DNA of 64,000 nucleotides from Petrachloros mirabilis ULC683 (GTDB lineage: Bacteria > Cyanobacteriota > Cyanobacteriia > Thermosynechococcales > Thermosynechococcaceae). Each line of letters opens with the position of its first letter. The stretch's first letter is position 1. Both the position numbers and the translations under genes were made by a program. Where the stretch lies: positions 1 through 64,000 of the forward strand of contig NZ_WVIC01000024.1 in the NCBI RefSeq assembly GCF_009939295.1. Direction: 5' to 3'. Positions 1 through 64,000 of this stretch are shown piece after piece. Below the pieces are notes generated by a model. That model worked only from the letters and a program-made list of their open reading frames with translations, was not told where the DNA came from and did not search any database.

Positions 1-379
1 TTTGACAACCCTTGTCCCATAAGGCTTGAGAGTACTTCTGTCCGTCAGTCAGGTGCCTGAGTGAAGGATGATCGCGCCTAATTTGTATTTTTGATAGAAG
101 CGACCAGGCATTGAAGCCCTCGACCCACCCTTGCGGGTCAACTTCGATAAAGCTGCGCCGAAAGGTTGAATACAACGGCATTGGTTGCGTCGCGCTTAAG
201 CCTAACAATTGTCGCAGACTTGTCTCATGCTCGATGCAGAAGTCTTCCAGGGGACGATAGCCTGTATACCCGCACAAGAAGCCCAACAGACTCAGTATCA
301 ACAGCATCCATAGGGGATGTCTGAGTCCACGGCGATGGCGATGGTCGGGAATTTGTTTTAATTGCTCTATGAGGGTCAT
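1..379 (-). CDS. ISAs1-family transposase, N-terminal part (cut by window edge)
   Basis: An open frame of 126 codons runs from an ATG at 379 to the window edge without a stop. The protein begins MTLIEQLKQIPDHRHRRG and continues with a hydrophobic stretch, then a Gly-Tyr-Arg-Pro-Leu-Glu-Asp segment. This is the layout of the domain that precedes the DDE catalytic domain in ISAs1/H-repeat transposases: a D-x-R-x-x-RG motif followed by a Leu-rich helix. The DDE residues would lie outside the window, so I cannot tell whether the gene is intact. No terminal inverted repeat could be identified upstream of the start. The family is typically autonomous, but nothing here links it to the small elements elsewhere in the window. 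Confidence 0.75.
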   Translation of the reverse strand, partial: MTLIEQLKQIPDHRHRRGLRHPLWMLLILSLLGFLCGYTGYRPLEDFCIEHETSLRQLLGLSATQPMPLYSTFRRSFIEVDPQGWVEGFNAWSLLSKIQIRRDHPSLRHLTDGQKYSQALWDKGCQ

Positions 380-451
380 GGATTGAGCTCCTTTGTTTTG
401 TTACTCAGTCCATCCTCATTTTTCTATCCTTGTATGAAACCACCCTGCCAA

Positions 452-517
452 GCTTGGGGGGTCGGGGGGGCTAATGCAGAGTGGAATGGGTTTAGAGATG
501 TGTGTACTTAGTAGGGT
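452..517. repeat. Remnant of the 172-bp TACGGTGTACACACA element family
   Basis: A G-rich run, then a stretch matching the right half of the elements at 14620 and 16056 (GGGGGGCTAATGCAG, then AGAGATGTGTGTAC), lies between the transposase and ureC. Only half of the element is recognisable and the left terminal repeat is missing, so it is a decayed copy. Confidence 0.55.
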
Positions 518-545
518 CAGGTGGGGAAAAGATACACAACCGGCA

Positions 546-2255
546 CTAAAACAGAAAATACCGCTGCGCCATGGGTAGAACGGTTGCGGGCTCACAGGTG
601 AGCAGTTGGCCATCCGCCCGCACTTCGTAGGTTTCCGAATCCACGTCAATATGCGGCAAGGCGTCATTGAGCTTCATGTCTCGCTTAGAGAGTTGACGGG
701 TGCCTGCTACGGCGACGGCTTGTTTGTGTAACCCCAATTGAGCTGGAATATTGGCTTCCAAAGCGGCTTGAGAGATAAAGGTTAGAGAGGTGGCTGCGAT
801 CGCACCCCCAAATCCCCCAAACATAGGTCGCATGTGAATCGGCTGGGGGGTGGGAATGCTGGCATTGGCATCCCCCATCTGCGCCCAAGCAATCATGCCG
901 CCCTTGAGGACTAGTTCTGGCTTCACCCCAAACAAGGCCGGACGCCACAGGCACAGATCTGCTAACTTACCCACTTCCACCGAGCCAACATGTTGGGCAA
1001 TGCCATGGGTAATGGCGGGATTAATGGTGTACTTGGCCACGTAACGCTTAGCGCGCCAATTGTCGTGGCGGTCTGAGTCTTCTGGTAGTGCGCCCCGCTG
1101 CACCTTCATCTTGTGTCCAGTTTGCCAGGTACGCAGGATCACCTCACCGACTCGACCCATGGCCTGAGAGTCAGAGGAAATCATGCTAAAAGCACCCAAA
1201 TCATGCAATATATCCTCGGCGGCAATGGTTTCCCGACGGATGCGGGACTCGGCAAAGGCCACATCTTCGGGAATGCCCGGATCGAGGTGGTGGCACACCA
1301 TGAGCATATCCAGATGCTCTTCTAGGGTATTGACCGTATAGGGACGGGTGGGATTAGTAGACGAGGGCAGCACATTAGCCTCACCACAAACCTTGATAAT
1401 ATCCGGGGCGTGGCCGCCCCCTGCCCCTTCAGTGTGGTAGGTGTGAATCACTCGCTGCTGAAAGGCAGCAATGGTGTCTTCGACAAACCCAGCTTCGTTG
1501 AGGGTATCGGTGTGGATGGCTACCTGCACATCGTACTGATCCGCCACATCCAAGCAGTTACTAATGGCGGCTGGAGTGGTGCCCCAGTCCTCATGGAGCT
1601 TCAGTCCCATGGCACCAGCTTGCACCTGTTCGATCAGGGCTTCGGGTTGGCTACTGTTGCCCTTGCCCATAAAGCCCAGATTCATGGGAAACGCCTCTGC
1701 TGCCTGGAGCATGCGATGAAGATTCCAAGCCCCGGGCGTACAAGTGGTGGCGTTGGTGCCCGTAGCTGGGCCAGTGCCGCCCCCGAGCATGGTGGTAATG
1801 CCGGATGCGATCGCAGTTTCAATCTGCTGGGGGCAAATAAAGTGAATGTGGGAGTCAATCCCCCCCGCCGTCAGGATCATCCCTTCTCCAGCAATAACTT
1901 CGGTGCTCGGGCCAAGAATGACATCCACATTATCTTGAATGTAGGGGTTCCCGGCCTTGCCAATTGCCGCGATTCTGCCATCAACAATACCAATGTCAGC
2001 CTTGACAATCCCCCACCAGTCCAAAATCAGGGCATTGGTGATCACCACATCCACCGCGCCTTCTGCTCGGGGAATCGGGGACTGCCCCATGCCATCCCGA
2101 ATCACCTTGCCGCCGCCAAACTTGACCTCATCGCCATAGGTGGTGAAGTCCTGCTCCACTTCGATGATCAACTCTGTATCTGCCAAGCGCACCCGGTCGC
2201 CCACCGTAGGGCCGTAGGTTTCCGCATAGGCACGGCGATCCATGGGATAGCTCAT
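546..2255 (-). CDS. ureC: Urease subunit alpha
   Basis: This is the catalytic subunit of the nickel urease, which hydrolyses urea to ammonia and carbamate in the cytoplasm. From the ATG at 2255 the protein is 569 residues, the usual UreC length. A GGAG seven bases upstream supports that ATG over an in-frame TTG twelve bases earlier. Active-site residues fall at the expected positions: nickel ligands His136, His138, His248, His274 and Asp362, the carbamylated Lys219 (in GLKLHEDWG), and the mobile-flap Cys321-His322-His323. The C-terminal FLF is typical. The structural partners ureA and ureB and the accessory genes are not adjacent. The upstream co-oriented gene is a TerC-family protein 265 bases away. 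That leader holds a GGGGAATTTCCCC palindrome (2293-2305). Cyanobacterial urease genes are often scattered, so an isolated ureC is not by itself a sign of decay. Confidence 0.97.
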
Positions 2256-2520
2256 AAACAGCTCCAAAAAGAATTAATAGTGTTAATTTACAGGGGAATT
2301 TCCCCAAAAAAGTGACTTAGGCCACCGATTGATGCCGCTTGACCACCGCCTGCCCCTAATAAAACCACCTGCTGATACCGGATGATACCGAGGCAGCCCC
2401 CACCAAGCTGAAATCACAGTACCCTCAACCATTGGTGAGGACGCCAGTTGGACAAGGCAGCCCCATCCGTTCAGCCAAGCGACAGAGATCCTCACCGCAG
2501 CTTAGCCTTGCTACCTTCGC

Positions 2521-3285
2521 TTAAGACTTTGGACCCACCTTGATCTCCGCCTGTACAGGTTCTTGGGGAAGATCTGGTGAAGCTTCTGCCTCCAAAGCTT
2601 GCGAAATCGGCGGATCAACTCGTTTTGAGAAACCCCAGACAAAAATCAGACCAATGGCCACTGCCGTTATCCACTCAGGGGGTACCCATTGATCATTAAC
2701 AACCTTGAGCAACAGCCTGAACCCGACAAACGTCACCGTTACATACCCAGCATCTTGCAAATAGACAAACTCTTGCAGCCACCGGATAAACAGCTCAGCC
2801 AGAAATCGCAGGGCGATAATGCCAATCACCCCGCCAGTGATAATCAGCCAGCGCTCATCAGAGAGTGCGATCGCAGTGGTGACGCTATCCAGAGAAAATG
2901 CCAGATCTGTAATTGCAATCAGCGGAATCGCTTGCCAAATCGAAGTAAAATGCCGTCCATGGGAATGATTGTCTTCATCATCGCTCAGGACAAAGTAATC
3001 AAGAGCAAGCCATAGAAGGTAAAGCGCCCCCAGCAGCTCAAATTGCCAAAAGCGGATCACCCAAGTTGCCCCAAAGATCAACCCCATTCGCATGACAAAA
3101 GCAGCCACGAGTCCCCAGTTCAAAGCAAGGCGTTCAAGCTTTACATCATCCAAGCCTTGAACCAACGAAGCTAGAGCAATCGCATTATCCGCTGAGAGCA
3201 CTGTCTCTAGGCCGATCAAAATCAACAACAGCAGCAGCGTATCCAAGCCTAGATTGGGGGAAAGTTCCAGGAGCCGGTCTAGCAT
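2521..3285 (-). CDS. TerC-family integral membrane protein
   Basis: A polytopic membrane protein of 254 residues with about seven hydrophobic helices. The first carries the TerC signature L-E-T-V-L-S-A-D-N-A-I-A-L. A second conserved acidic motif, ITDLAFSLDSVTTAIALS, follows near the middle, giving the two Asp-containing intramembrane motifs of the family. A histidine-rich loop (NHSHGRH) lies between them. Family members have been linked to tellurite resistance, Mn2+ efflux and, in plants, thylakoid protein insertion; the sequence does not decide among these. The ATG at 3285 is preferred to a TTG two codons earlier. I looked for a yybP-ykoY manganese riboswitch upstream and did not see one. 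Confidence 0.85.
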   Translation of the reverse strand: MLDRLLELSPNLGLDTLLLLLILIGLETVLSADNAIALASLVQGLDDVKLERLALNWGLVAAFVMRMGLIFGATWVIRFWQFELLGALYLLWLALDYFVLSDDEDNHSHGRHFTSIWQAIPLIAITDLAFSLDSVTTAIALSDERWLIITGGVIGIIALRFLAELFIRWLQEFVYLQDAGYVTVTFVGFRLLLKVVNDQWVPPEWITAVAIGLIFVWGFSKRVDPPISQALEAEASPDLPQEPVQAEIKVGPKS

Positions 3286-3470
3286 TTTCAACGCAGGGGG
3301 GTAAAATCACAAAGTGGGACAGCATTATTCATCAAACATACCGCCATGCTATTCACCGTAACCTTAAATGCCTCGTTTATGTAGCAGGGGATGCAATTGG
3401 CCTCCCTTGCCCATGCGGTTTAGCCCGGTTCCGAGCCAAAACTGCGAACTCAGTCAGCTCATTTGCCCGA

Positions 3471-3740
3471 GGGGTCTGTCAGCTTTGATTTGAGGGATAG
3501 ATTGAGTCAGAAAACGTGAGTTCGAGGACTTATCCGCCCTCACCCCCTAGCCCCCTCTCCCAACATTGGGAGAGGGGGAACAGAGCACAAATTCAAGGTT
3601 TTAGCCCCTCTCCCAACATTGGGAGAGGGGTTGGGGTGAGGGCAGACGAGAGCTGTCGAACTCACGTTCAGAAAAGAAAAATGGGGTTAAATTTTCAGAG
3701 ATGGAGACCCCCTCAAAACTTTCCTGACAGAACCCTAGGC
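3471..3740. repeat. Repeat family C, copy 1, interrupted by the 155-bp element
   Basis: The flanks of the 155-bp element join into a sequence that aligns end to end with the ~105-bp repeats at 23122-23234 and 54927-55027. Shared blocks are CTGTCA(A/G)CTTTG at one end, GGTTAAATTTT in the middle and CTCAAAA(C/T)TTTCCTGAC at the other. This copy is the most diverged of the three. It lies between the TerC gene and psaM. Confidence 0.7.
3514..3668. mobile_element. 155-bp non-autonomous element (MITE), copy 1
   Basis: The element starts ACGTGAGTTCGA and ends TCGAACTCACGTT, so the termini are inverted repeats of 12 bases. It is flanked by the direct duplication CAGAAA (3508-3513 and 3669-3674). The interior holds two copies of TCTCCCAACATTGGGAGAGG, each a hairpin, and no reading frame of note. 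It is base-for-base identical to 54716-54870, implying recent movement by a transposase in trans. It is inserted inside an older repeat (family C). Confidence 0.92.
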
Positions 3741-3843
3741 AACCAGCCTGATTGTTTCATCATGTAACAAAGGATTCCGCTTTGACCCAAATTGGTTGAA
3801 ATTGTGAACTAGGATTTGACACCTATAAGGAGTTGTTTCAGAT

Positions 3844-3939
3844 ATGCCCCTTACCGAACCTCAAGTACTCACAGCCCTTGTCTTTGCCTTGATCCCCGGC
3901 TTTCTGGCCTTGCGTCTGGCAACCGAACTCTATAAATAG
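3844..3939 (+). CDS. psaM: Photosystem I reaction centre subunit XII (PsaM)
   Basis: A 31-residue single-helix protein starting MPLTEPQVLTALVFAL and ending RLATELYK. PsaM is 29-31 residues in cyanobacteria, with a near-invariant start ([AP]L[TS][DE]xQ[VI]), a hydrophobic helix and the ending FRL(S/A)TELYK, so the match is over the full length. It is a peripheral transmembrane subunit of photosystem I near the trimer interface. AAGGAG lies about ten bases upstream of the ATG. It stands alone, with a strong hairpin after it and no other photosystem I gene nearby. Confidence 0.95.
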   Translation: MPLTEPQVLTALVFALIPGFLALRLATELYK

Positions 3940-3987
3940 TTCCTTTGCCCCTCTGGCTTGACCAGCCTGGGATAAGCCAGCAAATTT

Positions 3988-4062
3988 GATCCCCCATCCC
4001 TCAACAGCCTGTCGCCGTGCTTGCCAGCGACAAGCTGCCGAAGGGATGGGGGAATCATTTTT
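3988..4062 (+). terminator. Long hairpin after psaM
   Basis: GATCCCCCATCCCT at 3988 pairs with AAGGGATGGGGGAATC ending at 4056, with extra pairing between TGTCGC and GCGACA inside. A T-rich run (ATTTTTC) follows. This has the form of a Rho-independent terminator for the psaM transcript. The stem is imperfect and long, so it could also be a palindromic repeat that serves this role. Confidence 0.6.
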
Positions 4063-4425
4063 CTGGCCACTCAATCAAAGAAGACACTCCGTCACTCAGA
4101 CTGACCCCTTGCACCCATTGCCCCAGCAAAGGTGTCTTTATTCACAACTGAATTTAGGATTGCCATAGTAGTTTACATGTTCTAAATATCCCACAACAGA
4201 AGAGAACATTAGCCAAGTAGAGCAGTGCTGACCAGAAATTTTGTTTAGAGTATTGTTGAGGATCCGAGCCAAGGGTGCTAGGCTTAGTGCCAACGTGATT
4301 TAAGCATCACTTTTTTAACCAGAATCATTAGAATAGCCTGACTGATGTCGGGACAGCATTCTGTCATTATTTCTTCAACCCAGTAGTCACGTTCTGTTCA
4401 TTTGCGCCGGCAGGCTAGCTGATCT
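4063..4425. other. Intergenic stretch without a recognised gene
   Basis: I see no coding frame with family similarity here. Near 4140-4165 the sequence AACTGAATTTAGGATTGCCAT resembles one end of the TATAGCAATCC element family (compare 5973-6063), so at least part is repeat debris. The rest probably contains the promoter of the gene at 4426. Confidence 0.4.
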
Positions 4426-4812
4426 ATGAATGCTCTTCTTGAATCTAAACCCACGACTCGACCAGACTCCCTCGCCGCAAAAAGCCGCTCTCGGCGTCAA
4501 TATGACCGAGTGCAGCACCAAAATCACCAGACTGCTCAGGTGATTGAGTCAGCAATTATGATTCTGATTAATTGCTGTCTCCTGGGAATGACAGCCTATA
4601 CCTTGGTGCACTTGATTCCCCATCAAATTTCTCAGTCTGCCAAGTTGCGAGAAATTAAGATTGAGAAAGAGAAAACAGCAGCCCATGTGGCTCAATTAAA
4701 ACAAGAGTACCAACGCAGCTTGCAACCCGAAGAAGCCCTTCGCATTGCCGAAGAGCAGGGACATGTGATTAGCAATAAAAAGCAGCGGATTTTTCTATTA
4801 AGCCAACCGTAG
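4426..4812 (+). CDS. Small single-pass membrane protein with coiled coil, FtsL/DivIC-like layout
   Basis: A 128-residue protein with a basic N-terminal cytoplasmic tail (residues 1-42), one membrane helix at about 43-66, and then a charged helix (about 70-105, rich in Lys/Glu with KIEKEKTAAHVAQLKQEY) that looks like a coiled coil. The tail ends in GHVISNKKQRIFLL. This topology is the one used by septum proteins FtsL and DivIC, but I recognise no diagnostic motif and do not assign a role. The next gene lies 180 bases on in the same direction. Confidence 0.75.
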   Translation: MNALLESKPTTRPDSLAAKSRSRRQYDRVQHQNHQTAQVIESAIMILINCCLLGMTAYTLVHLIPHQISQSAKLREIKIEKEKTAAHVAQLKQEYQRSLQPEEALRIAEEQGHVISNKKQRIFLLSQP

Positions 4813-4993
4813 CTTTAACGGATGGGGGGGCGGGGAGCTAGTAGGTTCGACCCTGCATCTGTAACGCGTTTCCCGCAGGATTAAGGTCAGCCAGGATATT
4901 ACCAGAAGCCATCCTGAGCACAAACATCTGTTAAAGATGCTTGCAGCCTGCCCACTTTTGATCCATGGTGAGAAGATAAACTAGCTAGACTCA

Positions 4994-5464
4994 ATGCTCT
5001 CAACTCATAGGCAGCATGCCCTTAGCACTATGGTCGAAACGACAATCGAAAACTATGTTGTGGTTGGACTTGCCACTTGTTTCATCAAACAAGAGGGAAA
5101 GCTTACGGCGGTCAAAATTGCCGAGCCAGTTCCCTCTGCGGCTTTTGAGGCCATCCTAAAAGGCATTCCGACCTCCTATGAAATTGTCGTTGCCACCACG
5201 ACTGATGCGCTCAACCTAGAGAACTCACCCCTGCCCGAGGTCTTTCCTGCTGATGCACAGTGGTGTGACGATTTTATGGAGCGACTCCAGGCCACGGTGC
5301 GCAGTTACCAGTCAAGACCAGCAGCAACAACCCATTTGCCTCTTGGAGAGGTGAAAACAGATTTAAACTATTCCACTGAGCGGAAGCGCATGTTGAATTC
5401 GGATCGGATCATCACCCCCGAAGACAATGTTAAGCAACATGCCTATACCCATCAAGTACTTTAG
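4994..5464 (+). CDS. Conserved-looking cyanobacterial protein of unknown function
   Basis: A soluble acidic protein of up to 156 residues with no signal peptide or membrane helix. The N-terminal half (about 17-75) has alternating hydrophobic residues suggesting a small alpha/beta fold; the C-terminal third is polar. A second ATG at 5030 (MVETTIENYVVVG) is an equally good start and gives 144 residues. I cannot name the family. Codon use matches its neighbours and it lies in a run of small genes between psaM and htpG. Confidence 0.7.
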   Translation: MLSTHRQHALSTMVETTIENYVVVGLATCFIKQEGKLTAVKIAEPVPSAAFEAILKGIPTSYEIVVATTTDALNLENSPLPEVFPADAQWCDDFMERLQATVRSYQSRPAATTHLPLGEVKTDLNYSTERKRMLNSDRIITPEDNVKQHAYTHQVL

Positions 5465-5526
5465 CCTCACGAGTTTGCTGGCTCTTGAACCTTGATCAGC
5501 CCATGGCAAATTAAAGAAATTAGATT

Positions 5527-5808
5527 ATGACTGGGTTCCATCAGCTTCAGATGTTTGTTCAACCCCTTTGGGTGCCAGTGTGTGCCGCGCTCGCTTGGTT
5601 ACTGGTGGTGCTGGGCAGTGTGAGTCTAGGGCGATCTCTGCGCAATGGCTGGCTCGTTTCCAAGCGACTCCATCAAATTCCCTGTTCCCATTGTCGCTTC
5701 TTTACCGGAAACTACCTTTTGAAGTGCTCCGTCCACCCGCAAACAGCACTCTCAGAAGCGGCGATTCACTGTCAAGACTATTGCAAATCTCACATCCTCG
5801 ATGCCTGA
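5527..5808 (+). CDS. Small membrane protein with C-terminal cysteine cluster
   Basis: A 93-residue protein. One membrane helix spans about residues 12-36 and is followed by a basic turn (GRSLRNGW) and a cysteine-rich tail. The spacing C-x2-C (53, 56), Cys67 and C-x3-C (82, 86) with interspersed His could bind a metal or a cluster. It follows the previous gene by 62 bases in the same direction. I do not recognise the family. Confidence 0.65.
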   Translation: MTGFHQLQMFVQPLWVPVCAALAWLLVVLGSVSLGRSLRNGWLVSKRLHQIPCSHCRFFTGNYLLKCSVHPQTALSEAAIHCQDYCKSHILDA

Positions 5809-5972
5809 GCCATCAGGGGTGAACAGGGTCATTGACATCCATGATCTCCAAATGACCACTGCCCATCCCCAAAGAGTGGAAATTCTAGGTTCATTGGGAC
5901 TATGCCTGTAGCTTGTCCTTCCCAAGGTTCACTGTGATGGACTCCACCGCTGTATATTCACGCTCAGGCTAC

Positions 5973-6063
5973 TATAGCAATCCTATTTGAAATTTGAACG
6001 GTATAGCTCTGAAACCCTTATCCAGTAGTTCTCCATGTTCGCAACTCAACTAGGATTGCTATA
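5973..6063. mobile_element. Short TA-flanked inverted-repeat element (TATAGCAATCCTA family)
   Basis: About 91 bases begin TATAGCAATCCTATTT and end CTAGGATTGCTATA, an inverted repeat of about 14 bases. TA at both outer ends is what an IS630/Tc1-type transposase would leave. There is no coding capacity. It lies in the leader region upstream of htpG, and a larger relative occurs at 26016-26174. Confidence 0.7.
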
Positions 6064-6204
6064 GATCGAAAAGATCCCCCATAGGGGAGTGAGGATATCC
6101 GCATCTTTTCGGGCGGGAATTTACCCTCTGTAAGCGGTTTCAGCTCCGGTGGCTTCGCCCCAAGATTTAAGATGGAAACATTGATGCAACTGAAGGCACG
6201 ACCC

Positions 6205-8148
<1,944 letters not shown>

Positions 8149-8165
8149 TTTCACGACTTTGGGCT

Positions 8166-9041
8166 TTACGACTGTTGATTTCGCATCGCCATGATCAGTG
8201 CTTGCTGACTGGCTTGTTGATAGACCATCTTCAGGCTTTCCATCAAGGCTTGGCTACTGGTGCGAGAGCCGATCGCACTGGCAGGTGATTCGGTGGCAAT
8301 CGGTCCTAGCACGTCCAGGATAGTTTCTTGGCTGGGCGGGGGGGCAATTACCACTAGGGACGGATCGAGCTGATGGTCGTAGCGCCAGAAGTCAGCCTGA
8401 ATGTGTAGCGATGGCGGCTGATGTTGTGGCACTTCGATGGTGGCTTCGTCAGGGGCGCAGCGACTGCGAATGTCCCGCAGGGCTTCAATAATTTCTGGCT
8501 GGGTGCGACCCCGGAGCTGAAACAAAATAAAGGGGTCTTGGCTAAAATAGTCCCCCAGCAGGTAGTATACAGCCCCGATATGTTTGCACGGGTTGACGGG
8601 ATCGGGGCAGGAGCAGCGACTATGAATGTCAAATTTGCTAAAGGGAAACAGACTGAGGCCGCTGGCGGTGAAGGCTTCTTCGATGTTGTGTGGCATTTCC
8701 CCGGCCAAGAGTTTGGCGGCAAAGATGGCCCGCTGGGACATTTCTTCAATGGCGTAGCTCCATTGTTCATCGTCAAAGGGATCTAGCGCCAGGGAGACTT
8801 TATAGGGTTTAGTGGCGGTGCCCTGCACCTTCGCCCGCACCGTGGGACCATCAAAATCTAGGCTGAGGACTCGTCCTTCACGGGCATAGTTGCGTGCCCG
8901 CTCTAGCCGTCGCCGCCAGCCAAAGGATTCCAGAACATCAATCCAGCGCTGTGCCCACCATTCGCGCTCGCCATTGCCGGGGGCTGGGTAGGGTTGAGGG
9001 TTGCCCAGTCCCCGCGCAGATTGAGAGTCTAAGGTTGCCAT
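8166..9041 (-). CDS. SWIM zinc-finger protein
   Basis: A 291-residue cytoplasmic protein. The SWIM signature C-x-C-x(6)-C-x-H is complete: Cys143, Cys145, Cys152 and His154, preceded by an S-K-F-D-I-H segment. In bacteria SWIM domains bind DNA or protein partners and are often encoded beside SNF2-type helicases. No helicase is adjacent here. The first 110 residues are Trp- and Arg-rich, and the C-terminal third carries a helix ending MAMRN. It is convergent with htpG with only 17 bases between stops. Its exact role is unknown. Confidence 0.88.
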   Translation of the reverse strand: MATLDSQSARGLGNPQPYPAPGNGEREWWAQRWIDVLESFGWRRRLERARNYAREGRVLSLDFDGPTVRAKVQGTATKPYKVSLALDPFDDEQWSYAIEEMSQRAIFAAKLLAGEMPHNIEEAFTASGLSLFPFSKFDIHSRCSCPDPVNPCKHIGAVYYLLGDYFSQDPFILFQLRGRTQPEIIEALRDIRSRCAPDEATIEVPQHQPPSLHIQADFWRYDHQLDPSLVVIAPPPSQETILDVLGPIATESPASAIGSRTSSQALMESLKMVYQQASQQALIMAMRNQQS

Positions 9042-9155
9042 GGGAGGTGCCTAAGAACCACAAATGCCAAAAAGCCGCAACCCCCTAGCTTCTGCTCAGG
9101 TTGCCGGTGGCTTACATCAGCCTCACTATCTCACATTTTGTCAAAAGGCGCTGCC

Positions 9156-9202
9156 CCAAAACCCCCTCTGTCTGGGCTGGGCATCCGTGGGAGAGGGGGC
9201 AT
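9156..9202 (-). terminator. Probable terminator of ilvC
   Basis: On the minus strand CCCCCTCTC pairs with AGAGGGGG across a GC-rich loop, followed by TTTT. It lies a few bases past the ilvC stop, as a Rho-independent terminator would. Confidence 0.5.
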
Positions 9203-9211
9203 TGGTCTGGA

Positions 9212-10333
<1,122 letters not shown>

Positions 10334-10366
10334 TCAGGCAACCCTAGAAGCGTTATCGATCCACAT

Positions 10367-10993
10367 TTAGTTTGGATCGACTGCTGGGCTGTCATCAGAG
10401 TGATCAGAGTGATCAGAAGCAGAGGGCTTAGAGCCACCTGCAGGGGCGAGAATAGAAGTAACAACCCGATCATCTTCACCAATTGCAACCACACCAACGG
10501 GTAGAACCAGTTCACCCACGTGAATCGAATCTCCTACCTTAAGATGGCTGATGTCAATGTCAATGGACTCAGGAATATTTTGGGGATCACACTGTAGCTG
10601 CAAGGAATTTAAGACTAAATCTAAAGATCCATCCTCAAACTTGACTCCGATGGGCTCCCCGATAAAGTGTAGTGGTACTGTGGTGGTTACACTATCTTTG
10701 CCTGAAATTGCAAAAAAGCTGAGGTGGTGTAATTCATCTTTCCAGGAATGTTTTTGAACATCACGGAGTAGAGACTTAAAATTCAAAGATAGTTTTGGAA
10801 CTTCGACGTTGATCAAAGTATTATTAACTTCTACCGCATTCAACATTTTATCTGCAATCACTTTTGACAACATGAGCGAGACTGACTCGGTGCCATTATG
10901 GCCATAAAGCACGACCGGAATTTGTCCCATTCTGCGCAGTTTTCTAGGGTTAATTCCAGGTTCACGAGGCTCACAAACAATTGCAAATTCCAT
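10367..10993 (-). CDS. rplY: Ribosomal protein bL25, Ctc-type
   Basis: A 208-residue protein of the long Ctc form of bL25, which binds 5S rRNA on the large subunit. The N-terminal domain starts with the typical E-x-R-x-x-G-x-N-P-R-K-L-R-x-x-G-x-I-P-x-V-x-Y-G pattern, and the C-terminal beta domain shows IPESIDIDISHLKVGDSIHV. The tail is acidic and Ser-rich. The same region shows more AT-rich codon use than ilvC. It is upstream of ilvC in the same direction, 159 bases apart, with a palindrome between them, so co-transcription is uncertain. Confidence 0.93.
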   Translation of the reverse strand: MEFAIVCEPREPGINPRKLRRMGQIPVVLYGHNGTESVSLMLSKVIADKMLNAVEVNNTLINVEVPKLSLNFKSLLRDVQKHSWKDELHHLSFFAISGKDSVTTTVPLHFIGEPIGVKFEDGSLDLVLNSLQLQCDPQNIPESIDIDISHLKVGDSIHVGELVLPVGVVAIGEDDRVVTSILAPAGGSKPSASDHSDHSDDSPAVDPN

Positions 10994-11063
10994 AAAATCC
11001 TTTTAATAATCGCAACAAAAAAGCCTTTGATTCAGCGGCACACTTTACTTCTCCACTATAGCT

Positions 11064-11175
11064 TATAGCGGTTCTCACCTGAGTGAGGTATGGGGTGTGG
11101 GGGTGGAACCCCCACGCAGGGGGCACTGCCCCCTGCACCCCATGTACTCCATCGACGATCTGTAAACCGCCATAT
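11064..11175. mobile_element. Family A element (TATAGCGG...CCGCTATA type), first of a tandem pair
   Basis: Begins TATAGCGGTTCTCACC and ends GTAAACCGCCATATA. The interior contains GGGGGCACTGCCCCC and a GGTGGAACCC arm, so the RNA would fold into a long hairpin. TA bases at the ends suggest TA-target insertion, as for IS630-derived miniature elements. It abuts the next copy and shares its terminal TATA. Confidence 0.8.
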
Positions 11176-11283
11176 AGCGGTTCTCACCTGAGTGAGGTAT
11201 GGGGTGTGGGGGTTCCACCCCCATGCAGGGGGCACTGCCCCCTGCACCCCATGTACTCGATCGACGATCTGTAAACCGCTATA
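11173..11283. mobile_element. Family A element, second of a tandem pair
   Basis: Begins TATAGCGGTTCTCACC and ends GTAAACCGCTATA. It is nearly identical to the preceding copy apart from an arm where GTGGAACCCCCACG became GTTCCACCCCCATG and one base near the end (TCGATCGACG for TCCATCGACG). The pair lies between rplY and the DegT fusion gene. Confidence 0.8.
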
Positions 11284-11312
11284 TTTGACACGAGCATAGA
11301 CCTAGCATGGCA

Positions 11313-12854
11313 TCAACCCTGAAGGAATACCTCAATAATCTGTGCCTGCATTTCTGGGCTCAAATAAGGATGCAGGGGTAGGCTGAGAACCTCTTGCGCC
11401 ACCTGATTACACAGGGGCAATTCAACCTTAGGATTGAGCAATGCGGGTTGGTGATTGAGTGGTAGAGGATAATGCACCACCGACGGTACTCCTGCTGAGC
11501 GCAATCGGGCTTGTAGAGCCTGCCGCTCTGGCACTCGCAGGGTGTACTGGGCGTAGACACTGGTATTGTGGAGTTCAATGTAGGGTGGGGGAATGCCCGC
11601 CTGCTGCAACCAAACATCGTAGCGCTGAGCCACCTGTTGTCGTTGTCCAATCTCTTGGGGAAAAATATCTAGTTTGGCCAGTAAAATGGCAGCTTGTAAG
11701 GTGTCCAGACGGCTATTGACCCCCAATCGAATATGGTGATACCGCCGATCTTGGCCATGATTAGCAATTTGCCGGATTATTTCAGACCATTGATCGTTAT
11801 CGGTAAAAATTGCCCCTCCATCTCCATATCCTCCCAGGGGTTTACTCGGGAAGAAGCTGGTGCAGGCTAGTGTACTTAAACTGCCGGATGGTCGGCCTTT
11901 ATAGGTGGCTCCTAAGCTTTGGGCTGCATCTTCAATCACGGGAATATTGTATCGGGCTGCGATCGCACCAATTGCATCAAAATCGGCACACTGCCCATAG
12001 AGCGACACTGGCATAATCGCTCGGGTTCGCGGCGTAATAGCGCTCTCAAGCTGGCTCGGATCTAGGGTGTAGGTGAGGGGGTCAATATCCACATAGACTG
12101 GCGTAGCCCCCAACAGCGCCACCGTCTCAGCAGTGGCAATAAAGGTAAACCCAGGAACAATCACCTCACTTCCTGGCTCAATCCCTAGCGCCATTTGAGC
12201 AATCAGTAGTGCATCCGTGCCATTGGCACAGGTAATACAGTGCTTAACCCCCACAAACTGAGCCAGCCTTGTTTCCAGGGCAGCCACTTCTGGCCCCAAC
12301 ACATACTGGCCATGGCGCAGCACGCGCAGCATCGACCGCTGAATAGCGGGGGTGAGTCGTCGTTGCTGAGTGCCCAAGTCAACGAGCTGAACCGAAGTCG
12401 TTGGATACCAGTGCCCCAACGCTAAGCCCAGGAGATCTTCAGGTTGAATCCCCGGACAAATGCCACAGGCCAAAATCCAGGAATGGCGGGTCACAATCAA
12501 AGGCTGCGGTAGCTGAGTTGCCAGTTGCAGCGTCAGCCGAGCTTCGAGATGGGCAACCTCTGATTGCATTAAGTCCAAAATCTCATTACCCACCTGAGGC
12601 AAGGGCTTCAGGATCGCCAACAGGTTCTGGAGCGAATCGGAAATCTGAGGTCTATGGGTCTGTCTAGAAGATTCTGCTTCAGCGAGTTCAGTACAAATTT
12701 GAGTCAGGCTGTGAGTCGCATACCAGCCCTCAACCTCACCCGCTTGAACCCGTTTCAAGATCTGGGTGGCAGCCGCCTCATCCTCAGCCCAAACCTGAGT
12801 GATCTCTCGAAGCACATCAGTGGCAAACACAAGCTGAACAGCCCGATTAAGCAT
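11313..12854 (-). CDS. DegT/DnrJ/EryC1/StrS aminotransferase with N-terminal degenerate PIN-like domain
   Basis: A 513-residue fusion. Residues from about 155 on are a complete PLP-dependent sugar aminotransferase: it opens VQLVDLGTQQRRLTPAI, carries GTDAL for phosphate binding, Asp309 (PVIEDAAQ) for the pyridine nitrogen and the Schiff-base Lys338 (SFFPSKPLGGYGDGG). That pattern resembles WbpE-like enzymes acting on UDP-2-acetamido-3-oxo sugars in surface polysaccharide synthesis. The first 150 residues resemble a VapC-type PIN domain: Asp13 near the start, G-E-V-E-G-W, and a later V-T-R segment. The last catalytic acid is absent (RHSWIL instead of R-N-x-x-D-F), so nuclease activity is unlikely. 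The ATG at 12854 is preferred over a TTG four codons earlier. It follows the LysR gene by about 50 bases in the same direction. Confidence 0.88.
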   Translation of the reverse strand: MLNRAVQLVFATDVLREITQVWAEDEAAATQILKRVQAGEVEGWYATHSLTQICTELAEAESSRQTHRPQISDSLQNLLAILKPLPQVGNEILDLMQSEVAHLEARLTLQLATQLPQPLIVTRHSWILACGICPGIQPEDLLGLALGHWYPTTSVQLVDLGTQQRRLTPAIQRSMLRVLRHGQYVLGPEVAALETRLAQFVGVKHCITCANGTDALLIAQMALGIEPGSEVIVPGFTFIATAETVALLGATPVYVDIDPLTYTLDPSQLESAITPRTRAIMPVSLYGQCADFDAIGAIAARYNIPVIEDAAQSLGATYKGRPSGSLSTLACTSFFPSKPLGGYGDGGAIFTDNDQWSEIIRQIANHGQDRRYHHIRLGVNSRLDTLQAAILLAKLDIFPQEIGQRQQVAQRYDVWLQQAGIPPPYIELHNTSVYAQYTLRVPERQALQARLRSAGVPSVVHYPLPLNHQPALLNPKVELPLCNQVAQEVLSLPLHPYLSPEMQAQIIEVFLQG

Positions 12855-12905
12855 CCACACTGACAAACGAAACCCTTCCGAGTATGAACGGTGATGCCAG
12901 CAGAA

Positions 12906-13817
12906 TCAACCCCTGGGGTCAGCAGCAAAGCGTCCTGTTCCCCGTAGTAAATCTAGAAACGAAAAAACCGCAGGGGAGTACAGCACATCGGGGAGTACCG
13001 CTACCCCAATGCTCCGCTCTAGGGGGATAGGCAGCGATCGCACCGTTACATCGTCGGGAATGGGCAAGGCCGCAAGTCGAGGTAAAATCGCCGCCCCCAA
13101 CCCCTGGGAGACCATACTGACAATAGTGGAGTCTTCTTTGACTTCGTAGGCCACCTTGAGGAGATAGCCTGACTTTTGCCAGTGCGATCGCACCACCGAC
13201 GTACACTCAGCATAGTTGTAAAGAATATAGGCATAGTGAGATAAAGCTTTCCAGGTCAGCCTTTCCGGAATCACCTGGGTCGTGGGGGGCAACAGTACCA
13301 CAAATTCATCCCGAGCAATCTCCCAGGTTTCCAGATCCTCTGAACTGCGCGGCAAAGGCACCAGTCCTAGATCCGCCTGCCCCTCCAACAGGGCTTGCTC
13401 CACCCCTGTGGGATCCTTTTCCGTCAGAGTCACCTCAATTTGAGGATGTAACCGCGAAAACTGAGCAATCTGGGGCGGCAATAAATGGGTGGCCACACTC
13501 CGAAACGAAGCAATGCGCACCCGCCCCCCCTGCAAGCTCTTTTCTAGGTTGACCTCCTGCTCCATAGATTCACGAACTTGTAAGATCTCGCGGGCATGGG
13601 TGAGAATCCGCTCTCCCACTAGGGTGGCACGCGCCCCAAACCGTCCCCGAGTCAGCAGTGAAACCCCTAACTCCTCTTCAAGAGCTGCGATCGCTCGGCT
13701 CACCGCAGATTGAGAAATGCCCAAGTTGAGTGCAGCGGTGGAAAAGCTGCCGTGATTGGCAACTGCCATCAAAATTCTTAAATGCCCAATATTCATAGAT
13801 GAATGCGGAGATTGCAT
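12906..13817 (-). CDS. LysR-family transcriptional regulator
   Basis: A 303-residue LTTR. The N-terminal winged helix (about 8-68) shows the family pattern: FSTAALNLGISQSAVSRAI, then LEEELGVSLLTRG. The effector-binding domain follows from about residue 95 (RVRIASFRSVATHLLP, and later PLPRSSEDLE). A second ATG at 13796 (MNIGHLRIL) is the position where many homologues begin and may be the true start. It is divergent from the cupin-like gene at 14013, with a 195-base spacer holding both promoters, so that gene is a likely target. The DegT gene follows on the same strand. The ligand is unknown. Confidence 0.92.
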   Translation of the reverse strand: MQSPHSSMNIGHLRILMAVANHGSFSTAALNLGISQSAVSRAIAALEEELGVSLLTRGRFGARATLVGERILTHAREILQVRESMEQEVNLEKSLQGGRVRIASFRSVATHLLPPQIAQFSRLHPQIEVTLTEKDPTGVEQALLEGQADLGLVPLPRSSEDLETWEIARDEFVVLLPPTTQVIPERLTWKALSHYAYILYNYAECTSVVRSHWQKSGYLLKVAYEVKEDSTIVSMVSQGLGAAILPRLAALPIPDDVTVRSLPIPLERSIGVAVLPDVLYSPAVFSFLDLLRGTGRFAADPRG

Positions 13818-14012
13818 TGCACTTGTTGGGAGGTTAAGACCCTTAAAAAAATACTATCCACATTTTGCATGGATATGCCCCGAGATGGGTTTTGTATATC
13901 AAAAGACCCTGAGTTAACCTAGCTAAATAGCGTTGGGATAGACCTCAACTGCATCTGGCTCAATTCTGCTCACGGCTTTTATCCTGCCCTTGAACGTCTA
14001 ACATCATCTTTT

Positions 14013-14501
14013 ATGTTTGAACTCATCTCATATCAAAAATTTCGTGATACCCCAAAAGTCCGATTCTTTGATATCACCATCGGCACCTCCAACGCCCGGG
14101 ACTTGGTATTCCATGACGGTCCTGCAGTGAGTCCCCACGATTCTCCCACCGGAGACTGGCAATTCTATCTACATCCTCACCAAGAAGACAACTTGCTAGC
14201 CGTCTCCGGTGGACGCACCTTCTACCTGGTCAACTTCCAATGGGAGAATCCGTATCACATCGTGCGCCTAGATGCCGGCAAAGAGATTTTACGAATTCCC
14301 CCAGGCACATTTCATCGTTCCATCTCAGATCTACATGGTTCATTAGTGCTCAATCAGGCCGTGCGCTCCGTGAACACCAGCATCGAACGGGAGTTTCGCG
14401 TTTACAATAGCGCCGAAATTCCTCGACTGCGCTGGGTCACCTCTCAAGGAGCGCCAGCCCCGCGTCAACATGGGCTTGAGCGTCGTGAATGGGCAGCATA
14501 A
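14013..14501 (+). CDS. Cupin-like (RmlC-fold) protein of unknown substrate
   Basis: A 162-residue soluble protein with a beta-rich pattern. The block DWQFYLHPHQEDNLLAVSGG, then FYLVNF, then IPPGTFHRSISD matches the two cupin motifs (H-x-H...E...G and P-x-G-x-H-x), although the usual four metal ligands are not all at canonical spacing. It could be a metal enzyme, a sugar epimerase relative or a sensor. It is transcribed away from a LysR gene, which suggests regulation by that protein. No substrate can be read from the sequence. Confidence 0.75.
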   Translation: MFELISYQKFRDTPKVRFFDITIGTSNARDLVFHDGPAVSPHDSPTGDWQFYLHPHQEDNLLAVSGGRTFYLVNFQWENPYHIVRLDAGKEILRIPPGTFHRSISDLHGSLVLNQAVRSVNTSIEREFRVYNSAEIPRLRWVTSQGAPAPRQHGLERREWAA

Positions 14502-14539
14502 ATCAACTCCATTTGACCCTGATATACCTGAGAAGACTG

Positions 14540-14822
14540 GCCCTCATCCCCTAGTCCCTTCTTCCAAAAACGGAGAAGGGGAACTGAACCCCTGTCTTAG
14601 CCCCTCTCCCCGCTTGGGCTACGGTGTACACACAAGTCTTGAAAAATTCAAAATCTTTGCACTCGCCCCCCTAGCCCCCCAATTCTGGGGGGAACTAGTT
14701 CTAACTTTCGGATTTCTCCCCCCAATTTTGGGGGGTTGGGGGGGCTAATGCAGCGTGGAACACGGAGAACTAGAGATGTGTGTACACCGTAACCCAGCTT
14801 GGCAGAGGGGTTGGGGTGAGGG
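14540..14822. repeat. CCCTCA...TGAGGG repeat interrupted by a 172-bp element
   Basis: Outside the insert, CCCTCATCCCCTAGTCCC on the left and GGGGTTGGGGTGAGGG on the right are inverted and match the interior of the 155-bp element, so this is a relative of that element lacking its exact ends. The family D element 14620-14791 sits within it, showing that insertion occurred into an existing repeat. Confidence 0.6.
14620..14791. mobile_element. Family D element, copy 1 (172 bp)
   Basis: Starts TACGGTGTACACACAAGTC and ends GATGTGTGTACACCGTA; the terminal inverted repeat is CGGTGTACACACA, just inside TA dinucleotides. The interior has paired CCCCCCAATT and GGGGGG arms. Copy 2 (16056-16227) has the same length, 172 bases. 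TA ends point to an IS630/Tc1-type mobilising transposase, not present in the window. Confidence 0.8.
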
Positions 14823-14913
14823 CGTTGCGAGTACCACCCAGTCAAATTAGAGATCAAACCTGGGCTAAATGATCTGCAATCGAAAATTTTCCTTAATCCC
14901 AGCGGCCATTTGA

Positions 14914-16008
<1,095 letters not shown>

Positions 16009-16055
16009 GGGGCAGCCTCGAATCGAGCTTTGCATCTCCCCACTTTGGGCGGTAC

Positions 16056-16227
16056 TACGGTGTACACACATCTCTGCATAAACCCATTCCATCCTGCATT
16101 AGCCCCCCCGACCCCCCAAGTTTGGAGGGAGATCAACAAAAACTAGGACTATTTCCCCCCAAGTTTGGGGGGTTAGGGGGGCGAGCGCAAAGATTTTGAA
16201 TCTTTCAAGACTTGTGTGTACACGGTA
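16056..16227. mobile_element. Family D element, copy 2 (172 bp)
   Basis: Begins TACGGTGTACACACATC and ends CTTGTGTGTACACGGTA. Relative to copy 1 it lies in the inverted orientation: its right end reads TTGAATCTTTCAAGACTTG where copy 1 has the complement at its left end. It fills most of the gap1-guaB3 spacer (16009-16330); I see no gene in that spacer. Confidence 0.8.
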
Positions 16228-16330
16228 GCCTTTGGACGGTGCCAAGCTCTAGCGTGTTCAAAATTTCACTTTTGACAGGATATTTTTGGCTTTGCTAGTC
16301 TAGCTAAATGATTCTGGATAGGGTGACAGC

Positions 16331-17494
16331 GTGGAAATACAAATTGGGCGAAGTAAAAGCGCCAGACGAGCATACGGTATTGATGAAATTGCCCTGGTTC
16401 CAGGACGGCGTACCCTTGACCCGCAGCTTGCCGATACCAGTTGTGAAATTGGCGGTATTCGGCGAGAAATTCCGATTTTGGCCAGTGCCATGGATAGCGT
16501 GATAGACGTCAACATGGCGGTACAGCTCTCAAAACTCGGGGCAATCGGGGTACTCAACCTAGAAGGGATTCAAACCCGGTATGAAGATCCAGATCCGATT
16601 CTGGACAAAATTGCCCAGGTCGATGTGCATGAGTTTGTCCCGTTGATGCAACAGCTCTATGCCCAGCCCATTCAGCCCGAGCTAATTCGCAAACGCATTC
16701 AAGAAATTAAAACCCAGGGGGGCATCGCTGCCGTTAGCCTAACCCCAGCCGGGGCGAGTCAGTATAGCTCAGTCGTAGCAGAAGCAGGGGCAGATCTGGT
16801 TTTCATTCAGGCTACCGTGGTCTCTACCGCTCACCTGTGCCCCGAAAGCGTCACCCCCCTCGATCTGGCTCAGTTTTGCCAGAATATGCCCATGCCAGTC
16901 ATTCTGGGGAACTGTGTCACCTATGATGTCACCCTTAGTCTCCTGCAAGCGGGGGCTGCTGGGGTGTTGGTGGGCATTGGGCCTGGGGCAGCTTGCACCT
17001 CCCGAGGTGTTTTGGGTGTGGGAGTTCCCCAGGCCACAGCTGTGGCTGACTGTGCAGCCGCTCGTGACCAGTTCTTTCACGAAACCGGGCAGTATGTCCC
17101 GGTCATTGCTGATGGGGGTTTGATCACGGGCGGTGATGTCTGTAAATGTATTGCTTGCGGGGCTGATGCGGTCATGATGGGATCCCCCTTTGCCAGAGCT
17201 GTCGAAGCACCGGGGCGAGGCTTCCATTGGGGCATGGCAACGCCAAGCCCAGTGCTGCCTCGGGGCACTCGCATTCGCGTGGGCACCACCGGTACCCTAG
17301 AGCAAATTCTGCGCGGCCCGGCGCAACTAGACGATGGCACCCACAACTTTTTAGGGGCATTGCAAACCAGCATGGGCACCCTAGGGGCTAAAAACATCCA
17401 AGAAATGCAGCATGTGGAGGTGATTATTGCTCCAGCACTCTTGAGCGAAGGCAAAATGTATCAAAAGGCGCAAAAGCTAGGAATGGGCAAATAA
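16331..17494 (+). CDS. guaB3: IMP dehydrogenase-related protein, GuaB3 family
   Basis: A 387-residue TIM-barrel protein that begins MEIQIGRSKSARRAYGIDEI (GTG start), the diagnostic opening of GuaB3, and lacks the CBS (Bateman) domains of classical GuaB. The active-site loop is present: GIGPGAACTSRGVLG with Cys222, the residue that forms the XMP thioimidate, followed by VIADGGLITGGDV and MGSPFARA. In cyanobacteria GuaB3 proteins act in guanine nucleotide synthesis. The Yfr1 sRNA and trxA follow directly, the gene order known from many cyanobacteria. Confidence 0.94.
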   Translation: MEIQIGRSKSARRAYGIDEIALVPGRRTLDPQLADTSCEIGGIRREIPILASAMDSVIDVNMAVQLSKLGAIGVLNLEGIQTRYEDPDPILDKIAQVDVHEFVPLMQQLYAQPIQPELIRKRIQEIKTQGGIAAVSLTPAGASQYSSVVAEAGADLVFIQATVVSTAHLCPESVTPLDLAQFCQNMPMPVILGNCVTYDVTLSLLQAGAAGVLVGIGPGAACTSRGVLGVGVPQATAVADCAAARDQFFHETGQYVPVIADGGLITGGDVCKCIACGADAVMMGSPFARAVEAPGRGFHWGMATPSPVLPRGTRIRVGTTGTLEQILRGPAQLDDGTHNFLGALQTSMGTLGAKNIQEMQHVEVIIAPALLSEGKMYQKAQKLGMGK

Positions 17495-17563
17495 ATCTGA
17501 GAAAGCGACCGATGTTCCTGCCCTAAGGTGTGGCAAATCGGAAATGCTTGCCTACAATTAAAG

Positions 17564-17637
17564 AAGCGGAGACGCAAGTTTCCGTTCACTCCTCACACCA
17601 CACTCCGCCTGAACAGTCGTTCGGGCGGCTTCCTTTT
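17564..17637 (+). ncRNA. yfr1: Yfr1 small RNA
   Basis: The spacer between guaB3 and trxA contains ACTCCTCACACCAC (17588-17601), the unpaired ultraconserved core of Yfr1. It is preceded by a short stem (GCGGAGACGC region) and followed by a terminator hairpin: CCGCCTGAAC-AGTC-GTTCGGGCGG then CTTCCTTTT (17605-17637). A TACAAT at 17553-17558 serves as the -10 box, placing the RNA start near 17564. Yfr1 is an Hfq-independent antisense regulator whose core pairs with translation start regions of outer-membrane protein mRNAs in marine strains. Position, core and terminator all agree. Confidence 0.9.
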
Positions 17638-17786
17638 GGGAGGCTAGGTGCAAAAATGCTAGAATAACCGCCAAAGTTACCGAATTCCTGAGGGTCATAT
17701 TGTGAGTTTGTTAATTTTGTGGGGATGGCGTTGAAGTTCCTGGTATTGTAGGAATCGTAGACAAGCTATAGAAAGGTTTCGCGGGC

Positions 17787-18107
17787 ATGTCAGCAGCTGC
17801 AGTTACAGACGCTACGTTCAAAGAAGAAGTTATTGACAGCGATGTTCCGGTACTAGTGGATTTTTGGGCTCCCTGGTGTGGACCCTGCCGCATGGTAGCA
17901 CCCGTGGTAGAGGAAATCTCCGATCAATACGAAGGTCAAATTAAGGTCGTCAAAATCAATACTGACGAGAATCCCAATGTTGCCAGTCAATATGGAATTC
18001 GCAGCATTCCGACGCTGATGATTTTCAAGGGCGGTCAACGCGTGGATATGGTTGTGGGGGCAGTTCCCAAAACGACCTTGGCAAACACCCTGGAAAAATA
18101 TTTGTAA
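17787..18107 (+). CDS. trxA: Thioredoxin (m-type)
   Basis: A 106-residue thioredoxin with the redox pair Cys31/Cys34 in [11 protein letters not shown], the cis-Pro in SIPTLMIF and a buried Asp before the active site (VDFWAPW). In cyanobacteria the m-type enzyme, reduced by ferredoxin-thioredoxin reductase, activates Calvin-cycle and other targets in light. The ATG at 17787 has no strong ribosome-binding site (GAAAGG about 12 bases upstream). It is downstream of Yfr1, whose terminator separates it from guaB3. Confidence 0.96.
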
Positions 18108-18174
18108 GGTCGGCTTCGGTTTTCAAGCCTCTCAAGGCATCCAGTCTATTTTCTGAATCTAGGTCTTCAGTGCT

Positions 18175-18945
18175 TCAAGGCTGAGGATCTTTTTTGAGAT
18201 GTGCATCCACAACTTGGATCTGTTGCCAATTTTGGATGCAGATGGTCGTGGCAGGAACGGTCGTCAGATCGGGCCAACCCCAGGTCACACCAATGGCTCC
18301 AGCGGCTCTGGCTGCCTCAGCCATTTGGCCATCGGCGGCACTATCGCCAATCATCAGGGTGTGGGCAGGGGCAACGTTTAGGGTTTGACACAAAGACCTT
18401 AGAAGGATGGGGTTAGGCTTACTCAAGGTGCCTTCTGCCACGCCTTGATGGGCATGAACCCAGGCTAAGAGTTGATGGGTGTCTAAAAATGCCTGAACCT
18501 GATCGGGGGTATCAGCAGAGAGAACGCCAATTTTAAGGCTGGCTTGATGAAGGGCTTGCAACAGGGCTATCCCATCGGGAATCGGAGGGGTGTGCTGGGC
18601 TTTGGGAGATAGGGCTTGATCGGCCTGGACGAAGGCAGACAAGACCAGATCCAGAGACTCTATCCAGTCTCGTCCAGTTTCAGCGACGTAGGCGGCAGCT
18701 GCGATCGCATTTTCTTGACGGCTCCCCACTGCCAGCAGCCCTTGAGGGTTGAGACGGTCATTCTCAAGACCCAAGGCCAGGAGTAACGGTTCGCGCACCC
18801 CTGGTACTTGGGCATCAATTAGGCGCGATCTCATCTGCCCCAGTTGTCTCAAGTAAGGCTCTACAGAGGCCAGCGTTCCGTCCTTATCGAACACCACAGC
18901 TTCAATGTCAGCAAAGCAAACCTGAGCGCAGCACAGATCAATCAC
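18175..18945 (-). CDS. HAD-superfamily phosphatase
   Basis: A 256-residue haloacid-dehalogenase-type hydrolase. Motif I is VVFDKDGTL (nucleophile Asp20 and general acid Asp22), motif II is GVLSADT, motif III the Lys in TLSKPNP, and motif IV MIGDSAADGQMA. A helical cap lies between motifs I and II, so the fold is subfamily I, like phosphoglycolate phosphatase or beta-phosphoglucomutase, but the substrate is not decidable. It starts with GTG two bases after the stop of the upstream universal stress gene, so the two form an operon. Confidence 0.9.
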   Translation of the reverse strand: MIDLCCAQVCFADIEAVVFDKDGTLASVEPYLRQLGQMRSRLIDAQVPGVREPLLLALGLENDRLNPQGLLAVGSRQENAIAAAAYVAETGRDWIESLDLVLSAFVQADQALSPKAQHTPPIPDGIALLQALHQASLKIGVLSADTPDQVQAFLDTHQLLAWVHAHQGVAEGTLSKPNPILLRSLCQTLNVAPAHTLMIGDSAADGQMAEAARAAGAIGVTWGWPDLTTVPATTICIQNWQQIQVVDAHLKKDPQP

Positions 18946-18947
18946 AC

Positions 18948-19802
18948 CTAGCCCGCCTTACGAGTAAACAGCACCGGACAGGGGGCATAAACTCTCACAT
19001 AGTCAGACAAAGAGGTTCCCAACAGCCGATCTAAATCAGGTAAGCTCTTTGCCACAGATGGCCGTCGGTCAGGAGACCCCAGCAGCAAGAGATCAGCATT
19101 GGCCCTATTGGCAATGCGGCAGATTTCTTCCCCAGGATTGCCATCACTGACACTGCACTGACAGGTCACCCCATAGCGCTTGGCCTCTGCCAAGGCAGGA
19201 GCGAGCACCGGATCTTTTTCTGCCTCCGCAGGGGTGAGATCGCGGTGGCCACTAAACTCTCGGTTAATATGAGCCAAAATCAGTTTGCCGCCTTTGATGT
19301 CTCGGAGGAGCTGGAGCGCCGTCTTGAGACATTCCTGAGCTTCCGAAGATGAGTTCATGGCCACCATAATCCGGTTGATTTTTTTGACATAGATGTCGTC
19401 TTTGACCAACAGCATGGGACGCCTAGACAGTTGAAAGACATACTGACTCACCGAGTTTTCTAGAATTGACTCTAGCCGCTTCAAGCCCCGCGACCCCATA
19501 ATGATCAAGTCGGCATTAATATCTTCAGCCACACGACAGACTTCATCTTTGGGATCGCCCTCGCGCAACAGGGTATTCACCGCTACCAGATTGGGATCTA
19601 GATGCAGCGACTCAACAGCTTTGGCCAGGGTCTTAGCGCCTTCTTCCCGCTTCGCTTGCATCTCATCCGAAGTGACCTGGGGTGGCACCACATGGAGAAC
19701 AGTGACAATGGCTCGCTGAATCGCAGGAAGATCCATCAAAGCATTTAACATCTGCTCAGATTGCCCGGTGCCTGAATCGGCCAACAAAATATGCTCAATC
19801 AT
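18948..19802 (-). CDS. Universal stress protein with two USP domains
   Basis: A 284-residue protein holding two UspA folds in tandem. The first begins MIEHILLADSG and carries IMGSRGLKRLESILENS with VSQYV; the second begins INRIMVAMNSSSEAQ and has LLLGSPDRR and SLSDYVRVYAPCPVLFT. The ATP-binding G-2x-G-9x-G(S/T) motif is clear in the first domain and weakened in the second. The ATG at 19802 has GAGGG six bases upstream, so it is preferred to an in-frame upstream codon. It forms an operon with the HAD phosphatase behind it. Confidence 0.9.
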   Translation of the reverse strand: MIEHILLADSGTGQSEQMLNALMDLPAIQRAIVTVLHVVPPQVTSDEMQAKREEGAKTLAKAVESLHLDPNLVAVNTLLREGDPKDEVCRVAEDINADLIIMGSRGLKRLESILENSVSQYVFQLSRRPMLLVKDDIYVKKINRIMVAMNSSSEAQECLKTALQLLRDIKGGKLILAHINREFSGHRDLTPAEAEKDPVLAPALAEAKRYGVTCQCSVSDGNPGEEICRIANRANADLLLLGSPDRRPSVAKSLPDLDRLLGTSLSDYVRVYAPCPVLFTRKAG

Positions 19803-19968
19803 GGCTGCCCTCAAACTGCATCTATGCCTAAGGTTCAAATCGTGATCTAGAACCCCACCTCTGAATGAATGGGATCTACCTTCGGTTTATCATGCGGTCT
19901 TGTCGATCCGGCAGAATCCTGATTTCCTTTAACAATGATCTTCATAATTGTTTGGAGTTTACCCCCAC

Positions 19969-20937
19969 TCAGCAGGAACGTCGCTTCTTGAGATGGTATC
20001 GCCAGGTATACCACCCATTTCTTAAGCCCTGGTAGCGATCACCCCCCAAAACTTGAAGTAATATAATTGCCACCAGTAGGCGCAGGGCTTTTGGTGTCAA
20101 AATCGACTGTAAGCGATGGGCATAGGCCTGACCCCAAAAGTACTTTGCCAAGCGTGCATCACTAATCTCGGTCGCTTTCCATCCTAAATAGAGCGCGCAG
20201 GCACTATAGCTGTGGCCTCTTAGATGGAGTTGATCGATGGAAGCAGTCAAAAACTGTTTTTCAATCACAACTCGGCTAGCACACCACATGCGATCGCAGT
20301 CCCTCGATATGCTGGTTTCAGAGAGACGATACTTGACCAAAGGAGCCTTAATTAGCCCAAATTGAAATCTTTGGCATAGCCGCAGCCACATATCCCAATC
20401 TTCTGACCCGCGAATGCCAGGACTTAGATCAAACATGCCAACCTCATCAAAGCAAGCTCGTCGAATCAAAGGATTGCTGCCACACCCGATCCAGTTTTGG
20501 GTTAAGAAAGATCGCCACACCCGACCCTCTACATGGGATTGAATCACTCGCCCCGTAAACTGACCCTCGTTATCAATCAGTGCCGTCCAGGTATAAACCA
20601 GACCGACAGTTTTATGCTGATTCAAGTAATCTACTTGCTGCGCCAACTTTGTAGGCTCCCATAAGTCATCGGCATCCAAGAAGGCAATGTACTCACCTGA
20701 CGTCTGAAGAATGCCATGATTACGGGCAACCCCTTGCCCCTGGTTAGGTTGATTAATCCAGTAAAGTCTTGGATTATTTTGTGCTTCTAGCCAATGTTCG
20801 AGATCATCTGTGCTGCCATCATTGACAACTAAGACTTCATAATCTTGAAAAGTTTGTTGCCAGACACTTTCAAGGGTTTCCGGTAGAAACAACATAGCAT
20901 TATAGGCTGGAATTACAATCGAAACTTGGGGCGGCAT
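19969..20937 (-). CDS. Family 2 glycosyltransferase
   Basis: A 322-residue GT-A-fold enzyme: VSIVIPAYNAMLFLPETLES at the N-terminus, VVNDGSTDD for nucleotide-sugar binding, FLDADDLW as the metal-binding DxD, and SEDWDMWLRL as the acceptor-side motif. There is no membrane helix, so it acts at the cytoplasmic face. It probably transfers one sugar during synthesis of a surface polysaccharide or glycolipid. A second GT2 gene and a PIG-L deacetylase lie upstream on the same strand across a repeat-filled gap, making a small surface-glycan group. Confidence 0.92.
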   Translation of the reverse strand: MPPQVSIVIPAYNAMLFLPETLESVWQQTFQDYEVLVVNDGSTDDLEHWLEAQNNPRLYWINQPNQGQGVARNHGILQTSGEYIAFLDADDLWEPTKLAQQVDYLNQHKTVGLVYTWTALIDNEGQFTGRVIQSHVEGRVWRSFLTQNWIGCGSNPLIRRACFDEVGMFDLSPGIRGSEDWDMWLRLCQRFQFGLIKAPLVKYRLSETSISRDCDRMWCASRVVIEKQFLTASIDQLHLRGHSYSACALYLGWKATEISDARLAKYFWGQAYAHRLQSILTPKALRLLVAIILLQVLGGDRYQGLRNGWYTWRYHLKKRRSC

Positions 20938-20986
20938 AACGGTACTTTTTGATCGCCAGTAGTTGACTTAATTTTCTAATTACAGA

Positions 20987-21070
20987 TATAGCGGTTTACA
21001 GATCAATGGAATTTAGGGGGTGCAGGGGGCGCTGCCCCCTGCGTGGAGGTTTCACCCCCACCCCTTACCC
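20987..21070. repeat. Decayed family A element
   Basis: Starts TATAGCGGTTTACAGATCAA and keeps GGGGGCGCTGCCCCCTGCG, but the right end (expected GAGAACCGCTATA) has degenerated. It lies between two glycosyltransferase genes. Confidence 0.65.
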
Positions 21071-21124
21071 TGATTGACTGACAAAAGTTGTACGCCCTCA
21101 CCCCCAACCCCTCTGCCCTTGGGC

Positions 21125-21298
21125 TACTGTGTACACACAAGTCTGAGAAAAACGATTTCACCCTGCATTCGCCCCCTACATCCCCCATTCTGGGGGACTG
21201 TGAGATATTCAGAACCCCCCAAACTAGGGGGCAGGGGGGCGAGTGTAAGGATGTTAGCGGCTTTTTAATCATCTTCTTAAATTTGTGTGTACACTGTA
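21125..21298. mobile_element. Family D element, copy 3 (174 bp)
   Basis: Begins TACTGTGTACACACAAGTC and ends TTGTGTGTACACTGTA, an inverted repeat with one base pair changed in both arms relative to copies 1 and 2 (CGGTG to CTGTG), which suggests a subfamily or paired drift. It is inserted in a CCCTCACCCC...GGGTGAGGG repeat, like copy 1, so two D copies share a similar target context (CTTGGGC before the TA). Confidence 0.78.
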
Positions 21299-21398
21299 GC
21301 CCCTTGGGTGAGGGCTAGGGTGTGGGCTTCTGGGGCTTTGGTTAAGAAGTTTTGTCAGTCAACCAGCCCCTTACCTCACTTAGGTGAGAACATTATAA

Positions 21399-22313
21399 TC
21401 AAGAAGATTTTCTTAAAAAAAGTTTTCTAATGGGTGAAAATACTTCTTTTATCATATAAAACCATCGATTATACGAAAAAATCCAATAAATCATATATAA
21501 ATAACAGCGTCCACGTTCAAAATTAGAAATAGGCACTCGGTTTATGATTTGTAAATAATGAATAAATTGCTTCCAATGTACGAAAAAAGGAAAGAACTTT
21601 ATGCGGCCATCCAACTCAGGATAAAACCAAGCCATTCTGGCATTGGTATCTGGATAGCGATTCGTTGACTGTCCTGGATGAATTCTGCGACTAAATAATG
21701 GCTCAGGAATAATGTGAAATTTTCCGTAGAGTGCAATTTCACATAGCAGCGTGCGATCAGAGTCGGAATAATTTCGCTCTAGATCTGTTTTGCGAAGGGT
21801 TTCTGATCGAATCAGGCCGTAATTTGCTTCACAAAGATGATTGAAGGTAAATAGTTCTCTTAGGCGTTGAGCTGGGCTTAAAGACTGACCAATTAAATTT
21901 TCATTAATTCCCAGGCATTTTCCATGCTCGTCAATCAATTTGAATGAACAAAAGCAAAGTGATATATCAGGATTTTCATCTAGTATAGTGACACTTTTTT
22001 GCAAAAAACTAGGATCATACAAATCATCATCCGAGAACCAATGAAAATAAATTCCTTTTGCTAGTTTGAAAACAAAGTTATGATTATTGGATCCTCCTAT
22101 ATTTTTTGAATGTCGGTGATATTTGATGCGAGAGTCTTCATTGGCATATTTGAGACAAATTCGTTGAGTGCAATCTATGGAAGCATTATCAGAAATAATT
22201 AATTCAAAATCTGCAAAGGTTTGAGATAAAATTGAATCAATGGCCTGTGATAGATATTTTTCACCATTGTATACAGGAAGGCCAATGCTAACTTTTGGAG
22301 ATTGTTCAGTCAT
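21399..22313 (-). CDS. Family 2 glycosyltransferase
   Basis: A 304-residue GT-A enzyme with VSIGLPVYNGEKYLSQAIDS, IISDNASIDCTQ and the DxD-like HWFSDDDLYDPS. It is more AT-rich than the other glycosyltransferase at 19969, hinting at a different origin. The ATG at 22313 is the natural start (MTEQSPKVSIGLPV); codons upstream in the same frame are open for 33 more residues, but they belong to the family A element at 22327-22431. Together with the PIG-L gene it suggests transfer and deacetylation of N-acetyl sugars; that is inference from context. Confidence 0.9.
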   Translation of the reverse strand: MTEQSPKVSIGLPVYNGEKYLSQAIDSILSQTFADFELIISDNASIDCTQRICLKYANEDSRIKYHRHSKNIGGSNNHNFVFKLAKGIYFHWFSDDDLYDPSFLQKSVTILDENPDISLCFCSFKLIDEHGKCLGINENLIGQSLSPAQRLRELFTFNHLCEANYGLIRSETLRKTDLERNYSDSDRTLLCEIALYGKFHIIPEPLFSRRIHPGQSTNRYPDTNARMAWFYPELDGRIKFFPFFVHWKQFIHYLQIINRVPISNFERGRCYLYMIYWIFSYNRWFYMIKEVFSPIRKLFLRKSS

Positions 22314-22326
22314 TTCTGATTGGCTA

Positions 22327-22431
22327 TATAGCGGTTTACAGATCAATGCAGTACATGGAGTGCAGGGGGCAGCGCCCCCTGCGTGGGGGTGGACCCCAGC
22401 CCCGTATCTCACTCAGGTGAGAACCGCTGTA
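22327..22431. mobile_element. Family A element, inserted at the end of the PIG-L gene
   Basis: Starts TATATAGCGGTTTACAG and ends GGTGAGAACCGCTGTA; the inner arms carry GGGGGCAGCGCCCCC. Its right end supplies the last six codons and the stop of the PIG-L gene, and its left end lies 14 bases upstream of the next gene start, so it separates two formerly closer genes. Confidence 0.82.
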
Positions 22432-23083
22432 TCAAAACTTTTCGACAATAAAATGCTTCGGCATAGCCACTCGCAGCATTGGACTCAATGCCACGCAAAC
22501 GCATTAGCGCTAGAAAGGTATCTTCAGTAAACCATTGCCTGGATTTTTGACTTGAAAAATATTGAATAAGATGTAAAGTTTTTTCTTTGCAAATCTTCTC
22601 ATCAATCTCAAAAAAGAAATTGGGTGAACTGAGGTCACCATCATATTTTGGAATTTCATATTCTAGGATTAAGTGATCACGAAAGGTACTCCATGTTAAA
22701 TCTGATATAAATCTATGATCTTGATGTCGATCTTGACGATAATGGGTAAAGATTAAGTTCGGCGTTATGCTTTGTTTGAGTTCTTCAAAGAAATCTTTGA
22801 CTTCAATGCCCAGATAAGGCAGAAATCCATCTCTAAAACCTTGGATAATAATTTTTTGCTCGGCAACCTGTTTGAGAATGATAGAAGCACTCTCTAAAGC
22901 TTCTTGAGATCTTTCGTTGGCAGCACCTAAAACAACCCAGGTAATTGCGACCCGTGGATAGCGATTGATTAACGTGAGGAGTGTTCCCAGACAGCCGATC
23001 TCAATATCATCACTATGGGCACCCAGGCAAAGGATATGGAGTGGCTGTGTTTCTGGATTAATGTCAAAGGTTACGGTTAGCAC
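22409..23083 (-). CDS. PIG-L family N-acetyl sugar deacetylase
   Basis: A 224-residue LmbE/PIG-L protein. The zinc site is present: LGAHSDDIEIGC (His, Asp-Asp) and a HYRQDRHQDHR motif carrying the third His. The family removes acetyl groups from GlcNAc moieties of glycolipids or thiol cofactors. The start is a GTG at 23083. The C-terminal six residues, QRFSPE, and the stop are encoded by the family A element 22327-22431. Its neighbour is a glycosyltransferase, so action on a surface glycan precursor is likely. Composition is AT-rich compared with housekeeping genes nearby. Confidence 0.9.
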   Translation of the reverse strand: MLTVTFDINPETQPLHILCLGAHSDDIEIGCLGTLLTLINRYPRVAITWVVLGAANERSQEALESASIILKQVAEQKIIIQGFRDGFLPYLGIEVKDFFEELKQSITPNLIFTHYRQDRHQDHRFISDLTWSTFRDHLILEYEIPKYDGDLSSPNFFFEIDEKICKEKTLHLIQYFSSQKSRQWFTEDTFLALMRLRGIESNAASGYAEAFYCRKVLIQRFSPE

Positions 23084-23121
23084 GTGAAAGTCTCAATAGA
23101 CACTGACTATTAGGCACCCGA

Positions 23122-23234
23122 CTGAGTTGTCTGTCAACTTTGTCTTGAAGGATAGCTGAGTACCCAGAAGTTGATGGAGGTTAAATTTTGAGGAATCCCA
23201 AGCTCCTCAAAATTTTCCTGACGGAACACTTAGG
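23122..23234. repeat. Repeat family C, copy 2
   Basis: Runs from CTGAGTTGTCTGTCAACTTTG to CAAAATTTTCCTGACGGAACA, followed by CTTAG, which overlaps the surE stop. It matches 54927-55027 along its whole length. The putative 5-base flanks CTGAG and CTTAG differ at one base. It lies directly after surE and fills the gap to the PIG-L gene. Confidence 0.72.
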
Positions 23235-24045
23235 TAGGTTGAGCCAGGGCAAGATGGTTCTCTAGCCAGGGTTGCAGTTTACTGAGGCAACTGTAGTAGG
23301 TTAGATCGCACTGCAAGGGCGTAATGGTAATGCACTGGTCACGAATGGCCTGAACATCGGTCATCACTGAAGCGTTTACATCTGTTCGTTGGGAGGGGGC
23401 GCAGTCTTCTAGGACTTCTCCGGCTAGCCAATAATAGACTCTGCCTCGGGGATCGATGCGTTTTTCAAACATGTCATAGTAACGGCGCACCCCTTGGCGG
23501 GTTATGATTGCTCCTGCCATTTGATCGGCAGGGACTGGTGGAATATTCACATTCAACAGCATCAACTCTGGTAAAGGTTGTTCTCGCAACTGCTGAATGA
23601 GCCGCAGCGCAAACTGTGCTCCAGGCTCAAAATTGGTATAGGTAAAGCTTGCTAAGCTAAAGGCCAGACTGGGAATTCCTTCAAGTACGCCCTCCATGGC
23701 GGCAGACACAGTGCCGGAGTACAAAACATCTGTACCCAGGTTGGCTCCCTGATTAATGCCTGAGAGCACAAAGTCAGGAGAATGATCGAGCAATGCTCCC
23801 AGCGCTAGTTTAATGCAGTCTGAGGGCGTTCCGGAGCAAGCCCAAGCTCGCACCTTGGGATCAAAAACAGAGTCTACCAGCTCAGCCCGAATGGGCTTAT
23901 GGATGGTTAAACCATGGCCGGTAGCGGAGCGCTCCCGGTCAGGGCACACGACTGTGACATCATGACCTGCAATGGCTAGGGTATTGGCTAGGGTTTGGAT
24001 GCCGGGCGCAAAAATGCCATCGTCGCTGCCAACTAAAAGCTTCAT
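23230..24045 (-). CDS. surE: 5'/3'-nucleotidase SurE
   Basis: A 271-residue SurE phosphatase acting on nucleoside 5'- and 3'-monophosphates. The metal site is Asp8-Asp9, Ser40 (in RERSATGHG) and Asn98 ([10 protein letters not shown]), all in place. The usual N-D-D-G loop reads S-D-D-G here, one substitution next to the catalytic Asp. The C-terminal [20 protein letters not shown] is the family dimerisation arm. The stop codon touches a family C repeat. Divergent from the NIL-ferredoxin gene with 190 bases between. Confidence 0.94.
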
Positions 24046-24236
24046 GGGTAGGGGGTAAAAGTCTCAGGATGATTTGGCTGCCAAGGTTACTTCGGGGTTG
24101 ATTAGATCAAACCACCTACAATAAAGCTAGGGGAGTATGCTCTAGCATACTTTAGTTAAGGAAGGGACAGTGGTGTTGAGTGCTTTTGGCAGGGTGGCCA
24201 TGGCTCAAAGTTTTGACAATTTAGTGAGGTCTCAGG

Positions 24237-24641
24237 GTGAAAAAACGAGTCACACTTACTTTCCCTTATCGCACGGTGCATATGCCTGTCACCTATCGAT
24301 TGGCCAAGGAGTTTAATGTCGCAGCCAATATTATTCGGGCGCAGGTGGCTCCCAATCAAGTCGGAAAGTTGGTCGTGGAGCTGTCGGGGGATATTGATCA
24401 GCTTCAATCTGCAATGGACTGGATGCGATCGCAGGACATCGGCATCTCTTTAGCCAATCGAGAAATCGTCATTGACGAAGAAAGCTGTGTCCACTGCGGC
24501 CTCTGTACCGGAATTTGTCCCACAGAAGCCCTCACTCTAGATCCAAAAACATTTCAGCTTCACTTTAGCCGACTCCGATGTATTGTCTGTGAGCAATGCG
24601 TACCCACCTGTCCCGTGCAGGCTATTTCCACCAATTTTTGA
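24237..24641 (+). CDS. NIL-domain 4Fe-4S ferredoxin
   Basis: A 134-residue protein starting with GTG. The first 75 residues are a NIL domain (ligand-binding alpha/beta fold also found in methionine ABC ATPases). The second half is a bacterial-type ferredoxin with two cluster motifs: C84-x2-C87-x2-C90-x3-C94 and C115-x2-C118-x2-C121-x3-C125, each closing with Cys-Pro. It is widespread in cyanobacteria, where homologues have been tied to methionine/sulfur metabolism or electron transfer near photosystem I. No operon partner is visible. Confidence 0.92.
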   Translation: MKKRVTLTFPYRTVHMPVTYRLAKEFNVAANIIRAQVAPNQVGKLVVELSGDIDQLQSAMDWMRSQDIGISLANREIVIDEESCVHCGLCTGICPTEALTLDPKTFQLHFSRLRCIVCEQCVPTCPVQAISTNF

Positions 24642-24745
24642 GGAAATTTACCCGCCACGTAAGCGTCGCTACGACTATGCTGGCTGAGCCAAGTCGAAGC
24701 CAAAACCTACCGAAGATGTCCCCTTCGACTCCGCTCAGGGGACAG

Positions 24746-25081
24746 TTATCCACCACTGACCTTGACCGCATACCCGAGACCGGACAACACTTGTACTAGC
24801 ATTTGGCGATGGTCGCCCTGAATTTCGATCTTGTTATCCTTGGCGGTGCCCCCAGAACCACACTGAGACTTTAGGGTTTTCGCCAGCCTGCTCAGGGTTG
24901 CGGGCTGGACTTGAAAGCCAGAGATCACCGTCACTGTTTTTCCCTTGCGTCCCTTTCGAGAAGCTTGTATCGTCAAATTTTGCTGATTCGGCGGTGGGTC
25001 TGGGCGCGTGGTGGCTGGAGAGGATTCTCCAAACTCACGATAAGCAAGTTGATCATGTGTACGTCTAGTGGACTTTCCCAT
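24746..25081 (-). CDS. yciH: SUI1/YciH-family translation factor
   Basis: A 111-residue protein with the eIF1 fold: after a disordered, Pro-rich N-terminus come RKGRKGKTVTVISGF, LAKTLKSQCGSGGTAKDN and IEIQGDHRQMLVQVLSGLGY. These match the basic loop, the G-(S/C)-G-G-(T/S) turn and the G-D-x-R motif of the family. YciH scrutinises initiator tRNA on the 30S subunit and acts as an inhibitor of leaderless or aberrant initiation under stress. It is monocistronic. Confidence 0.92.
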   Translation of the reverse strand: MGKSTRRTHDQLAYREFGESSPATTRPDPPPNQQNLTIQASRKGRKGKTVTVISGFQVQPATLSRLAKTLKSQCGSGGTAKDNKIEIQGDHRQMLVQVLSGLGYAVKVSGG

Positions 25082-25262
25082 ATTTTTGAGTTAATTGCAG
25101 CACAGGTATAGCGATCCCCAATGATTTATGAATCCCTTCTGGTACATCCCCCGTAGCTTGCGCCGATCATTCTGAGGGACAGTAGTGCATCCCGAAGGGC
25201 AAATTCCGTAATGCCCCGCCCGCTTGAGGCGAGGATAAAAATTTGAATACTCCCTCCAATTT

Positions 25263-26000
25263 TTACTTTTCAAATATATTTATTTTTTGGTCACGCACTC
25301 CCATTTTTAAGCCAAAGACATAGGATAATATAATACTTAGAACCAACATTTCTCCGCCATCTTCTATTACAGCAGAAAGATGTTCTGAAATATATGCCCA
25401 ATAGCTTAAAGATTTGTATTCTAGTATGTTCCAAGTCATAATGCCCAACATGTCTATGAAAACACCAAAAATAGCCAAAATTACAATAAGCACAAACAGG
25501 TTTTTTGAAACCTTTTTCCCTTGCTCATCTGTCCTTAAATATGCAAAGCCTATTAGCGAAAACAAAACTAGAGCATAAATAGCATATACCAATAATTCTC
25601 CATAATCTTGAGGTCTCAAATAAAATTTATCATTAAAATAAACAGACAGTGATCCTCCCACCCTTTCATGAATTTGAAGCGCATCATCTAGGAGTAAGAT
25701 CAAAAACATTAATGACCAGGAAAAGTATATAAATTTTTTTCTAGTGATTCCAAGCAAAAACAACAAGATCGCCACCCAGTATTCTTTCATATACATATGG
25801 GTCTCAGCGAATGAATAGTCTTCAGAAAGATCATAAAGATTTCCCTCAGGCAATCTAACTGAAACAAAAACATGGAGCAAGATAAAGGCAATATCTCCTA
25901 GGACTAGCAAGATCAGTAGCTTACTAGCACTATCTTTGATTCTCAGATCAAGAATTTTCGGTCTAAAATTATACAGCTTTTTCAATTCCAACTTAAACAT
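25263..26000 (-). CDS. Multi-pass membrane protein of unknown family, paralogue A
   Basis: A 245-residue protein with about six or seven hydrophobic helices. Its landmark is Asp105-Asp106-x3-Ile110-His111-Glu112-[RK]-[VI]-Gly at the end of a helix, a later Asp183 in the middle of a helix, and Glu206 with Glu213-Asp-Gly-Gly-Glu217 before the last helix. The neighbour at 26225 has the same arrangement, so the two look like diverged duplicates. Buried acidic and His residues at helix ends are what metal-binding membrane enzymes show, but I do not recognise a described family. The gene is clearly AT-rich relative to its flanks and is followed by repeat sequence, consistent with horizontal transfer. 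Confidence 0.85.
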   Translation of the reverse strand: MFKLELKKLYNFRPKILDLRIKDSASKLLILLVLGDIAFILLHVFVSVRLPEGNLYDLSEDYSFAETHMYMKEYWVAILLFLLGITRKKFIYFSWSLMFLILLLDDALQIHERVGGSLSVYFNDKFYLRPQDYGELLVYAIYALVLFSLIGFAYLRTDEQGKKVSKNLFVLIVILAIFGVFIDMLGIMTWNILEYKSLSYWAYISEHLSAVIEDGGEMLVLSIILSYVFGLKMGVRDQKINIFEK

Positions 26001-26015
26001 TTATAATTAGATATT

Positions 26016-26174
26016 TATACAGCGATCCCAAATAATTTTAAACTCATAGACTTTGCACTACCCCTCTATAGTCTCTCCTTGGTTCTAGTGCAGCGGCGCG
26101 AAGCGCAGGGGGCAGCGACATCCGGGGGGTCATGCGGGGTGTCTTTGTTCATAACTGATTTGGGATTGCTATAT
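26016..26174. mobile_element. TATAGC(A/G)ATCCCAAAT element, long form
   Basis: Starts TATACAGCGATCCCAAAT and ends ATTTGGGATTGCTATA, an inverted repeat of about 15 bases with a few mismatches, spanning about 159 bases. It has no coding content and lies between the two paralogous membrane-protein genes. A partial relative (TATAGCGATCCCCAATGATT) is at 25107-25130. Confidence 0.65.
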
Positions 26175-26224
26175 AGTACCTGCTAGGTCTCTTGAAGACA
26201 TAAAGTTTATAATTTTTGATATTT

Positions 26225-26926
26225 TCATATTTTTTTGACATTAGAAATTTGGATAGTTCTTAATTCCAAGGATTTTGACATATATTCCAGAAGAGAATAA
26301 GCAAATATTTCCACTCCAATATTCTCTAAAAATTCTTCTAATGTCGTCATTAGTGCATAGGTTAAATTTTCAGCTCCCATAGTATACTCTATTCTAGAAT
26401 TGATCATTTCCACGCCAAGTGCACCTGCCAAAAAAATACCAGCAGATACTAAAATTAGATTTCTAAAGTAGCGAGGCAAGCTTAATAAAAATCGAAAGTA
26501 ATAAATACCTAATGCAACGATCAAAGTAATTCCAAAAACAATCCAACTGTAATGAAGCCATCCACCAAGTTCAGGTATATCCAGCAAATCTCCAATTTTT
26601 TCGTGAATCATAGCAACTTCATCAATGGACATTAATAAAAAAATTGTAGACAGCACAAACCACTTGGCTGAATAGAAGTTAACAATTTTCTTTTTGAGAA
26701 CTGCAATAAATCCAAGTAAAATGGAACAAAATAATAGCGCAAAAGATGAGAACCAGGTCGGAATATTATTATCTCCATCAACATAAAATATCCACGACAA
26801 TCCTTTGAGTGTGGATCCCAAATAAAACTGGTTAAAAAGTAAAATTGTGTTAATTAATGTTAAAATTATACTAGTGATAACTAACACAAATAGTACTGTT
26901 TTCTTTTCAAGACTAATTTCAAGCAT
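26225..26926 (-). CDS. Multi-pass membrane protein of unknown family, paralogue B
   Basis: A 233-residue protein counted from the ATG at 26926. About six hydrophobic helices carry Asp102-Glu103-x3-Ile107-His108-Glu109-Lys-Ile-Gly at a helix end, Glu173 within a later helix, and Glu197-Glu198...Glu201-Asn-x-Gly-x-Glu206 before the final one. Each of these aligns with a matching motif in the protein at 25263. The frame stays open upstream to 26977, abutting the Zn-ribbon gene stop, so a longer start (TTG) cannot be excluded. AT-rich like its paralogue. Function unknown. Confidence 0.82.
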   Translation of the reverse strand: MLEISLEKKTVLFVLVITSIILTLINTILLFNQFYLGSTLKGLSWIFYVDGDNNIPTWFSSFALLFCSILLGFIAVLKKKIVNFYSAKWFVLSTIFLLMSIDEVAMIHEKIGDLLDIPELGGWLHYSWIVFGITLIVALGIYYFRFLLSLPRYFRNLILVSAGIFLAGALGVEMINSRIEYTMGAENLTYALMTTLEEFLENIGVEIFAYSLLEYMSKSLELRTIQISNVKKI

Positions 26927-26977
26927 GTTTGTCAGACGAAACGGAGGAGAACAAACCCAAAGTCGAACTGACTCCAA

Positions 26978-27529
26978 CTATTTCAGCCGCAGCCAAGCCT
27001 TATTACTTTGCCGCCGACTTCGGTTCATCTCTAGGCCAAAGGCAGCATAAGCCTCTTCTGAATTCAGCCCTCGAAATCGTGTGAAGTTAACTGTTGTCAC
27101 CCCGTCCGAAGTTTGGATCACCGAATCAGGGTTCTGGAGATCACCGCCCAATTTTTGAAACGCTTGCTCTGCGGTCAGCCAAGTTCGAGCAGTTACATCC
27201 TCAGGAATGGACTTTTCTAGGGCTGACAGCCGATCTGCAAGCCCCTGCATCAGTTGACCAGTTTGGGCTTTGGGTTGAGGACGATGCTGTCGCAAGGTCG
27301 CCCACTGTTGACCTAGCCAAGCGCGAACATATCGAACCACCCGCCCCACAATGCGCCCCACCAACTGCAAGATGCGTCCGGGGGTTGACTGTGCAGGCTT
27401 AGAGATGGGCGTATCGCTGGATTTTGTTTTCAGGGGAGCAGTTGACCAGCCACAGTTGGCGCAGACCTGACGCCCAGAGCGCAAAGGCGCACCGAGACGC
27501 GTTGAACAGCGAGGACAGGTTTCAATCAT
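26978..27529 (-). CDS. Zn-ribbon protein of unknown function
   Basis: A 183-residue protein starting with a rubredoxin-like zinc ribbon: C-x2-C (5, 8) and C-x2-C (23, 26). A basic, Arg-rich linker (about 50-85) follows, then a soluble C-terminal domain (about 90-183) with no family I recognise. It overlaps the upstream VOC gene by four bases (ATGA), so the pair is translationally coupled. Confidence 0.75.
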   Translation of the reverse strand: MIETCPRCSTRLGAPLRSGRQVCANCGWSTAPLKTKSSDTPISKPAQSTPGRILQLVGRIVGRVVRYVRAWLGQQWATLRQHRPQPKAQTGQLMQGLADRLSALEKSIPEDVTARTWLTAEQAFQKLGGDLQNPDSVIQTSDGVTTVNFTRFRGLNSEEAYAAFGLEMNRSRRQSNKAWLRLK

Positions 27530-27945
27530 GACGATGTAGGCTCGCAGAGCAGTTCAATGGGTAGGAAATCGGTATCTGCAATAAAGGCGACTTCATAGGT
27601 GCGATCGCCAATTTGCTGTGACGTAGGGGGCAGTAACACTTTTAAAAATAAAGATTGATCGGCAAGGCGGGTCTGTAAAGACTGCAACCAGGATCCCAGC
27701 GACTCAGTGGCACCAAGGTCAGCAGTCACATCAAAGGATAAATGATAATACCCAACATAATGGGGATCGCCAAACGCATCCGCAGCCGGACGAGGTTCGG
27801 GAATTTGAATCAGCTCCAGCCGCCCCGCCTCCCCCATGAGCCAACACGCTAGGGTCTCCCCCGTTGTAAATCGTGCTTCAACCCTAAATCCGAGGACATT
27901 GTAGAATGCGATCGCACGATGGATATTCGCCGTGCGGATTGACAT
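27526..27945 (-). CDS. VOC (glyoxalase-fold) family protein
   Basis: A protein of about 139 residues with the vicinal-oxygen-chelate pattern: IHRAIAFYNVLGFRVEARF at the N-terminus, LIQIPEPRP in the middle and YYHLSFDVTADLG in the second module. Metal ligands would be a His near the start of each module and Glu near the ends. The substrate is unknown. The start at 27945 has AGGGGG six bases upstream; two in-frame ATGs at 27960 and 27963 also exist. It overlaps the downstream Zn-ribbon gene by four bases. Confidence 0.85.
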   Translation of the reverse strand: MSIRTANIHRAIAFYNVLGFRVEARFTTGETLACWLMGEAGRLELIQIPEPRPAADAFGDPHYVGYYHLSFDVTADLGATESLGSWLQSLQTRLADQSLFLKVLLPPTSQQIGDRTYEVAFIADTDFLPIELLCEPTSS

Positions 27946-27971
27946 GTGATGCCCCCTCATCATCCAACCCC

Positions 27972-28490
27972 CTACTCAAAAAATGGACTATAGGGCGAGT
28001 GAGTTGGCATCCCAGGTTCTTTTTCTAACGAAAAATTAATCACATCCCACTGAGGATCTTTCTCAGGATCCGGCCCAAACTCAACAGGTAGGCCATAGAG
28101 GCGGGGGCGAAGCAGCTCGCCCCCCTTAGACCAAGGCGTTGTACGCTCCAAGTAAGTACAAATCAGTTCTCGATAGCGGCTCGCAATAATGACACGAGTC
28201 GCTCGAAAGCCCTGGGTATAGAGTCGATCCAGCGCCTCATGAATTTCAAAGCGAATCCCATCCGGATGAGTATGTTGACGATACCACTCTCCCTTCCAGA
28301 GCCGCCAATGGCGGCCAGATTGCAGATGAACAAGCTCCCCAGTATGGGGATCAGCTTCAAACGCACCATGACGAGGGCAGAGATAGGTATCCGTCAAGGT
28401 TAAGGCCGACACCGTTTGGCGACAGTGTGGACATTGAATATCTGGCCCAAAAATTGGATACTGCAAACTTACATGGGTCATGAAGTGCAT
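27972..28490 (-). CDS. Cyanobacterial Zn-ribbon-containing protein, resembles TIGR02652
   Basis: A protein of about 172 residues. The opening carries PDIQCPHCRQ and a second pair in YLCPRHG, making a zinc ribbon, followed by WRLWKGEWYRQH and a helical region. The layout recalls the cyanobacterial family TIGR02652, but I give that from memory and with reservation. It begins an apparent three-gene group (this, VOC, Zn-ribbon) on one strand with small gaps. Start is ambiguous among GTG 28511 and ATGs at 28490 and 28481. Confidence 0.75.
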   Translation of the reverse strand: MHFMTHVSLQYPIFGPDIQCPHCRQTVSALTLTDTYLCPRHGAFEADPHTGELVHLQSGRHWRLWKGEWYRQHTHPDGIRFEIHEALDRLYTQGFRATRVIIASRYRELICTYLERTTPWSKGGELLRPRLYGLPVEFGPDPEKDPQWDVINFSLEKEPGMPTHSPYSPFFE

Positions 28491-28763
28491 CCCTGCTGAA
28501 GGACTCTGCACACCAGGTTAAAGCAATTTTCTACAGTTCTGAATCAAATCTCAGGAATCCTCAAGGCTCAAGTCTTAAGCTCTAGATGTTGACAAGAGTC
28601 ATTAGGGTGCCTGGGCACAAACTCCTGCACCCTACCGCGAGACTAAATCCACTGATTTACCCAACCCATACACCTGGCGCAAGACATCTTTTTATTATAC
28701 TCGTGCTGTCACAGGGCAGAATGCACCAGAAGCGAAGTATAGAATCATGCTAGCAGCACAGGT

Positions 28764-31142
28764 TTAACCCCCAACCGGGGCAGTTGCCCCCCATTTCCCA
28801 GCCGCTTCAATAAATGCCAGAGGCACAGCTTGAAAATAGCGTTGCTGAAACTGCTCCTCTTGTACAGTGACCAAAAATTGCTGAATGGCTTGTTTTCGCG
28901 ACAAAGCATCGACCTGAGCCGACAGATCCAAAGCAATGAACTTTAAAGAATCACCACTCCTTTGCCAGTCAAACCCACATTGTTTCAGGGCAGACAGTCC
29001 CACCTCCAAAGTAAACACCCGCACCCCAAGTTGTGCCGCCAGCTCGTCTGTCGCCACATCCTCATGCTGCCGAACCAGATACTTTGCTATCCCCACCAAC
29101 TCTCGCCAACACTCAGCAGAAGACCGTAGCGTCACAGGTTGAAAAGCAAGCGCCAAGGGCTCACCTGCCTCATGTCCCGATTGCAGAAGCTGATTCAACT
29201 CTGTCCAACTCGCAGGGCAAGTTTGTACCATTCGCACCGAAGAGGGCTGCTCTTCAGGAATATTCTGCCGCCAGTCCAGAATCCAATTAGCCTGCACTTG
29301 GCGCACTTCCAACGCTTGAGCAGGACGCACCGCCTCCAGCGACACCCCATATTGCCAACCCTGCTGGGTCAGACGAGCCTCCATTTTGACCAACGCATCA
29401 CACACTTCATCTGGATCTGGCAACTCATGCCTGGCATGTCCCCACCAGATACCCGCTATCCCGACCGGAGTTGTAGCATCGTGTAACTTGAACTTCGTGT
29501 AGCTATACTTCACGAACCCCCCCCGACAATCCTGCACATTATCGTGCCAAGCACCCTTAAACCAGCAGTTTTGCACCCACAGCAGCGGCATCCTATTGCC
29601 CATGCCGTAAGGCTCCAGCAAAGACAACTCCCGAAACAAAGCTTTCCCCCCCATTTCAGATAAATCCGCCACAGTGACCCTCAAATCAGCAACTAAAGGG
29701 GGTAATGCGAATTGGGGCAGTCGAGGACGAATGGCTTGATTGATCGCGGCAGTAAATAAAGGCAAGTTCTCCAGGGGCAAACTGAGCCCAGCCGCAAAAG
29801 GATGCCCCCCAAATCGATGCAACAGATGCCCCTGAGATTGAACCAGCTCATACAAATCAATTTGTCCAACCGAGCGAGCTGACCCTCGAGCCAAAGCAAC
29901 TCCTTCCTGCTGAGGCAAGTCTTCGGCCAGCAAAATAGTAGGTCTGCCCCAGGCTTGGGCAACTTCACCGGCCACCAAGCCCAAAACCCCCACTGCCCAT
30001 TGGGGGTCACTCAGCACAATTACCCCTGTAGTTGACAAATCTAACTGAGCGAGTTTCGCCTCAACCTGCTGCTTAACCGTTTGCTGCACAGCCTTGCGCC
30101 GAGAATTGGCAAGCTCAGTTTCCAGCGCCAGCGCTTCACACCGCTGAGGATTGTGACTGGTTAGCAGCTCAACACAAAACCGAGCATCTCCCTGAATTCG
30201 GCTCACAGCATTGATGCGTGGCCCTACACCCAGGGAAATATCCATAGGGCGATTTCCGCTACGCTTGCAGAGTTCCAGCAGTCGCGCGACACCTGGCCGG
30301 GTGCGGCGCTGGGTCTGCTGGCGCAGAACATCGATACCTCGCTGGGTCAAATAGCGGCAGTCGCCTTGAAGTTGAACAAGATCCGCCACCAAGCCAATCG
30401 CCACCAAATCTAGCAAAGCTTCTAAAGGCTGCTGCGCCTGGTTGGGCCAAACTTCATAGAGCGCTTCTACTAATTTGTAGGCCACGGCCACCCCAGAAAG
30501 ATGAGCCAGGGGGTGATCCCCAGGAAACACCCGAGAATTGAGCATCGCTACCACAGGCAGGGGGTAATCTGGCAGGGTATGGTGGTCAGTCACAATCACA
30601 TCCATACCCAAGGTTTGTGCCCACTCAATTTCAGCTCGATTACTACTGCCCGTATCGCAGGTCACAATCAACTGTCCCCCCTGGTCGGCAATCTGCTCAA
30701 GACCCTGCCGAGACAGCCCATGGGAGTCAGTTAAACGATTCGGAATAAAATAGTGCAGTTGCTGATTTTGGCAAAAAAATTGCCCCAAGCCTTCCCACAA
30801 TACAGCCGTTGCCGTAATCCCATCTGCATCAAAATCACCCCAAATCCAAACCTGCTCTTGATGGGTTCGGGCGTACTCGAACCGAGCCAAGGCCAAAGAC
30901 AGTTCCTCACCAAAGGCAGAGGCAGGAGTAGGTTGATACTGATCAGGGTCAAGAAACGTCTTGAGGTGATGGGGGGTTTGAATACCCCGTTGCCACAATA
31001 GCTGTGCCGCAAAGGCAACTGAGCGGCCTTGAAGCCCAGAAGCCAGCCGTTGATCATCACAATAGCTCCCAACCCAATCTATGAACCAATCCGGGGGGGG
31101 ATCGCTGCTTAAGCATTGCCAGACTGGGGCTGGGGGCTGCAT
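28764..31142 (-). CDS. recJ: Single-stranded-DNA-specific exonuclease RecJ
   Basis: A 792-residue RecJ nuclease, the 5'-3' exonuclease of recombinational and mismatch repair. The DHH core is complete: GDFDADGITATA (Asp103, Asp105, Asp107), Asp163 in VTCDTGSSN, the DHH triad at Asp186-His187-His188 and, in the DHHA1 part, RFGGHPFAAGLSL. An OB-fold follows. The C-terminal extension of about 200 residues is longer than in Escherichia coli, as is common in cyanobacteria. Monocistronic. Confidence 0.95.
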   Translation of the reverse strand: MQPPAPVWQCLSSDPPPDWFIDWVGSYCDDQRLASGLQGRSVAFAAQLLWQRGIQTPHHLKTFLDPDQYQPTPASAFGEELSLALARFEYARTHQEQVWIWGDFDADGITATAVLWEGLGQFFCQNQQLHYFIPNRLTDSHGLSRQGLEQIADQGGQLIVTCDTGSSNRAEIEWAQTLGMDVIVTDHHTLPDYPLPVVAMLNSRVFPGDHPLAHLSGVAVAYKLVEALYEVWPNQAQQPLEALLDLVAIGLVADLVQLQGDCRYLTQRGIDVLRQQTQRRTRPGVARLLELCKRSGNRPMDISLGVGPRINAVSRIQGDARFCVELLTSHNPQRCEALALETELANSRRKAVQQTVKQQVEAKLAQLDLSTTGVIVLSDPQWAVGVLGLVAGEVAQAWGRPTILLAEDLPQQEGVALARGSARSVGQIDLYELVQSQGHLLHRFGGHPFAAGLSLPLENLPLFTAAINQAIRPRLPQFALPPLVADLRVTVADLSEMGGKALFRELSLLEPYGMGNRMPLLWVQNCWFKGAWHDNVQDCRGGFVKYSYTKFKLHDATTPVGIAGIWWGHARHELPDPDEVCDALVKMEARLTQQGWQYGVSLEAVRPAQALEVRQVQANWILDWRQNIPEEQPSSVRMVQTCPASWTELNQLLQSGHEAGEPLALAFQPVTLRSSAECWRELVGIAKYLVRQHEDVATDELAAQLGVRVFTLEVGLSALKQCGFDWQRSGDSLKFIALDLSAQVDALSRKQAIQQFLVTVQEEQFQQRYFQAVPLAFIEAAGKWGATAPVGG

Positions 31143-31220
31143 CTAAACTCCATCAGGGTCTATTCCGACGATCCTAGCTTGAACTCACCCGTCTTTAACC
31201 TGGCATGCTGTCCAAAAACT

Positions 31221-31409
31221 CTAAGGATCTTTAGGGGATAATACCAAAGCTGCCATCAGGGCAACCGTCCCTCCAATCAGTCCCCACCACAACCAATGAT
31301 CCCCGCTTAGTCCTCTCCGGCGTGCAATCAAGGCCGCCCCAAGCCCAATCGCGCAGTGCAAAATTGCCAGTGCTGCTGCTAAAGACCCACTTCCGATCCA
31401 TTCAGTCAC
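31221..31409 (-). CDS. Small two-helix membrane protein (possible)
   Basis: A 62-residue frame with GTG start. Two hydrophobic segments (about 9-28 and 38-58) flank a basic turn, ARRRGLSG. Hydrophobicity and a GGxxG-like pattern (GLIGGTVAL) support a real helical hairpin, but no family is recognised and no ribosome-binding site stands out. It lies 79 bases upstream of recJ on the same strand. Confidence 0.5.
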   Translation of the reverse strand: MTEWIGSGSLAAALAILHCAIGLGAALIARRRGLSGDHWLWWGLIGGTVALMAALVLSPKDP

Positions 31410-31650
31410 AATTTTTATTGCTGAGTTAACCTCTCTACTGTGCCATTGTGCGACTGTCTACTCTAGGAAAACGAGTCTTTTTTCGATACAAAAAGCAACA
31501 AGGTTACCAGGCTGTGATATTCGCACCCCAAATTTGTCAATTTACACTCCCATTCTGTGTGTACTGGATCTGGGTCAAAGACAGGTGGGTACAATAGGCA
31601 TAGAAGCCAGTGTATTTCTGTACTTTTTGTTACTTTTTGTGAGGACAGTC

Positions 31651-31995
31651 ATGAACATGCAATGGGAACGATACAAGTGGCTGGAACTTATCCCCCGTTC
31701 AGTTCCGCCGCCACAATCTCCACACTTTGGGTGGTTATGGGGGAGCGTTCAACGCAATCGAGTGCATCGAAGCCTTCAGCGGCTAACCTTCGCTGAGGCT
31801 ATGCAGCACTTAGAAGCCTGCTGGATCATTGATGTCGAGATTTCAGCCCCACAGAGTCAAAGTTCTGAGTCAACTTCATCTAACCCAAATATTTTCCCAA
31901 ATCCCAGATTTGAAGATCTCAAACCCAGAGCAGAAGACTCTGATATTTTACCCCCCCCTAACAGTGACCGCCCGCCCTGGGACTATGGATTTTAG
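31651..31995 (+). CDS. Short protein of unknown function
   Basis: A 114-residue protein beginning MNMQWERYKWLELIP. The ATG at 31651 is chosen because GAGGAC lies about seven bases upstream; an upstream in-frame start at 31534 would add 39 residues without a clear binding site. The first 70 residues form a compact Trp- and Arg-rich unit (FAEAMQHLEACWIIDVEIS); the remainder is Ser/Pro-rich and disordered. Its stop overlaps the end of the convergent gene at 31992 by four bases. Confidence 0.65.
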   Translation: MNMQWERYKWLELIPRSVPPPQSPHFGWLWGSVQRNRVHRSLQRLTFAEAMQHLEACWIIDVEISAPQSQSSESTSSNPNIFPNPRFEDLKPRAEDSDILPPPNSDRPPWDYGF

Positions 31996-33254
31996 AATAC
32001 TTTTATAAATGAAAAGTTAAATCGACTAAAGTTAGCCGTTAGAGCCAAGTTAACCTTTTCAAGGCAATGAACTAACCATTGGGCTGCCGCACAGCTTTGA
32101 GCCTGGTAGTGGTTGAATAAAAGTGCAAAACGACGCTCCAAGTAAGGGCGAGCTTTTTTGCAAATCAGAACTACTTTTAACAGCAAACCAATTGTGGCCG
32201 TAGAGCCAATATTGTTTAGCAAATCAATAAATATGATGTGCTTAGGCTTTTGGCAACTCTCAATGACCAGAAAATTCATCACCTGAGTGCAAGTACGTGC
32301 CAGCAAAGCCTCACTCATTTTCTGTCCATGGGACTCGGGATAGAGGTTATTCAGAAAGTCTTTCAACTGTCGATTAAAGCGACATTTCCCAAATTTAGGA
32401 TCAATGGTATCAACTAAATATTGATAGAAATATTGCTTAAAGACTTCATAGGTCTGAAAGCGGTGCTGCTGACTTAAAAAGTGCTGCGCCATATCTTTAT
32501 AGCTACCCTGTAGGCTAATGTCGCCAACATAATGCTTGATTGAGGCCAGCAAATCCTGGTCACTCAACAAGGTGGGATTTCGAACAGGTGGGCGATCTTC
32601 ACTGGGAGCATGTCCTTGAAAGCAAAGGCGCTGGGTGAGGAACTGGACTAAGTCCTGATTGAATTTTTCTTCAGCCTTGGCTTGAGTCTGACGGATCATC
32701 TCCAGTTGTTCTGGGGCATCTTCTTGACTGGCAAGACAATGCTTATATAGGTAGGGGTATCGCTGTAAAAGGCTGCTCAATGGCTGCGTTTCTGGGGTGG
32801 CGGTATGCCCAATCGGATTCAATACTTCACCCAAACGATACAGACGTTCGTAGTAAGGGGTTCTCGCAAACTCTTGAATCAAAAGTCTGGTTCGGGTCGT
32901 CCCCCGACTCCGACCGAGGTTAGAGGGCATGACCCCAGTCCGTCCGATCATCTGAACCAGTTCTGCAACTTTGCCTTGAGTCAAGGGTTCAGATTGCCAG
33001 CGGTTGACTAAGATATGGCAGCACCGATTGAAAAAGTGTGGAAAGTTCTGCTTGGCACTGAGGGAACTCACATACTCATCTAACACATCTCGAATCTCTG
33101 GCTCAGGATAGCGAAGTCCACCGACAAAAAGCGTATGAAATCGCTTTAACATCGCGTCTGGTGATTCAGTGCGTACCCAGTACAGCAAATGATCATAAAT
33201 TTGCTGTTCACTGGTTGCCGATGCTGATGTTCGTTGGTAGGCCCAGGTGTTCAC
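31992..33254 (-). CDS. Large protein of unknown function
   Basis: A 420-residue, all-helical-looking soluble protein. It has no signal peptide, several Tyr/Arg-rich helices (HKRF-like LKRFHTLFVGG, and CHILVNRWQS) and a slightly hydrophobic segment about 350-372. A short GRSRGTTRTRLLI segment near residue 115 is basic. I recognise no domain. The start is a GTG at 33254. Its promoter region holds four tandem 18-base repeats (33311-33382), which may be a regulator-binding array. Confidence 0.8.
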   Translation of the reverse strand: MNTWAYQRTSASATSEQQIYDHLLYWVRTESPDAMLKRFHTLFVGGLRYPEPEIRDVLDEYVSSLSAKQNFPHFFNRCCHILVNRWQSEPLTQGKVAELVQMIGRTGVMPSNLGRSRGTTRTRLLIQEFARTPYYERLYRLGEVLNPIGHTATPETQPLSSLLQRYPYLYKHCLASQEDAPEQLEMIRQTQAKAEEKFNQDLVQFLTQRLCFQGHAPSEDRPPVRNPTLLSDQDLLASIKHYVGDISLQGSYKDMAQHFLSQQHRFQTYEVFKQYFYQYLVDTIDPKFGKCRFNRQLKDFLNNLYPESHGQKMSEALLARTCTQVMNFLVIESCQKPKHIIFIDLLNNIGSTATIGLLLKVVLICKKARPYLERRFALLFNHYQAQSCAAAQWLVHCLEKVNLALTANFSRFNFSFIKVF

Positions 33255-33310
33255 AGTGTTCAGGAGAAATAGTTTAGGCTTGAGCTGAGAAGAAGCTAAT
33301 ACTAGGGTTA

Positions 33311-33382
33311 CCCATGCTGTTTACTGTATCCATACTGTTTACTGTACCCATACTGTTTACTGTACCCATACTGTCTACTTTA
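33311..33382. repeat. Four tandem 18-base repeats
   Basis: Four head-to-tail units of consensus CCCATACTGTTTACTGTA run without spacers: 33311, 33329, 33347 and 33365. The outermost units differ at two or three bases. They sit 57 bases upstream of the GTG of the gene on the minus strand. Direct repeats of about two helical turns each can form cooperative protein-binding arrays, but a purely mutational origin by slippage is equally possible. Confidence 0.8.
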
Positions 33383-33451
33383 GAAAGCTTCAAGGTGAAT
33401 CGGTGTGATCTAGGTCAAAACTTAAAGTGATGCAGATCACAAGAACCTCGA

Positions 33452-33510
33452 TATAGCGGTTTACAGATCAATGGAGTACATGGGGTGCAGGGGGCACTGC
33501 CCCCAAATCC
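33452..33510. repeat. Truncated family A element
   Basis: Begins TATAGCGGTTTACAGATCAA and keeps GGGGTGCAGGGGGCACTGCC; the right half is missing. Located in the spacer between the large unknown gene and the thioesterase. Confidence 0.7.
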
Positions 33511-33540
33511 CCTTCTTAACAATTAATTAGACTTGGCTAC

Positions 33541-33981
33541 TTATTCCGAGGGATGAAGCTGGGCAATGGCATTTTTCAGGCATGGAGGAAATTTACGAAT
33601 AATTCGACCCTGGGTGCGGTTCACGGGAACCAGAGTAAGCTGAGCCGTAACATGGGCTCGCTGAGATTCTCCAGATTGAATTTGTTGAATCCAATGCATC
33701 CGTACCCGTTCAACTCGATGGAGACAGCTTCTGACCAAGGCGACTTGCCCTAAGGCCAGTGGCAAATGATAGTCGATCGTCAGATGAATGACGGGTAAAT
33801 CGCACTGCCATTCCACCAGGTCGGCAAATTCAATTCCAACTGAGCGGAATGCTGCAATCCGAGCTTCTTCCATCCAGGTGAGGTAAGTCCCATGCCAAAC
33901 CACGCCTGCATAGTCTGTATGGTGGGGGTGCACACGCACAAAATATTCAAACCAGTTCTCTAGCGTCTCTGGGTTCGACAT
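33541..33981 (-). CDS. Hotdog-fold acyl-CoA thioesterase
   Basis: A 146-residue protein of the 4-hydroxybenzoyl-CoA thioesterase family: HHTDYAGVVWHGTYLTWMEEAR holds the catalytic Asp-x-x-G-V-V and the Glu-Ala-Arg element of the central helix. In cyanobacteria a relative of this family hydrolyses 1,4-dihydroxy-2-naphthoyl-CoA for phylloquinone synthesis. That is a reasonable guess but not proven by sequence; no menaquinone genes are adjacent. Confidence 0.85.
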   Translation of the reverse strand: MSNPETLENWFEYFVRVHPHHTDYAGVVWHGTYLTWMEEARIAAFRSVGIEFADLVEWQCDLPVIHLTIDYHLPLALGQVALVRSCLHRVERVRMHWIQQIQSGESQRAHVTAQLTLVPVNRTQGRIIRKFPPCLKNAIAQLHPSE

Positions 33982-34146
33982 AGAACGCTTGATCTCCTGA
34001 TGTAGATGGGTCTGCTGAGGGATGTCGCAATCATCCTAAACCTTGCGACAGGTTTCGTATTATGCTGCTGCTTAAAGGGGCGCTGATTATCATCCATAAT
34101 TCGCTGCGAACTCAACCCACACCTATCCGGAGGCTTTGGCAAAACC

Positions 34147-35679
34147 ATGTCGTCCTACCGCTATCAGAGTCGTCTTGTCAATTGGGCACTACACCAAACT
34201 AGTGAAGTGGTTGACCAAGGGCGAATAGCCCTTCGACACTTGAGGCTGTGGGTTGAGGGTGGAGTTCAATCGTTGGTATATGTGGCATCCCGTTTCTGGC
34301 CTTGGGTTCAAACACTGGGACAAACACTGGGGCAATCTGCGCCTGTGCATACCCTCCCCCTTGCAGAAGATATTCCGACCTGGGATTCTACAACCCAGGG
34401 TGCCGATCAACCCATTGTGCGCGTGCTCCAGAGCATTCATGAAAGGATGCCGGGGGTTGTGTGGGATGCCTGTTATGTGGAGGCCTCAGAAAAGACTGCC
34501 CTACCCCTTGCTGAGTCACCGCTAGAGTTCACAGATCAGCTTACTTTAGGGATTTCTTCAGAGCCACTGGCTGAGCAGACAACTCTCATTTCGCTTCAGA
34601 AAAAAAAGAGCCCTGCCCTGAGACTGATTCGGGCTGTTTCTTGGCGATTGCAAAAGTGGGGCTTAAAGGGGGGTTTGTTGGTTTCCCCTGGGCTCTCTCA
34701 GAACTTGAATCCATCTCAAGCCTCAATGCGAGCCCCAGTGGGAACCCCAACGCGGGTGCGTGGAGTCGCCAGTATGTTACATCTGCGTCGATTAGTCTTA
34801 GTGAGTCCAGAGAATACCATTCTAGATATTCTGTCTCCTTGGCAGCAATTTCAGCTTCAGCGGCGGATCCAGTGGCAGTTATTCAGGGTGCGAGTCCGAG
34901 AACCCCTAACAGCAATCAAGACAGCCCTGACGGCATTGCCTGGGGTCATGATGCAGTTGCCCCCAGCCTTGAGGCGCTTGCGAATTCAAGGCGCTCAGAT
35001 TGTCTTACCCGTTTTGCGTCAAGGGAAACACTGGCTTCAGCCTTATTTGCAAGCAGCCCTACCCAGGCTGCGCCAGTCGAGACAGCGAATGCTACCTCTG
35101 GTGCAACACTCTCTGCAACGGGTAAGCCCCCAAATCTTACCCCGCCTTCAAGTTTGGCGGCGACAGCTTCAGCCCTGGTGGTCAGTTCTGGTCAGCCTTT
35201 TGGCTCTGGTGCCTTTTAGCTTGGGGGTGAGCTTGCCTGCTCGCGCCGCAAGACCCTCTTTGCAGGCTTATCACGCAGCATCCGCTAGCAGTTTTCAACC
35301 CCTTTGGGAACGGTGGCTTGGGCAGTGGAACTCGCCCCCCTCAGTGGTAGACCCCTCTGGTGAAGTTGTTTCAGTATCTCCATTGGACAGAGAGGGGACA
35401 GTCTTGCCAGGAGTGACGCTATCTCCCTTAAAATCGGCTCATTCGAGCGCTTCCGCTCTCAATTTCAGGACTCAGACCCAATCTCCCTTAGAGGTTAGTC
35501 CGATGTTTGCAAGTGCCGTTGACGTGGATGCTATCTTTGTGGGGTATGAGTTTCATCCTTTAGAGCGGCTGCTCATCGGTTTGGATCGGGCATTGGCTTG
35601 GTTGGAAACTCAGTTCACTCAACTGTGGCACGTCGTTTCACCTTGGTTGAAAGCTTGGGGATCGAAATTTCTGTTGTGA
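34147..35679 (+). CDS. Large protein of unknown function with one membrane segment
   Basis: A 510-residue protein. Residues 1-60 are Trp-rich, about 240-345 are Arg- and Leu-rich (repeated LPRLRQSRQRMLPLVQHSLQ-type helices), and a hydrophobic segment lies at about 350-368, ending in an AxA-like PARAARP. The C-terminus is a second amphipathic stretch (RALAWLETQF). The strong positive charge of the middle suggests membrane or nucleic-acid association; nothing more specific can be said. The frame at 34641 in another register is rejected as a shadow. GGAGG lies about 15 bases before the ATG. It is followed by psbI. Confidence 0.75.
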   Translation: MSSYRYQSRLVNWALHQTSEVVDQGRIALRHLRLWVEGGVQSLVYVASRFWPWVQTLGQTLGQSAPVHTLPLAEDIPTWDSTTQGADQPIVRVLQSIHERMPGVVWDACYVEASEKTALPLAESPLEFTDQLTLGISSEPLAEQTTLISLQKKKSPALRLIRAVSWRLQKWGLKGGLLVSPGLSQNLNPSQASMRAPVGTPTRVRGVASMLHLRRLVLVSPENTILDILSPWQQFQLQRRIQWQLFRVRVREPLTAIKTALTALPGVMMQLPPALRRLRIQGAQIVLPVLRQGKHWLQPYLQAALPRLRQSRQRMLPLVQHSLQRVSPQILPRLQVWRRQLQPWWSVLVSLLALVPFSLGVSLPARAARPSLQAYHAASASSFQPLWERWLGQWNSPPSVVDPSGEVVSVSPLDREGTVLPGVTLSPLKSAHSSASALNFRTQTQSPLEVSPMFASAVDVDAIFVGYEFHPLERLLIGLDRALAWLETQFTQLWHVVSPWLKAWGSKFLL

Positions 35680-35780
35680 TCCTAAGTTGTAGAGCGACCC
35701 AGATTCCAGAGCGCCCCACAGTCCGATATGATAAGTACGTTCTCTTAAAGCTGTTCATTCATACCCTGGCATAAGATTCC

Positions 35781-35897
35781 ATGGAAACGCTAAAAATTAT
35801 CGTTTACATTGTGGTTCTCTTCTTTGTTGGCCTATTTGTCTTTGGCTTTTTGTCCAATGACCCGGCTCGTAACCCCAAGCGTAAGGATCTCGAATAG
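35781..35897 (+). CDS. psbI: Photosystem II reaction centre protein I
   Basis: A 38-residue single-helix protein starting [15 protein letters not shown] and ending [16 protein letters not shown]. The length and the closing [11 protein letters not shown] are near-invariant in PsbI. It contacts the D1 subunit and chlorophyll Z at the edge of photosystem II, aiding assembly and stability. Ile7 and Asn26 (usually Gly) are small changes. It stands apart from other photosystem genes. Confidence 0.97.
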
Positions 35898-35938
35898 GAC
35901 TCACGAGTTCTGGACGGCTCTAATTTTGGCTTAGACTG

Positions 35939-35968
35939 CCCCTGAATCGCTTTAGTGACCCAGGGGTT
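35939..35968 (+). terminator. Possible psbI terminator
   Basis: CCCCTG pairs with CAGGGG across a 16-base loop, then TTGTTCTT follows. The stem is only six pairs, so termination is likely but not certain. The remainder up to the next start (about 36212) shows no gene; TTGGGCTACGGTG near 36051 resembles one end of a family D element. Confidence 0.4.
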
Positions 35969-36212
35969 GTTCTTGGCAGTTCTTGAGAAGACAGGTTCCT
36001 TTGTTTGACACTTTCTGGGTTAACCTGAAGCTGAACAAAGAAGGCTTGCCTTGGGCTACGGTGCAGTCTCTGCATTGTTCTGCATCGCTCACAGAGTTGC
36101 ATTCACTCAAGGTTTTGAGCTACAAGCAAGACAAGTGTCGTCTCCTGATTTGTAGTGCTGTTTCAGACGACAGTTGTTTCGCGGTCGGTCTATAGCCTTT
36201 GGAGTGCGTTCC

Positions 36213-37082
36213 ATGACTGTTTCTCTGCCTGATTCAGATCCGATTGCCGCCAGCTATGCCCTACTTAGTTACTACTGCGAGGAATCGACAGAGCAGGTTA
36301 AGACAGAATCTTTAGAGCAGTTGCTACAAGCCTATCCGGCAGACTGGGTGCGATTGGCCTTGATTGAGGCGCTGTTTCAAGGGCGATATAAACTAATTTC
36401 CGTGGCTCAGATGTTGATGGCCTGGAAGCGACGGGGGGAGCCTCTGTCTCATTTCAGCTACGATTTTGCGACCATGGTTAGCCATAATTTCCCACGAACT
36501 TTGTCTATGGAGCCGATGAATCACAGCAGCCATCGCTCCGGATGGTCACGTTCAGAGATGGTGCGATCGCTAAAAACCAGTCGCAGATCATCGCAGGTTG
36601 ATGATCTTCAGCTTCCCCCCACCCCTGCTGTGTCTATTGAGCTTCCCGTGGGGGGAGCACCCGCCGGTCTGAGCTTCGAAGGTTTGGAAAACTCCTCTGA
36701 AGGGACGCTCGACCAAGGCTGGGAAACCAGAACAGAAGAGTTATCCCCAGTGGAAACTTGGCCTTCTTTGGGAGATCTTTGGCTTGCCAGGCCAGAGATC
36801 GCCCCAACATCTGCCGACGCTTGGCAACGTTCAGTTCCATTAGAATCTGCCCACTCAACACCCACTTCCGAGACCAACGCGGAATATCCAGAATCTCCGA
36901 GCCATCCATCAGCAGTTGATATGACGACTGGATATGACTGGCTGACCGAAGTGAATCCCGATACTACTCTTGAGTCACCGCCGCCTGATTTAGGGTCAGA
37001 GCCCATTCATCCGATTCATGAATACATCCCGAACGTTCCCTCTGAGTTTTATGATCGCTTGACCGCCATTGCCCACGGCTAA
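36213..37082 (+). CDS. Cyanobacterial-type protein with N-terminal helical domain and disordered tail
   Basis: A 289-residue protein. Residues 1-100 form a helical region (YALLSYYCEESTEQVK and LIEALFQGRYKLISVAQML) with the look of a small protein-interaction domain; the remaining 190 residues are Pro, Ser and Glu-rich and likely disordered, ending in a short helix (YIPNVPSEFYDRLTAIAHG). GGAG ten bases upstream supports the ATG at 36213 against an in-frame upstream codon. No family assigned. Confidence 0.75.
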   Translation: MTVSLPDSDPIAASYALLSYYCEESTEQVKTESLEQLLQAYPADWVRLALIEALFQGRYKLISVAQMLMAWKRRGEPLSHFSYDFATMVSHNFPRTLSMEPMNHSSHRSGWSRSEMVRSLKTSRRSSQVDDLQLPPTPAVSIELPVGGAPAGLSFEGLENSSEGTLDQGWETRTEELSPVETWPSLGDLWLARPEIAPTSADAWQRSVPLESAHSTPTSETNAEYPESPSHPSAVDMTTGYDWLTEVNPDTTLESPPPDLGSEPIHPIHEYIPNVPSEFYDRLTAIAHG

Positions 37083-37094
37083 ACCCAGTCTGTA

Positions 37095-37170
37095 TTACAG
37101 CGATTCTCACCTGAGTGGGGTATGGGGTGCGGAACCCTCATGCAGGGGGCAGTACCCCATATACTCCATT
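37095..37170. repeat. Decayed family A element
   Basis: TTACAGCGATTCTCACCTGA and a shortened GGGGGCAGTACCCC arm match family A but with several substitutions at the left end and no clean right end. It lies directly after the preceding gene. Confidence 0.6.
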
Positions 37171-37233
37171 GGTCTTTCTCCAATAGGGAGCATAGTTCGG
37201 CCATGGGGTATTAGTTCCAGTCGTCTAAGCCTC

Positions 37234-37767
37234 TTAATTGCTAGGGTTGGCAGCCGCTAACCCCATGCGAATTTCGGAGCAAAAGGCAACGACCTGCACA
37301 GTCTGCCCCTGGTGGCGGAGGCTGGTGCGCAGGCGCAAATTTTCACTGGCGTACCACAATCGTTCTTCGGTCATCCCCCCTTGGTGCTCTAGGGTCAGCG
37401 TTAGCGATTCGTCAGACCCCCAGTAATAATGTCCCTGGTGTAGTAGGGTATCTTGACCCATCTGAGTCTGGAGAAAGTAGCCTTGGTCTTCGCCTTTGGC
37501 CACAAAGAGCAAATGCGTTGCCCCAACATGGGAATTATCTTGACGCTCTAAGCGACCATCCCAGGAAATTTTGAGCGCTCCCACTGCCCCTACTGGGTCG
37601 AGGTTGGCCTGAGTGCAAATGGCCACAATACTGGGGTCATTCATGGGCAATAGATCAATCCAGAGATTCGCTTTGGCCACCTCTGAGGCTTGGGGCATCA
37701 GCTCCAAACTGGTGCGATGATGAAACCACTTGCCCACACTTTGCTGCAAAAAGTCTTGAATATTCAT
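37234..37767 (-). CDS. Chromophore lyase CpcS/CpeS homologue
   Basis: A 177-residue beta-barrel lyase of the S/U type, which attaches bilins to cysteines of phycobiliproteins. Family marks are the start MNIQDFLQQSVGKWFHHRTS, the central LWIDLLP...DG-R-LERQD strand pair, and the closing ENLRLRTSLRHQG with FCSEIRMG. CpcS/CpeS act on Cys82-equivalent sites of several phycobiliprotein subunits. Which subunit this one serves cannot be read. No phycobiliprotein gene is nearby. Confidence 0.85.
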   Translation of the reverse strand: MNIQDFLQQSVGKWFHHRTSLELMPQASEVAKANLWIDLLPMNDPSIVAICTQANLDPVGAVGALKISWDGRLERQDNSHVGATHLLFVAKGEDQGYFLQTQMGQDTLLHQGHYYWGSDESLTLTLEHQGGMTEERLWYASENLRLRTSLRHQGQTVQVVAFCSEIRMGLAAANPSN

Positions 37768-37890
37768 CCCAGGTATTTGTGCTGATAATCCTCAATCATT
37801 GTAAGTCACCGGTTGTCAGTGGCGGGTTACTTGCTGGGGAGGCTCCTGGATCAAGCGATCCCTGGGGAACGGGGCAAGCCAGGATAGGGA

Positions 37891-38202
37891 TTATCTCTGG
37901 TCTTTACGAAGAAGATAGGCTAAGACCCGATCCAGACGCTCAACAGTTGCCGCAGTGGCGATTTGTTGCTCACACATGCGGGGCAATATGACTGAAGTCA
38001 ATTGATCTAGGCTCCCCATCAAAGACCGCTGGCTCTCGCTTTGCATTTGCTGGGCATCAATCAGGATAGCGATCTGCCCTGCCACTTGATCCACCCGCTC
38101 TGTGAGGACTTGCATTGAGCGGGCAAGTTCGAGCTGGGTTTTGGCAACAGATTCCAGGGTTTGAGCAACCCGGTTAATTTCTGTTGTCACAGATTCTGTC
38201 AT
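37891..38202 (-). CDS. Short coiled-coil protein
   Basis: A 103-residue protein made of one or two long helices with heptad spacing (VAQTLESVAKTQLELARSM and VDQVAGQIAILIDAQQMQ). No membrane segment or enzyme motif. Similar small coiled-coil proteins are common beside accessory genes in cyanobacteria. It begins the repeat-rich accessory patch that extends to gatA. Confidence 0.65.
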   Translation of the reverse strand: MTESVTTEINRVAQTLESVAKTQLELARSMQVLTERVDQVAGQIAILIDAQQMQSESQRSLMGSLDQLTSVILPRMCEQQIATAATVERLDRVLAYLLRKDQR

Positions 38203-38229
38203 AGGTTTCTCAAGAAATTAGTGTTTATA

Positions 38230-38364
38230 TCCCTCTTTTGTCAATTTCGTGAGAGAAAATCTGGAATACTCAAATTACGTTACTGGCATGACGATAGCAT
38301 GGGCTATACGGAACGAACGAATAGAGGCTTCAGATTCTCTCTGCCTAGAGTGACAAAAGAGGGA
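38230..38364. mobile_element. 135-bp family B element, copy 1
   Basis: Begins TCCCTCTTTTGTCA and ends TGACAAAAGAGGGA between TA dinucleotides (38228-29 and 38365-66), the footprint of an IS630/Tc1-type transposase. Copy 2 (40009-40143) is the same length with a handful of changes. This copy is inserted across the end of the gene at 38275 and supplies its last 29 codons and stop. Confidence 0.88.
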
Positions 38365-38913
38365 TAGAGCTGTGTAGCAACTAAGGTCTCCCACTAAATT
38401 TTCAATAAGCCCATACACGAAATTGCATTCTCGCCCATCCAATTCCGCATTAATAAACACAAAATGCCATTGATCGTCCGGAACAACCGAAGAAGTGACA
38501 CTTGAATGAAAGTCTTGGTATTCTTTTCTGATTCTGATCAAGGTATCGGAATCAAACAGAGTAAGTGGAATCATTTGTAGGGTTTCTATGCCGGACAATT
38601 GAGAATTGAACCAATCGTCGTCTGGCAAGCTATCAAAGGAAAAGCTTATTTTGTCAAAATTGTCGTAAATGTACTTGATTGTATTTACAATTTTCGTATA
38701 GTCAGTGAGAACAGGAAAAGTTTCTGGAGACAGAAATGTCTGCACCTCTTCGGGAAACGAACCATCAAACAGGTTGACAACAGGCTTCATGTCAAAGGCC
38801 GCCCCTCCATACCAGAACAAAGGAGAGATATTACCCCTGGATTCGCGAACTAGTTCTTGCCACTCTATATCATCTGCCTGATTCACAGGCCAAAGGCTTT
38901 GTAATAAATTCAT
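38275..38913 (-). CDS. Protein of unknown function with element-encoded C-terminus
   Basis: A 212-residue acidic, soluble protein. A YGGAAFDMKPVVNLFDGS motif near residue 40 and WHFVFINAEL near 150 stand out, but no family is recognised. GGAG eight bases upstream supports the ATG at 38913. The last 29 residues (from SLFCHSRQRE to IVMPVT) and the stop are encoded by the family B element 38230-38364. Removing the element and one TA gives ...GCT CTA TAA, so the ancestral product was 183 residues, ending YTAL. Confidence 0.75.
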   Translation of the reverse strand: MNLLQSLWPVNQADDIEWQELVRESRGNISPLFWYGGAAFDMKPVVNLFDGSFPEEVQTFLSPETFPVLTDYTKIVNTIKYIYDNFDKISFSFDSLPDDDWFNSQLSGIETLQMIPLTLFDSDTLIRIRKEYQDFHSSVTSSVVPDDQWHFVFINAELDGRECNFVYGLIENLVGDLSCYTALSLFCHSRQRESEASIRSFRIAHAIVMPVT

Positions 38914-39041
38914 GGACAAGCTCCTTTATTCTGATGCCCAACGGTTGCGTTCAGCGGCGGCAAAGGTTTTTGAGTCATCGGCAGGAGTTTGAGTTCGTCC
39001 GCTGCAACGCTCTAGTTAGTCCACTTTTGGAGACTCTGGAA

Positions 39042-39413
39042 CTACTGGAGCGCCGTAATTTTTACCATACCACCATATCTTCCTTCAATTTCTAGCTTGT
39101 ATTCTTCCAGCAATCCCATACCAACTAAGGATTCTGTTTCCGATGCATTAACCTCAACTCTTCGGACTTGCCCATCCCAGATTACAGAACCAGCATACAT
39201 TTCAAACATTTTCAGGCTACCATCACCTAGAATTGCATCCTGTATGCCTCGGAGGGTTAACCCTAGCTCATCGACGATCTCCCTCGGTAGCATTAGATCG
39301 CCCGTATATCCTGTATCAATAACTGGTCTGATACTTTTGACTTGCTTACTATCGCCCAAAACGGCAATCTGAATAATCGCCTCACGATTGGCATTAACAC
39401 TGCCTAGAATCAT
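39042..39413 (-). CDS. Retropepsin-like (clan AA) aspartic protease
   Basis: A 123-residue protein with the single-domain aspartic-protease layout: Asp33-Thr-Gly in PVIDTGYTGDLMLP, then the second hydrophobic-hydrophobic-Gly element LVGMGLLEEYKLEI. One DTG per chain implies a homodimer active site like that of retroviral proteases. The ATG at 39413 overlaps the upstream stop as ATGA, showing translational coupling to the 91-residue gene before it. Bacterial proteins of this kind have no agreed role. No membrane or signal segment. Confidence 0.82.
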   Translation of the reverse strand: MILGSVNANREAIIQIAVLGDSKQVKSIRPVIDTGYTGDLMLPREIVDELGLTLRGIQDAILGDGSLKMFEMYAGSVIWDGQVRRVEVNASETESLVGMGLLEEYKLEIEGRYGGMVKITALQ

Positions 39414-39685
39414 TGCAATACATTTGAACCAATGAAGCCAACTCGATGAACCGCTTGATGCCCAATTCGCACAAACCAAATTTGAGCATCTGGATATTGA
39501 GCTAACAATTGATCCGAAGCGGTGAGGCTGTCTTTTGCCAATTCATAGGCTCCCGTTTCAATATCGATCGCTACAATTTTGCCATGATTGCCTTCCTCAA
39601 TTTGAGGACGCACTAGAGATTCATAAATTTTACTCCCACGTTGAGCAAATTCTTCTTTACTATAGCGAAGCTGCTGAGTTGTCAT
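39410..39685 (-). CDS. Small partner protein in operon with the aspartic protease
   Basis: A 91-residue soluble protein: MTTQQLRYSKEEFAQRGSKI, then VRPQIEEGNHGKIVAIDIET and a C-terminal AQIWFVRIGHQAVHRVGF. The first half looks helical and the second half like alternating beta strands. Its stop overlaps the protease start by four bases. It may be the regulator, partner or substrate of the protease, which is inference. I recognise the style of protein but cannot give a family name. Confidence 0.75.
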   Translation of the reverse strand: MTTQQLRYSKEEFAQRGSKIYESLVRPQIEEGNHGKIVAIDIETGAYELAKDSLTASDQLLAQYPDAQIWFVRIGHQAVHRVGFIGSNVLQ

Positions 39686-39900
39686 AGAGTTTGACCTCGT
39701 TACAATGATATACCTACATTTTACTCTGAACGATCTCAGGAACTAGTTAGATATGGAATAGAGCTTAAAGCGGGACACTATAGGCCATCCCCTGGTGTGT
39801 TGAAATGGCTGTAACATTAGCTCTATGAACCGTGAAGCCCAAGCCCTTTCCTGGTTTTTTTGTACTATTGAGCCAAGCACTAAATCTTTCTTGAAGAGCA

Positions 39901-40008
39901 TATAGCGGTTCTCATCTGAGTGAGGTACGGGGTGTGGGGGTTCCACCCTCACGCAGGGGGCACTGTTCCCTGCACCCCATGTACTCCATTGATCTGTAAA
40001 CCGCTATA
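39901..40008. mobile_element. Family A element, intact
   Basis: 108 bases from TATAGCGGTTCTCATC to CTGTAAACCGCTATA, with the best-preserved termini of the family. Its terminal TA served as target for the family B element that begins at once (40009), giving a nested or abutting pair. Confidence 0.85.
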
Positions 40009-40143
40009 ACCCTCTTTTGTCAATTTCGTGAGAGAAAATCTGGAATACCCAAATTACGTTGCTGGCATGACGATAGCATGGGCTATAGGGAACGAGCGAA
40101 TAGAGGCTTCAGATTCTCTCTGCCTAGAGTGACAAAAGAGAGA
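40009..40143. mobile_element. 135-bp family B element, copy 2
   Basis: Begins ACCCTCTTTTGTCA and ends TGACAAAAGAGAGA between TA at 40007-08 and 40144-45. It is the same length as copy 1 and interrupts the remnant reading frame at 40124-40267. Confidence 0.86.
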
Positions 40144-40267
40144 TAACATCAGAATTAAGAGAAGGAAACCGAATTAATTCGGGTGCAATGGCCTCAAAGC
40201 AATCCTGTAGCTCTTTTAAGGAAAATAAATTCTGTTCGTACATGGCCTGTACATCATAAATCAAGGG
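40124..40267 (-). pseudogene. Gene remnant between gatA and a family B element
   Basis: Directly after the gatA stop an open stretch reads ...LIYDVQAMYEQNLFSLKE and continues LQDCFEAIAPELIRF before running into the element, where it stops (TAG, complement at 40124). The composition is protein-like, with acidic helices. It has no start context of its own and no room for a full domain, so it looks like the leftover of a displaced gene. The first possible ATG (40243) would give 39 residues. Confidence 0.5.
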
Positions 40268-41722
40268 TCAGTCGTTGAACTGGGGATGGTGTTGATGCCA
40301 GGGGGTTGCTTGTTCATAGGCGTAGGCCACTTGCAGAACCGTAGACTCCTGAAGGACATTACCGATGATTTGTAAGCCAATGGGCAGCCCTTGGGCATCA
40401 AAGCCACAGGGAAGGCTCAGGCCAGGGAGTCCAGCCAAGTTGACAGGAATCGTCATCAGGTCAGAGAGATACATGCTTAGGGGATCAGCCGTTTTCTCCC
40501 CAGCTTTGAAGGCGGTGGTGGGGGCAGTGGGGCACACCAATACATCCACTTGCTCGAAGGCGGCTTCAAAGTCTTGTTTGATCAGGGTGCGTACTTTTTG
40601 GGCTTTGAGGTAGTAGGCGTCGTAATACCCGGCAGAAAGGGCATAGGTGCCAATCATGATCCGGCGTTTGACTTCGGCTCCAAAGCCTTTGGCGCGGGTT
40701 TGGGTGTACATCTCCATGAGGTTCTCTGGGGTTTCAACCCGGTAGCCGTATTTGACGCCGTCGTAGCGAGCTAGGTTGGCTGAGGCTTCTGAGGGGGCAA
40801 TGACGTAGTAGGTGGGCAACCCATAGCGAAAGCGGGGACAGGAGATTTCCTGGACTTCTGCACCTAGGTCTTGGAGCTGTTGCAGGGCGGCTTTGACGGC
40901 ATCGGCGACGACGGCATCTAGCCCTTCGCCAAAGGTTTCTTGAATCACGCCGACCCGCTTGCCTTTGAGGGCGGGGATCAGGGCTTGGGTATAGTCGGGA
41001 ATGGGAATATCGAGGCTGGTGGAGTCTTTAGGGTCGTGGCCTGCGATCGCACCCAACAAAATGGCAACATCCTCGACCGTGCGCCCAAAAGGACCGATTT
41101 GGTCCAGGGAAGAGGCATAGGCGACCAGTCCGTACCGAGAGACAAGACCATAGGTGGGCTTCAGTCCCACGACGCCACAAAAAGAAGCCGGCTGCCGAAT
41201 CGAGCCGCCTGTATCTGACCCTAGGGCCACCACGCACTCCGCAGCCGCCACCGCTGCCGCTGACCCCCCCGAAGAGCCGCCCGGCACTCGTGTCGTATCC
41301 CAGGGATTGGCGGTAACTTGATAAGCTGAATTTTCAGTGGAGCTGCCCATAGCAAACTCATCTAGATTGGTTTTGCCCACCATGATTGCCCCCGCCGCCT
41401 TGAGCTTTTGGGTTACTGTGGACTCATAGGGGGGAATAAAATTCTCTAAAATGCGAGAGCCGCACGTTGTCGGCACTCCTTGGGTACACAGGTTATCCTT
41501 AATGCCAATGGGAATGCCCGTCAACAGGCCAATGGTATCGCCAGCCGCGATTTGAGCATCCACCTGCTGCGCTTGAGCCAGGGCTTGCTCGGCGGTCACC
41601 GTCAAAAAGCTGCGCAGTTTTGGTTCCAGGCGATCTACTCTCGCCAGTGCCTCTTGGGTAATTTCGGTGGCGGAACGTGCCTTACTCACCAACTGTTGAT
41701 GCAACTCCCGAATGGAGGCCAT
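40268..41722 (-). CDS. gatA: Glutamyl-tRNA(Gln) amidotransferase subunit A
   Basis: A 484-residue amidase-signature enzyme, the glutaminase subunit of GatCAB, which converts Glu-tRNA(Gln) to Gln-tRNA(Gln). The catalytic triad is visible: the Lys in IGIKDNL, the cis-Ser in [13 protein letters not shown] and the nucleophilic Ser in [16 protein letters not shown]. Cyanobacteria depend on this route because they lack GlnRS. gatB and gatC are not adjacent. It is divergent from the GH57 gene with about 110 bases between. Confidence 0.96.
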
Positions 41723-41835
41723 GGAGCAAATCCCCTTTGCAGTAATAGTCCAAACCTTAGTATAAGGTGGGAACTCCCCTCCATTTTGGTCAATCCCTCG
41801 CCTTGTCCTGCCTGCTGTTTCATCCCTGCTGACCG

Positions 41836-44067
41836 ATGACCCATCCCCTTTACGTTGCTTTCATTTGGCATCAACATCAACCCCTCTACAAAAGCCGAGT
41901 CACGGGACGATATCGCCTTCCCTGGGTGAGGCTGCACGGTACCAAAGATTACTTAGATTTAGTCCAGATCCTGAGCCGCTATCCTCAGTTGCACCAAACC
42001 GTGAATCTGGTGCCTTCGCTGATTTTGCAACTAGAAGACTATGCAGCCGGAACCGCCCTTGACCCCTATCTCACAGCAGCACTCACTCCGATTGATCAGC
42101 TCAGCCACGACCAGCAGCGGTTCATTATCCAGCACTTTTTTGATGCCAATTTCCACACCATGGTGGAGCCGCATCAACGCTATGCCCAGCTCTACTCTCA
42201 ACGTCAAGAGAATGGTTTGAATTGGTGCTTTGAAAACTGGACAGCAGCCGATTACGGAGATCTGTTGGCCTGGCACAACTTGGCCTGGATTGATCCGCTG
42301 TTTTGGGACGACCCCGAGGTGGATGAGTGGTTGACGCGAGGCCGAGGCTTTAGCCTGGGCGATCGCCAGCGAATCATTGCTAAGCAGCGTCATATTCTTA
42401 GCCAAGTTTTGCCCCAGCACCGCCAAATGCAGAAGAGCGGTCAACTGGAGGTGACGACAACACCCTATACTCACCCGATTCTGCCGCTGTTGGCCAACAC
42501 CGACGCGGGGCGGGTAGCCGTGCCGCGCATGGCGCTACCCAAAGACCAGTTTCAGTGGCCAGAAGATATTCCCCGCCACTTACAAAAGGCTTGGGATATG
42601 TATCTGGAGCGGTTTGACTGTGCCCCACGCGGGCTGTGGCCGTCCGAGCAGTCGGTCAGCCCCAGCATATTGCCCCATGTGGCCAAACAGGGGTTTGAGT
42701 GGCTTTGCTCAGATGAGGCGGTGTTGGGATGGACGTTGAAACACTTTTTCCATCGGGATGAATTTGGCAATGTCCAAGAGCCAGAGTTTCTCTATCAGCC
42801 CTACCGACTGGAAACACCCCATGGGGACTTGGCCATTGTCTTCCGAGATCACCGACTGTCGGATTTAATTGGCTTTACCTATGGGGCGATGCCGCCAGAG
42901 CAGGCTGCGACTGATTTGGTGGGGCATCTACAAGCCATTTCTCAACGCCTAGTTGCCCGACAGGAAAGCGGCGGCACGGCTCTGGAGCAGCCCTGGCTGG
43001 TCACCATTGCCCTGGATGGCGAAAACTGTTGGGAATACTATCAGCGGGATGGACTGCCCTTTTTAGAACATCTCTATGGGCAATTGTGCAGCCGCCAAGA
43101 TCTGAAACTTGTGACCGTAGCTGAGTATCTCGAACAGTTTTCCCCGCGCCAAACCCTCCCCGCCGCCAAACTGCACAGTGGCTCCTGGGTAGATGGCAGC
43201 TTTACCACCTGGATTGGCGACCCAATCAAAAACCGAGCCTGGGATCTGCTCACTGCTGCCCGCCAAACCCTGGCCAACCATCCTGAAGCCACCGAGGACA
43301 ACAATCCTGAAGCTTGGGAAGCCCTCTATGCCGCCGAAGGGTCTGACTGGTTTTGGTGGTTTGGCGAAGGCCACTCCTCTAACCAGGATGCCATGTTTGA
43401 TCAACTGTTTCGCGAACACCTGATGGCGCTGTATCACGCCCTAGAAGAACCCATCCCGGAAGTGTTGCACCATCCCCTAGAGCGCCATGATCTGATGCAG
43501 GATCGCCGTCCTCAGAGCTTTATCCATCCTGTGATCAACGGCATTGGCGACGAACAAGACTGGGATCACGCCGGTCGCATTACCGTAGCTGGAGCACGGG
43601 GTACCATGCACCGCAGCAGCCCCGTTCAACGGCTCTGGTACGGGTTGGATCACCTGAATTTTTATCTGCGGTTTGATTTTCAGGTCGGCAAACAACCCGG
43701 CGTGGACTATCCACCCGAACTCCACCTGCTTTGGTACTACCCCGGCCAAACCATGCACAATAGCCCCATCCCCCTAGCCAAAGTGCCCAATAGCCCACCC
43801 CTCAATCACCTTTACCATCATCATCTCAAGATTGATTTGCAGCAACAAGCCGCTTGGCTTCAGGAAGCCGCCTCAGATCATCACTGGCATGGGCGCAACC
43901 ATGACGTACAAGTGGCTCTGCAACAGTGCCTAGAGGTAGCAGTTCCCTGGTCAAACCTTCATGTGCAACCGGATTGGTCACTGGAGGTATTGGCAGTTTT
44001 GGCTCAAGATGGTCACTTTGCTGAGCATGTGCCCGAAGATGCGCTCATTCCCCTCCAGGTGCCCTAG
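41836..44067 (+). CDS. Glycoside hydrolase family 57 protein
   Basis: A 743-residue cytoplasmic enzyme. It begins with the GH57 motif I ([13 protein letters not shown]), contains [13 protein letters not shown], whose Glu is the likely nucleophile, and later [16 protein letters not shown]-terminal beta domain (about 560-743) follows the TIM-like barrel. GH57 members act on alpha-glucans as amylases, branching enzymes or amylopullulanases; a role in glycogen metabolism is likely but the linkage type cannot be decided. Confidence 0.9.
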
Positions 44068-44099
44068 CCAGAGAGCTATGCCTCACAGACACCATATTC

Positions 44100-44172
44100 T
44101 GCAAGTCAAGCAAGGCCCTCGGGCCGCTGTTGTCGGTGAATAACGTTGGGGTCGAGTTGAAACTGAATTTAA
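44100..44172 (-). pseudogene. Fragment duplicating the end of the gene at 44333
   Basis: On the minus strand the region reads IQFQLDPNVIHRQQ before a stop, against IRFQLDPNATHRQQ in the intact gene at 44333-44743. The nucleotide match covers about 45 bases. Remnants of two elements lie between the two copies, so the fragment is probably the broken end of an earlier duplicate. Confidence 0.6.
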
Positions 44173-44177
44173 TGTGG

Positions 44178-44198
44178 CGTGAGTTCGACAGCTCTCGT
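44178..44198. repeat. Terminal fragment of a 155-bp element
   Basis: CGTGAGTTCGACAGCTCTCG matches, reading inward, the right end of the 155-bp element (complement of its last 21 bases). The rest of the element is absent. This is a third, old trace of that family in the window. Confidence 0.6.
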
Positions 44199-44210
44199 TA
44201 ATGTGAGCTT

Positions 44211-44332
44211 AAGAGGCCGTCTGAAAAGCCTCACTCATCCCTGCATTAGCCCCCCCGACCCCCCAATTTTGGGGGCAAGGGGGGCAAGTGCAAGGTCTAA
44301 GCAACTTCTCAAACAATCTCTAGGCCTGATTT
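44211..44332. repeat. Family E repeat, copy 1
   Basis: AAGAGGCCGTCTGAAAAGCC followed by a C-rich arm, GGGGGC arm and CAAGTGCAAGGTCTAAGCAAC. The copy at 48257-48405 has the same order of blocks, and 56428-56500 carries one arm. The ends are diverged. Confidence 0.6.
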
Positions 44333-44743
44333 TTAGAGAGTGTGGCCGTATTCTTCAAGGAAGGCCAAGACAGCGCTTAGCTGTTGTCGGTGGGTGGCGT
44401 TGGGGTCGAGTTGGAACCGAATTTGGACAGCACTGCATCGAGCTTGGACTCTAGCTCGGCGAGCTGCACGTTCTGCCTCTGCAACTCTAAAAGCTTCATC
44501 TTGGATTCGGCGTTGTGCTTCCTCAGTTCGGCGTTGTGCCTCTTCAACTCGAACAAGCCCCCGTAAGACTTGATCCACTGCCACCAAGAAAAAGGTGAGG
44601 GCCGCGAGGCTGAGGCCGACCCACTGGGGGATGTGGAGGGTGTATTGGCGCAGTTGGATTTGGTCATAGCGCAAAAGAATGCCGGTGGCAAAGACCAACA
44701 GGGTTGTCAGGATAGTAACGAGAGTTTGGAGGTCAAGAGCCAT
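44333..44743 (-). CDS. Membrane-anchored coiled-coil protein
   Basis: A 136-residue protein from the ATG at 44743. Two hydrophobic helices (about 5-23 and 40-60) are followed by a strongly charged coiled coil (VEEAQRRTEEAQRRIQ) and a C-terminal segment, RFQLDPNATHRQQLSAVLAF. In one other frame the same DNA also reads as a coiled coil, because of its repetitive codons, but this frame is favoured by the membrane segment and the duplicated end fragment at 44100. Function unknown. Confidence 0.65.
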   Translation of the reverse strand: MALDLQTLVTILTTLLVFATGILLRYDQIQLRQYTLHIPQWVGLSLAALTFFLVAVDQVLRGLVRVEEAQRRTEEAQRRIQDEAFRVAEAERAARRARVQARCSAVQIRFQLDPNATHRQQLSAVLAFLEEYGHTL

Positions 44744-44847
44744 GGATATATCTGATTGTATCGCAGCTCTAAGTTTCCACACCCAGGTACCAGACGCTCT
44801 GTTTGCGTATGTCAAGATAGAACCAATTGACTACCAGGGTAGGTCGG

Positions 44848-45219
44848 ATGGATGAGCCTCGGGATGCCTTTGAAAATCAAGATCTCCAGCGACTGCTGCT
44901 GTTTATCTATTTAATTCCGGTGTTTGGGCTGCTGCCGGCCACCTGGACTTTGGCTCGTCGCGGTCGTCATGGCCAGCATCGTGCTGTGAGCCGCCTGGTG
45001 GTGACTCTAGGGCTAACCTGGGGGTTGAGTCTGGTGCTGATTAATACGGGTTTGTCTCTGACGGAATCAGGAAGTGGGACGGGTCTGTCTCTGCTGCTAC
45101 TCAATAGTGTGTTAGCCTCCGGCTATTTTGTGACGCTGCTGTGGCTGATGGTGCGCCTCTGGAAAGGGGAGGCGCTCGACTTACCTGGCTTCAGCCGTGC
45201 CTCAAAGTTGTTGCCCTAG
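44848..45219 (+). CDS. Small three-helix membrane protein upstream of a DUF697 GTPase
   Basis: A 123-residue protein with hydrophobic helices at about 16-32, 49-70 and 80-104 and an Arg/His-rich cytoplasmic loop (LARRGRHGQHRAVSR). The ATG at 44848 is preferred to a TTG 21 bases upstream. It ends nine bases before the GTPase gene and so probably shares its transcript. No family recognised. Confidence 0.7.
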   Translation: MDEPRDAFENQDLQRLLLFIYLIPVFGLLPATWTLARRGRHGQHRAVSRLVVTLGLTWGLSLVLINTGLSLTESGSGTGLSLLLLNSVLASGYFVTLLWLMVRLWKGEALDLPGFSRASKLLP

Positions 45220-45228
45220 CGAGACCCC

Positions 45229-46773
45229 ATGGGAACATCACGCCTGTTGATTTTGCTGGTGGGGTTGGCCATTATCTTGGGGCTGGTGCTGTGGTTGGTG
45301 AGTGCGCTCCAGGGCTTTTATGGGCAAATCACCTCGCCTTGGCTAGCCAATTTGGTGTTGGCCTTGATCATTGGCTTGCTGATTGTTTTGATCGGGGCGT
45401 TCATTTATTATCTTTGGCAATTTCGGCGGCGGCCTCGGCGGGCAAAGGTGGAGCCGCAGGTGCCAGTAGCCAAGACTGATGCTGCTACTCAAACCCTGGC
45501 AGCAGTGCGACGTCAGGTGGCGCAAATTCAAGATGAAATGACCCGGCAGGCTTTGCTAGAGCGCTCTCGGGATATTGAAGCAGGGTTTGCCCGCCAAACG
45601 TTCAAGATTGTGGTGTTTGGCACTGGCTCCGCAGGCAAAACCTCTTTGGTGAATGCCTTGATTGGCCGTATGGCGGGAGCGGTCGGAGCCACCCTGGGCA
45701 CGACCACCGTGGGGCAAACCTACAGCTTTCAGCTCCGGGGCATTGACCGTGACCTGTGGATTACCGATACGCCGGGACTCTTAGAGCCGGGGGTGGCAGG
45801 TACCGAGCGGGAGCAGGCGGCCCGTAAGCTGGCCACAGAGGCAGATTTACTCCTGTTTGTGGTGGATCAGGACTTGACTCAATCGGAATACCGACCTCTG
45901 AGTACCCTGGGCCACATTGGCAAGCGATCGCTGCTGGTGTTAAATAAGATCGATCGGTATCGGCCTGAGGATCGCGAGGCAATTCTAGGCCAGTTGCGAG
46001 AGCGGGTGCGCAGTTGGATGACCCCGGAAGATGTGGTTGCGATCGCAGCCCATCCCCAGCCCGTCATCTTACCCTCCAAAGAAACCCTGCAACCGGATCC
46101 GGATCTCCAGAACCTACTGCGGCGCATGTCCCGTGTCTTGCGCGTCGAAGGAGACGACCTCATGGCCGACAATATTCTCTTGCAGTCCCAGCGGCTGGGC
46201 GAAGAAGTTCGTGAGCTGCTCGATCAGCAGCGCCGCCGCCAAGCCGACCAAGTGGTCGATCGCTTCCAGTGGATTGGCGCAGGCGTCATTTGGGTCACCC
46301 CCATCCCGGTGGTGGACTTACTGGCCACCGCAGCCGTCAACGCCCAAATGGTGGTGGAAATTGCCCAGGTCTACGGCTGTGAACTGAACCTAGAGCGAGG
46401 ACGCGAGCTGGCCGTCTCTTTGGCCAAGACCCTAGGCAGTCTCGGCATTGTCAAAGGCGTTTTGGAAATTGTCTCCCGGGCGCTTCAGTTTAGCGTGGCC
46501 GGGTATGTGGTGGGTAAAACCGTGCAGGCCATCAGTGCTGCCTATTTGATTCGGATTGCGGGCAAAAGCTTTATTGAATACTTCCGCAACGATCAAGACT
46601 GGGGAGATGGCGGCATTACCGAAGTGGTGCAGCACCAATTTCAGCTCAACCGCCGCGACGAATTTGTCAAAGCCTTTATCCAAGACGCCATCACTAAGCT
46701 GCCAGAAAGCCTTGGTCTGGCCCTGCGCCAAAAGGCAGAGGCACCGGAACCACAAGGGGACGACTGGGAATGA
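45229..46773 (+). CDS. Membrane-anchored GTPase with DUF697 domain
   Basis: A 514-residue protein. Two N-terminal membrane helices (about 5-28 and 37-62) precede a G domain of the Era/MnmE type: G1 GTGSAGKTSLVNAL, G2 Thr, G3 DTPG, G4 NKID. The C-terminal half is a DUF697-like helical domain (GAGVIWVTPIPVVDLLATAA, glycine-rich amphipathic helices) as in YcjF. The neighbours are a small membrane protein and an AsmA-like gene, the latter overlapping by four bases, so a role at the thylakoid or plasma membrane is likely. The exact function is unknown. Confidence 0.88.
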   Translation: MGTSRLLILLVGLAIILGLVLWLVSALQGFYGQITSPWLANLVLALIIGLLIVLIGAFIYYLWQFRRRPRRAKVEPQVPVAKTDAATQTLAAVRRQVAQIQDEMTRQALLERSRDIEAGFARQTFKIVVFGTGSAGKTSLVNALIGRMAGAVGATLGTTTVGQTYSFQLRGIDRDLWITDTPGLLEPGVAGTEREQAARKLATEADLLLFVVDQDLTQSEYRPLSTLGHIGKRSLLVLNKIDRYRPEDREAILGQLRERVRSWMTPEDVVAIAAHPQPVILPSKETLQPDPDLQNLLRRMSRVLRVEGDDLMADNILLQSQRLGEEVRELLDQQRRRQADQVVDRFQWIGAGVIWVTPIPVVDLLATAAVNAQMVVEIAQVYGCELNLERGRELAVSLAKTLGSLGIVKGVLEIVSRALQFSVAGYVVGKTVQAISAAYLIRIAGKSFIEYFRNDQDWGDGGITEVVQHQFQLNRRDEFVKAFIQDAITKLPESLGLALRQKAEAPEPQGDDWE

Positions 46774-47450
46774 AACGCGCAAAACAAGTGGGGATTGGCC
46801 TTGGAATTCTTTTGATTGGGGCGCTAGTGGGCAGCGTTCTCTTGCGCCAAATCCTGTTGAAACAGGTTTTAGAGCAACAATTGCAAGCAACTGGGGTGGC
46901 TGTCGAAATCGAGACCCTGCGCTGGCCCCTCTTCCAAAATCACCTCAGCCTAGAAGGCGTTACCCTAGACAATCCCCCCGGTTTTTCCAATGAACCAATG
47001 CTGCAAATCCAAACCCTCAAGATTACTGGGGGCTGGCAACAATTTTGGGCTAAACCCGTGGTGATTGAAGGCTTAGAAATTGAGGGACTAAGGCTCACCG
47101 TTGAACAAACCCTCTCTGGGAACAATCTGCTCACCCTCTTGCAACAAGTGCAGATTCAGCCCCACAATACTGACTCAGAACCTGTCATCGTTACAATTGA
47201 AACCCTAACCCTGCGCCAACTAGAAACCCAATTCTCCCTTAGCCTCCTGCCCGGTTTAGGTGTGCAGCAGAGCATCTCCGTCCCAGACATCACGGCCACT
47301 GATGTCAGTGCGGAGGCCGCCGGAGGGCTGTTGGCCGCTGGAATGGTCGCTGCCGTTTTGCAAGCCCTGATTGAAGCGGCTGATCCGGCCTTGGAGACGG
47401 GTCAGCCCCTAACCCATACCCCAGCCCCTAAACTGGCACCAATCCAGTGA
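46770..47450 (+). CDS. AsmA-like single-pass membrane protein
   Basis: A 226-residue protein with an N-terminal anchor (about 7-27) and a periplasmic region rich in beta strands (VEIETLRWPLFQNHLSLEGV, VVIEGLEIEGLRLTVEQTL) matching AsmA/DUF748-type repeats, which build hydrophobic-groove bridges for lipids. It lacks the long repeated array of full AsmA proteins. The ATG overlaps the GTPase stop as ATGA, so the two are translationally coupled. Function is inferred from fold pattern only. Confidence 0.75.
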   Translation: MKRAKQVGIGLGILLIGALVGSVLLRQILLKQVLEQQLQATGVAVEIETLRWPLFQNHLSLEGVTLDNPPGFSNEPMLQIQTLKITGGWQQFWAKPVVIEGLEIEGLRLTVEQTLSGNNLLTLLQQVQIQPHNTDSEPVIVTIETLTLRQLETQFSLSLLPGLGVQQSISVPDITATDVSAEAAGGLLAAGMVAAVLQALIEAADPALETGQPLTHTPAPKLAPIQ

Positions 47451-47730
47451 AACCCCAATCACCCCTGGACTTGACAAAATTGACTACATCTTAAAATTGT
47501 CGTTGCCACACAAGGGCCCCTTTGCCTTGATGTAAATTTTTGTAAGAAATAGACTTTTACTTCTAAAACTGTTAAATTAGATACAGAAATACATCGTTCA
47601 TCCCCTTCGAGAGAGAGCTAGAGTTAAATCTAAGTTCATTTCAAGTTGCATCGAAGCGGACGGAAGTAGGGATTCTTCCCGAAGGAACGCGCCCCCAAAT
47701 GCTCGATACAGATAAATTGGAGGCGATACT
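47451..47730. other. Long leader region before the DUF4278 gene
   Basis: About 280 bases without a supported gene. A low-GC stretch around 47530-47590 (TTAAATTAGATACAG) probably holds the promoter; the GGAGG at 47718-47722 is the ribosome-binding site of the gene at 47731. No riboswitch class was recognised. Confidence 0.4.
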
Positions 47731-48180
47731 ATGCAACTCAAATATCGTGGCAGCACTTACGACTACAATCCTCCCCAGGTGGAAATGGAACCCGCTAAAG
47801 TGGTGGGTCAATATCGGGGACTGGAGTGGAGGTTCAGAAATCCTAAAAAAGTTCCGGTTCTGCAACCAAACCTGGACTTAGTATACCGAGGTGTGGCTTA
47901 TCGCACCGGTGAAGCGACCGTTAATGGAGCCATGGAAGGCTACCGCGCTCCTGAAGTGCAAAAGCCCAAGGTGGCCGCTGCGGTCAATAGCACCAAGGAT
48001 CTGGCTCGTTCATTAATGATGACCCATCACACTGACATCAAAAGACGGGAGCAGTCTTTGTTAAGTCGCTCTGCTGCTGAAGTGGGTATTGATGCGTCTC
48101 GTTACTGGCAGCCTCTTCAAGGCAAGATCAGCTCTGCTTTTCGCAGCACCTATGATCGTAGCCATGCAGCCTTAAGCTAA
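47731..48180 (+). CDS. DUF4278 domain protein
   Basis: A 149-residue protein. The first half carries two copies of the K/R-YRG-x-x-Y/W module (MQLKYRGSTYDYNPP, YRGLEWRF and VYRGVAYRTGE), the mark of the cyanobacterial DUF4278 family. The second half is a basic helix with ARSLMMTHHTDIKRREQSLL. GGAGG precedes the ATG and a strong terminator follows, so it is a single-gene unit. Confidence 0.85.
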   Translation: MQLKYRGSTYDYNPPQVEMEPAKVVGQYRGLEWRFRNPKKVPVLQPNLDLVYRGVAYRTGEATVNGAMEGYRAPEVQKPKVAAAVNSTKDLARSLMMTHHTDIKRREQSLLSRSAAEVGIDASRYWQPLQGKISSAFRSTYDRSHAALS

Positions 48181-48199
48181 TCGACTAGCTCTATTCACA

Positions 48200-48232
48200 A
48201 AACCCTCCTGCTTAGGCAGGAGGGTTTTTTAT
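48200..48232 (+). terminator. Rho-independent terminator of the DUF4278 gene
   Basis: CCCTCCTGC-TTAG-GCAGGAGGG followed by TTTTTT, a nine-pair GC-rich stem with a tetraloop 20 bases after the stop. Confidence 0.92.
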
Positions 48233-48256
48233 CAATGCTGAGAATCTATCGGCCTA

Positions 48257-48405
48257 AGAGGCTGTTTTTAAAGTCTTCTCATGCTCTACATTCGCCCCCC
48301 AACCCCCCATTCTGGGAGGCTTTGTCACTCTTAAGTCCCCCAGAATGGGGGATTTAGGGGGCGGTGCAAGGCGTTAGAAACTGTTCAAACCGCCTTTAAA
48401 AGGCT
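48257..48405. repeat. Family E repeat, copy 2
   Basis: AGAGGCTGTTTTTAAAG on the left and its approximate complement (CAAACCGCCTTTAAAAGG) on the right bracket CCCCCCATTCTGGGAGG and GGGGGATTTAGGGGGC arms. It separates the terminator from the next convergent gene. Relative of 44211-44332. Confidence 0.65.
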
Positions 48406-48410
48406 ACCCA

Positions 48411-48974
48411 TTACAGGCGAGCACACTGGTCTTCTTTACTCCCCTTGACAATATTGTTGCCGCCGGTCGGGGCAGGATTGTTACTCTTGCACTGCAAGTT
48501 TCCATCAATGGTGTTTTGAGCAATGGCCACCCCTCCTCGATTTTGAAAGGCTTGTAAGTTGCCACCAATGCGGTTGCTTCGGGCACTCAGGGCATTACGG
48601 TTAGATTCAAATTGTAAGTCTCCGTTGATGCGGGTGTTGAGAATCGAAGCGGCACCCCCTTGTTTAACTTGAACGCTGCCACCCACCGTTGAGTTATTGG
48701 TAACATCAACTCTGGTGGCGTTTTCAGATTGAACATTGCCATTGACTTGAACGCCGCTGGCTCGCAGGGTGGCATTGGACTCTACTTTGATATTCCCCTT
48801 GACTCGTGTACCGTTTAGGGTGCAGGTTCTGCCAGAGGGAACCTTGAGGTTATCAACAGTGACAGCCCCAAGGGAGCCCTGACAAGAAATTTCATCGGCA
48901 AGGGTGGTGGGAGCCTGAATGGCTATGCCCGTTAAAGCTAAAGATGCGATCGCAACATAATGTACAACTTTCAT
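48411..48974 (-). CDS. Secreted beta-helix-like protein
   Basis: A 187-residue protein with a signal peptide (KVVHYVAIASLALTGIAIQ, cleaved after TTLA) and a mature part of short repeated strands: VKGNIKVESNAT, VNGNVQSENAT, VGGSVQVKQGGA, INGDLQFESNRN, IGGNLQAFQNRG, IDGNLQCKSNNP. Each repeat has G-N/D/S-[VIL]-x-[VFC]. This is the pattern of a solenoid such as a right-handed beta helix. Cysteines near both ends could form a disulfide. The ATG at 48974 has GGAG nine bases upstream. Role unknown. Confidence 0.8.
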   Translation of the reverse strand: MKVVHYVAIASLALTGIAIQAPTTLADEISCQGSLGAVTVDNLKVPSGRTCTLNGTRVKGNIKVESNATLRASGVQVNGNVQSENATRVDVTNNSTVGGSVQVKQGGAASILNTRINGDLQFESNRNALSARSNRIGGNLQAFQNRGGVAIAQNTIDGNLQCKSNNPAPTGGNNIVKGSKEDQCARL

Positions 48975-49153
48975 AGTTCTCTCCTTGAGTCTGCCTAGTT
49001 GGCATTCAGTTAACACCTACAGGAATATCCCGTGGACATGAAAGTTGCTTAAACTTGATATGAGATTTTTTTCATGAAAAAAATCTCATGAAAACCTTGT
49101 TCATGAGATGGCGAAAGTCTGAAGTCGAGAAGACTTAGGTCAACAGTCTCAAA

Positions 49154-49321
49154 CTATGAATGGCAACCACAGCCCCGATGGCCACACCCATCCCCATGGG
49201 GGTGTCCTTGCGCACAAGCTTCACTACAATAGGGCTTATCGTTCACCATAATGGCGCTGTCGAGCTGCACGATGCAGAGGCAATCTAGGCAGGCGCACTT
49301 CATTTGGGTCACAGTTGTCAT
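49154..49321 (-). CDS. smtA: Metallothionein SmtA/BmtA
   Basis: A 55-residue bacterial metallothionein, start MTTVTQMKCACLDCLC, end GCGHRGCGCHS. Nine Cys (9, 11, 14, 16, 32, 36, 46, 51, 53) plus His40 and His48 match the Zn4Cys9His2 cluster of cyanobacterial SmtA. Extra His residues at 42 and 54 are present. It binds zinc, and probably cadmium, in the cytoplasm. It is divergent from the smtB gene with a shared operator between, the classical arrangement in which SmtB represses smtA until zinc is in excess. Confidence 0.96.
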   Translation of the reverse strand: MTTVTQMKCACLDCLCIVQLDSAIMVNDKPYCSEACAQGHPHGDGCGHRGCGCHS

Positions 49322-49364
49322 GGGTAGACTCCTTGTCTTGCATGTGTGACAATACTCCTATATT

Positions 49365-49385
49365 ATATGAATATCTGCTCAGATG
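49365..49385. promoter_or_regulatory. SmtB-type operator between smtA and smtB
   Basis: ATATGAATATCTGCTCAGATG is an imperfect 12-2-12-like inverted repeat matching the known smtA operator pattern (ATATGAACA-x-x-TATTCAGAT) at most positions. It lies between the divergent starts (49321 and 49412). Confidence 0.75.
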
Positions 49386-49411
49386 TCAAGCATTTTAGGA
49401 TTCATTAGCAG

Positions 49412-49825
49412 ATGCCTTCTGATTTGACGCGATCGCCCACCCCCATGCCTCCAGACTCCAAACCGAGCCATTTGTCCGAACCTGACGATGCTCCGACCTG
49501 CACCTCTGACCATGGCGCGGCTGGCATCAAGCCACCCCTCCTCGACTTGGCTAAAGCCCAACGGATGGCAGAATTCTTCAGTTTTCTAGGAGATCCAACG
49601 CGGCTACGAATTCTTTCTGTCTTGGCTGATCAAGAATTGTGTGTGGGCGATCTAGCAGCCATCTTAGAGCTGTCAGAGTCAGCAACGTCACACCAGTTAC
49701 GAGCACTCAGGGCTTTACGACTTGTCAGCTATCGTCGTGCCGGTCGCCATGTGTTCTACCGCTTACAAGACGATCACGTCCTATCGCTCTATCAAGTTGT
49801 GGCGGAGCACTTAGATCACCCATGA
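49412..49825 (+). CDS. smtB: ArsR/SmtB-family metalloregulatory repressor
   Basis: A 137-residue winged-helix repressor. The DNA-binding helix lies in LCVGDLAAILELSESATSHQLRALRALRLVSYRRAGRHVFYRL, the family core. The alpha-5 zinc site shows Asp120, His122 and His133, but His136 replaces the usual Glu. The N-terminal extension contains Cys30 and His34, possible extra ligands, and Cys77 matches the DNA-helix Cys of SmtB. It represses the adjacent smtA and itself. Confidence 0.94.
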   Translation: MPSDLTRSPTPMPPDSKPSHLSEPDDAPTCTSDHGAAGIKPPLLDLAKAQRMAEFFSFLGDPTRLRILSVLADQELCVGDLAAILELSESATSHQLRALRALRLVSYRRAGRHVFYRLQDDHVLSLYQVVAEHLDHP

Positions 49826-49880
49826 TCCTAGCGCCAAGCCCACCACCCTAGAGCCCCAGATCAAAACAAACCGTAAACAA

Positions 49881-50846
49881 TCACATCTCACCATTCTCGG
49901 ATTGCCACCGACACAGTTGCAAGAGGGTCTCTTGATGCCAAGTCAGGGCATCTCCCAGAGTCGTGTTTTTCAACAACGCCGTAAACGCACCAGCCCCCAA
50001 CCCTAACTGCGGCCACATCCGATAACAGGGCAGATCACTCAGATGAGATTGATAGGCTTGCAAATGAGGCACGGGCTGCGCCTGAAACTGAGGAAACTGA
50101 CGCAAAAACCAGCCTAATACCTGCTCATTCTCCTGAGGCGAAAAAGCACAGGTCATATAGGCCAGAAAGCCACCAGGAGCCACCACTGCCGCCGCATTTG
50201 CCAAAATCCGCTTTTGGCGATTGGCATTTTGGTTGATCGTCACCGGGTGAAAGCACCCCGGCACTGCCTTGCCCTTAGCCAACAAAGACTGCCCCGTACA
50301 GGGCGCATCAACAATGACCAGATCGGCAACCTGAGAAGCCACCTGAGCGACAGCCTCAGGGTCTAAATTCAGAACCCCCACTGGCTGCACCGAGCAACGC
50401 TTGAGGTTGCCCACCAACATCCCCACTCGCTTGCCAATGGTCTCATTACAAAGCAGCAAGCGAGGAGCCAGTGCCCGCCAAACAAACAGGCTCTTCCCCC
50501 CCGGAGCCGCACAAACATCCAGCACCAAAGCGGGCTTCTCCCTCACCCCCAACACCACCGAAGCCGCAAAAACCGAGGAAAAGTCTAAACAATAAAAAAA
50601 ACCTTGGTCGTGCCAAGGATGCCTCCCAGGCTCTGCCTCCAAATCAAGGCGCTCCACAAAATCAGGTTGCCAGTCAAGGGGAGGCTGAACACCGAAGGTA
50701 GAGGCTTGAGGAGGAGAACGCATCCAGAGAATACAGGGATGCAAGGGACGGGGTTGCACCAGAGCTTCGATAAAGCTAGCCTGCGTATCAACATCGGCAA
50801 ACAGCTTACGACTCAGCTTCCTGAGCAAGTTGGATGGCGATTTCAT
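49881..50846 (-). CDS. RNA m5C methyltransferase, RsmB/NSUN type
   Basis: A 321-residue class I SAM methyltransferase. SAM-binding LDVCAAPGGKSLFVW, the catalytic Pro-Cys in DAPCTGQSLLAKG and the second catalytic Cys in MTCAFSPQENE show an rRNA/tRNA cytosine-5 enzyme. The two-Cys layout is that of RsmB/RsmF. The NusB-like N-terminal domain of RsmB is absent, so the RsmF-like branch is more likely. The target base is not decidable. Confidence 0.88.
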   Translation of the reverse strand: MKSPSNLLRKLSRKLFADVDTQASFIEALVQPRPLHPCILWMRSPPQASTFGVQPPLDWQPDFVERLDLEAEPGRHPWHDQGFFYCLDFSSVFAASVVLGVREKPALVLDVCAAPGGKSLFVWRALAPRLLLCNETIGKRVGMLVGNLKRCSVQPVGVLNLDPEAVAQVASQVADLVIVDAPCTGQSLLAKGKAVPGCFHPVTINQNANRQKRILANAAAVVAPGGFLAYMTCAFSPQENEQVLGWFLRQFPQFQAQPVPHLQAYQSHLSDLPCYRMWPQLGLGAGAFTALLKNTTLGDALTWHQETLLQLCRWQSENGEM

Positions 50847-51094
50847 GCAGATGACAGCAACTTAGTGAAGGATCTAGCTTCCTCGAAATGTTAAGTAATA
50901 CTACTTATTCGACAGCAATCTTGTACTTTTTTATACTATATTGAAGTTAAGAAAACAACACGTCAGGGGTAGAGCTGCCAATTGCCATAGCCCACTGGCC
51001 GACCTTGCATCTGCCAGTCACTTGATGATTCTAACTGCTCTAAGATTGACGGTTGTTCCTCCTGTTGACTTTTGACTGACGAGGCCAATTAAGC

Positions 51095-52852
51095 GTGGTT
51101 GCACATCAAACCGTCACGCCCTTGGAAAGTTTGGAAGAACCCCCAAGGCACTACGACCCCAACCAAATTGCCAGATACTATAGTCGCCGTCCCTGGCTAG
51201 CCCTATGGCGATTCTGGCAAATATTCTGGGCCTTTGGTAGATTTGTGCTTGGCCTGAAGTGGGATCAATGGACTCAAAAGGTCGAACAAAATCTGCCCAA
51301 ACGAGCGATTCAGCTCCGCCAACTCTTAACCCATTTGGGTCCTAGCTTCATCAAAATTGGACAGGCTCTCTCCACCCGCCCAGACTTGATCCGAAAAGAC
51401 TTTTTAAACGAACTGACTCTTTTGCAAGATCAGTTGCCACCCTTTCCGAACGCCCAAGCCTTCGCCATCATTGAGGCAGAATTAGGGGCACCTGTCACCG
51501 AATTATATCGAGAAATTTCACCGCATCCGGTAGCCGCAGCCAGCCTGGGACAGGTTTATCGTGGCCGCCTGCGCTCAGGCGAAGAAGTAGCCATTAAAGT
51601 TCAGCGACCCAACTTGGTTCCCAAGCTTTCCCTAGACTTATACCTCATTCGCACTATTTTGCGTTGGATTGTGCCCTGGCTACCCATCAACATGGGGCAT
51701 GACCTGTCCCTGATTGTGGATGAATTTGGAACCAAGCTGTTTGAGGAAATTGACTATCTCCATGAAGGGCGGAATGCCGAGCAGTTTGCCCATAACTTCC
51801 AGGACTGGGATGTAGTCAAGGTGCCAGAGATTTATTGGCGCTATAGTAATCGTCATGTTCTGACCCTGGAGTGGATTGAGGGCTTTAAGCTAACGGCAAC
51901 CCAGTGTATTTTTAATGCCGACATCTCCGCTGATGAAATTGTCCGAGTGGGAGTAATTTCGGGGTTGAGACAGCTCTTGGAATTTGGTTTTTTCCATGCC
52001 GATCCGCATCCTGGAAACCTGTTTGCCCTAGCAGATAGCCGAATGGCCTACATCGATTTTGGCATGATGGATCAGTTGGATCAAACCACAAAAGAAATCT
52101 TGGTAGATGCCTTAGTCCATCTCATCAATAAAGACTATATATTGCTGGCTCAGGACTTTGTAACCCTGGGCTTCTTAACCCCTGAGACAGACATTCAGCC
52201 CATTATTCCTGCCTTAGAGATGGTGTTTGGCGATATTATTGGGGAGAGTGTCAAAGACTTCAATTTTAAGACCATTACCGATCGATTTTCGGAACTCATG
52301 TATGAATACCCGTTCCGAATTCCAGCAAAGTTTGCTTTGATTATTCGCTCTCTGGTGACCCAAGAGGGAGTTGCCCTCTGCCTCAATCCCGACTTTAAGA
52401 TTGTGGAAATTGGCTATCCCTACGTCGCTCAACGGTTATTGATGGGCGAAACTCCAGCATTCCGGCGACGGCTGTTTGAAGTCCTTTTTCGAGATGGTAA
52501 GTTTCAATGGGAGCGGCTGGAAAACCTCATTGAAATTGCTCGGACTGATCATCAATTTGATTTTGTCCCCACTGCTCGTCTAGGCATTCGATACCTTCTT
52601 TCAGAAGAAGGCCAATTTCTCCGTCGTCAACTTTTGCTAGCACTGATTGAAGATGATCGGTTACATACTGAAGAAGTTCAACGATTGTGGAACTTAGTGA
52701 AAGATGACCTTAGCCCCACCCACTTGCTAAATGCGGCTTTGGGCGCTTTAGCCGATTTTTCTGGAGAAGCGGTTTCAAGTTGGCCTCCCGTAGCTGCCTT
52801 TATGGGGTCAAACCAACGCGAGGAATCCCTGGTTTCGAGCCCTGGACGCTGA
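51095..52852 (+). CDS. ABC1/UbiB-type kinase-like protein
   Basis: A 585-residue protein with the ABC1 signature KxGQ motif (FIKIGQALSTRPDLI), the A-rich nucleotide loop (AAASLGQVYRG), the Lys in VAIKVQRP, and the catalytic-loop equivalent FFHADPHPGNLF with metal-binding DFGM. Cyanobacterial members affect plastoquinone or tocopherol metabolism. The start is a GTG at 51095 with GAGG eleven bases upstream. A small membrane protein follows 64 bases later on the same strand. Confidence 0.93.
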   Translation: MVAHQTVTPLESLEEPPRHYDPNQIARYYSRRPWLALWRFWQIFWAFGRFVLGLKWDQWTQKVEQNLPKRAIQLRQLLTHLGPSFIKIGQALSTRPDLIRKDFLNELTLLQDQLPPFPNAQAFAIIEAELGAPVTELYREISPHPVAAASLGQVYRGRLRSGEEVAIKVQRPNLVPKLSLDLYLIRTILRWIVPWLPINMGHDLSLIVDEFGTKLFEEIDYLHEGRNAEQFAHNFQDWDVVKVPEIYWRYSNRHVLTLEWIEGFKLTATQCIFNADISADEIVRVGVISGLRQLLEFGFFHADPHPGNLFALADSRMAYIDFGMMDQLDQTTKEILVDALVHLINKDYILLAQDFVTLGFLTPETDIQPIIPALEMVFGDIIGESVKDFNFKTITDRFSELMYEYPFRIPAKFALIIRSLVTQEGVALCLNPDFKIVEIGYPYVAQRLLMGETPAFRRRLFEVLFRDGKFQWERLENLIEIARTDHQFDFVPTARLGIRYLLSEEGQFLRRQLLLALIEDDRLHTEEVQRLWNLVKDDLSPTHLLNAALGALADFSGEAVSSWPPVAAFMGSNQREESLVSSPGR

Positions 52853-52915
52853 AGGCTTGGTTTGGCAGCCCAGGGCGTTTATCCCTGAAGTAAACAAATT
52901 GACTGAGGAGTTCCC

Positions 52916-53281
52916 GTGTATCTAGATCCGCCCTATGTGCTTTTAATTGCTGGGTTGCTAGCTGGCTTGACTTCTGGCAAAGCCTTTGAAGCCACGCTTA
53001 AACAAACTGTGAACGAGTGGCGTCAGCATCGATCCAATCAGAGCTTGATCGACCTGCAAGGCTTATCCCTCCTGCTGCCCTTTTTGGGGTTGTGCGGAGG
53101 GATCTGTGTGTTTTTGGCATCGGGGCTGAGTGTTTATGGCCTCCCCCCTAAATTTAGCTATGGGCTGTCGCTGCCCATGACAATCTTCACAGGCGTATTG
53201 CTATGGCGTCAACTTGGGCAGCTTCTTCAGCAGTTAGCTCAGGGGGGCTCTCAGGCTTTAGATTTAGACTCAATTCGTTAG
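52916..53281 (+). CDS. Small conserved-looking membrane protein
   Basis: A 121-residue protein (GTG start, GAGGAG seven bases upstream) with three or four hydrophobic segments (about 6-20, 48-70 and 78-92) and a glycine-rich turn (LLAGLTSGKAFEATLKQ). No family recognised. It probably shares the transcript of the ABC1 kinase upstream. Confidence 0.75.
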   Translation: MYLDPPYVLLIAGLLAGLTSGKAFEATLKQTVNEWRQHRSNQSLIDLQGLSLLLPFLGLCGGICVFLASGLSVYGLPPKFSYGLSLPMTIFTGVLLWRQLGQLLQQLAQGGSQALDLDSIR

Positions 53282-53294
53282 GGTCTAGCTCAGC

Positions 53295-53798
53295 CTACAC
53301 ACAGAGGTCTGACGACCAATCTTGAGCGCCTCGCCCTGGCTGACAGAGATACTGACTACCTGCCCAAACCATTTGCCACTGAGGGGTTTCAGCTTCAGGT
53401 GCAGGTAGGAATTCGGCGCGGTAGCGAATCCCCCGTACGGAGTCATCGGGTAACCCTAGGCGGGTAACCACCACCACAGCTTGCTCGGGATCTGAATCTA
53501 CGGTAACCGTATCGTCAACTGGAAGGCCTTCAGGGGCTTCTTCAGGTGGCACGGGGGGAATAAAGAGATCTGCTGCTATGGCCTCTGGATCAATGCCGAC
53601 AAGTTGCACATCAGGGGGCAGTTCTGCCAGGTTGATTTCATCATAGTCTTCCCGGTTTTCAGAAACTTCTGGTTCGGGAGCGATTGCTTCGGGTTCGCCA
53701 TTGGCGGGTTCAGGCGGTGCTTCGGCAGTGTCACATCCCAAGAGGGAAAGGCTGACCAAAGGTAAAATTACCACCAGTAAAGGGATACGGAAATTCAT
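53295..53798 (-). CDS. Secreted lipoprotein with proline/glutamate-rich linker
   Basis: A 167-residue protein with a type II signal peptide: PLVSLSLLGC places the lipidated Cys at residue 22. A long Glu/Pro-rich spacer (about 25-110) follows, then a small domain with VVVVTRLGLPDDSVRGIRYR and two Cys near the C-terminus. It would sit in the outer or plasma membrane on the periplasmic side. No enzymatic motif. Confidence 0.8.
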   Translation of the reverse strand: MNFRIPLLVVILPLVSLSLLGCDTAEAPPEPANGEPEAIAPEPEVSENREDYDEINLAELPPDVQLVGIDPEAIAADLFIPPVPPEEAPEGLPVDDTVTVDSDPEQAVVVVTRLGLPDDSVRGIRYRAEFLPAPEAETPQWQMVWAGSQYLCQPGRGAQDWSSDLCV

Positions 53799-53944
53799 AA
53801 TCTAGTCCTGTATTCAACAACCCTATCGCGATGACAGGGTGGACATGACCTGGTTCTCAATCAGCGCAGTGATACCCCAGAGGAGCAGATGTTGGCTTTG
53901 AACACAGTGCATGCCGCTTTGATCTCAATAATAGGATAGCGTCT

Positions 53945-54721
53945 ATGACGATTCGCCAGACCCTTGCCTTTTACTTGGATGATATAGAAAGCCCAGTAGG
54001 GCTAGCAGTAGATGTGGCTGTGACACTGCTGGTGTTGGCTTCGACGGCAATTTTTGTGATTGAAACCTATCCTATTTCTGAGTCGGTACGCTGGGTTCTG
54101 GATCTGGGTAATGTGGGTATTCTGTGGCTGTTTACGCTGGAGTACGGCTTACGGCTCTGGTGTGCAGAGCACCGCCTTCAGCATGTGTTCAGAATCTATT
54201 CACTGATTGATCTGCTGGCAATTCTGCCCTTTTTTGTGGGCTGGATGGATATTAGCTTTATTCGCATTTTTCGCTGGTTTCGGATTTTGCGGCTGGTGCG
54301 CTTTCTGGAAGTTGAATCCTTTTTGGGTAAAGCCAGCTCAACGGATACGGTAGCGTTTGCCCGGATTTTGTTTACGTTGTTTGCCATTGTCTTTGTCTAT
54401 TCTGGCTTGATTTACCAGGTGGAAAACCCTATCAACCCTGGGCAGTTTCAGACGTTCTTGGATGCGTTTTATTTTTCGGTGGTGACAATGACTACGGTGG
54501 GCTTTGGGGATGTAACGCCGATTTCTGAGGGAGGACGGCTGTTGACTGTACTGATGATTTTGACGGGGGTGGCATTGATTCCCTGGCAGGTGGGTAATCT
54601 AGTGCGTCAATTGGTGCAGCCGCAGACCCAGGTTACCTTTGCTTGTCCCCAGTGTGGCTGGTCGGCTCATGACTCTGATGCGCGCTTTTGTAAGCGCTGT
54701 GGCCAAGCTCTGGATACGTGA
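53945..54721 (+). CDS. Kv-like potassium channel with C-terminal zinc ribbon; end rewritten by a MITE
   Basis: A 258-residue six-helix voltage-gated channel. The S4 helix carries Arg107, 110, 113, 116 and 119 at three-residue spacing, and the pore loop shows TMTTVGFGDVTP (filter T184-V-G-F-G-D189), which predicts K+ selectivity. The C-terminus is a zinc ribbon, C234-x2-C237 and C249-x2-C252, unusual for a channel. The last codon (ACG) and the TGA stop are inside the 155-bp element starting at 54716. Without it the frame would run through GLVAATKLVE and stop at 54909, giving 267 residues. Confidence 0.93.
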   Translation: MTIRQTLAFYLDDIESPVGLAVDVAVTLLVLASTAIFVIETYPISESVRWVLDLGNVGILWLFTLEYGLRLWCAEHRLQHVFRIYSLIDLLAILPFFVGWMDISFIRIFRWFRILRLVRFLEVESFLGKASSTDTVAFARILFTLFAIVFVYSGLIYQVENPINPGQFQTFLDAFYFSVVTMTTVGFGDVTPISEGGRLLTVLMILTGVALIPWQVGNLVRQLVQPQTQVTFACPQCGWSAHDSDARFCKRCGQALDT

Positions 54722-54870
54722 GTTCGAGGACTTATCCGCCCTCACCCCCTAGCCCCCTCTCCCAACATTGGGAGAGGGGGAACAGAGCACAAATTCAAGG
54801 TTTTAGCCCCTCTCCCAACATTGGGAGAGGGGTTGGGGTGAGGGCAGACGAGAGCTGTCGAACTCACGTT
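54716..54870. mobile_element. 155-bp non-autonomous element (MITE), copy 2
   Basis: Identical to 3514-3668, including both hairpin modules and the ACGTGAGTTCGA...TCGAACTCACGTT ends. It is flanked by the direct duplication CTGGAT (54710-54715 and 54871-54876). Insertion occurred two codons into the C-terminal tail of the channel gene. Confidence 0.93.
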
Positions 54871-54926
54871 CTGGATGGATTGGTGGCAGCAACAAAGTTG
54901 GTAGAGTGATTGACAACTCTGCTAAG

Positions 54927-55027
54927 TAGGCTGTCAACTTTGTCTTGAAGGATCGATGAGTACCCAGAAGTTGATGGGGGTTAAATTTTGAGGGTCTGCG
55001 ACTCCTCAAAATTTTCCTGACGGAACA
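54927..55027. mobile_element. Repeat family C, copy 3, with 5-base duplication
   Basis: About 101 bases from TAGGCTGTCAACTTTG to TTCCTGACGGAACA, flanked by CTAAG (54922-54926 and 55028-55032). The right CTAAG, read on the minus strand, contains the argJ stop TAG. The repeat copies at 23122 and 3471 match throughout. A transposase for it is not in the window. Confidence 0.8.
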
Positions 55028-56242
55028 CTAAGTGGTGTACTCGGCATTGATTTTGACGTAATCGTAGCTGAGATCACAGCCCCAGGCAGTTCCCTGTCCC
55101 GAACCATCACCGACGCGCAGGGTGACGATAACGGGGTCTTGCTGGAGGTAGTTGCTGGCAGCGGCGCGGTCAAAGGCCTGGGGGGTGCCGTTTTCCATCA
55201 GGACAAAATCGCCCAGGCGAATGTAAAGCTTTTCTTGCTGAAAGGGAACCCCAGCTCGACCGGCGGCAGCGGCAATTCGACCCCAGTTGGGGTCACGACC
55301 AAAGATGGCGGATTTAAACAGCATGGAGCCAGCAATGGTGCGGGCAATGAGGCGTGCGGCTTTGTTGTCTGGGGTGCCACTGACCTGGACTTCAATGAGG
55401 CAGGTAGCGCCTTCTCCATCACGGGCAATGGCTTTGGCTAGGTGGATGCACACTTGGGTAAGCATGGCTTGTAAGAGTTTGGCTTCTGGCCCGATTTCGG
55501 TAATGGCGGGGGTGCGGGACTGGCCATTGGCTAAGGCTAAGAGCATGTCGTTGGTGCTGGTGTCGCCATCGACGGTGATTTGGTTAAAGCTTTGCTCGGC
55601 AGCGTGGCTGATCATTTGTTGCCAGAGATGGGGCGAAACAGCCGCATCGCAGGTGACAAAGGCAAGTAAGGTGGCCATGTTGGGGTGAATCATCCCGGAG
55701 CCTTTGGCAATGCCTCCGATGCGCACGGGGCGATCGCCAATGTGGGCTTCTAGGGCAATGCTCTTGGTGACCAGATCGGTGGTGAGAATGGCATTGGCGG
55801 CTTGTTCGGAGCCTTGAGAGGAGAGTTGCTCGACCACATGGGGCAGGGCTGTCTCTAGCTTGTCCATGGCAATGGGTTGCCCAATGACTCCTGTGGAGGC
55901 GACGAGGACGGCTTCTGGAGCAATATTGAGAGAGGCTGCGGTGAGGCGAGCCTGGGTCAAGACATCGACTTTGCCGACATCGCCGGTGGCTGCGTTGGCT
56001 TGACCGGCGTTACAGAGGATGGCCTGAGCGTTGGCTTTTTGATGCAACCGCTGGCGGCAATAGTCAACACAGGCGGCTCGGACTTGGCTGGTGGTGAATA
56101 CGCCAGCTGCGATCGCAGCCACATCGGAAACAATCAGAGCTAAATCCAGCGCACCGGACGGCTTCAAGCCTGCCGCAACTCCCGCCGCTCGGTAGCCCCG
56201 TGGGGCTGTTACGCCACCCGGAATTTCTTGCCAGTGGCTCAT
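55028..56242 (-). CDS. argJ: Bifunctional ornithine acetyltransferase / N-acetylglutamate synthase
   Basis: A 404-residue enzyme of the arginine pathway that recycles the acetyl group from N-acetylornithine to glutamate. The self-cleavage site is present: Thr191 in MIHPNMATLLAFVTCD, where the precursor splits into alpha and beta chains. ADCxxx-like ...GDTSTNDMLLALANGQ and GRDPNWGRIAAAAG are typical. GGAGG six bases upstream supports the ATG at 56242 against an in-frame upstream codon. It ends at the edge of a family C repeat. Confidence 0.96.
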   Translation of the reverse strand: MSHWQEIPGGVTAPRGYRAAGVAAGLKPSGALDLALIVSDVAAIAAGVFTTSQVRAACVDYCRQRLHQKANAQAILCNAGQANAATGDVGKVDVLTQARLTAASLNIAPEAVLVASTGVIGQPIAMDKLETALPHVVEQLSSQGSEQAANAILTTDLVTKSIALEAHIGDRPVRIGGIAKGSGMIHPNMATLLAFVTCDAAVSPHLWQQMISHAAEQSFNQITVDGDTSTNDMLLALANGQSRTPAITEIGPEAKLLQAMLTQVCIHLAKAIARDGEGATCLIEVQVSGTPDNKAARLIARTIAGSMLFKSAIFGRDPNWGRIAAAAGRAGVPFQQEKLYIRLGDFVLMENGTPQAFDRAAASNYLQQDPVIVTLRVGDGSGQGTAWGCDLSYDYVKINAEYTT

Positions 56243-56263
56243 CACAGCCTCCTCTAAGCACAC

Positions 56264-56882
56264 ACGGGCATCAAGCCTTTTATTTTAGGGCTTGGCGGTC
56301 AGACACTTCAATGGTTCTGCTGCAAAACTTTGCCAAGGTAGCAGTGCCCTTAGCACCCAAATCTTCTTTATTCTGAGAAAAGCTGTTGTCGAGGATGATT
56401 CATGACCAACAGCCCTAGCGAATCATTGAGAGGCGGCTTGAAAAGTTGCTAACGCCTTGCACCCGCCCCCTAAATCAGCTACACCGACCCCCGACGTAAG
56501 ACGACCTAAGACATGGATCAATGGAGATCAGAGTGGAAATTTTTTTTGAAATTGTTGCAACAACAACAGACGCAACTTTTTTGTCTTTCTAGAATAGGGA
56601 CATCCAGACGACCTTATACCCAATCTCTATACTTAACCTCGTATCCTAACCTCTACTCAACCTCCCATCAATCAATGGTAGTTCTCATGTTTGCAGAAAA
56701 AGTCGTGAAAATCTTTTCAGGTTTCCTCTGGTTTTTTCTGCCGTGAGCTTAGCTGAATGATAAAGTGCTCAGGCTTTAGCCTAATCAAGCACATTTCATG
56801 AAGTCTTTGATTGAGGGAGGTTCTATTGTGAGCAGTGAGAGCCTCTCATATTTCATTCACCTTTTGCTGAAAACGATTGCCA
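56264..56882. other. Repeat-bearing spacer without a supported gene
   Basis: About 620 bases. At 56428-56500 one arm of a family E repeat is present (AGAGGCGGCTTGAAAAG... then GCACCCGCCCCCTAAATC). A tiny hydrophobic frame at 56687-56746 (MFAEKVVKIFSGFLWFFLP) has no family or clear start signal. A hairpin GTGCTCAGGCTTTAGCC...AAGCAC at 56765-56792 may end a transcript. The promoter of the ChaB-like gene probably lies near 56820-56870. Confidence 0.4.
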
Positions 56883-57059
56883 ATGCAGTACCAAAGTAAT
56901 TTAGATTTACCGTTAACCCTTCGCGGTCAGCTTTCAGAATTAGCCCAAGATTTGTATCGAATTGTCTACAATTCAGCTCTGCATGCCTTCGGTGATGAAG
57001 AGCGTGCCCACAGAATGGCTTGGTCGGCTATCCGCATTCAAGCGGCTCGATTGCAGTAA
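56883..57059 (+). CDS. ChaB-like small protein
   Basis: A 58-residue protein whose C-terminal half matches the ChaB family pattern: LAQDLYRIVYNSALHAFGDE and ERAHRMAWSAIRI correspond to A-Q-x-I-Y-x-x-A-F-N-x-A...D-E-x-x-A-H-x-V-A-W-x-A-V. The L-P pair at residues 10-11 and a second L-P-like element upstream are also typical. ChaB has been linked to cation transport regulation, but the mechanism is unclear. Confidence 0.7.
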   Translation: MQYQSNLDLPLTLRGQLSELAQDLYRIVYNSALHAFGDEERAHRMAWSAIRIQAARLQ

Positions 57060-57086
57060 TTTCACTTGAGTGGAGCGGGGTGAGGG

Positions 57087-58490
57087 CTACAAACTTCGCT
57101 GAAAAATATCATTGGGTGGACAAACCCGCAAGGTAACTTCACAATTGTCACCTCCAAACTGGCCACAAACTAATATCGCAGTGGCATTAGCAACCTCGGC
57201 AGTCGATCCTGAACCCGAACCATAGGCACCATTGCTTGCCTGAGCCAGTGCCCCACAGCTATTTTCAAATTCAATTAGGAGCCGACAGTCATCTGCGCCT
57301 CTATCCGTACATTCTTGAAGGGCTCGGGTCTCAGCCTCGCTGCGAGTTGTGTAAGCGTAGCTATAGCCATAGGACTGGGCAGAGTCAGAAAAAGCAATGG
57401 CACTAAACCAGGGAGGCTCTGGATCTGGACTTACCGGCAGTGGATTCGTCACAATCTGTTGTGCTTCAATCCAGGCACCTAACTGCATTGCCGCAATGCC
57501 CAGACCTCCGAGTGCAACAACTCCACCAATTATTAGAAGTGTGATGAGAACGGAACGGGAGCGGGGTGACGTTTCACTGGTCTGGGTCAAGGCATTGGCG
57601 GAGTTCTTGGGCGTCAAGGTCTTAGCCAAGCGGGTGTCAGGAATGGCGGCAATATCGAATTCAGGTTGATGCGGGGTTTGCAGGGCTTGCAAAAAAGCTT
57701 GGGCACTAGGGAAGCGATCGCGGGGGGCGTACCTTATAGCTTGAGACAAGACCGCAGCCAATCTTGGGCTCAAGTTCGGAACTTCAGGCCGCCATTGATA
57801 CGCTCCAGTAGGCAAATCCATGGGCAATTCATAGGGGAGCTTGCCCGTCAGCATGAAGATAGCGGTCAGCCCCAAGCAGTAGAGATCGCTTTGGGGCAGG
57901 GGATGCCCCGTGGCCTGCTCGGGCGGCATAAACCCTGGGGTGCCAATCACAATCGAGCTGACTGGCTGACCTTGGGGATTCATTACCGTGGTAACCACTT
58001 CTTTGACTGCCCCAAAGTCAATGAGGACGGGTTGGCGATCATGACGGCGCAGAATAATATTTTCTGGCTTAATATCTCGATGGATAATACCTGCTTCATG
58101 AACCTGCGCTAGGACGGGTAAAATATTAAGTAGAAGCGCTGCTACGGTGGCTTCGTTTTGACAACCTGAAGTTTGTATCCACGCTTTCAGGGTTTGTCCT
58201 TCAATCAGCTCTTGCACCAGGTAATACTGATCGTTCTCAACAAAATAAGCATACAGTTTGGGTATACTCGTGGTGCGCTCACCCAGCATTTCCAGGATGA
58301 CAGCTTCTCGCTGAAACCTTGCTTGCATCAGCGACTGAATTTGCGGATCTGGACTGGGGGGTTTGAGTTGTTTCAAGACACACTGACGATGCGTCGGGCT
58401 GTGGGTATCTTCGACTAGATAAGTCTGACTGAAGCCTCCTGTGGCCAGTACGCTCAGAATTTTGTAGCGACGATTCAAGAGGGATGTCAT
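57087..58490 (-). CDS. Ser/Thr protein kinase with extracellular DUF4189 domain
   Basis: A 467-residue Hanks-type kinase. Catalytic residues are Lys40 (VLK), Asp139 in HRDIKPEN and Asp158 in DFGAVK. A linker, one membrane helix (about 315-337) and a C-terminal DUF4189-like sensor domain (SAIAFSDSAQSYGYSY and repeated Cys) follow. The sensor faces the periplasm and probably controls the cytoplasmic kinase. No phosphatase or partner gene is adjacent. Confidence 0.93.
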   Translation of the reverse strand: MTSLLNRRYKILSVLATGGFSQTYLVEDTHSPTHRQCVLKQLKPPSPDPQIQSLMQARFQREAVILEMLGERTTSIPKLYAYFVENDQYYLVQELIEGQTLKAWIQTSGCQNEATVAALLLNILPVLAQVHEAGIIHRDIKPENIILRRHDRQPVLIDFGAVKEVVTTVMNPQGQPVSSIVIGTPGFMPPEQATGHPLPQSDLYCLGLTAIFMLTGKLPYELPMDLPTGAYQWRPEVPNLSPRLAAVLSQAIRYAPRDRFPSAQAFLQALQTPHQPEFDIAAIPDTRLAKTLTPKNSANALTQTSETSPRSRSVLITLLIIGGVVALGGLGIAAMQLGAWIEAQQIVTNPLPVSPDPEPPWFSAIAFSDSAQSYGYSYAYTTRSEAETRALQECTDRGADDCRLLIEFENSCGALAQASNGAYGSGSGSTAEVANATAILVCGQFGGDNCEVTLRVCPPNDIFQRSL

Positions 58491-58580
58491 GGCTCAGTCA
58501 CCTCCAGTCACATCAAGGTGTATTTTCACTGTACTGCCTGTTTTGCGTTGTTTCCCTAGTTTGAGTAAGCGAGAAGCACG

Positions 58581-59105
58581 ATGTTTAAAAATATATTGGT
58601 AGCCATGGATAATTCTCCGATGGGAGAGCAGGTGTTCAATGAAGCCCTAGGGTTAGCAGAGGCAAGGGGATCTCGTCTGCTGCTGCTGCATGTGCTTTCT
58701 TCGGAAGATGCTGGCAGCCCCCAATTGCCGGTGATGCTGATGCCAGAATATTATCCGGGTCTGAGTGATCAGACCCTATCGCTCTATGAGGAACAATTTA
58801 GAGCCTACGAAAAACAGGGATTAGCACGTTTGCAGTCCCAGTGTGAAGTTGCTAAAGAGCGAGGGGTTGAGACTGAGTTCACTCAGATTACTGGCAGTGC
58901 GGGACGCACAATTTGTCGAATTGCTAAGGAGTGGGATGCCGATTTGGTTTTGGTGGGGCGGCGTGGTCATAGCGGGCTAAGTGAGTTGCTCATTGGCAGC
59001 ATCAGTAACTATGTGATGCACCATGCCCCTTGCTCTGTGTTGGTGATCCATGCTCCAGCCCCAGCCCAGTTGGAGTCATCTTCACCCTCGTTGGTACAAG
59101 GTTAA
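58581..59105 (+). CDS. Universal stress protein (UspA family)
   Basis: A 174-residue single-domain USP. It opens MFKNILVAMDNSPMGEQVF and carries the ATP-binding motif GRRGHSGLSELLIGS with G-2x-G-9x-G-S spacing. USPs bind ATP or AMP and act under stress through unclear targets. Convergent with acs, 3 bases between stops. A different USP protein (two domains) is at 18948. Confidence 0.94.
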   Translation: MFKNILVAMDNSPMGEQVFNEALGLAEARGSRLLLLHVLSSEDAGSPQLPVMLMPEYYPGLSDQTLSLYEEQFRAYEKQGLARLQSQCEVAKERGVETEFTQITGSAGRTICRIAKEWDADLVLVGRRGHSGLSELLIGSISNYVMHHAPCSVLVIHAPAPAQLESSSPSLVQG

Positions 59106-59108
59106 CCC

Positions 59109-61079
59109 CTAACTTCCTTGACGCAGCTGATCTAGGACGCTTTGGTCTTCCATCGTGGACGCATCTCCGACTAAATCTTCGCCACTGGCAAGATTGCGGA
59201 GAAAGCGACGGATAATCTTGCCAGAGCGGGTTTTGGGCAGGGCATCGGCAAACTGAATTTCACTGGGGCGTGCGATCGCACCAATTTCTTGGACAACATG
59301 CTGCTTTAATTCAGCCTTAAGGGCATCCGTAGGGCTGTAAGACCGCTCCAGGGTCACAAAGGCAAACACCTCCTCACCCCGAACCGGATCCTTACGTCCC
59401 ACCACAGCCGCTTCGGCCACTGCCGGGTGAGACACCAGCGCCGACTCAATTTCCATAGTCCCCAAGCGATGACCCGAAACATTGATCACATCGTCCACCC
59501 GCCCCATGATCCAAAAATAGCCATCGGCATCACGACGCACGCCATCCCCAGCAAAATAGAGATATTGCCCATCTTTGGGGGGAATATATTCCCAGTAGGT
59601 GCGCCGGAAGCGATCGTCATCCCCATAAACAGTGCGCATCATGCTGGGCCAAGGGTAGCGAACCACCAGATATCCCCCCGTATTATCGGGAACCGGGTTT
59701 CCCTCTATGTCCACCACATCGGCCAGAATGCCAGGGAAAGGCCGAGTCGCTGACCCCGGCTTAGTGGGCGTCGCGCCAGCCAACGGCGTAATCATAAAGC
59801 CACCCGTTTCCGTTTGCCACCAGGTATCCACAATGGGGCAACGTTCCCCCCCAATGACCTGGTGATACCACATCCAAGCTTCAGGGTTAATCGGCTCACC
59901 CACCGTCCCCAAAATCCGCAGCGAAGAGAGATTGCGAGCCTTGGGCAGCTCATCGCCCATTTTAATAAAAGCTCGAATTGCCGTGGGTGCAGTGTAAAAA
60001 ATAGTCACCCCATACTTTTCAATGACATCCCAAAAGCAGCCCAGATTAGACGGGCGTGGCACCCCCTCATACATGACCGTAGTTGCCCCATTAGAAAGGG
60101 GGCCATAGACGATATAGCTGTGTCCCGTAATCCAGCCCACATCAGCCGTACACCAATAGACATCTGTATCTTTCAGGTCAAAGGCCCACTTTAGGGTCAT
60201 GTGGGTATAGAGGTTATAGCCCCCAGTGGTATGAACTACCCCCTTGGGCTTACCCGTCGTGCCACTGGTATAGAGAATAAACAACAGGTCTTCACTGTCC
60301 ATCGGCTCAGCAGGACAGTCCGCAGAAGCCCCAGCCTGAAGCTCATGCCACCAGCGATCGCGCCCCGGCTCCATGAGAATCTCCTCTCGGGTACGTTGAA
60401 CCACCAGCACATGCTGCACCGAGGGCACACTATTGTTAGCTAAAGCCTGATCTACAGCAGCCTTCAGTGGCACCACCTTATCTTTGCGAAAGCCCCCATC
60501 TGCCGTAATCACCAGCTTTGCCTGGGCATCTTCAAGTCGATCTTTGAGTGCCTCAGCACTAAAGCCCCCAAAAACCACCGTGTGCGGGGCACCAATGCGG
60601 GCACAGGCCAACATGGCAATGGCAGCCTCGGGAATCATGGGCATATAAATCCCGACGCGATCTCCTTTTTGCACGCCCAACTGCTTGAGAACATTGGCCA
60701 TCTGGCACACTTCTCGATACAGTTGAGCGTAAGTCAAAGTTCGAGAATCGCCCGGTTCACCCTCCCAAATCAGGGCTGCCTTATTGCGTCGCCAGGTCGT
60801 CAGATGCCGGTCTAAACAGTTATAGGTAATGTTTAACTTGCCATTCACAAACCACTTCGCAAAGGGAGGTTGCCAATCTAGTACCTGGTTCCAGGACTGA
60901 AACCAGTGCAGTTCTTGAGCAGCCAATTCTGCCCAAAAGCCTTCTGGATCGGCCTTTGCTTGTTCATAGAGCTGTTCATAGGCCGCCATACCCTGAATCT
61001 CAGCTTGGGCAGCAAGATCCGCAGGCGGTGAAAACAGGCGGTGTTCTTGAAGAATAGATTCAATGGTGGTGTCTGACAT
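59109..61079 (-). CDS. acs: Acetyl-CoA synthetase
   Basis: A 656-residue AMP-forming enzyme activating acetate to acetyl-CoA. Motifs: [20 protein letters not shown] for [23 protein letters not shown], and the catalytic Lys in [15 protein letters not shown] near the C-terminus, usually the site of reversible acetylation. The N-terminal ACS extension is intact. Ends are normal. It is upstream of nothing in its own direction and follows pstA across 128 bases. Confidence 0.97.
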
Positions 61080-61207
61080 AACCCTGGAGACCCTGCAATG
61101 GTGGCGGTGAAACAGTGCGTTCCATTGTTGGTTGTAGCCAAGATTGTCGCCAAAACCTCTAAACTTTATGATTCTTTAGCCCCTTGGGATCCCCTGAAGT
61201 CAGGTTT

Positions 61208-62137
61208 CTATCTGAGAGGGATGCGATGGCGCATGACCAGTCGCGCCAGAATGTTAATCGTCAACACCAGCCCCAGCAGCACCAGGGCGGCGGTCCAGGC
61301 CATATCGTTTTGTTCAATAAACGGAGAATTGGCGTAGTTGTAAATCAGCACTGATAAGGATGGGGTGGGACTGTTAAGCCCCTCAGGCCAGTTTTGACTA
61401 AACAGAGCCGTAAAAATCAGAGGGGCAGTTTCCCCAGCGGCTCGGGCAATGGCCAGTAAAACGCCCGTGGTGATGCCGGGTAGCGCTGCCGTAATCACCA
61501 CCCAGAGCGTGGTTTGCATCCGGTTCGCGCCCAGTGCCGCTGCGGCCATCCGCTGAGAGAGGGGCACCAGATTTAGGGCAGACTCAGTGGCCAGAATAAT
61601 GATGGGGAGCATGATCACGGCCAAAGCCACACTGCCCGCCAGAGCCGAAAATTGTTTGGTGGCTAGCACAATCATCCCATAGACAAACACGCCGACCACA
61701 ATCGAGGGGACGCCACTGAGAACCACGACCATAAACCGAATTACCTGAAGCAATCTCATATCCTGGCCAAATTCGGTGAGAAAGACGGCGGCAATCACAC
61801 CCAGAGGGATGCTGAGCAGGGCGGCAATTCCCACCATGATCAAGGTTCCTAAAATGGCATTGGCAAACCCGTTGGCCACCCCCGTCATCCCCACCGGGGC
61901 AGGCAGAGACACCAAGACTTCCCCCGAAAAGTGGGCAAGACCCTGGCGCACAATTTCGGCCAGAATCGCCCCCAGGGGCAGGAGCGCCACCCCCCCTAGC
62001 AAAAAGGCTAAACCTGTCATGCCCACGCTAAAAATCTGGCGCTGAGGCGGAGATTGCGCCGGAAAGCCAGAGGACTGACGCAGTTGTGGCGCTTTGGGTT
62101 CAGCATCAAAGGGCGGAAATTGTGAGGCTTTAGTCAT
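61208..62137 (-). CDS. pstA: Phosphate ABC transporter permease PstA
   Basis: A 309-residue permease with six membrane helices and the EAA loop AAAALGANRMQTTLWVVI that docks the ATPase. Preceded by pstC with 20 bases between. Together with PstC it forms the channel of the high-affinity phosphate uptake system. The ATPase gene pstB does not follow on this strand: the next gene is acs. Confidence 0.95.
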   Translation of the reverse strand: MTKASQFPPFDAEPKAPQLRQSSGFPAQSPPQRQIFSVGMTGLAFLLGGVALLPLGAILAEIVRQGLAHFSGEVLVSLPAPVGMTGVANGFANAILGTLIMVGIAALLSIPLGVIAAVFLTEFGQDMRLLQVIRFMVVVLSGVPSIVVGVFVYGMIVLATKQFSALAGSVALAVIMLPIIILATESALNLVPLSQRMAAAALGANRMQTTLWVVITAALPGITTGVLLAIARAAGETAPLIFTALFSQNWPEGLNSPTPSLSVLIYNYANSPFIEQNDMAWTAALVLLGLVLTINILARLVMRHRIPLR

Positions 62138-62157
62138 GAGTCAATCGACACCTGAAA

Positions 62158-63099
62158 TTAGGGGGTTTGCATGCCCACGGCACGCACCATCAAGACCGCC
62201 ACTACATTCACCGCCAAGGTGAGCAGAAACAGCACTAGCGCCAGATACATTAATGCCCCCAGATGCAGCTCATCCACCGCCTCTGCAAATTGGTTGGCCA
62301 GCACCGCCGGAATCGTATAGCCCAAATCCAGTAGGGAGGCACTGATTTGGGGCGAGTTGCCAATCACCATGGTGACGGCCATAGTCTCCCCCAGTGCCCG
62401 ACCCAACCCCAGGGTAACCGCTCCTAAAATCCCGGCACTGGCCGCCGGGAGATTGACATGGGCAATGGTTTCCCAACGGGTGGCCCCCACCGCCATGGCA
62501 GCCATGCGTAACTCTGGGGGCAGGGCCAGGAGTACGTCTCGTCCCAGGGCGGCCAGGGTAGGCAAAATCATGATGGCCAGAATCACCCCCGCCGTCAGCA
62601 TACCGGGGCCATAGGGTTCGGTGCTGAACAGAGGAACCCACCGCCAGTGGTCAAACAGCCAGGTTTGCATGGGCATCAAGAAGGGGATGAGGACAAAAAT
62701 GCCCCACAACCCGACGATGACGCTGGGAATGGCGGCAATCAGCTCCACCAGGAAGGCCACGGGCTCTCGTACCCAGGTCGGCAGAAAGCTCTCAGTGGTG
62801 AGAATGGCCACCGACAGACCCACCGGTACAGCTAGAAGGAGTGCGATCGCAGCACTAACCAGCGTGCCATAGATATAGGGCAGTGCCCCAAACAGAGCAG
62901 CCCCCACGTCCCAATCTTGACCCCAGAGAAACGACAAACCAAAGGCTTGCATGGCTGGCCAAGCCTGCTGACCAATCACCCAGCCAATCGCCACCAAAAG
63001 CACAACGGGAACCATTGCACTGGCCCGCGCCAGCCAGGTAAACCCCGTATCTAGCCCAAACCGGACACCTTGCAATTCTGTCTTAAAAGAATTCGCCAT
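62158..63099 (-). CDS. pstC: Phosphate ABC transporter permease PstC
   Basis: A 313-residue permease from the ATG at 63099 (the in-frame upstream segment MDGCSLLRLGF is not expected to be coding). Six membrane helices and the coupling loop AMAVGATRWETIAHVNLPAA are visible. Partner of PstA. pstS lies 86 bases upstream, so pstS-C-A form an operon. Confidence 0.95.
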   Translation of the reverse strand: MANSFKTELQGVRFGLDTGFTWLARASAMVPVVLLVAIGWVIGQQAWPAMQAFGLSFLWGQDWDVGAALFGALPYIYGTLVSAAIALLLAVPVGLSVAILTTESFLPTWVREPVAFLVELIAAIPSVIVGLWGIFVLIPFLMPMQTWLFDHWRWVPLFSTEPYGPGMLTAGVILAIMILPTLAALGRDVLLALPPELRMAAMAVGATRWETIAHVNLPAASAGILGAVTLGLGRALGETMAVTMVIGNSPQISASLLDLGYTIPAVLANQFAEAVDELHLGALMYLALVLFLLTLAVNVVAVLMVRAVGMQTP

Positions 63100-63184
63100 G
63101 GTACTAAAACCACAAAAACCTAGACGAAGCAGGGAACATCCATCCACGAATGCCCCCTAACCACTTTGAGCGTCAACGGGTTGG

Positions 63185-64000
63185 TTAACGACTGCTCACA
63201 GTGCTGTTCACCACTTCAATGGCCCGTTGCGCCACTGCGGGAGGAACGCGCGTGTAATCCAGGGTGTTATTGATACTTTGGCCCTCAGTGAGCATCCACC
63301 GCACCAGCTTTTTAACGGCATCGGCCTGCTCAGCCGTTTCGTACTGGCGATAAACCATCACCCAGGTTAACCCCGCGATGGGATAACCGTCAGCAGGATC
63401 GTCCACAAAAACCCGGAAATTCTCGGGAAAGTTTAAGGTGGCTAATGCCTTTTCAGTTGACGCCAAAGAAGGTGCCACAAACTCATTGGCACGGTTTTGC
63501 AACAAAGCAGCTTGCAGATTGTTTTGCTTGGCATAGGCATATTCAACATAGCCAATCGCCCCTCGGGTGCGGGCCACCTGGGCGGCCACCCCCGCATTGC
63601 CTCTGCCTTGCAACGGATTAGTTGTCCAGCTTGGGGCAGTGCCACTGCCAATTCGGCCTCGGAAGTAGGGGCTGATCGCACTCAGGTGGTTGCTAAAAAT
63701 AAAGGTCGTGCCACTGCCATCAGCTCGAACTGCGGTGCGGATCGGCAGATCGGGTAAATTGACCCCCGGATTATCAGCCGCAATGCGGGGATCGTTCCAG
63801 CGGGTAATTCTGCCAGAAAAAATATCGGGATAGACCGCTCGGGAAAGACGCAGATTGTTGACGCCGGGCAGATTGTAAACAATAGAAACCGCTCCCCCTG
63901 CGGTTGGCACCAGGATCACCCCCCGGCTCACTTGAGCCATCTGGGCATCAGTCATGGCGGCGTCACTGCCACCAAAATCAATGGTGCCTTCAATCATTTG
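63185..64000 (-). CDS. pstS: Phosphate-binding protein PstS (5' end outside window)
   Basis: The C-terminal 270 or so residues of the periplasmic phosphate-binding protein, open to the window edge. Binding-pocket segments are visible: IDFGGSDAAMTDAQ (GSDAAM), TRWNDPRI and RADGSGTTFIFSNHL with the Ser-Gly-Thr phosphate loop. It delivers phosphate to PstC/PstA. Its signal peptide and the promoter, with possible Pho boxes, are not in the window. Confidence 0.95.
   Translation of the reverse strand, partial: QMIEGTIDFGGSDAAMTDAQMAQVSRGVILVPTAGGAVSIVYNLPGVNNLRLSRAVYPDIFSGRITRWNDPRIAADNPGVNLPDLPIRTAVRADGSGTTFIFSNHLSAISPYFRGRIGSGTAPSWTTNPLQGRGNAGVAAQVARTRGAIGYVEYAYAKQNNLQAALLQNRANEFVAPSLASTEKALATLNFPENFRVFVDDPADGYPIAGLTWVMVYRQYETAEQADAVKKLVRWMLTEGQSINNTLDYTRVPPAVAQRAIEVVNSTVSSR

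Follow-up and report, generated by a model that had tools for sequence, protein, structure and literature searches.

A pair of small overlapping genes on the minus strand of the window (the whole 64,000-nucleotide stretch from Petrachloros mirabilis ULC683 analysed here) may well constitute a mobile, self-contained toxin-antitoxin-like (addiction) cassette, in which a retropepsin-like aspartic protease, PR, would be the harmful part and the small protein encoded before it, SP, its cognate inhibitor; the probability of this reading is put at roughly 0.55. The unit conserved across cyanobacterial genomes comprises SP as the first gene, the ATGA coupling, a retropepsin signature, an asymmetry between SP and PR, and an association with plasmids and mobile elements. 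In the window, the pair is defined by the following features:

39410..39685, minus strand: SP, a 91-residue small protein, the proposed cognate inhibitor or antitoxin (ORF reading, family searches, predicted structure)
39042..39413, minus strand: PR, a 123-residue single-domain clan AA (retropepsin-like) aspartic protease, the proposed harmful enzyme (TIGR03698 score, family profile)
39410..39413, minus strand: ATGA, in which the stop of SP overlaps the start of PR, suggesting translational coupling (sequence; same overlap in 58 of the 64 distinct pairs)
39309..39317, minus strand: catalytic codons D33-T34-G35 of PR (family conservation)
39120..39128, minus strand: L96-V97-G98 of PR, the hydrophobic-hydrophobic-Gly motif of retropepsins (Gly98 invariant in the family)
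39718..39723, minus strand: TAAAAT, a -10-like box, likely the pair's own promoter (comparison of sequences upstream of SP in relatives)
39695..39698, minus strand: GAGG, Shine-Dalgarno-like, nine bases upstream of the SP ATG (comparison with relatives)

Both reading frames are intact in the window: SP starts with the ATG at 39685 and ends at 39410, and PR starts with the ATG at 39413 and ends at 39042. The initial annotation was right in describing a 91-residue gene that overlaps a single-DTG aspartic protease by four bases, and its coordinates and ATGA stand as given. A 145-residue ORF in the program-made list begins at an upstream TTG and is unlikely to be the gene; the 123-residue frame is preferred. 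On comparative grounds a chance origin of the pair is excluded, because SP and PR are conserved down to approximately 25-30% identity, both are under purifying selection (dN/dS of approximately 0.05-0.23 for close pairs or copies, with dS often high), and the pair order recurs together with the exact four-nucleotide overlap in the 58 of 64 pairs listed above. As the TAAAAT box, approximately 35 nucleotides upstream of SP, and the GAGG are common to relatives, the cassette probably carries its own promoter. The box was not among the sites returned by a simple sigma-70 scan, promoter-like and terminator-like sites were no more frequent in a scan than expected by chance, and no clear common operator was seen by eye upstream of SP in the relatives.

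Judged by its motifs, its single domain of approximately 120 residues, and its profile similarity, PR is a clan AA, retropepsin-like aspartic protease. Its single Asp-Thr-Gly is conserved family-wide (D in 98%, T in 94%, and G in 97%), and 68 full-length copies comprise 64 with DTG, three with DSG, and one with NTT. PR and TIGR03698 (clan_AA_DTGF) are both single-domain DTG proteases; however, the window PR reads DTGY and scores 52.3 bits, below the curated cutoff of 57.35, whereas a paired relative at locus L085 reaches 76.3 bits. (What had looked like a solitary "PR" at L085 is an internal piece of the gene without either end.) The description of TIGR03698 names neither a function nor a partner, and the family itself also occurs in Caulobacter, Sulfolobus, and Methanosarcina; the one genome-wide scan, in searches that covered Cyanobacteria plus public plasmids, phages, and viral contigs, returned cyanobacteria only. 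The PR family profile matches solved retropepsins of the clan AA fold family, namely the membrane-linked ApRick from Rickettsia (PDB ID: 5c9d, E 9e-5) and Ddi1 (PDB ID: 4z2z, E 0.02). These matches came from the profile only, as a PDB search with the single PR sequence gave nothing real, and the AlphaFold2 model of PR (pLDDT 39, built from five sequences) is too low in confidence for use.

Searches of Pfam, NCBIfam, and PADLOC assigned SP to no family, and 20 of its relatives likewise gave only chance-level scores. Its AlphaFold2 model (pLDDT 77.5, pTM 0.67) predicts an alpha-beta-beta-alpha-beta core at residues 10-73, followed by a disordered C-terminal tail at residues 79-91; disordered tails are typical of many antitoxins. 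A fold search of the PDB with SP gave no match at E <= 0.001, no DNA-binding family or fold was recognisable in the protein, and the SP profile yielded a weak match to TrwF (E 0.004, spanning 57 residues).

The distribution of the two families was followed in a sample of 292 cyanobacterial genomes, in which all hit loci but one were classed with their flanks and "intact" was defined by profile-based thresholds. SP occurs in 57 of these genomes, with up to 12 matches per genome, and PR in 55. By coordinates alone, 82 co-directional pairs consist of an SP match with a PR match directly downstream, and for most of the seemingly unpaired PR matches a diverged SP was found upstream by profile searches. 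The exact overlap (A/GTGA) is possible even where PR is only approximately 25% identical to that of the window. Distance matrices of SP and PR correlate with r = 0.86 (0.73 and 0.91 within two groups), as is expected of any linked pair.

Presence of a full-length, D[TS]G-bearing PR is almost invariably accompanied by an intact SP directly upstream (106 of 109 copies, namely 105 called automatically plus L193 after inspection by eye; three unusual cases were inspected in this way). In two of the remaining copies SP lies upstream but is separated (L047 and L173), and in the third it is frameshifted (L133); none of the 109 in the 292-genome sample lacks SP altogether. L133, at first sight an SP-PR fusion, is located on a short contig, and its SP has lost the N-terminus in addition to the frameshift. 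The sole full-length PR without SP nearby (L084) carries NTT in place of DTG, and a PR that has lost the motif (DTA, L198) retains its SP. In the other direction, 49 of the 154 intact SP genes (roughly one in three) have no adjacent full-length DTG-bearing PR: 18 of these are accompanied by PR fragments or degenerate copies, 24 by none detected, six by a displaced PR (moved off by inserted DNA or a neighbouring pair), and one lies at the end of a contig. PR can thus be lost, while loss of SP beside an active-motif PR is almost never seen, an asymmetry that, by analogy, corresponds to the behaviour of toxins and their orphan antitoxins. The copies are related and the counts do not represent independent events, so that the Fisher test applied to the asymmetry is descriptive only. 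The source genome itself contains a second SP-PR copy (contig C32, positions 470-1128), degenerate in both genes. The pair order that the initial annotation proposed to follow in other genomes is conserved, and neither of the outcomes that it had set against the pairing was found: the families do not occur mostly apart, PR almost never being without SP, and no known function emerged for either.

The pairs are patchy and multicopy, with tandem arrays at five loci (L092, L093, L099, L100, and L101), and are present on approximately 30 plasmid records; those in PLSDB are all cyanobacterial. In five of 14 plasmid stretches (L113, L114, L118, L236, and L238) the pair adjoins annotated ParA/ParB genes, and a further stretch (L115) has a ParA/ParB-type layout with unannotated genes. 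Elsewhere the pair adjoins ParD/ParE (L116) or has RelE/ParE nearby (L241). Uma2 and toxin-antitoxin families lead among the Pfam matches of 148 immediate neighbours, the latter including DUF2442 (four), DUF433 (three), PIN (three), ParE (two), and Phd/YefM (two); in a small random control (48 ORFs), no toxin-antitoxin family was among the families matched at least twice. At L057 an SP frame forms a fusion with an Unstab_antitox domain, and genes resembling HicB and DUF433 intervene between SP and a truncated PR. At L049 and L065, which belong to different genomes, a solo SP is followed by a small unassigned ORF and then by an HNH endonuclease gene. The cassette was sought downstream of gatA in 13 relatives and was absent in all of them, with no conserved site. 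Searches of phages and viral contigs returned no relative of SP or PR, and a phage origin is therefore unsupported.

The immediate surroundings of the pair in the window contain the following repeats (no strand assigned):

38226..38366: MITE-like element of 141 bp, bounded by 36-bp terminal inverted repeats; a direct copy lies on the other side of the pair (repeat comparison)
40005..40145: the other direct copy of this MITE-like element, 96% identical (repeat comparison)
39900..40008: dispersed repeat of approximately 109 bp (dozens of genomic copies at approximately 95% identity)

The two MITE-like copies bracket a 1.6-kb segment that holds SP and PR, and further copies are found elsewhere in the genome; the repeat of approximately 109 bp is located upstream of the pair. 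The surroundings had been called rich in mobile elements, which is borne out by these repeats but not by transposase genes, none of which was recognised within several kilobases. A 214-residue ORF without a Pfam match (38275-38919) has its C-terminal end read from the MITE-like element and is probably a gene truncated by it.

In several respects the pair resembles type II toxin-antitoxin systems such as ParDE, VapBC, and HicAB: two small, coupled, co-directional genes with the partner (the putative antitoxin) first; a patchy, multicopy distribution and location on plasmids beside partition genes; and orphan, antitoxin-like SP genes with a decayed PR, a lone PR being found in 0/109 and a lone SP in 49/154 cases. 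It differs from them in having a retropepsin-like protease as its putative toxin, in place of an RNase, a gyrase poison, or a kinase, and in that SP is without a recognised antitoxin or DNA-binding domain.

For the addiction cassette, the toxicity of PR, its inhibition by SP, its target, and its trigger are postulated. PR would dimerise like other retropepsins into a cytosolic homodimeric endopeptidase, which, once free, would cleave at least one protein of the host cell and thereby damage it. SP, produced first and in excess, would bind PR and hold it inactive, the disordered C-terminal tail of SP being perhaps the PR-binding part, and the coupling would ensure that PR is not synthesized without SP. 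Loss of the cassette or plasmid, or degradation or turnover of SP, would free PR; the outcome would be a stabilization of plasmids and islands, and a role in defence might also be possible.

The main alternative, rated as rather unlikely, is a non-toxic protease-substrate or protease-activator module, in which PR would process SP (e.g., at its conserved C-terminal segment) or depend on it for folding, and SP, once processed, would serve as a regulator or signal. Such a module accounts for the obligate pairing, the coupling, and the loss of PR function without SP; the asymmetry would be equally expected if SP, as the sole substrate or folding partner of PR, were simply needed for PR to be of any use, and also had a function of its own. 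Both explanations account for the obligate pairing equally well, and only the genomic context separates them. The C-terminal segment of SP is well conserved within subgroups, and solo SP genes appear to be under purifying selection (median dN/dS of 0.28, vs 0.44 for paired SP, both values being noisy); the first of these agrees with a processed SP, and the second does too, although selection on solo SP fits either an independent role or protection against other copies. However, the patchy, multicopy spread linked to plasmids and toxin-antitoxin islands is unusual for a housekeeping regulator, and the stretches inspected contain no conserved third gene or target locus. Both a toxin-antitoxin and a substrate-protease arrangement had been proposed in the initial annotation; the obligate pairing supports that proposal, the sequence does not separate its two halves, and the context leans toward toxin-antitoxin.

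Phage defence by abortive infection, with PR being set free from SP when a phage infects the cell, overlaps with the addiction reading and adds a specific trigger to it. One plasmid pair points in this direction, as it is embedded in a BREX locus of the Nostoc plasmid pNSMS101, with pglZ on one side and pglX on the other (L117, 5645-6282), and restriction-type and defence-type genes are found among the neighbours of other pairs; many pairs, however, adjoin plasmid partition genes instead of defence genes, and PADLOC has no match to SP or PR, which leaves a dedicated defence role improbable. Reverse polarity, with SP as the toxin and PR as an antitoxin that degrades it, is conceivable insofar as proteolytic cleavage could inactivate a toxin and toxin-first gene orders are known (e.g., HicAB), but it is very improbable, since intact SP without PR is common (the 24 and 18 loci mentioned above), which a toxic SP would forbid, and there are practically no PR genes without SP, where this reading would predict the reverse.

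Bacterial retropepsins are largely uncharacterised (PMC12239564 and the sections of PMC2642776 concerned with them). RloA from Pseudomonas, a secreted protein, demonstrates that they can be active enzymes (PMC12239564). Prokaryotic single-domain clan AA peptidases of COG5550 and COG3577 are ORFs of approximately 120 residues with a DTG/ILG template, a format shared by PR; the sections of PMC2642776 that deal with them treat them as sequences only, of which "little is known", and give no operon partner or function. Neither RloA nor ApRick is known to be coupled with a small partner of the SP kind, in which they differ from PR. A literature search, with most subscription journals and preprints outside its reach, found no retropepsin or clan AA protease tied to toxin-antitoxin systems or addiction, and a known role for SP or PR, sought in the literature and the family libraries, was not found, in agreement with the earlier statement that no function had been described for such an arrangement. 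Soluble bacterial retropepsin-like proteases are widespread, mostly without an assigned function, and an addiction role, if true, would give them one; it would also add a proteolytic class of toxins to toxin-antitoxin biology and make SP a natural protein inhibitor of a retropepsin-like enzyme. Small in size and carried on plasmids of culturable cyanobacteria, the pair can be tested directly.

A second protease family came to light at L066, where a solo SP adjoins a further retropepsin-like ORF, this one of the DTGA type; the small protein encoded ahead of that ORF differs from SP and has no Pfam match. The DTGA-type protease is present in 26 genomes of a 146-genome sample, including the source genome (contig C65, 25507-25716). 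In nearly all readable loci (approximately 20, within L267-L296), a member of a small family with the signature ELLPTLxxLSRxDKL is encoded directly upstream; these partners have 68-97 residues and overlap the protease gene by eight nucleotides in 16 loci. The DTGA-type protease and its partner constitute a second candidate protease-partner module, and the recurrence of this layout with a partner unrelated to SP points to a more general class. Tentatively, the two modules might represent an undescribed class of cyanobacterial addiction modules with retropepsin-like toxins and at least two unrelated partner families, i.e., SP with DTGF/Y proteases and the ELLPTLxxLSRxDKL family with DTGA proteases.
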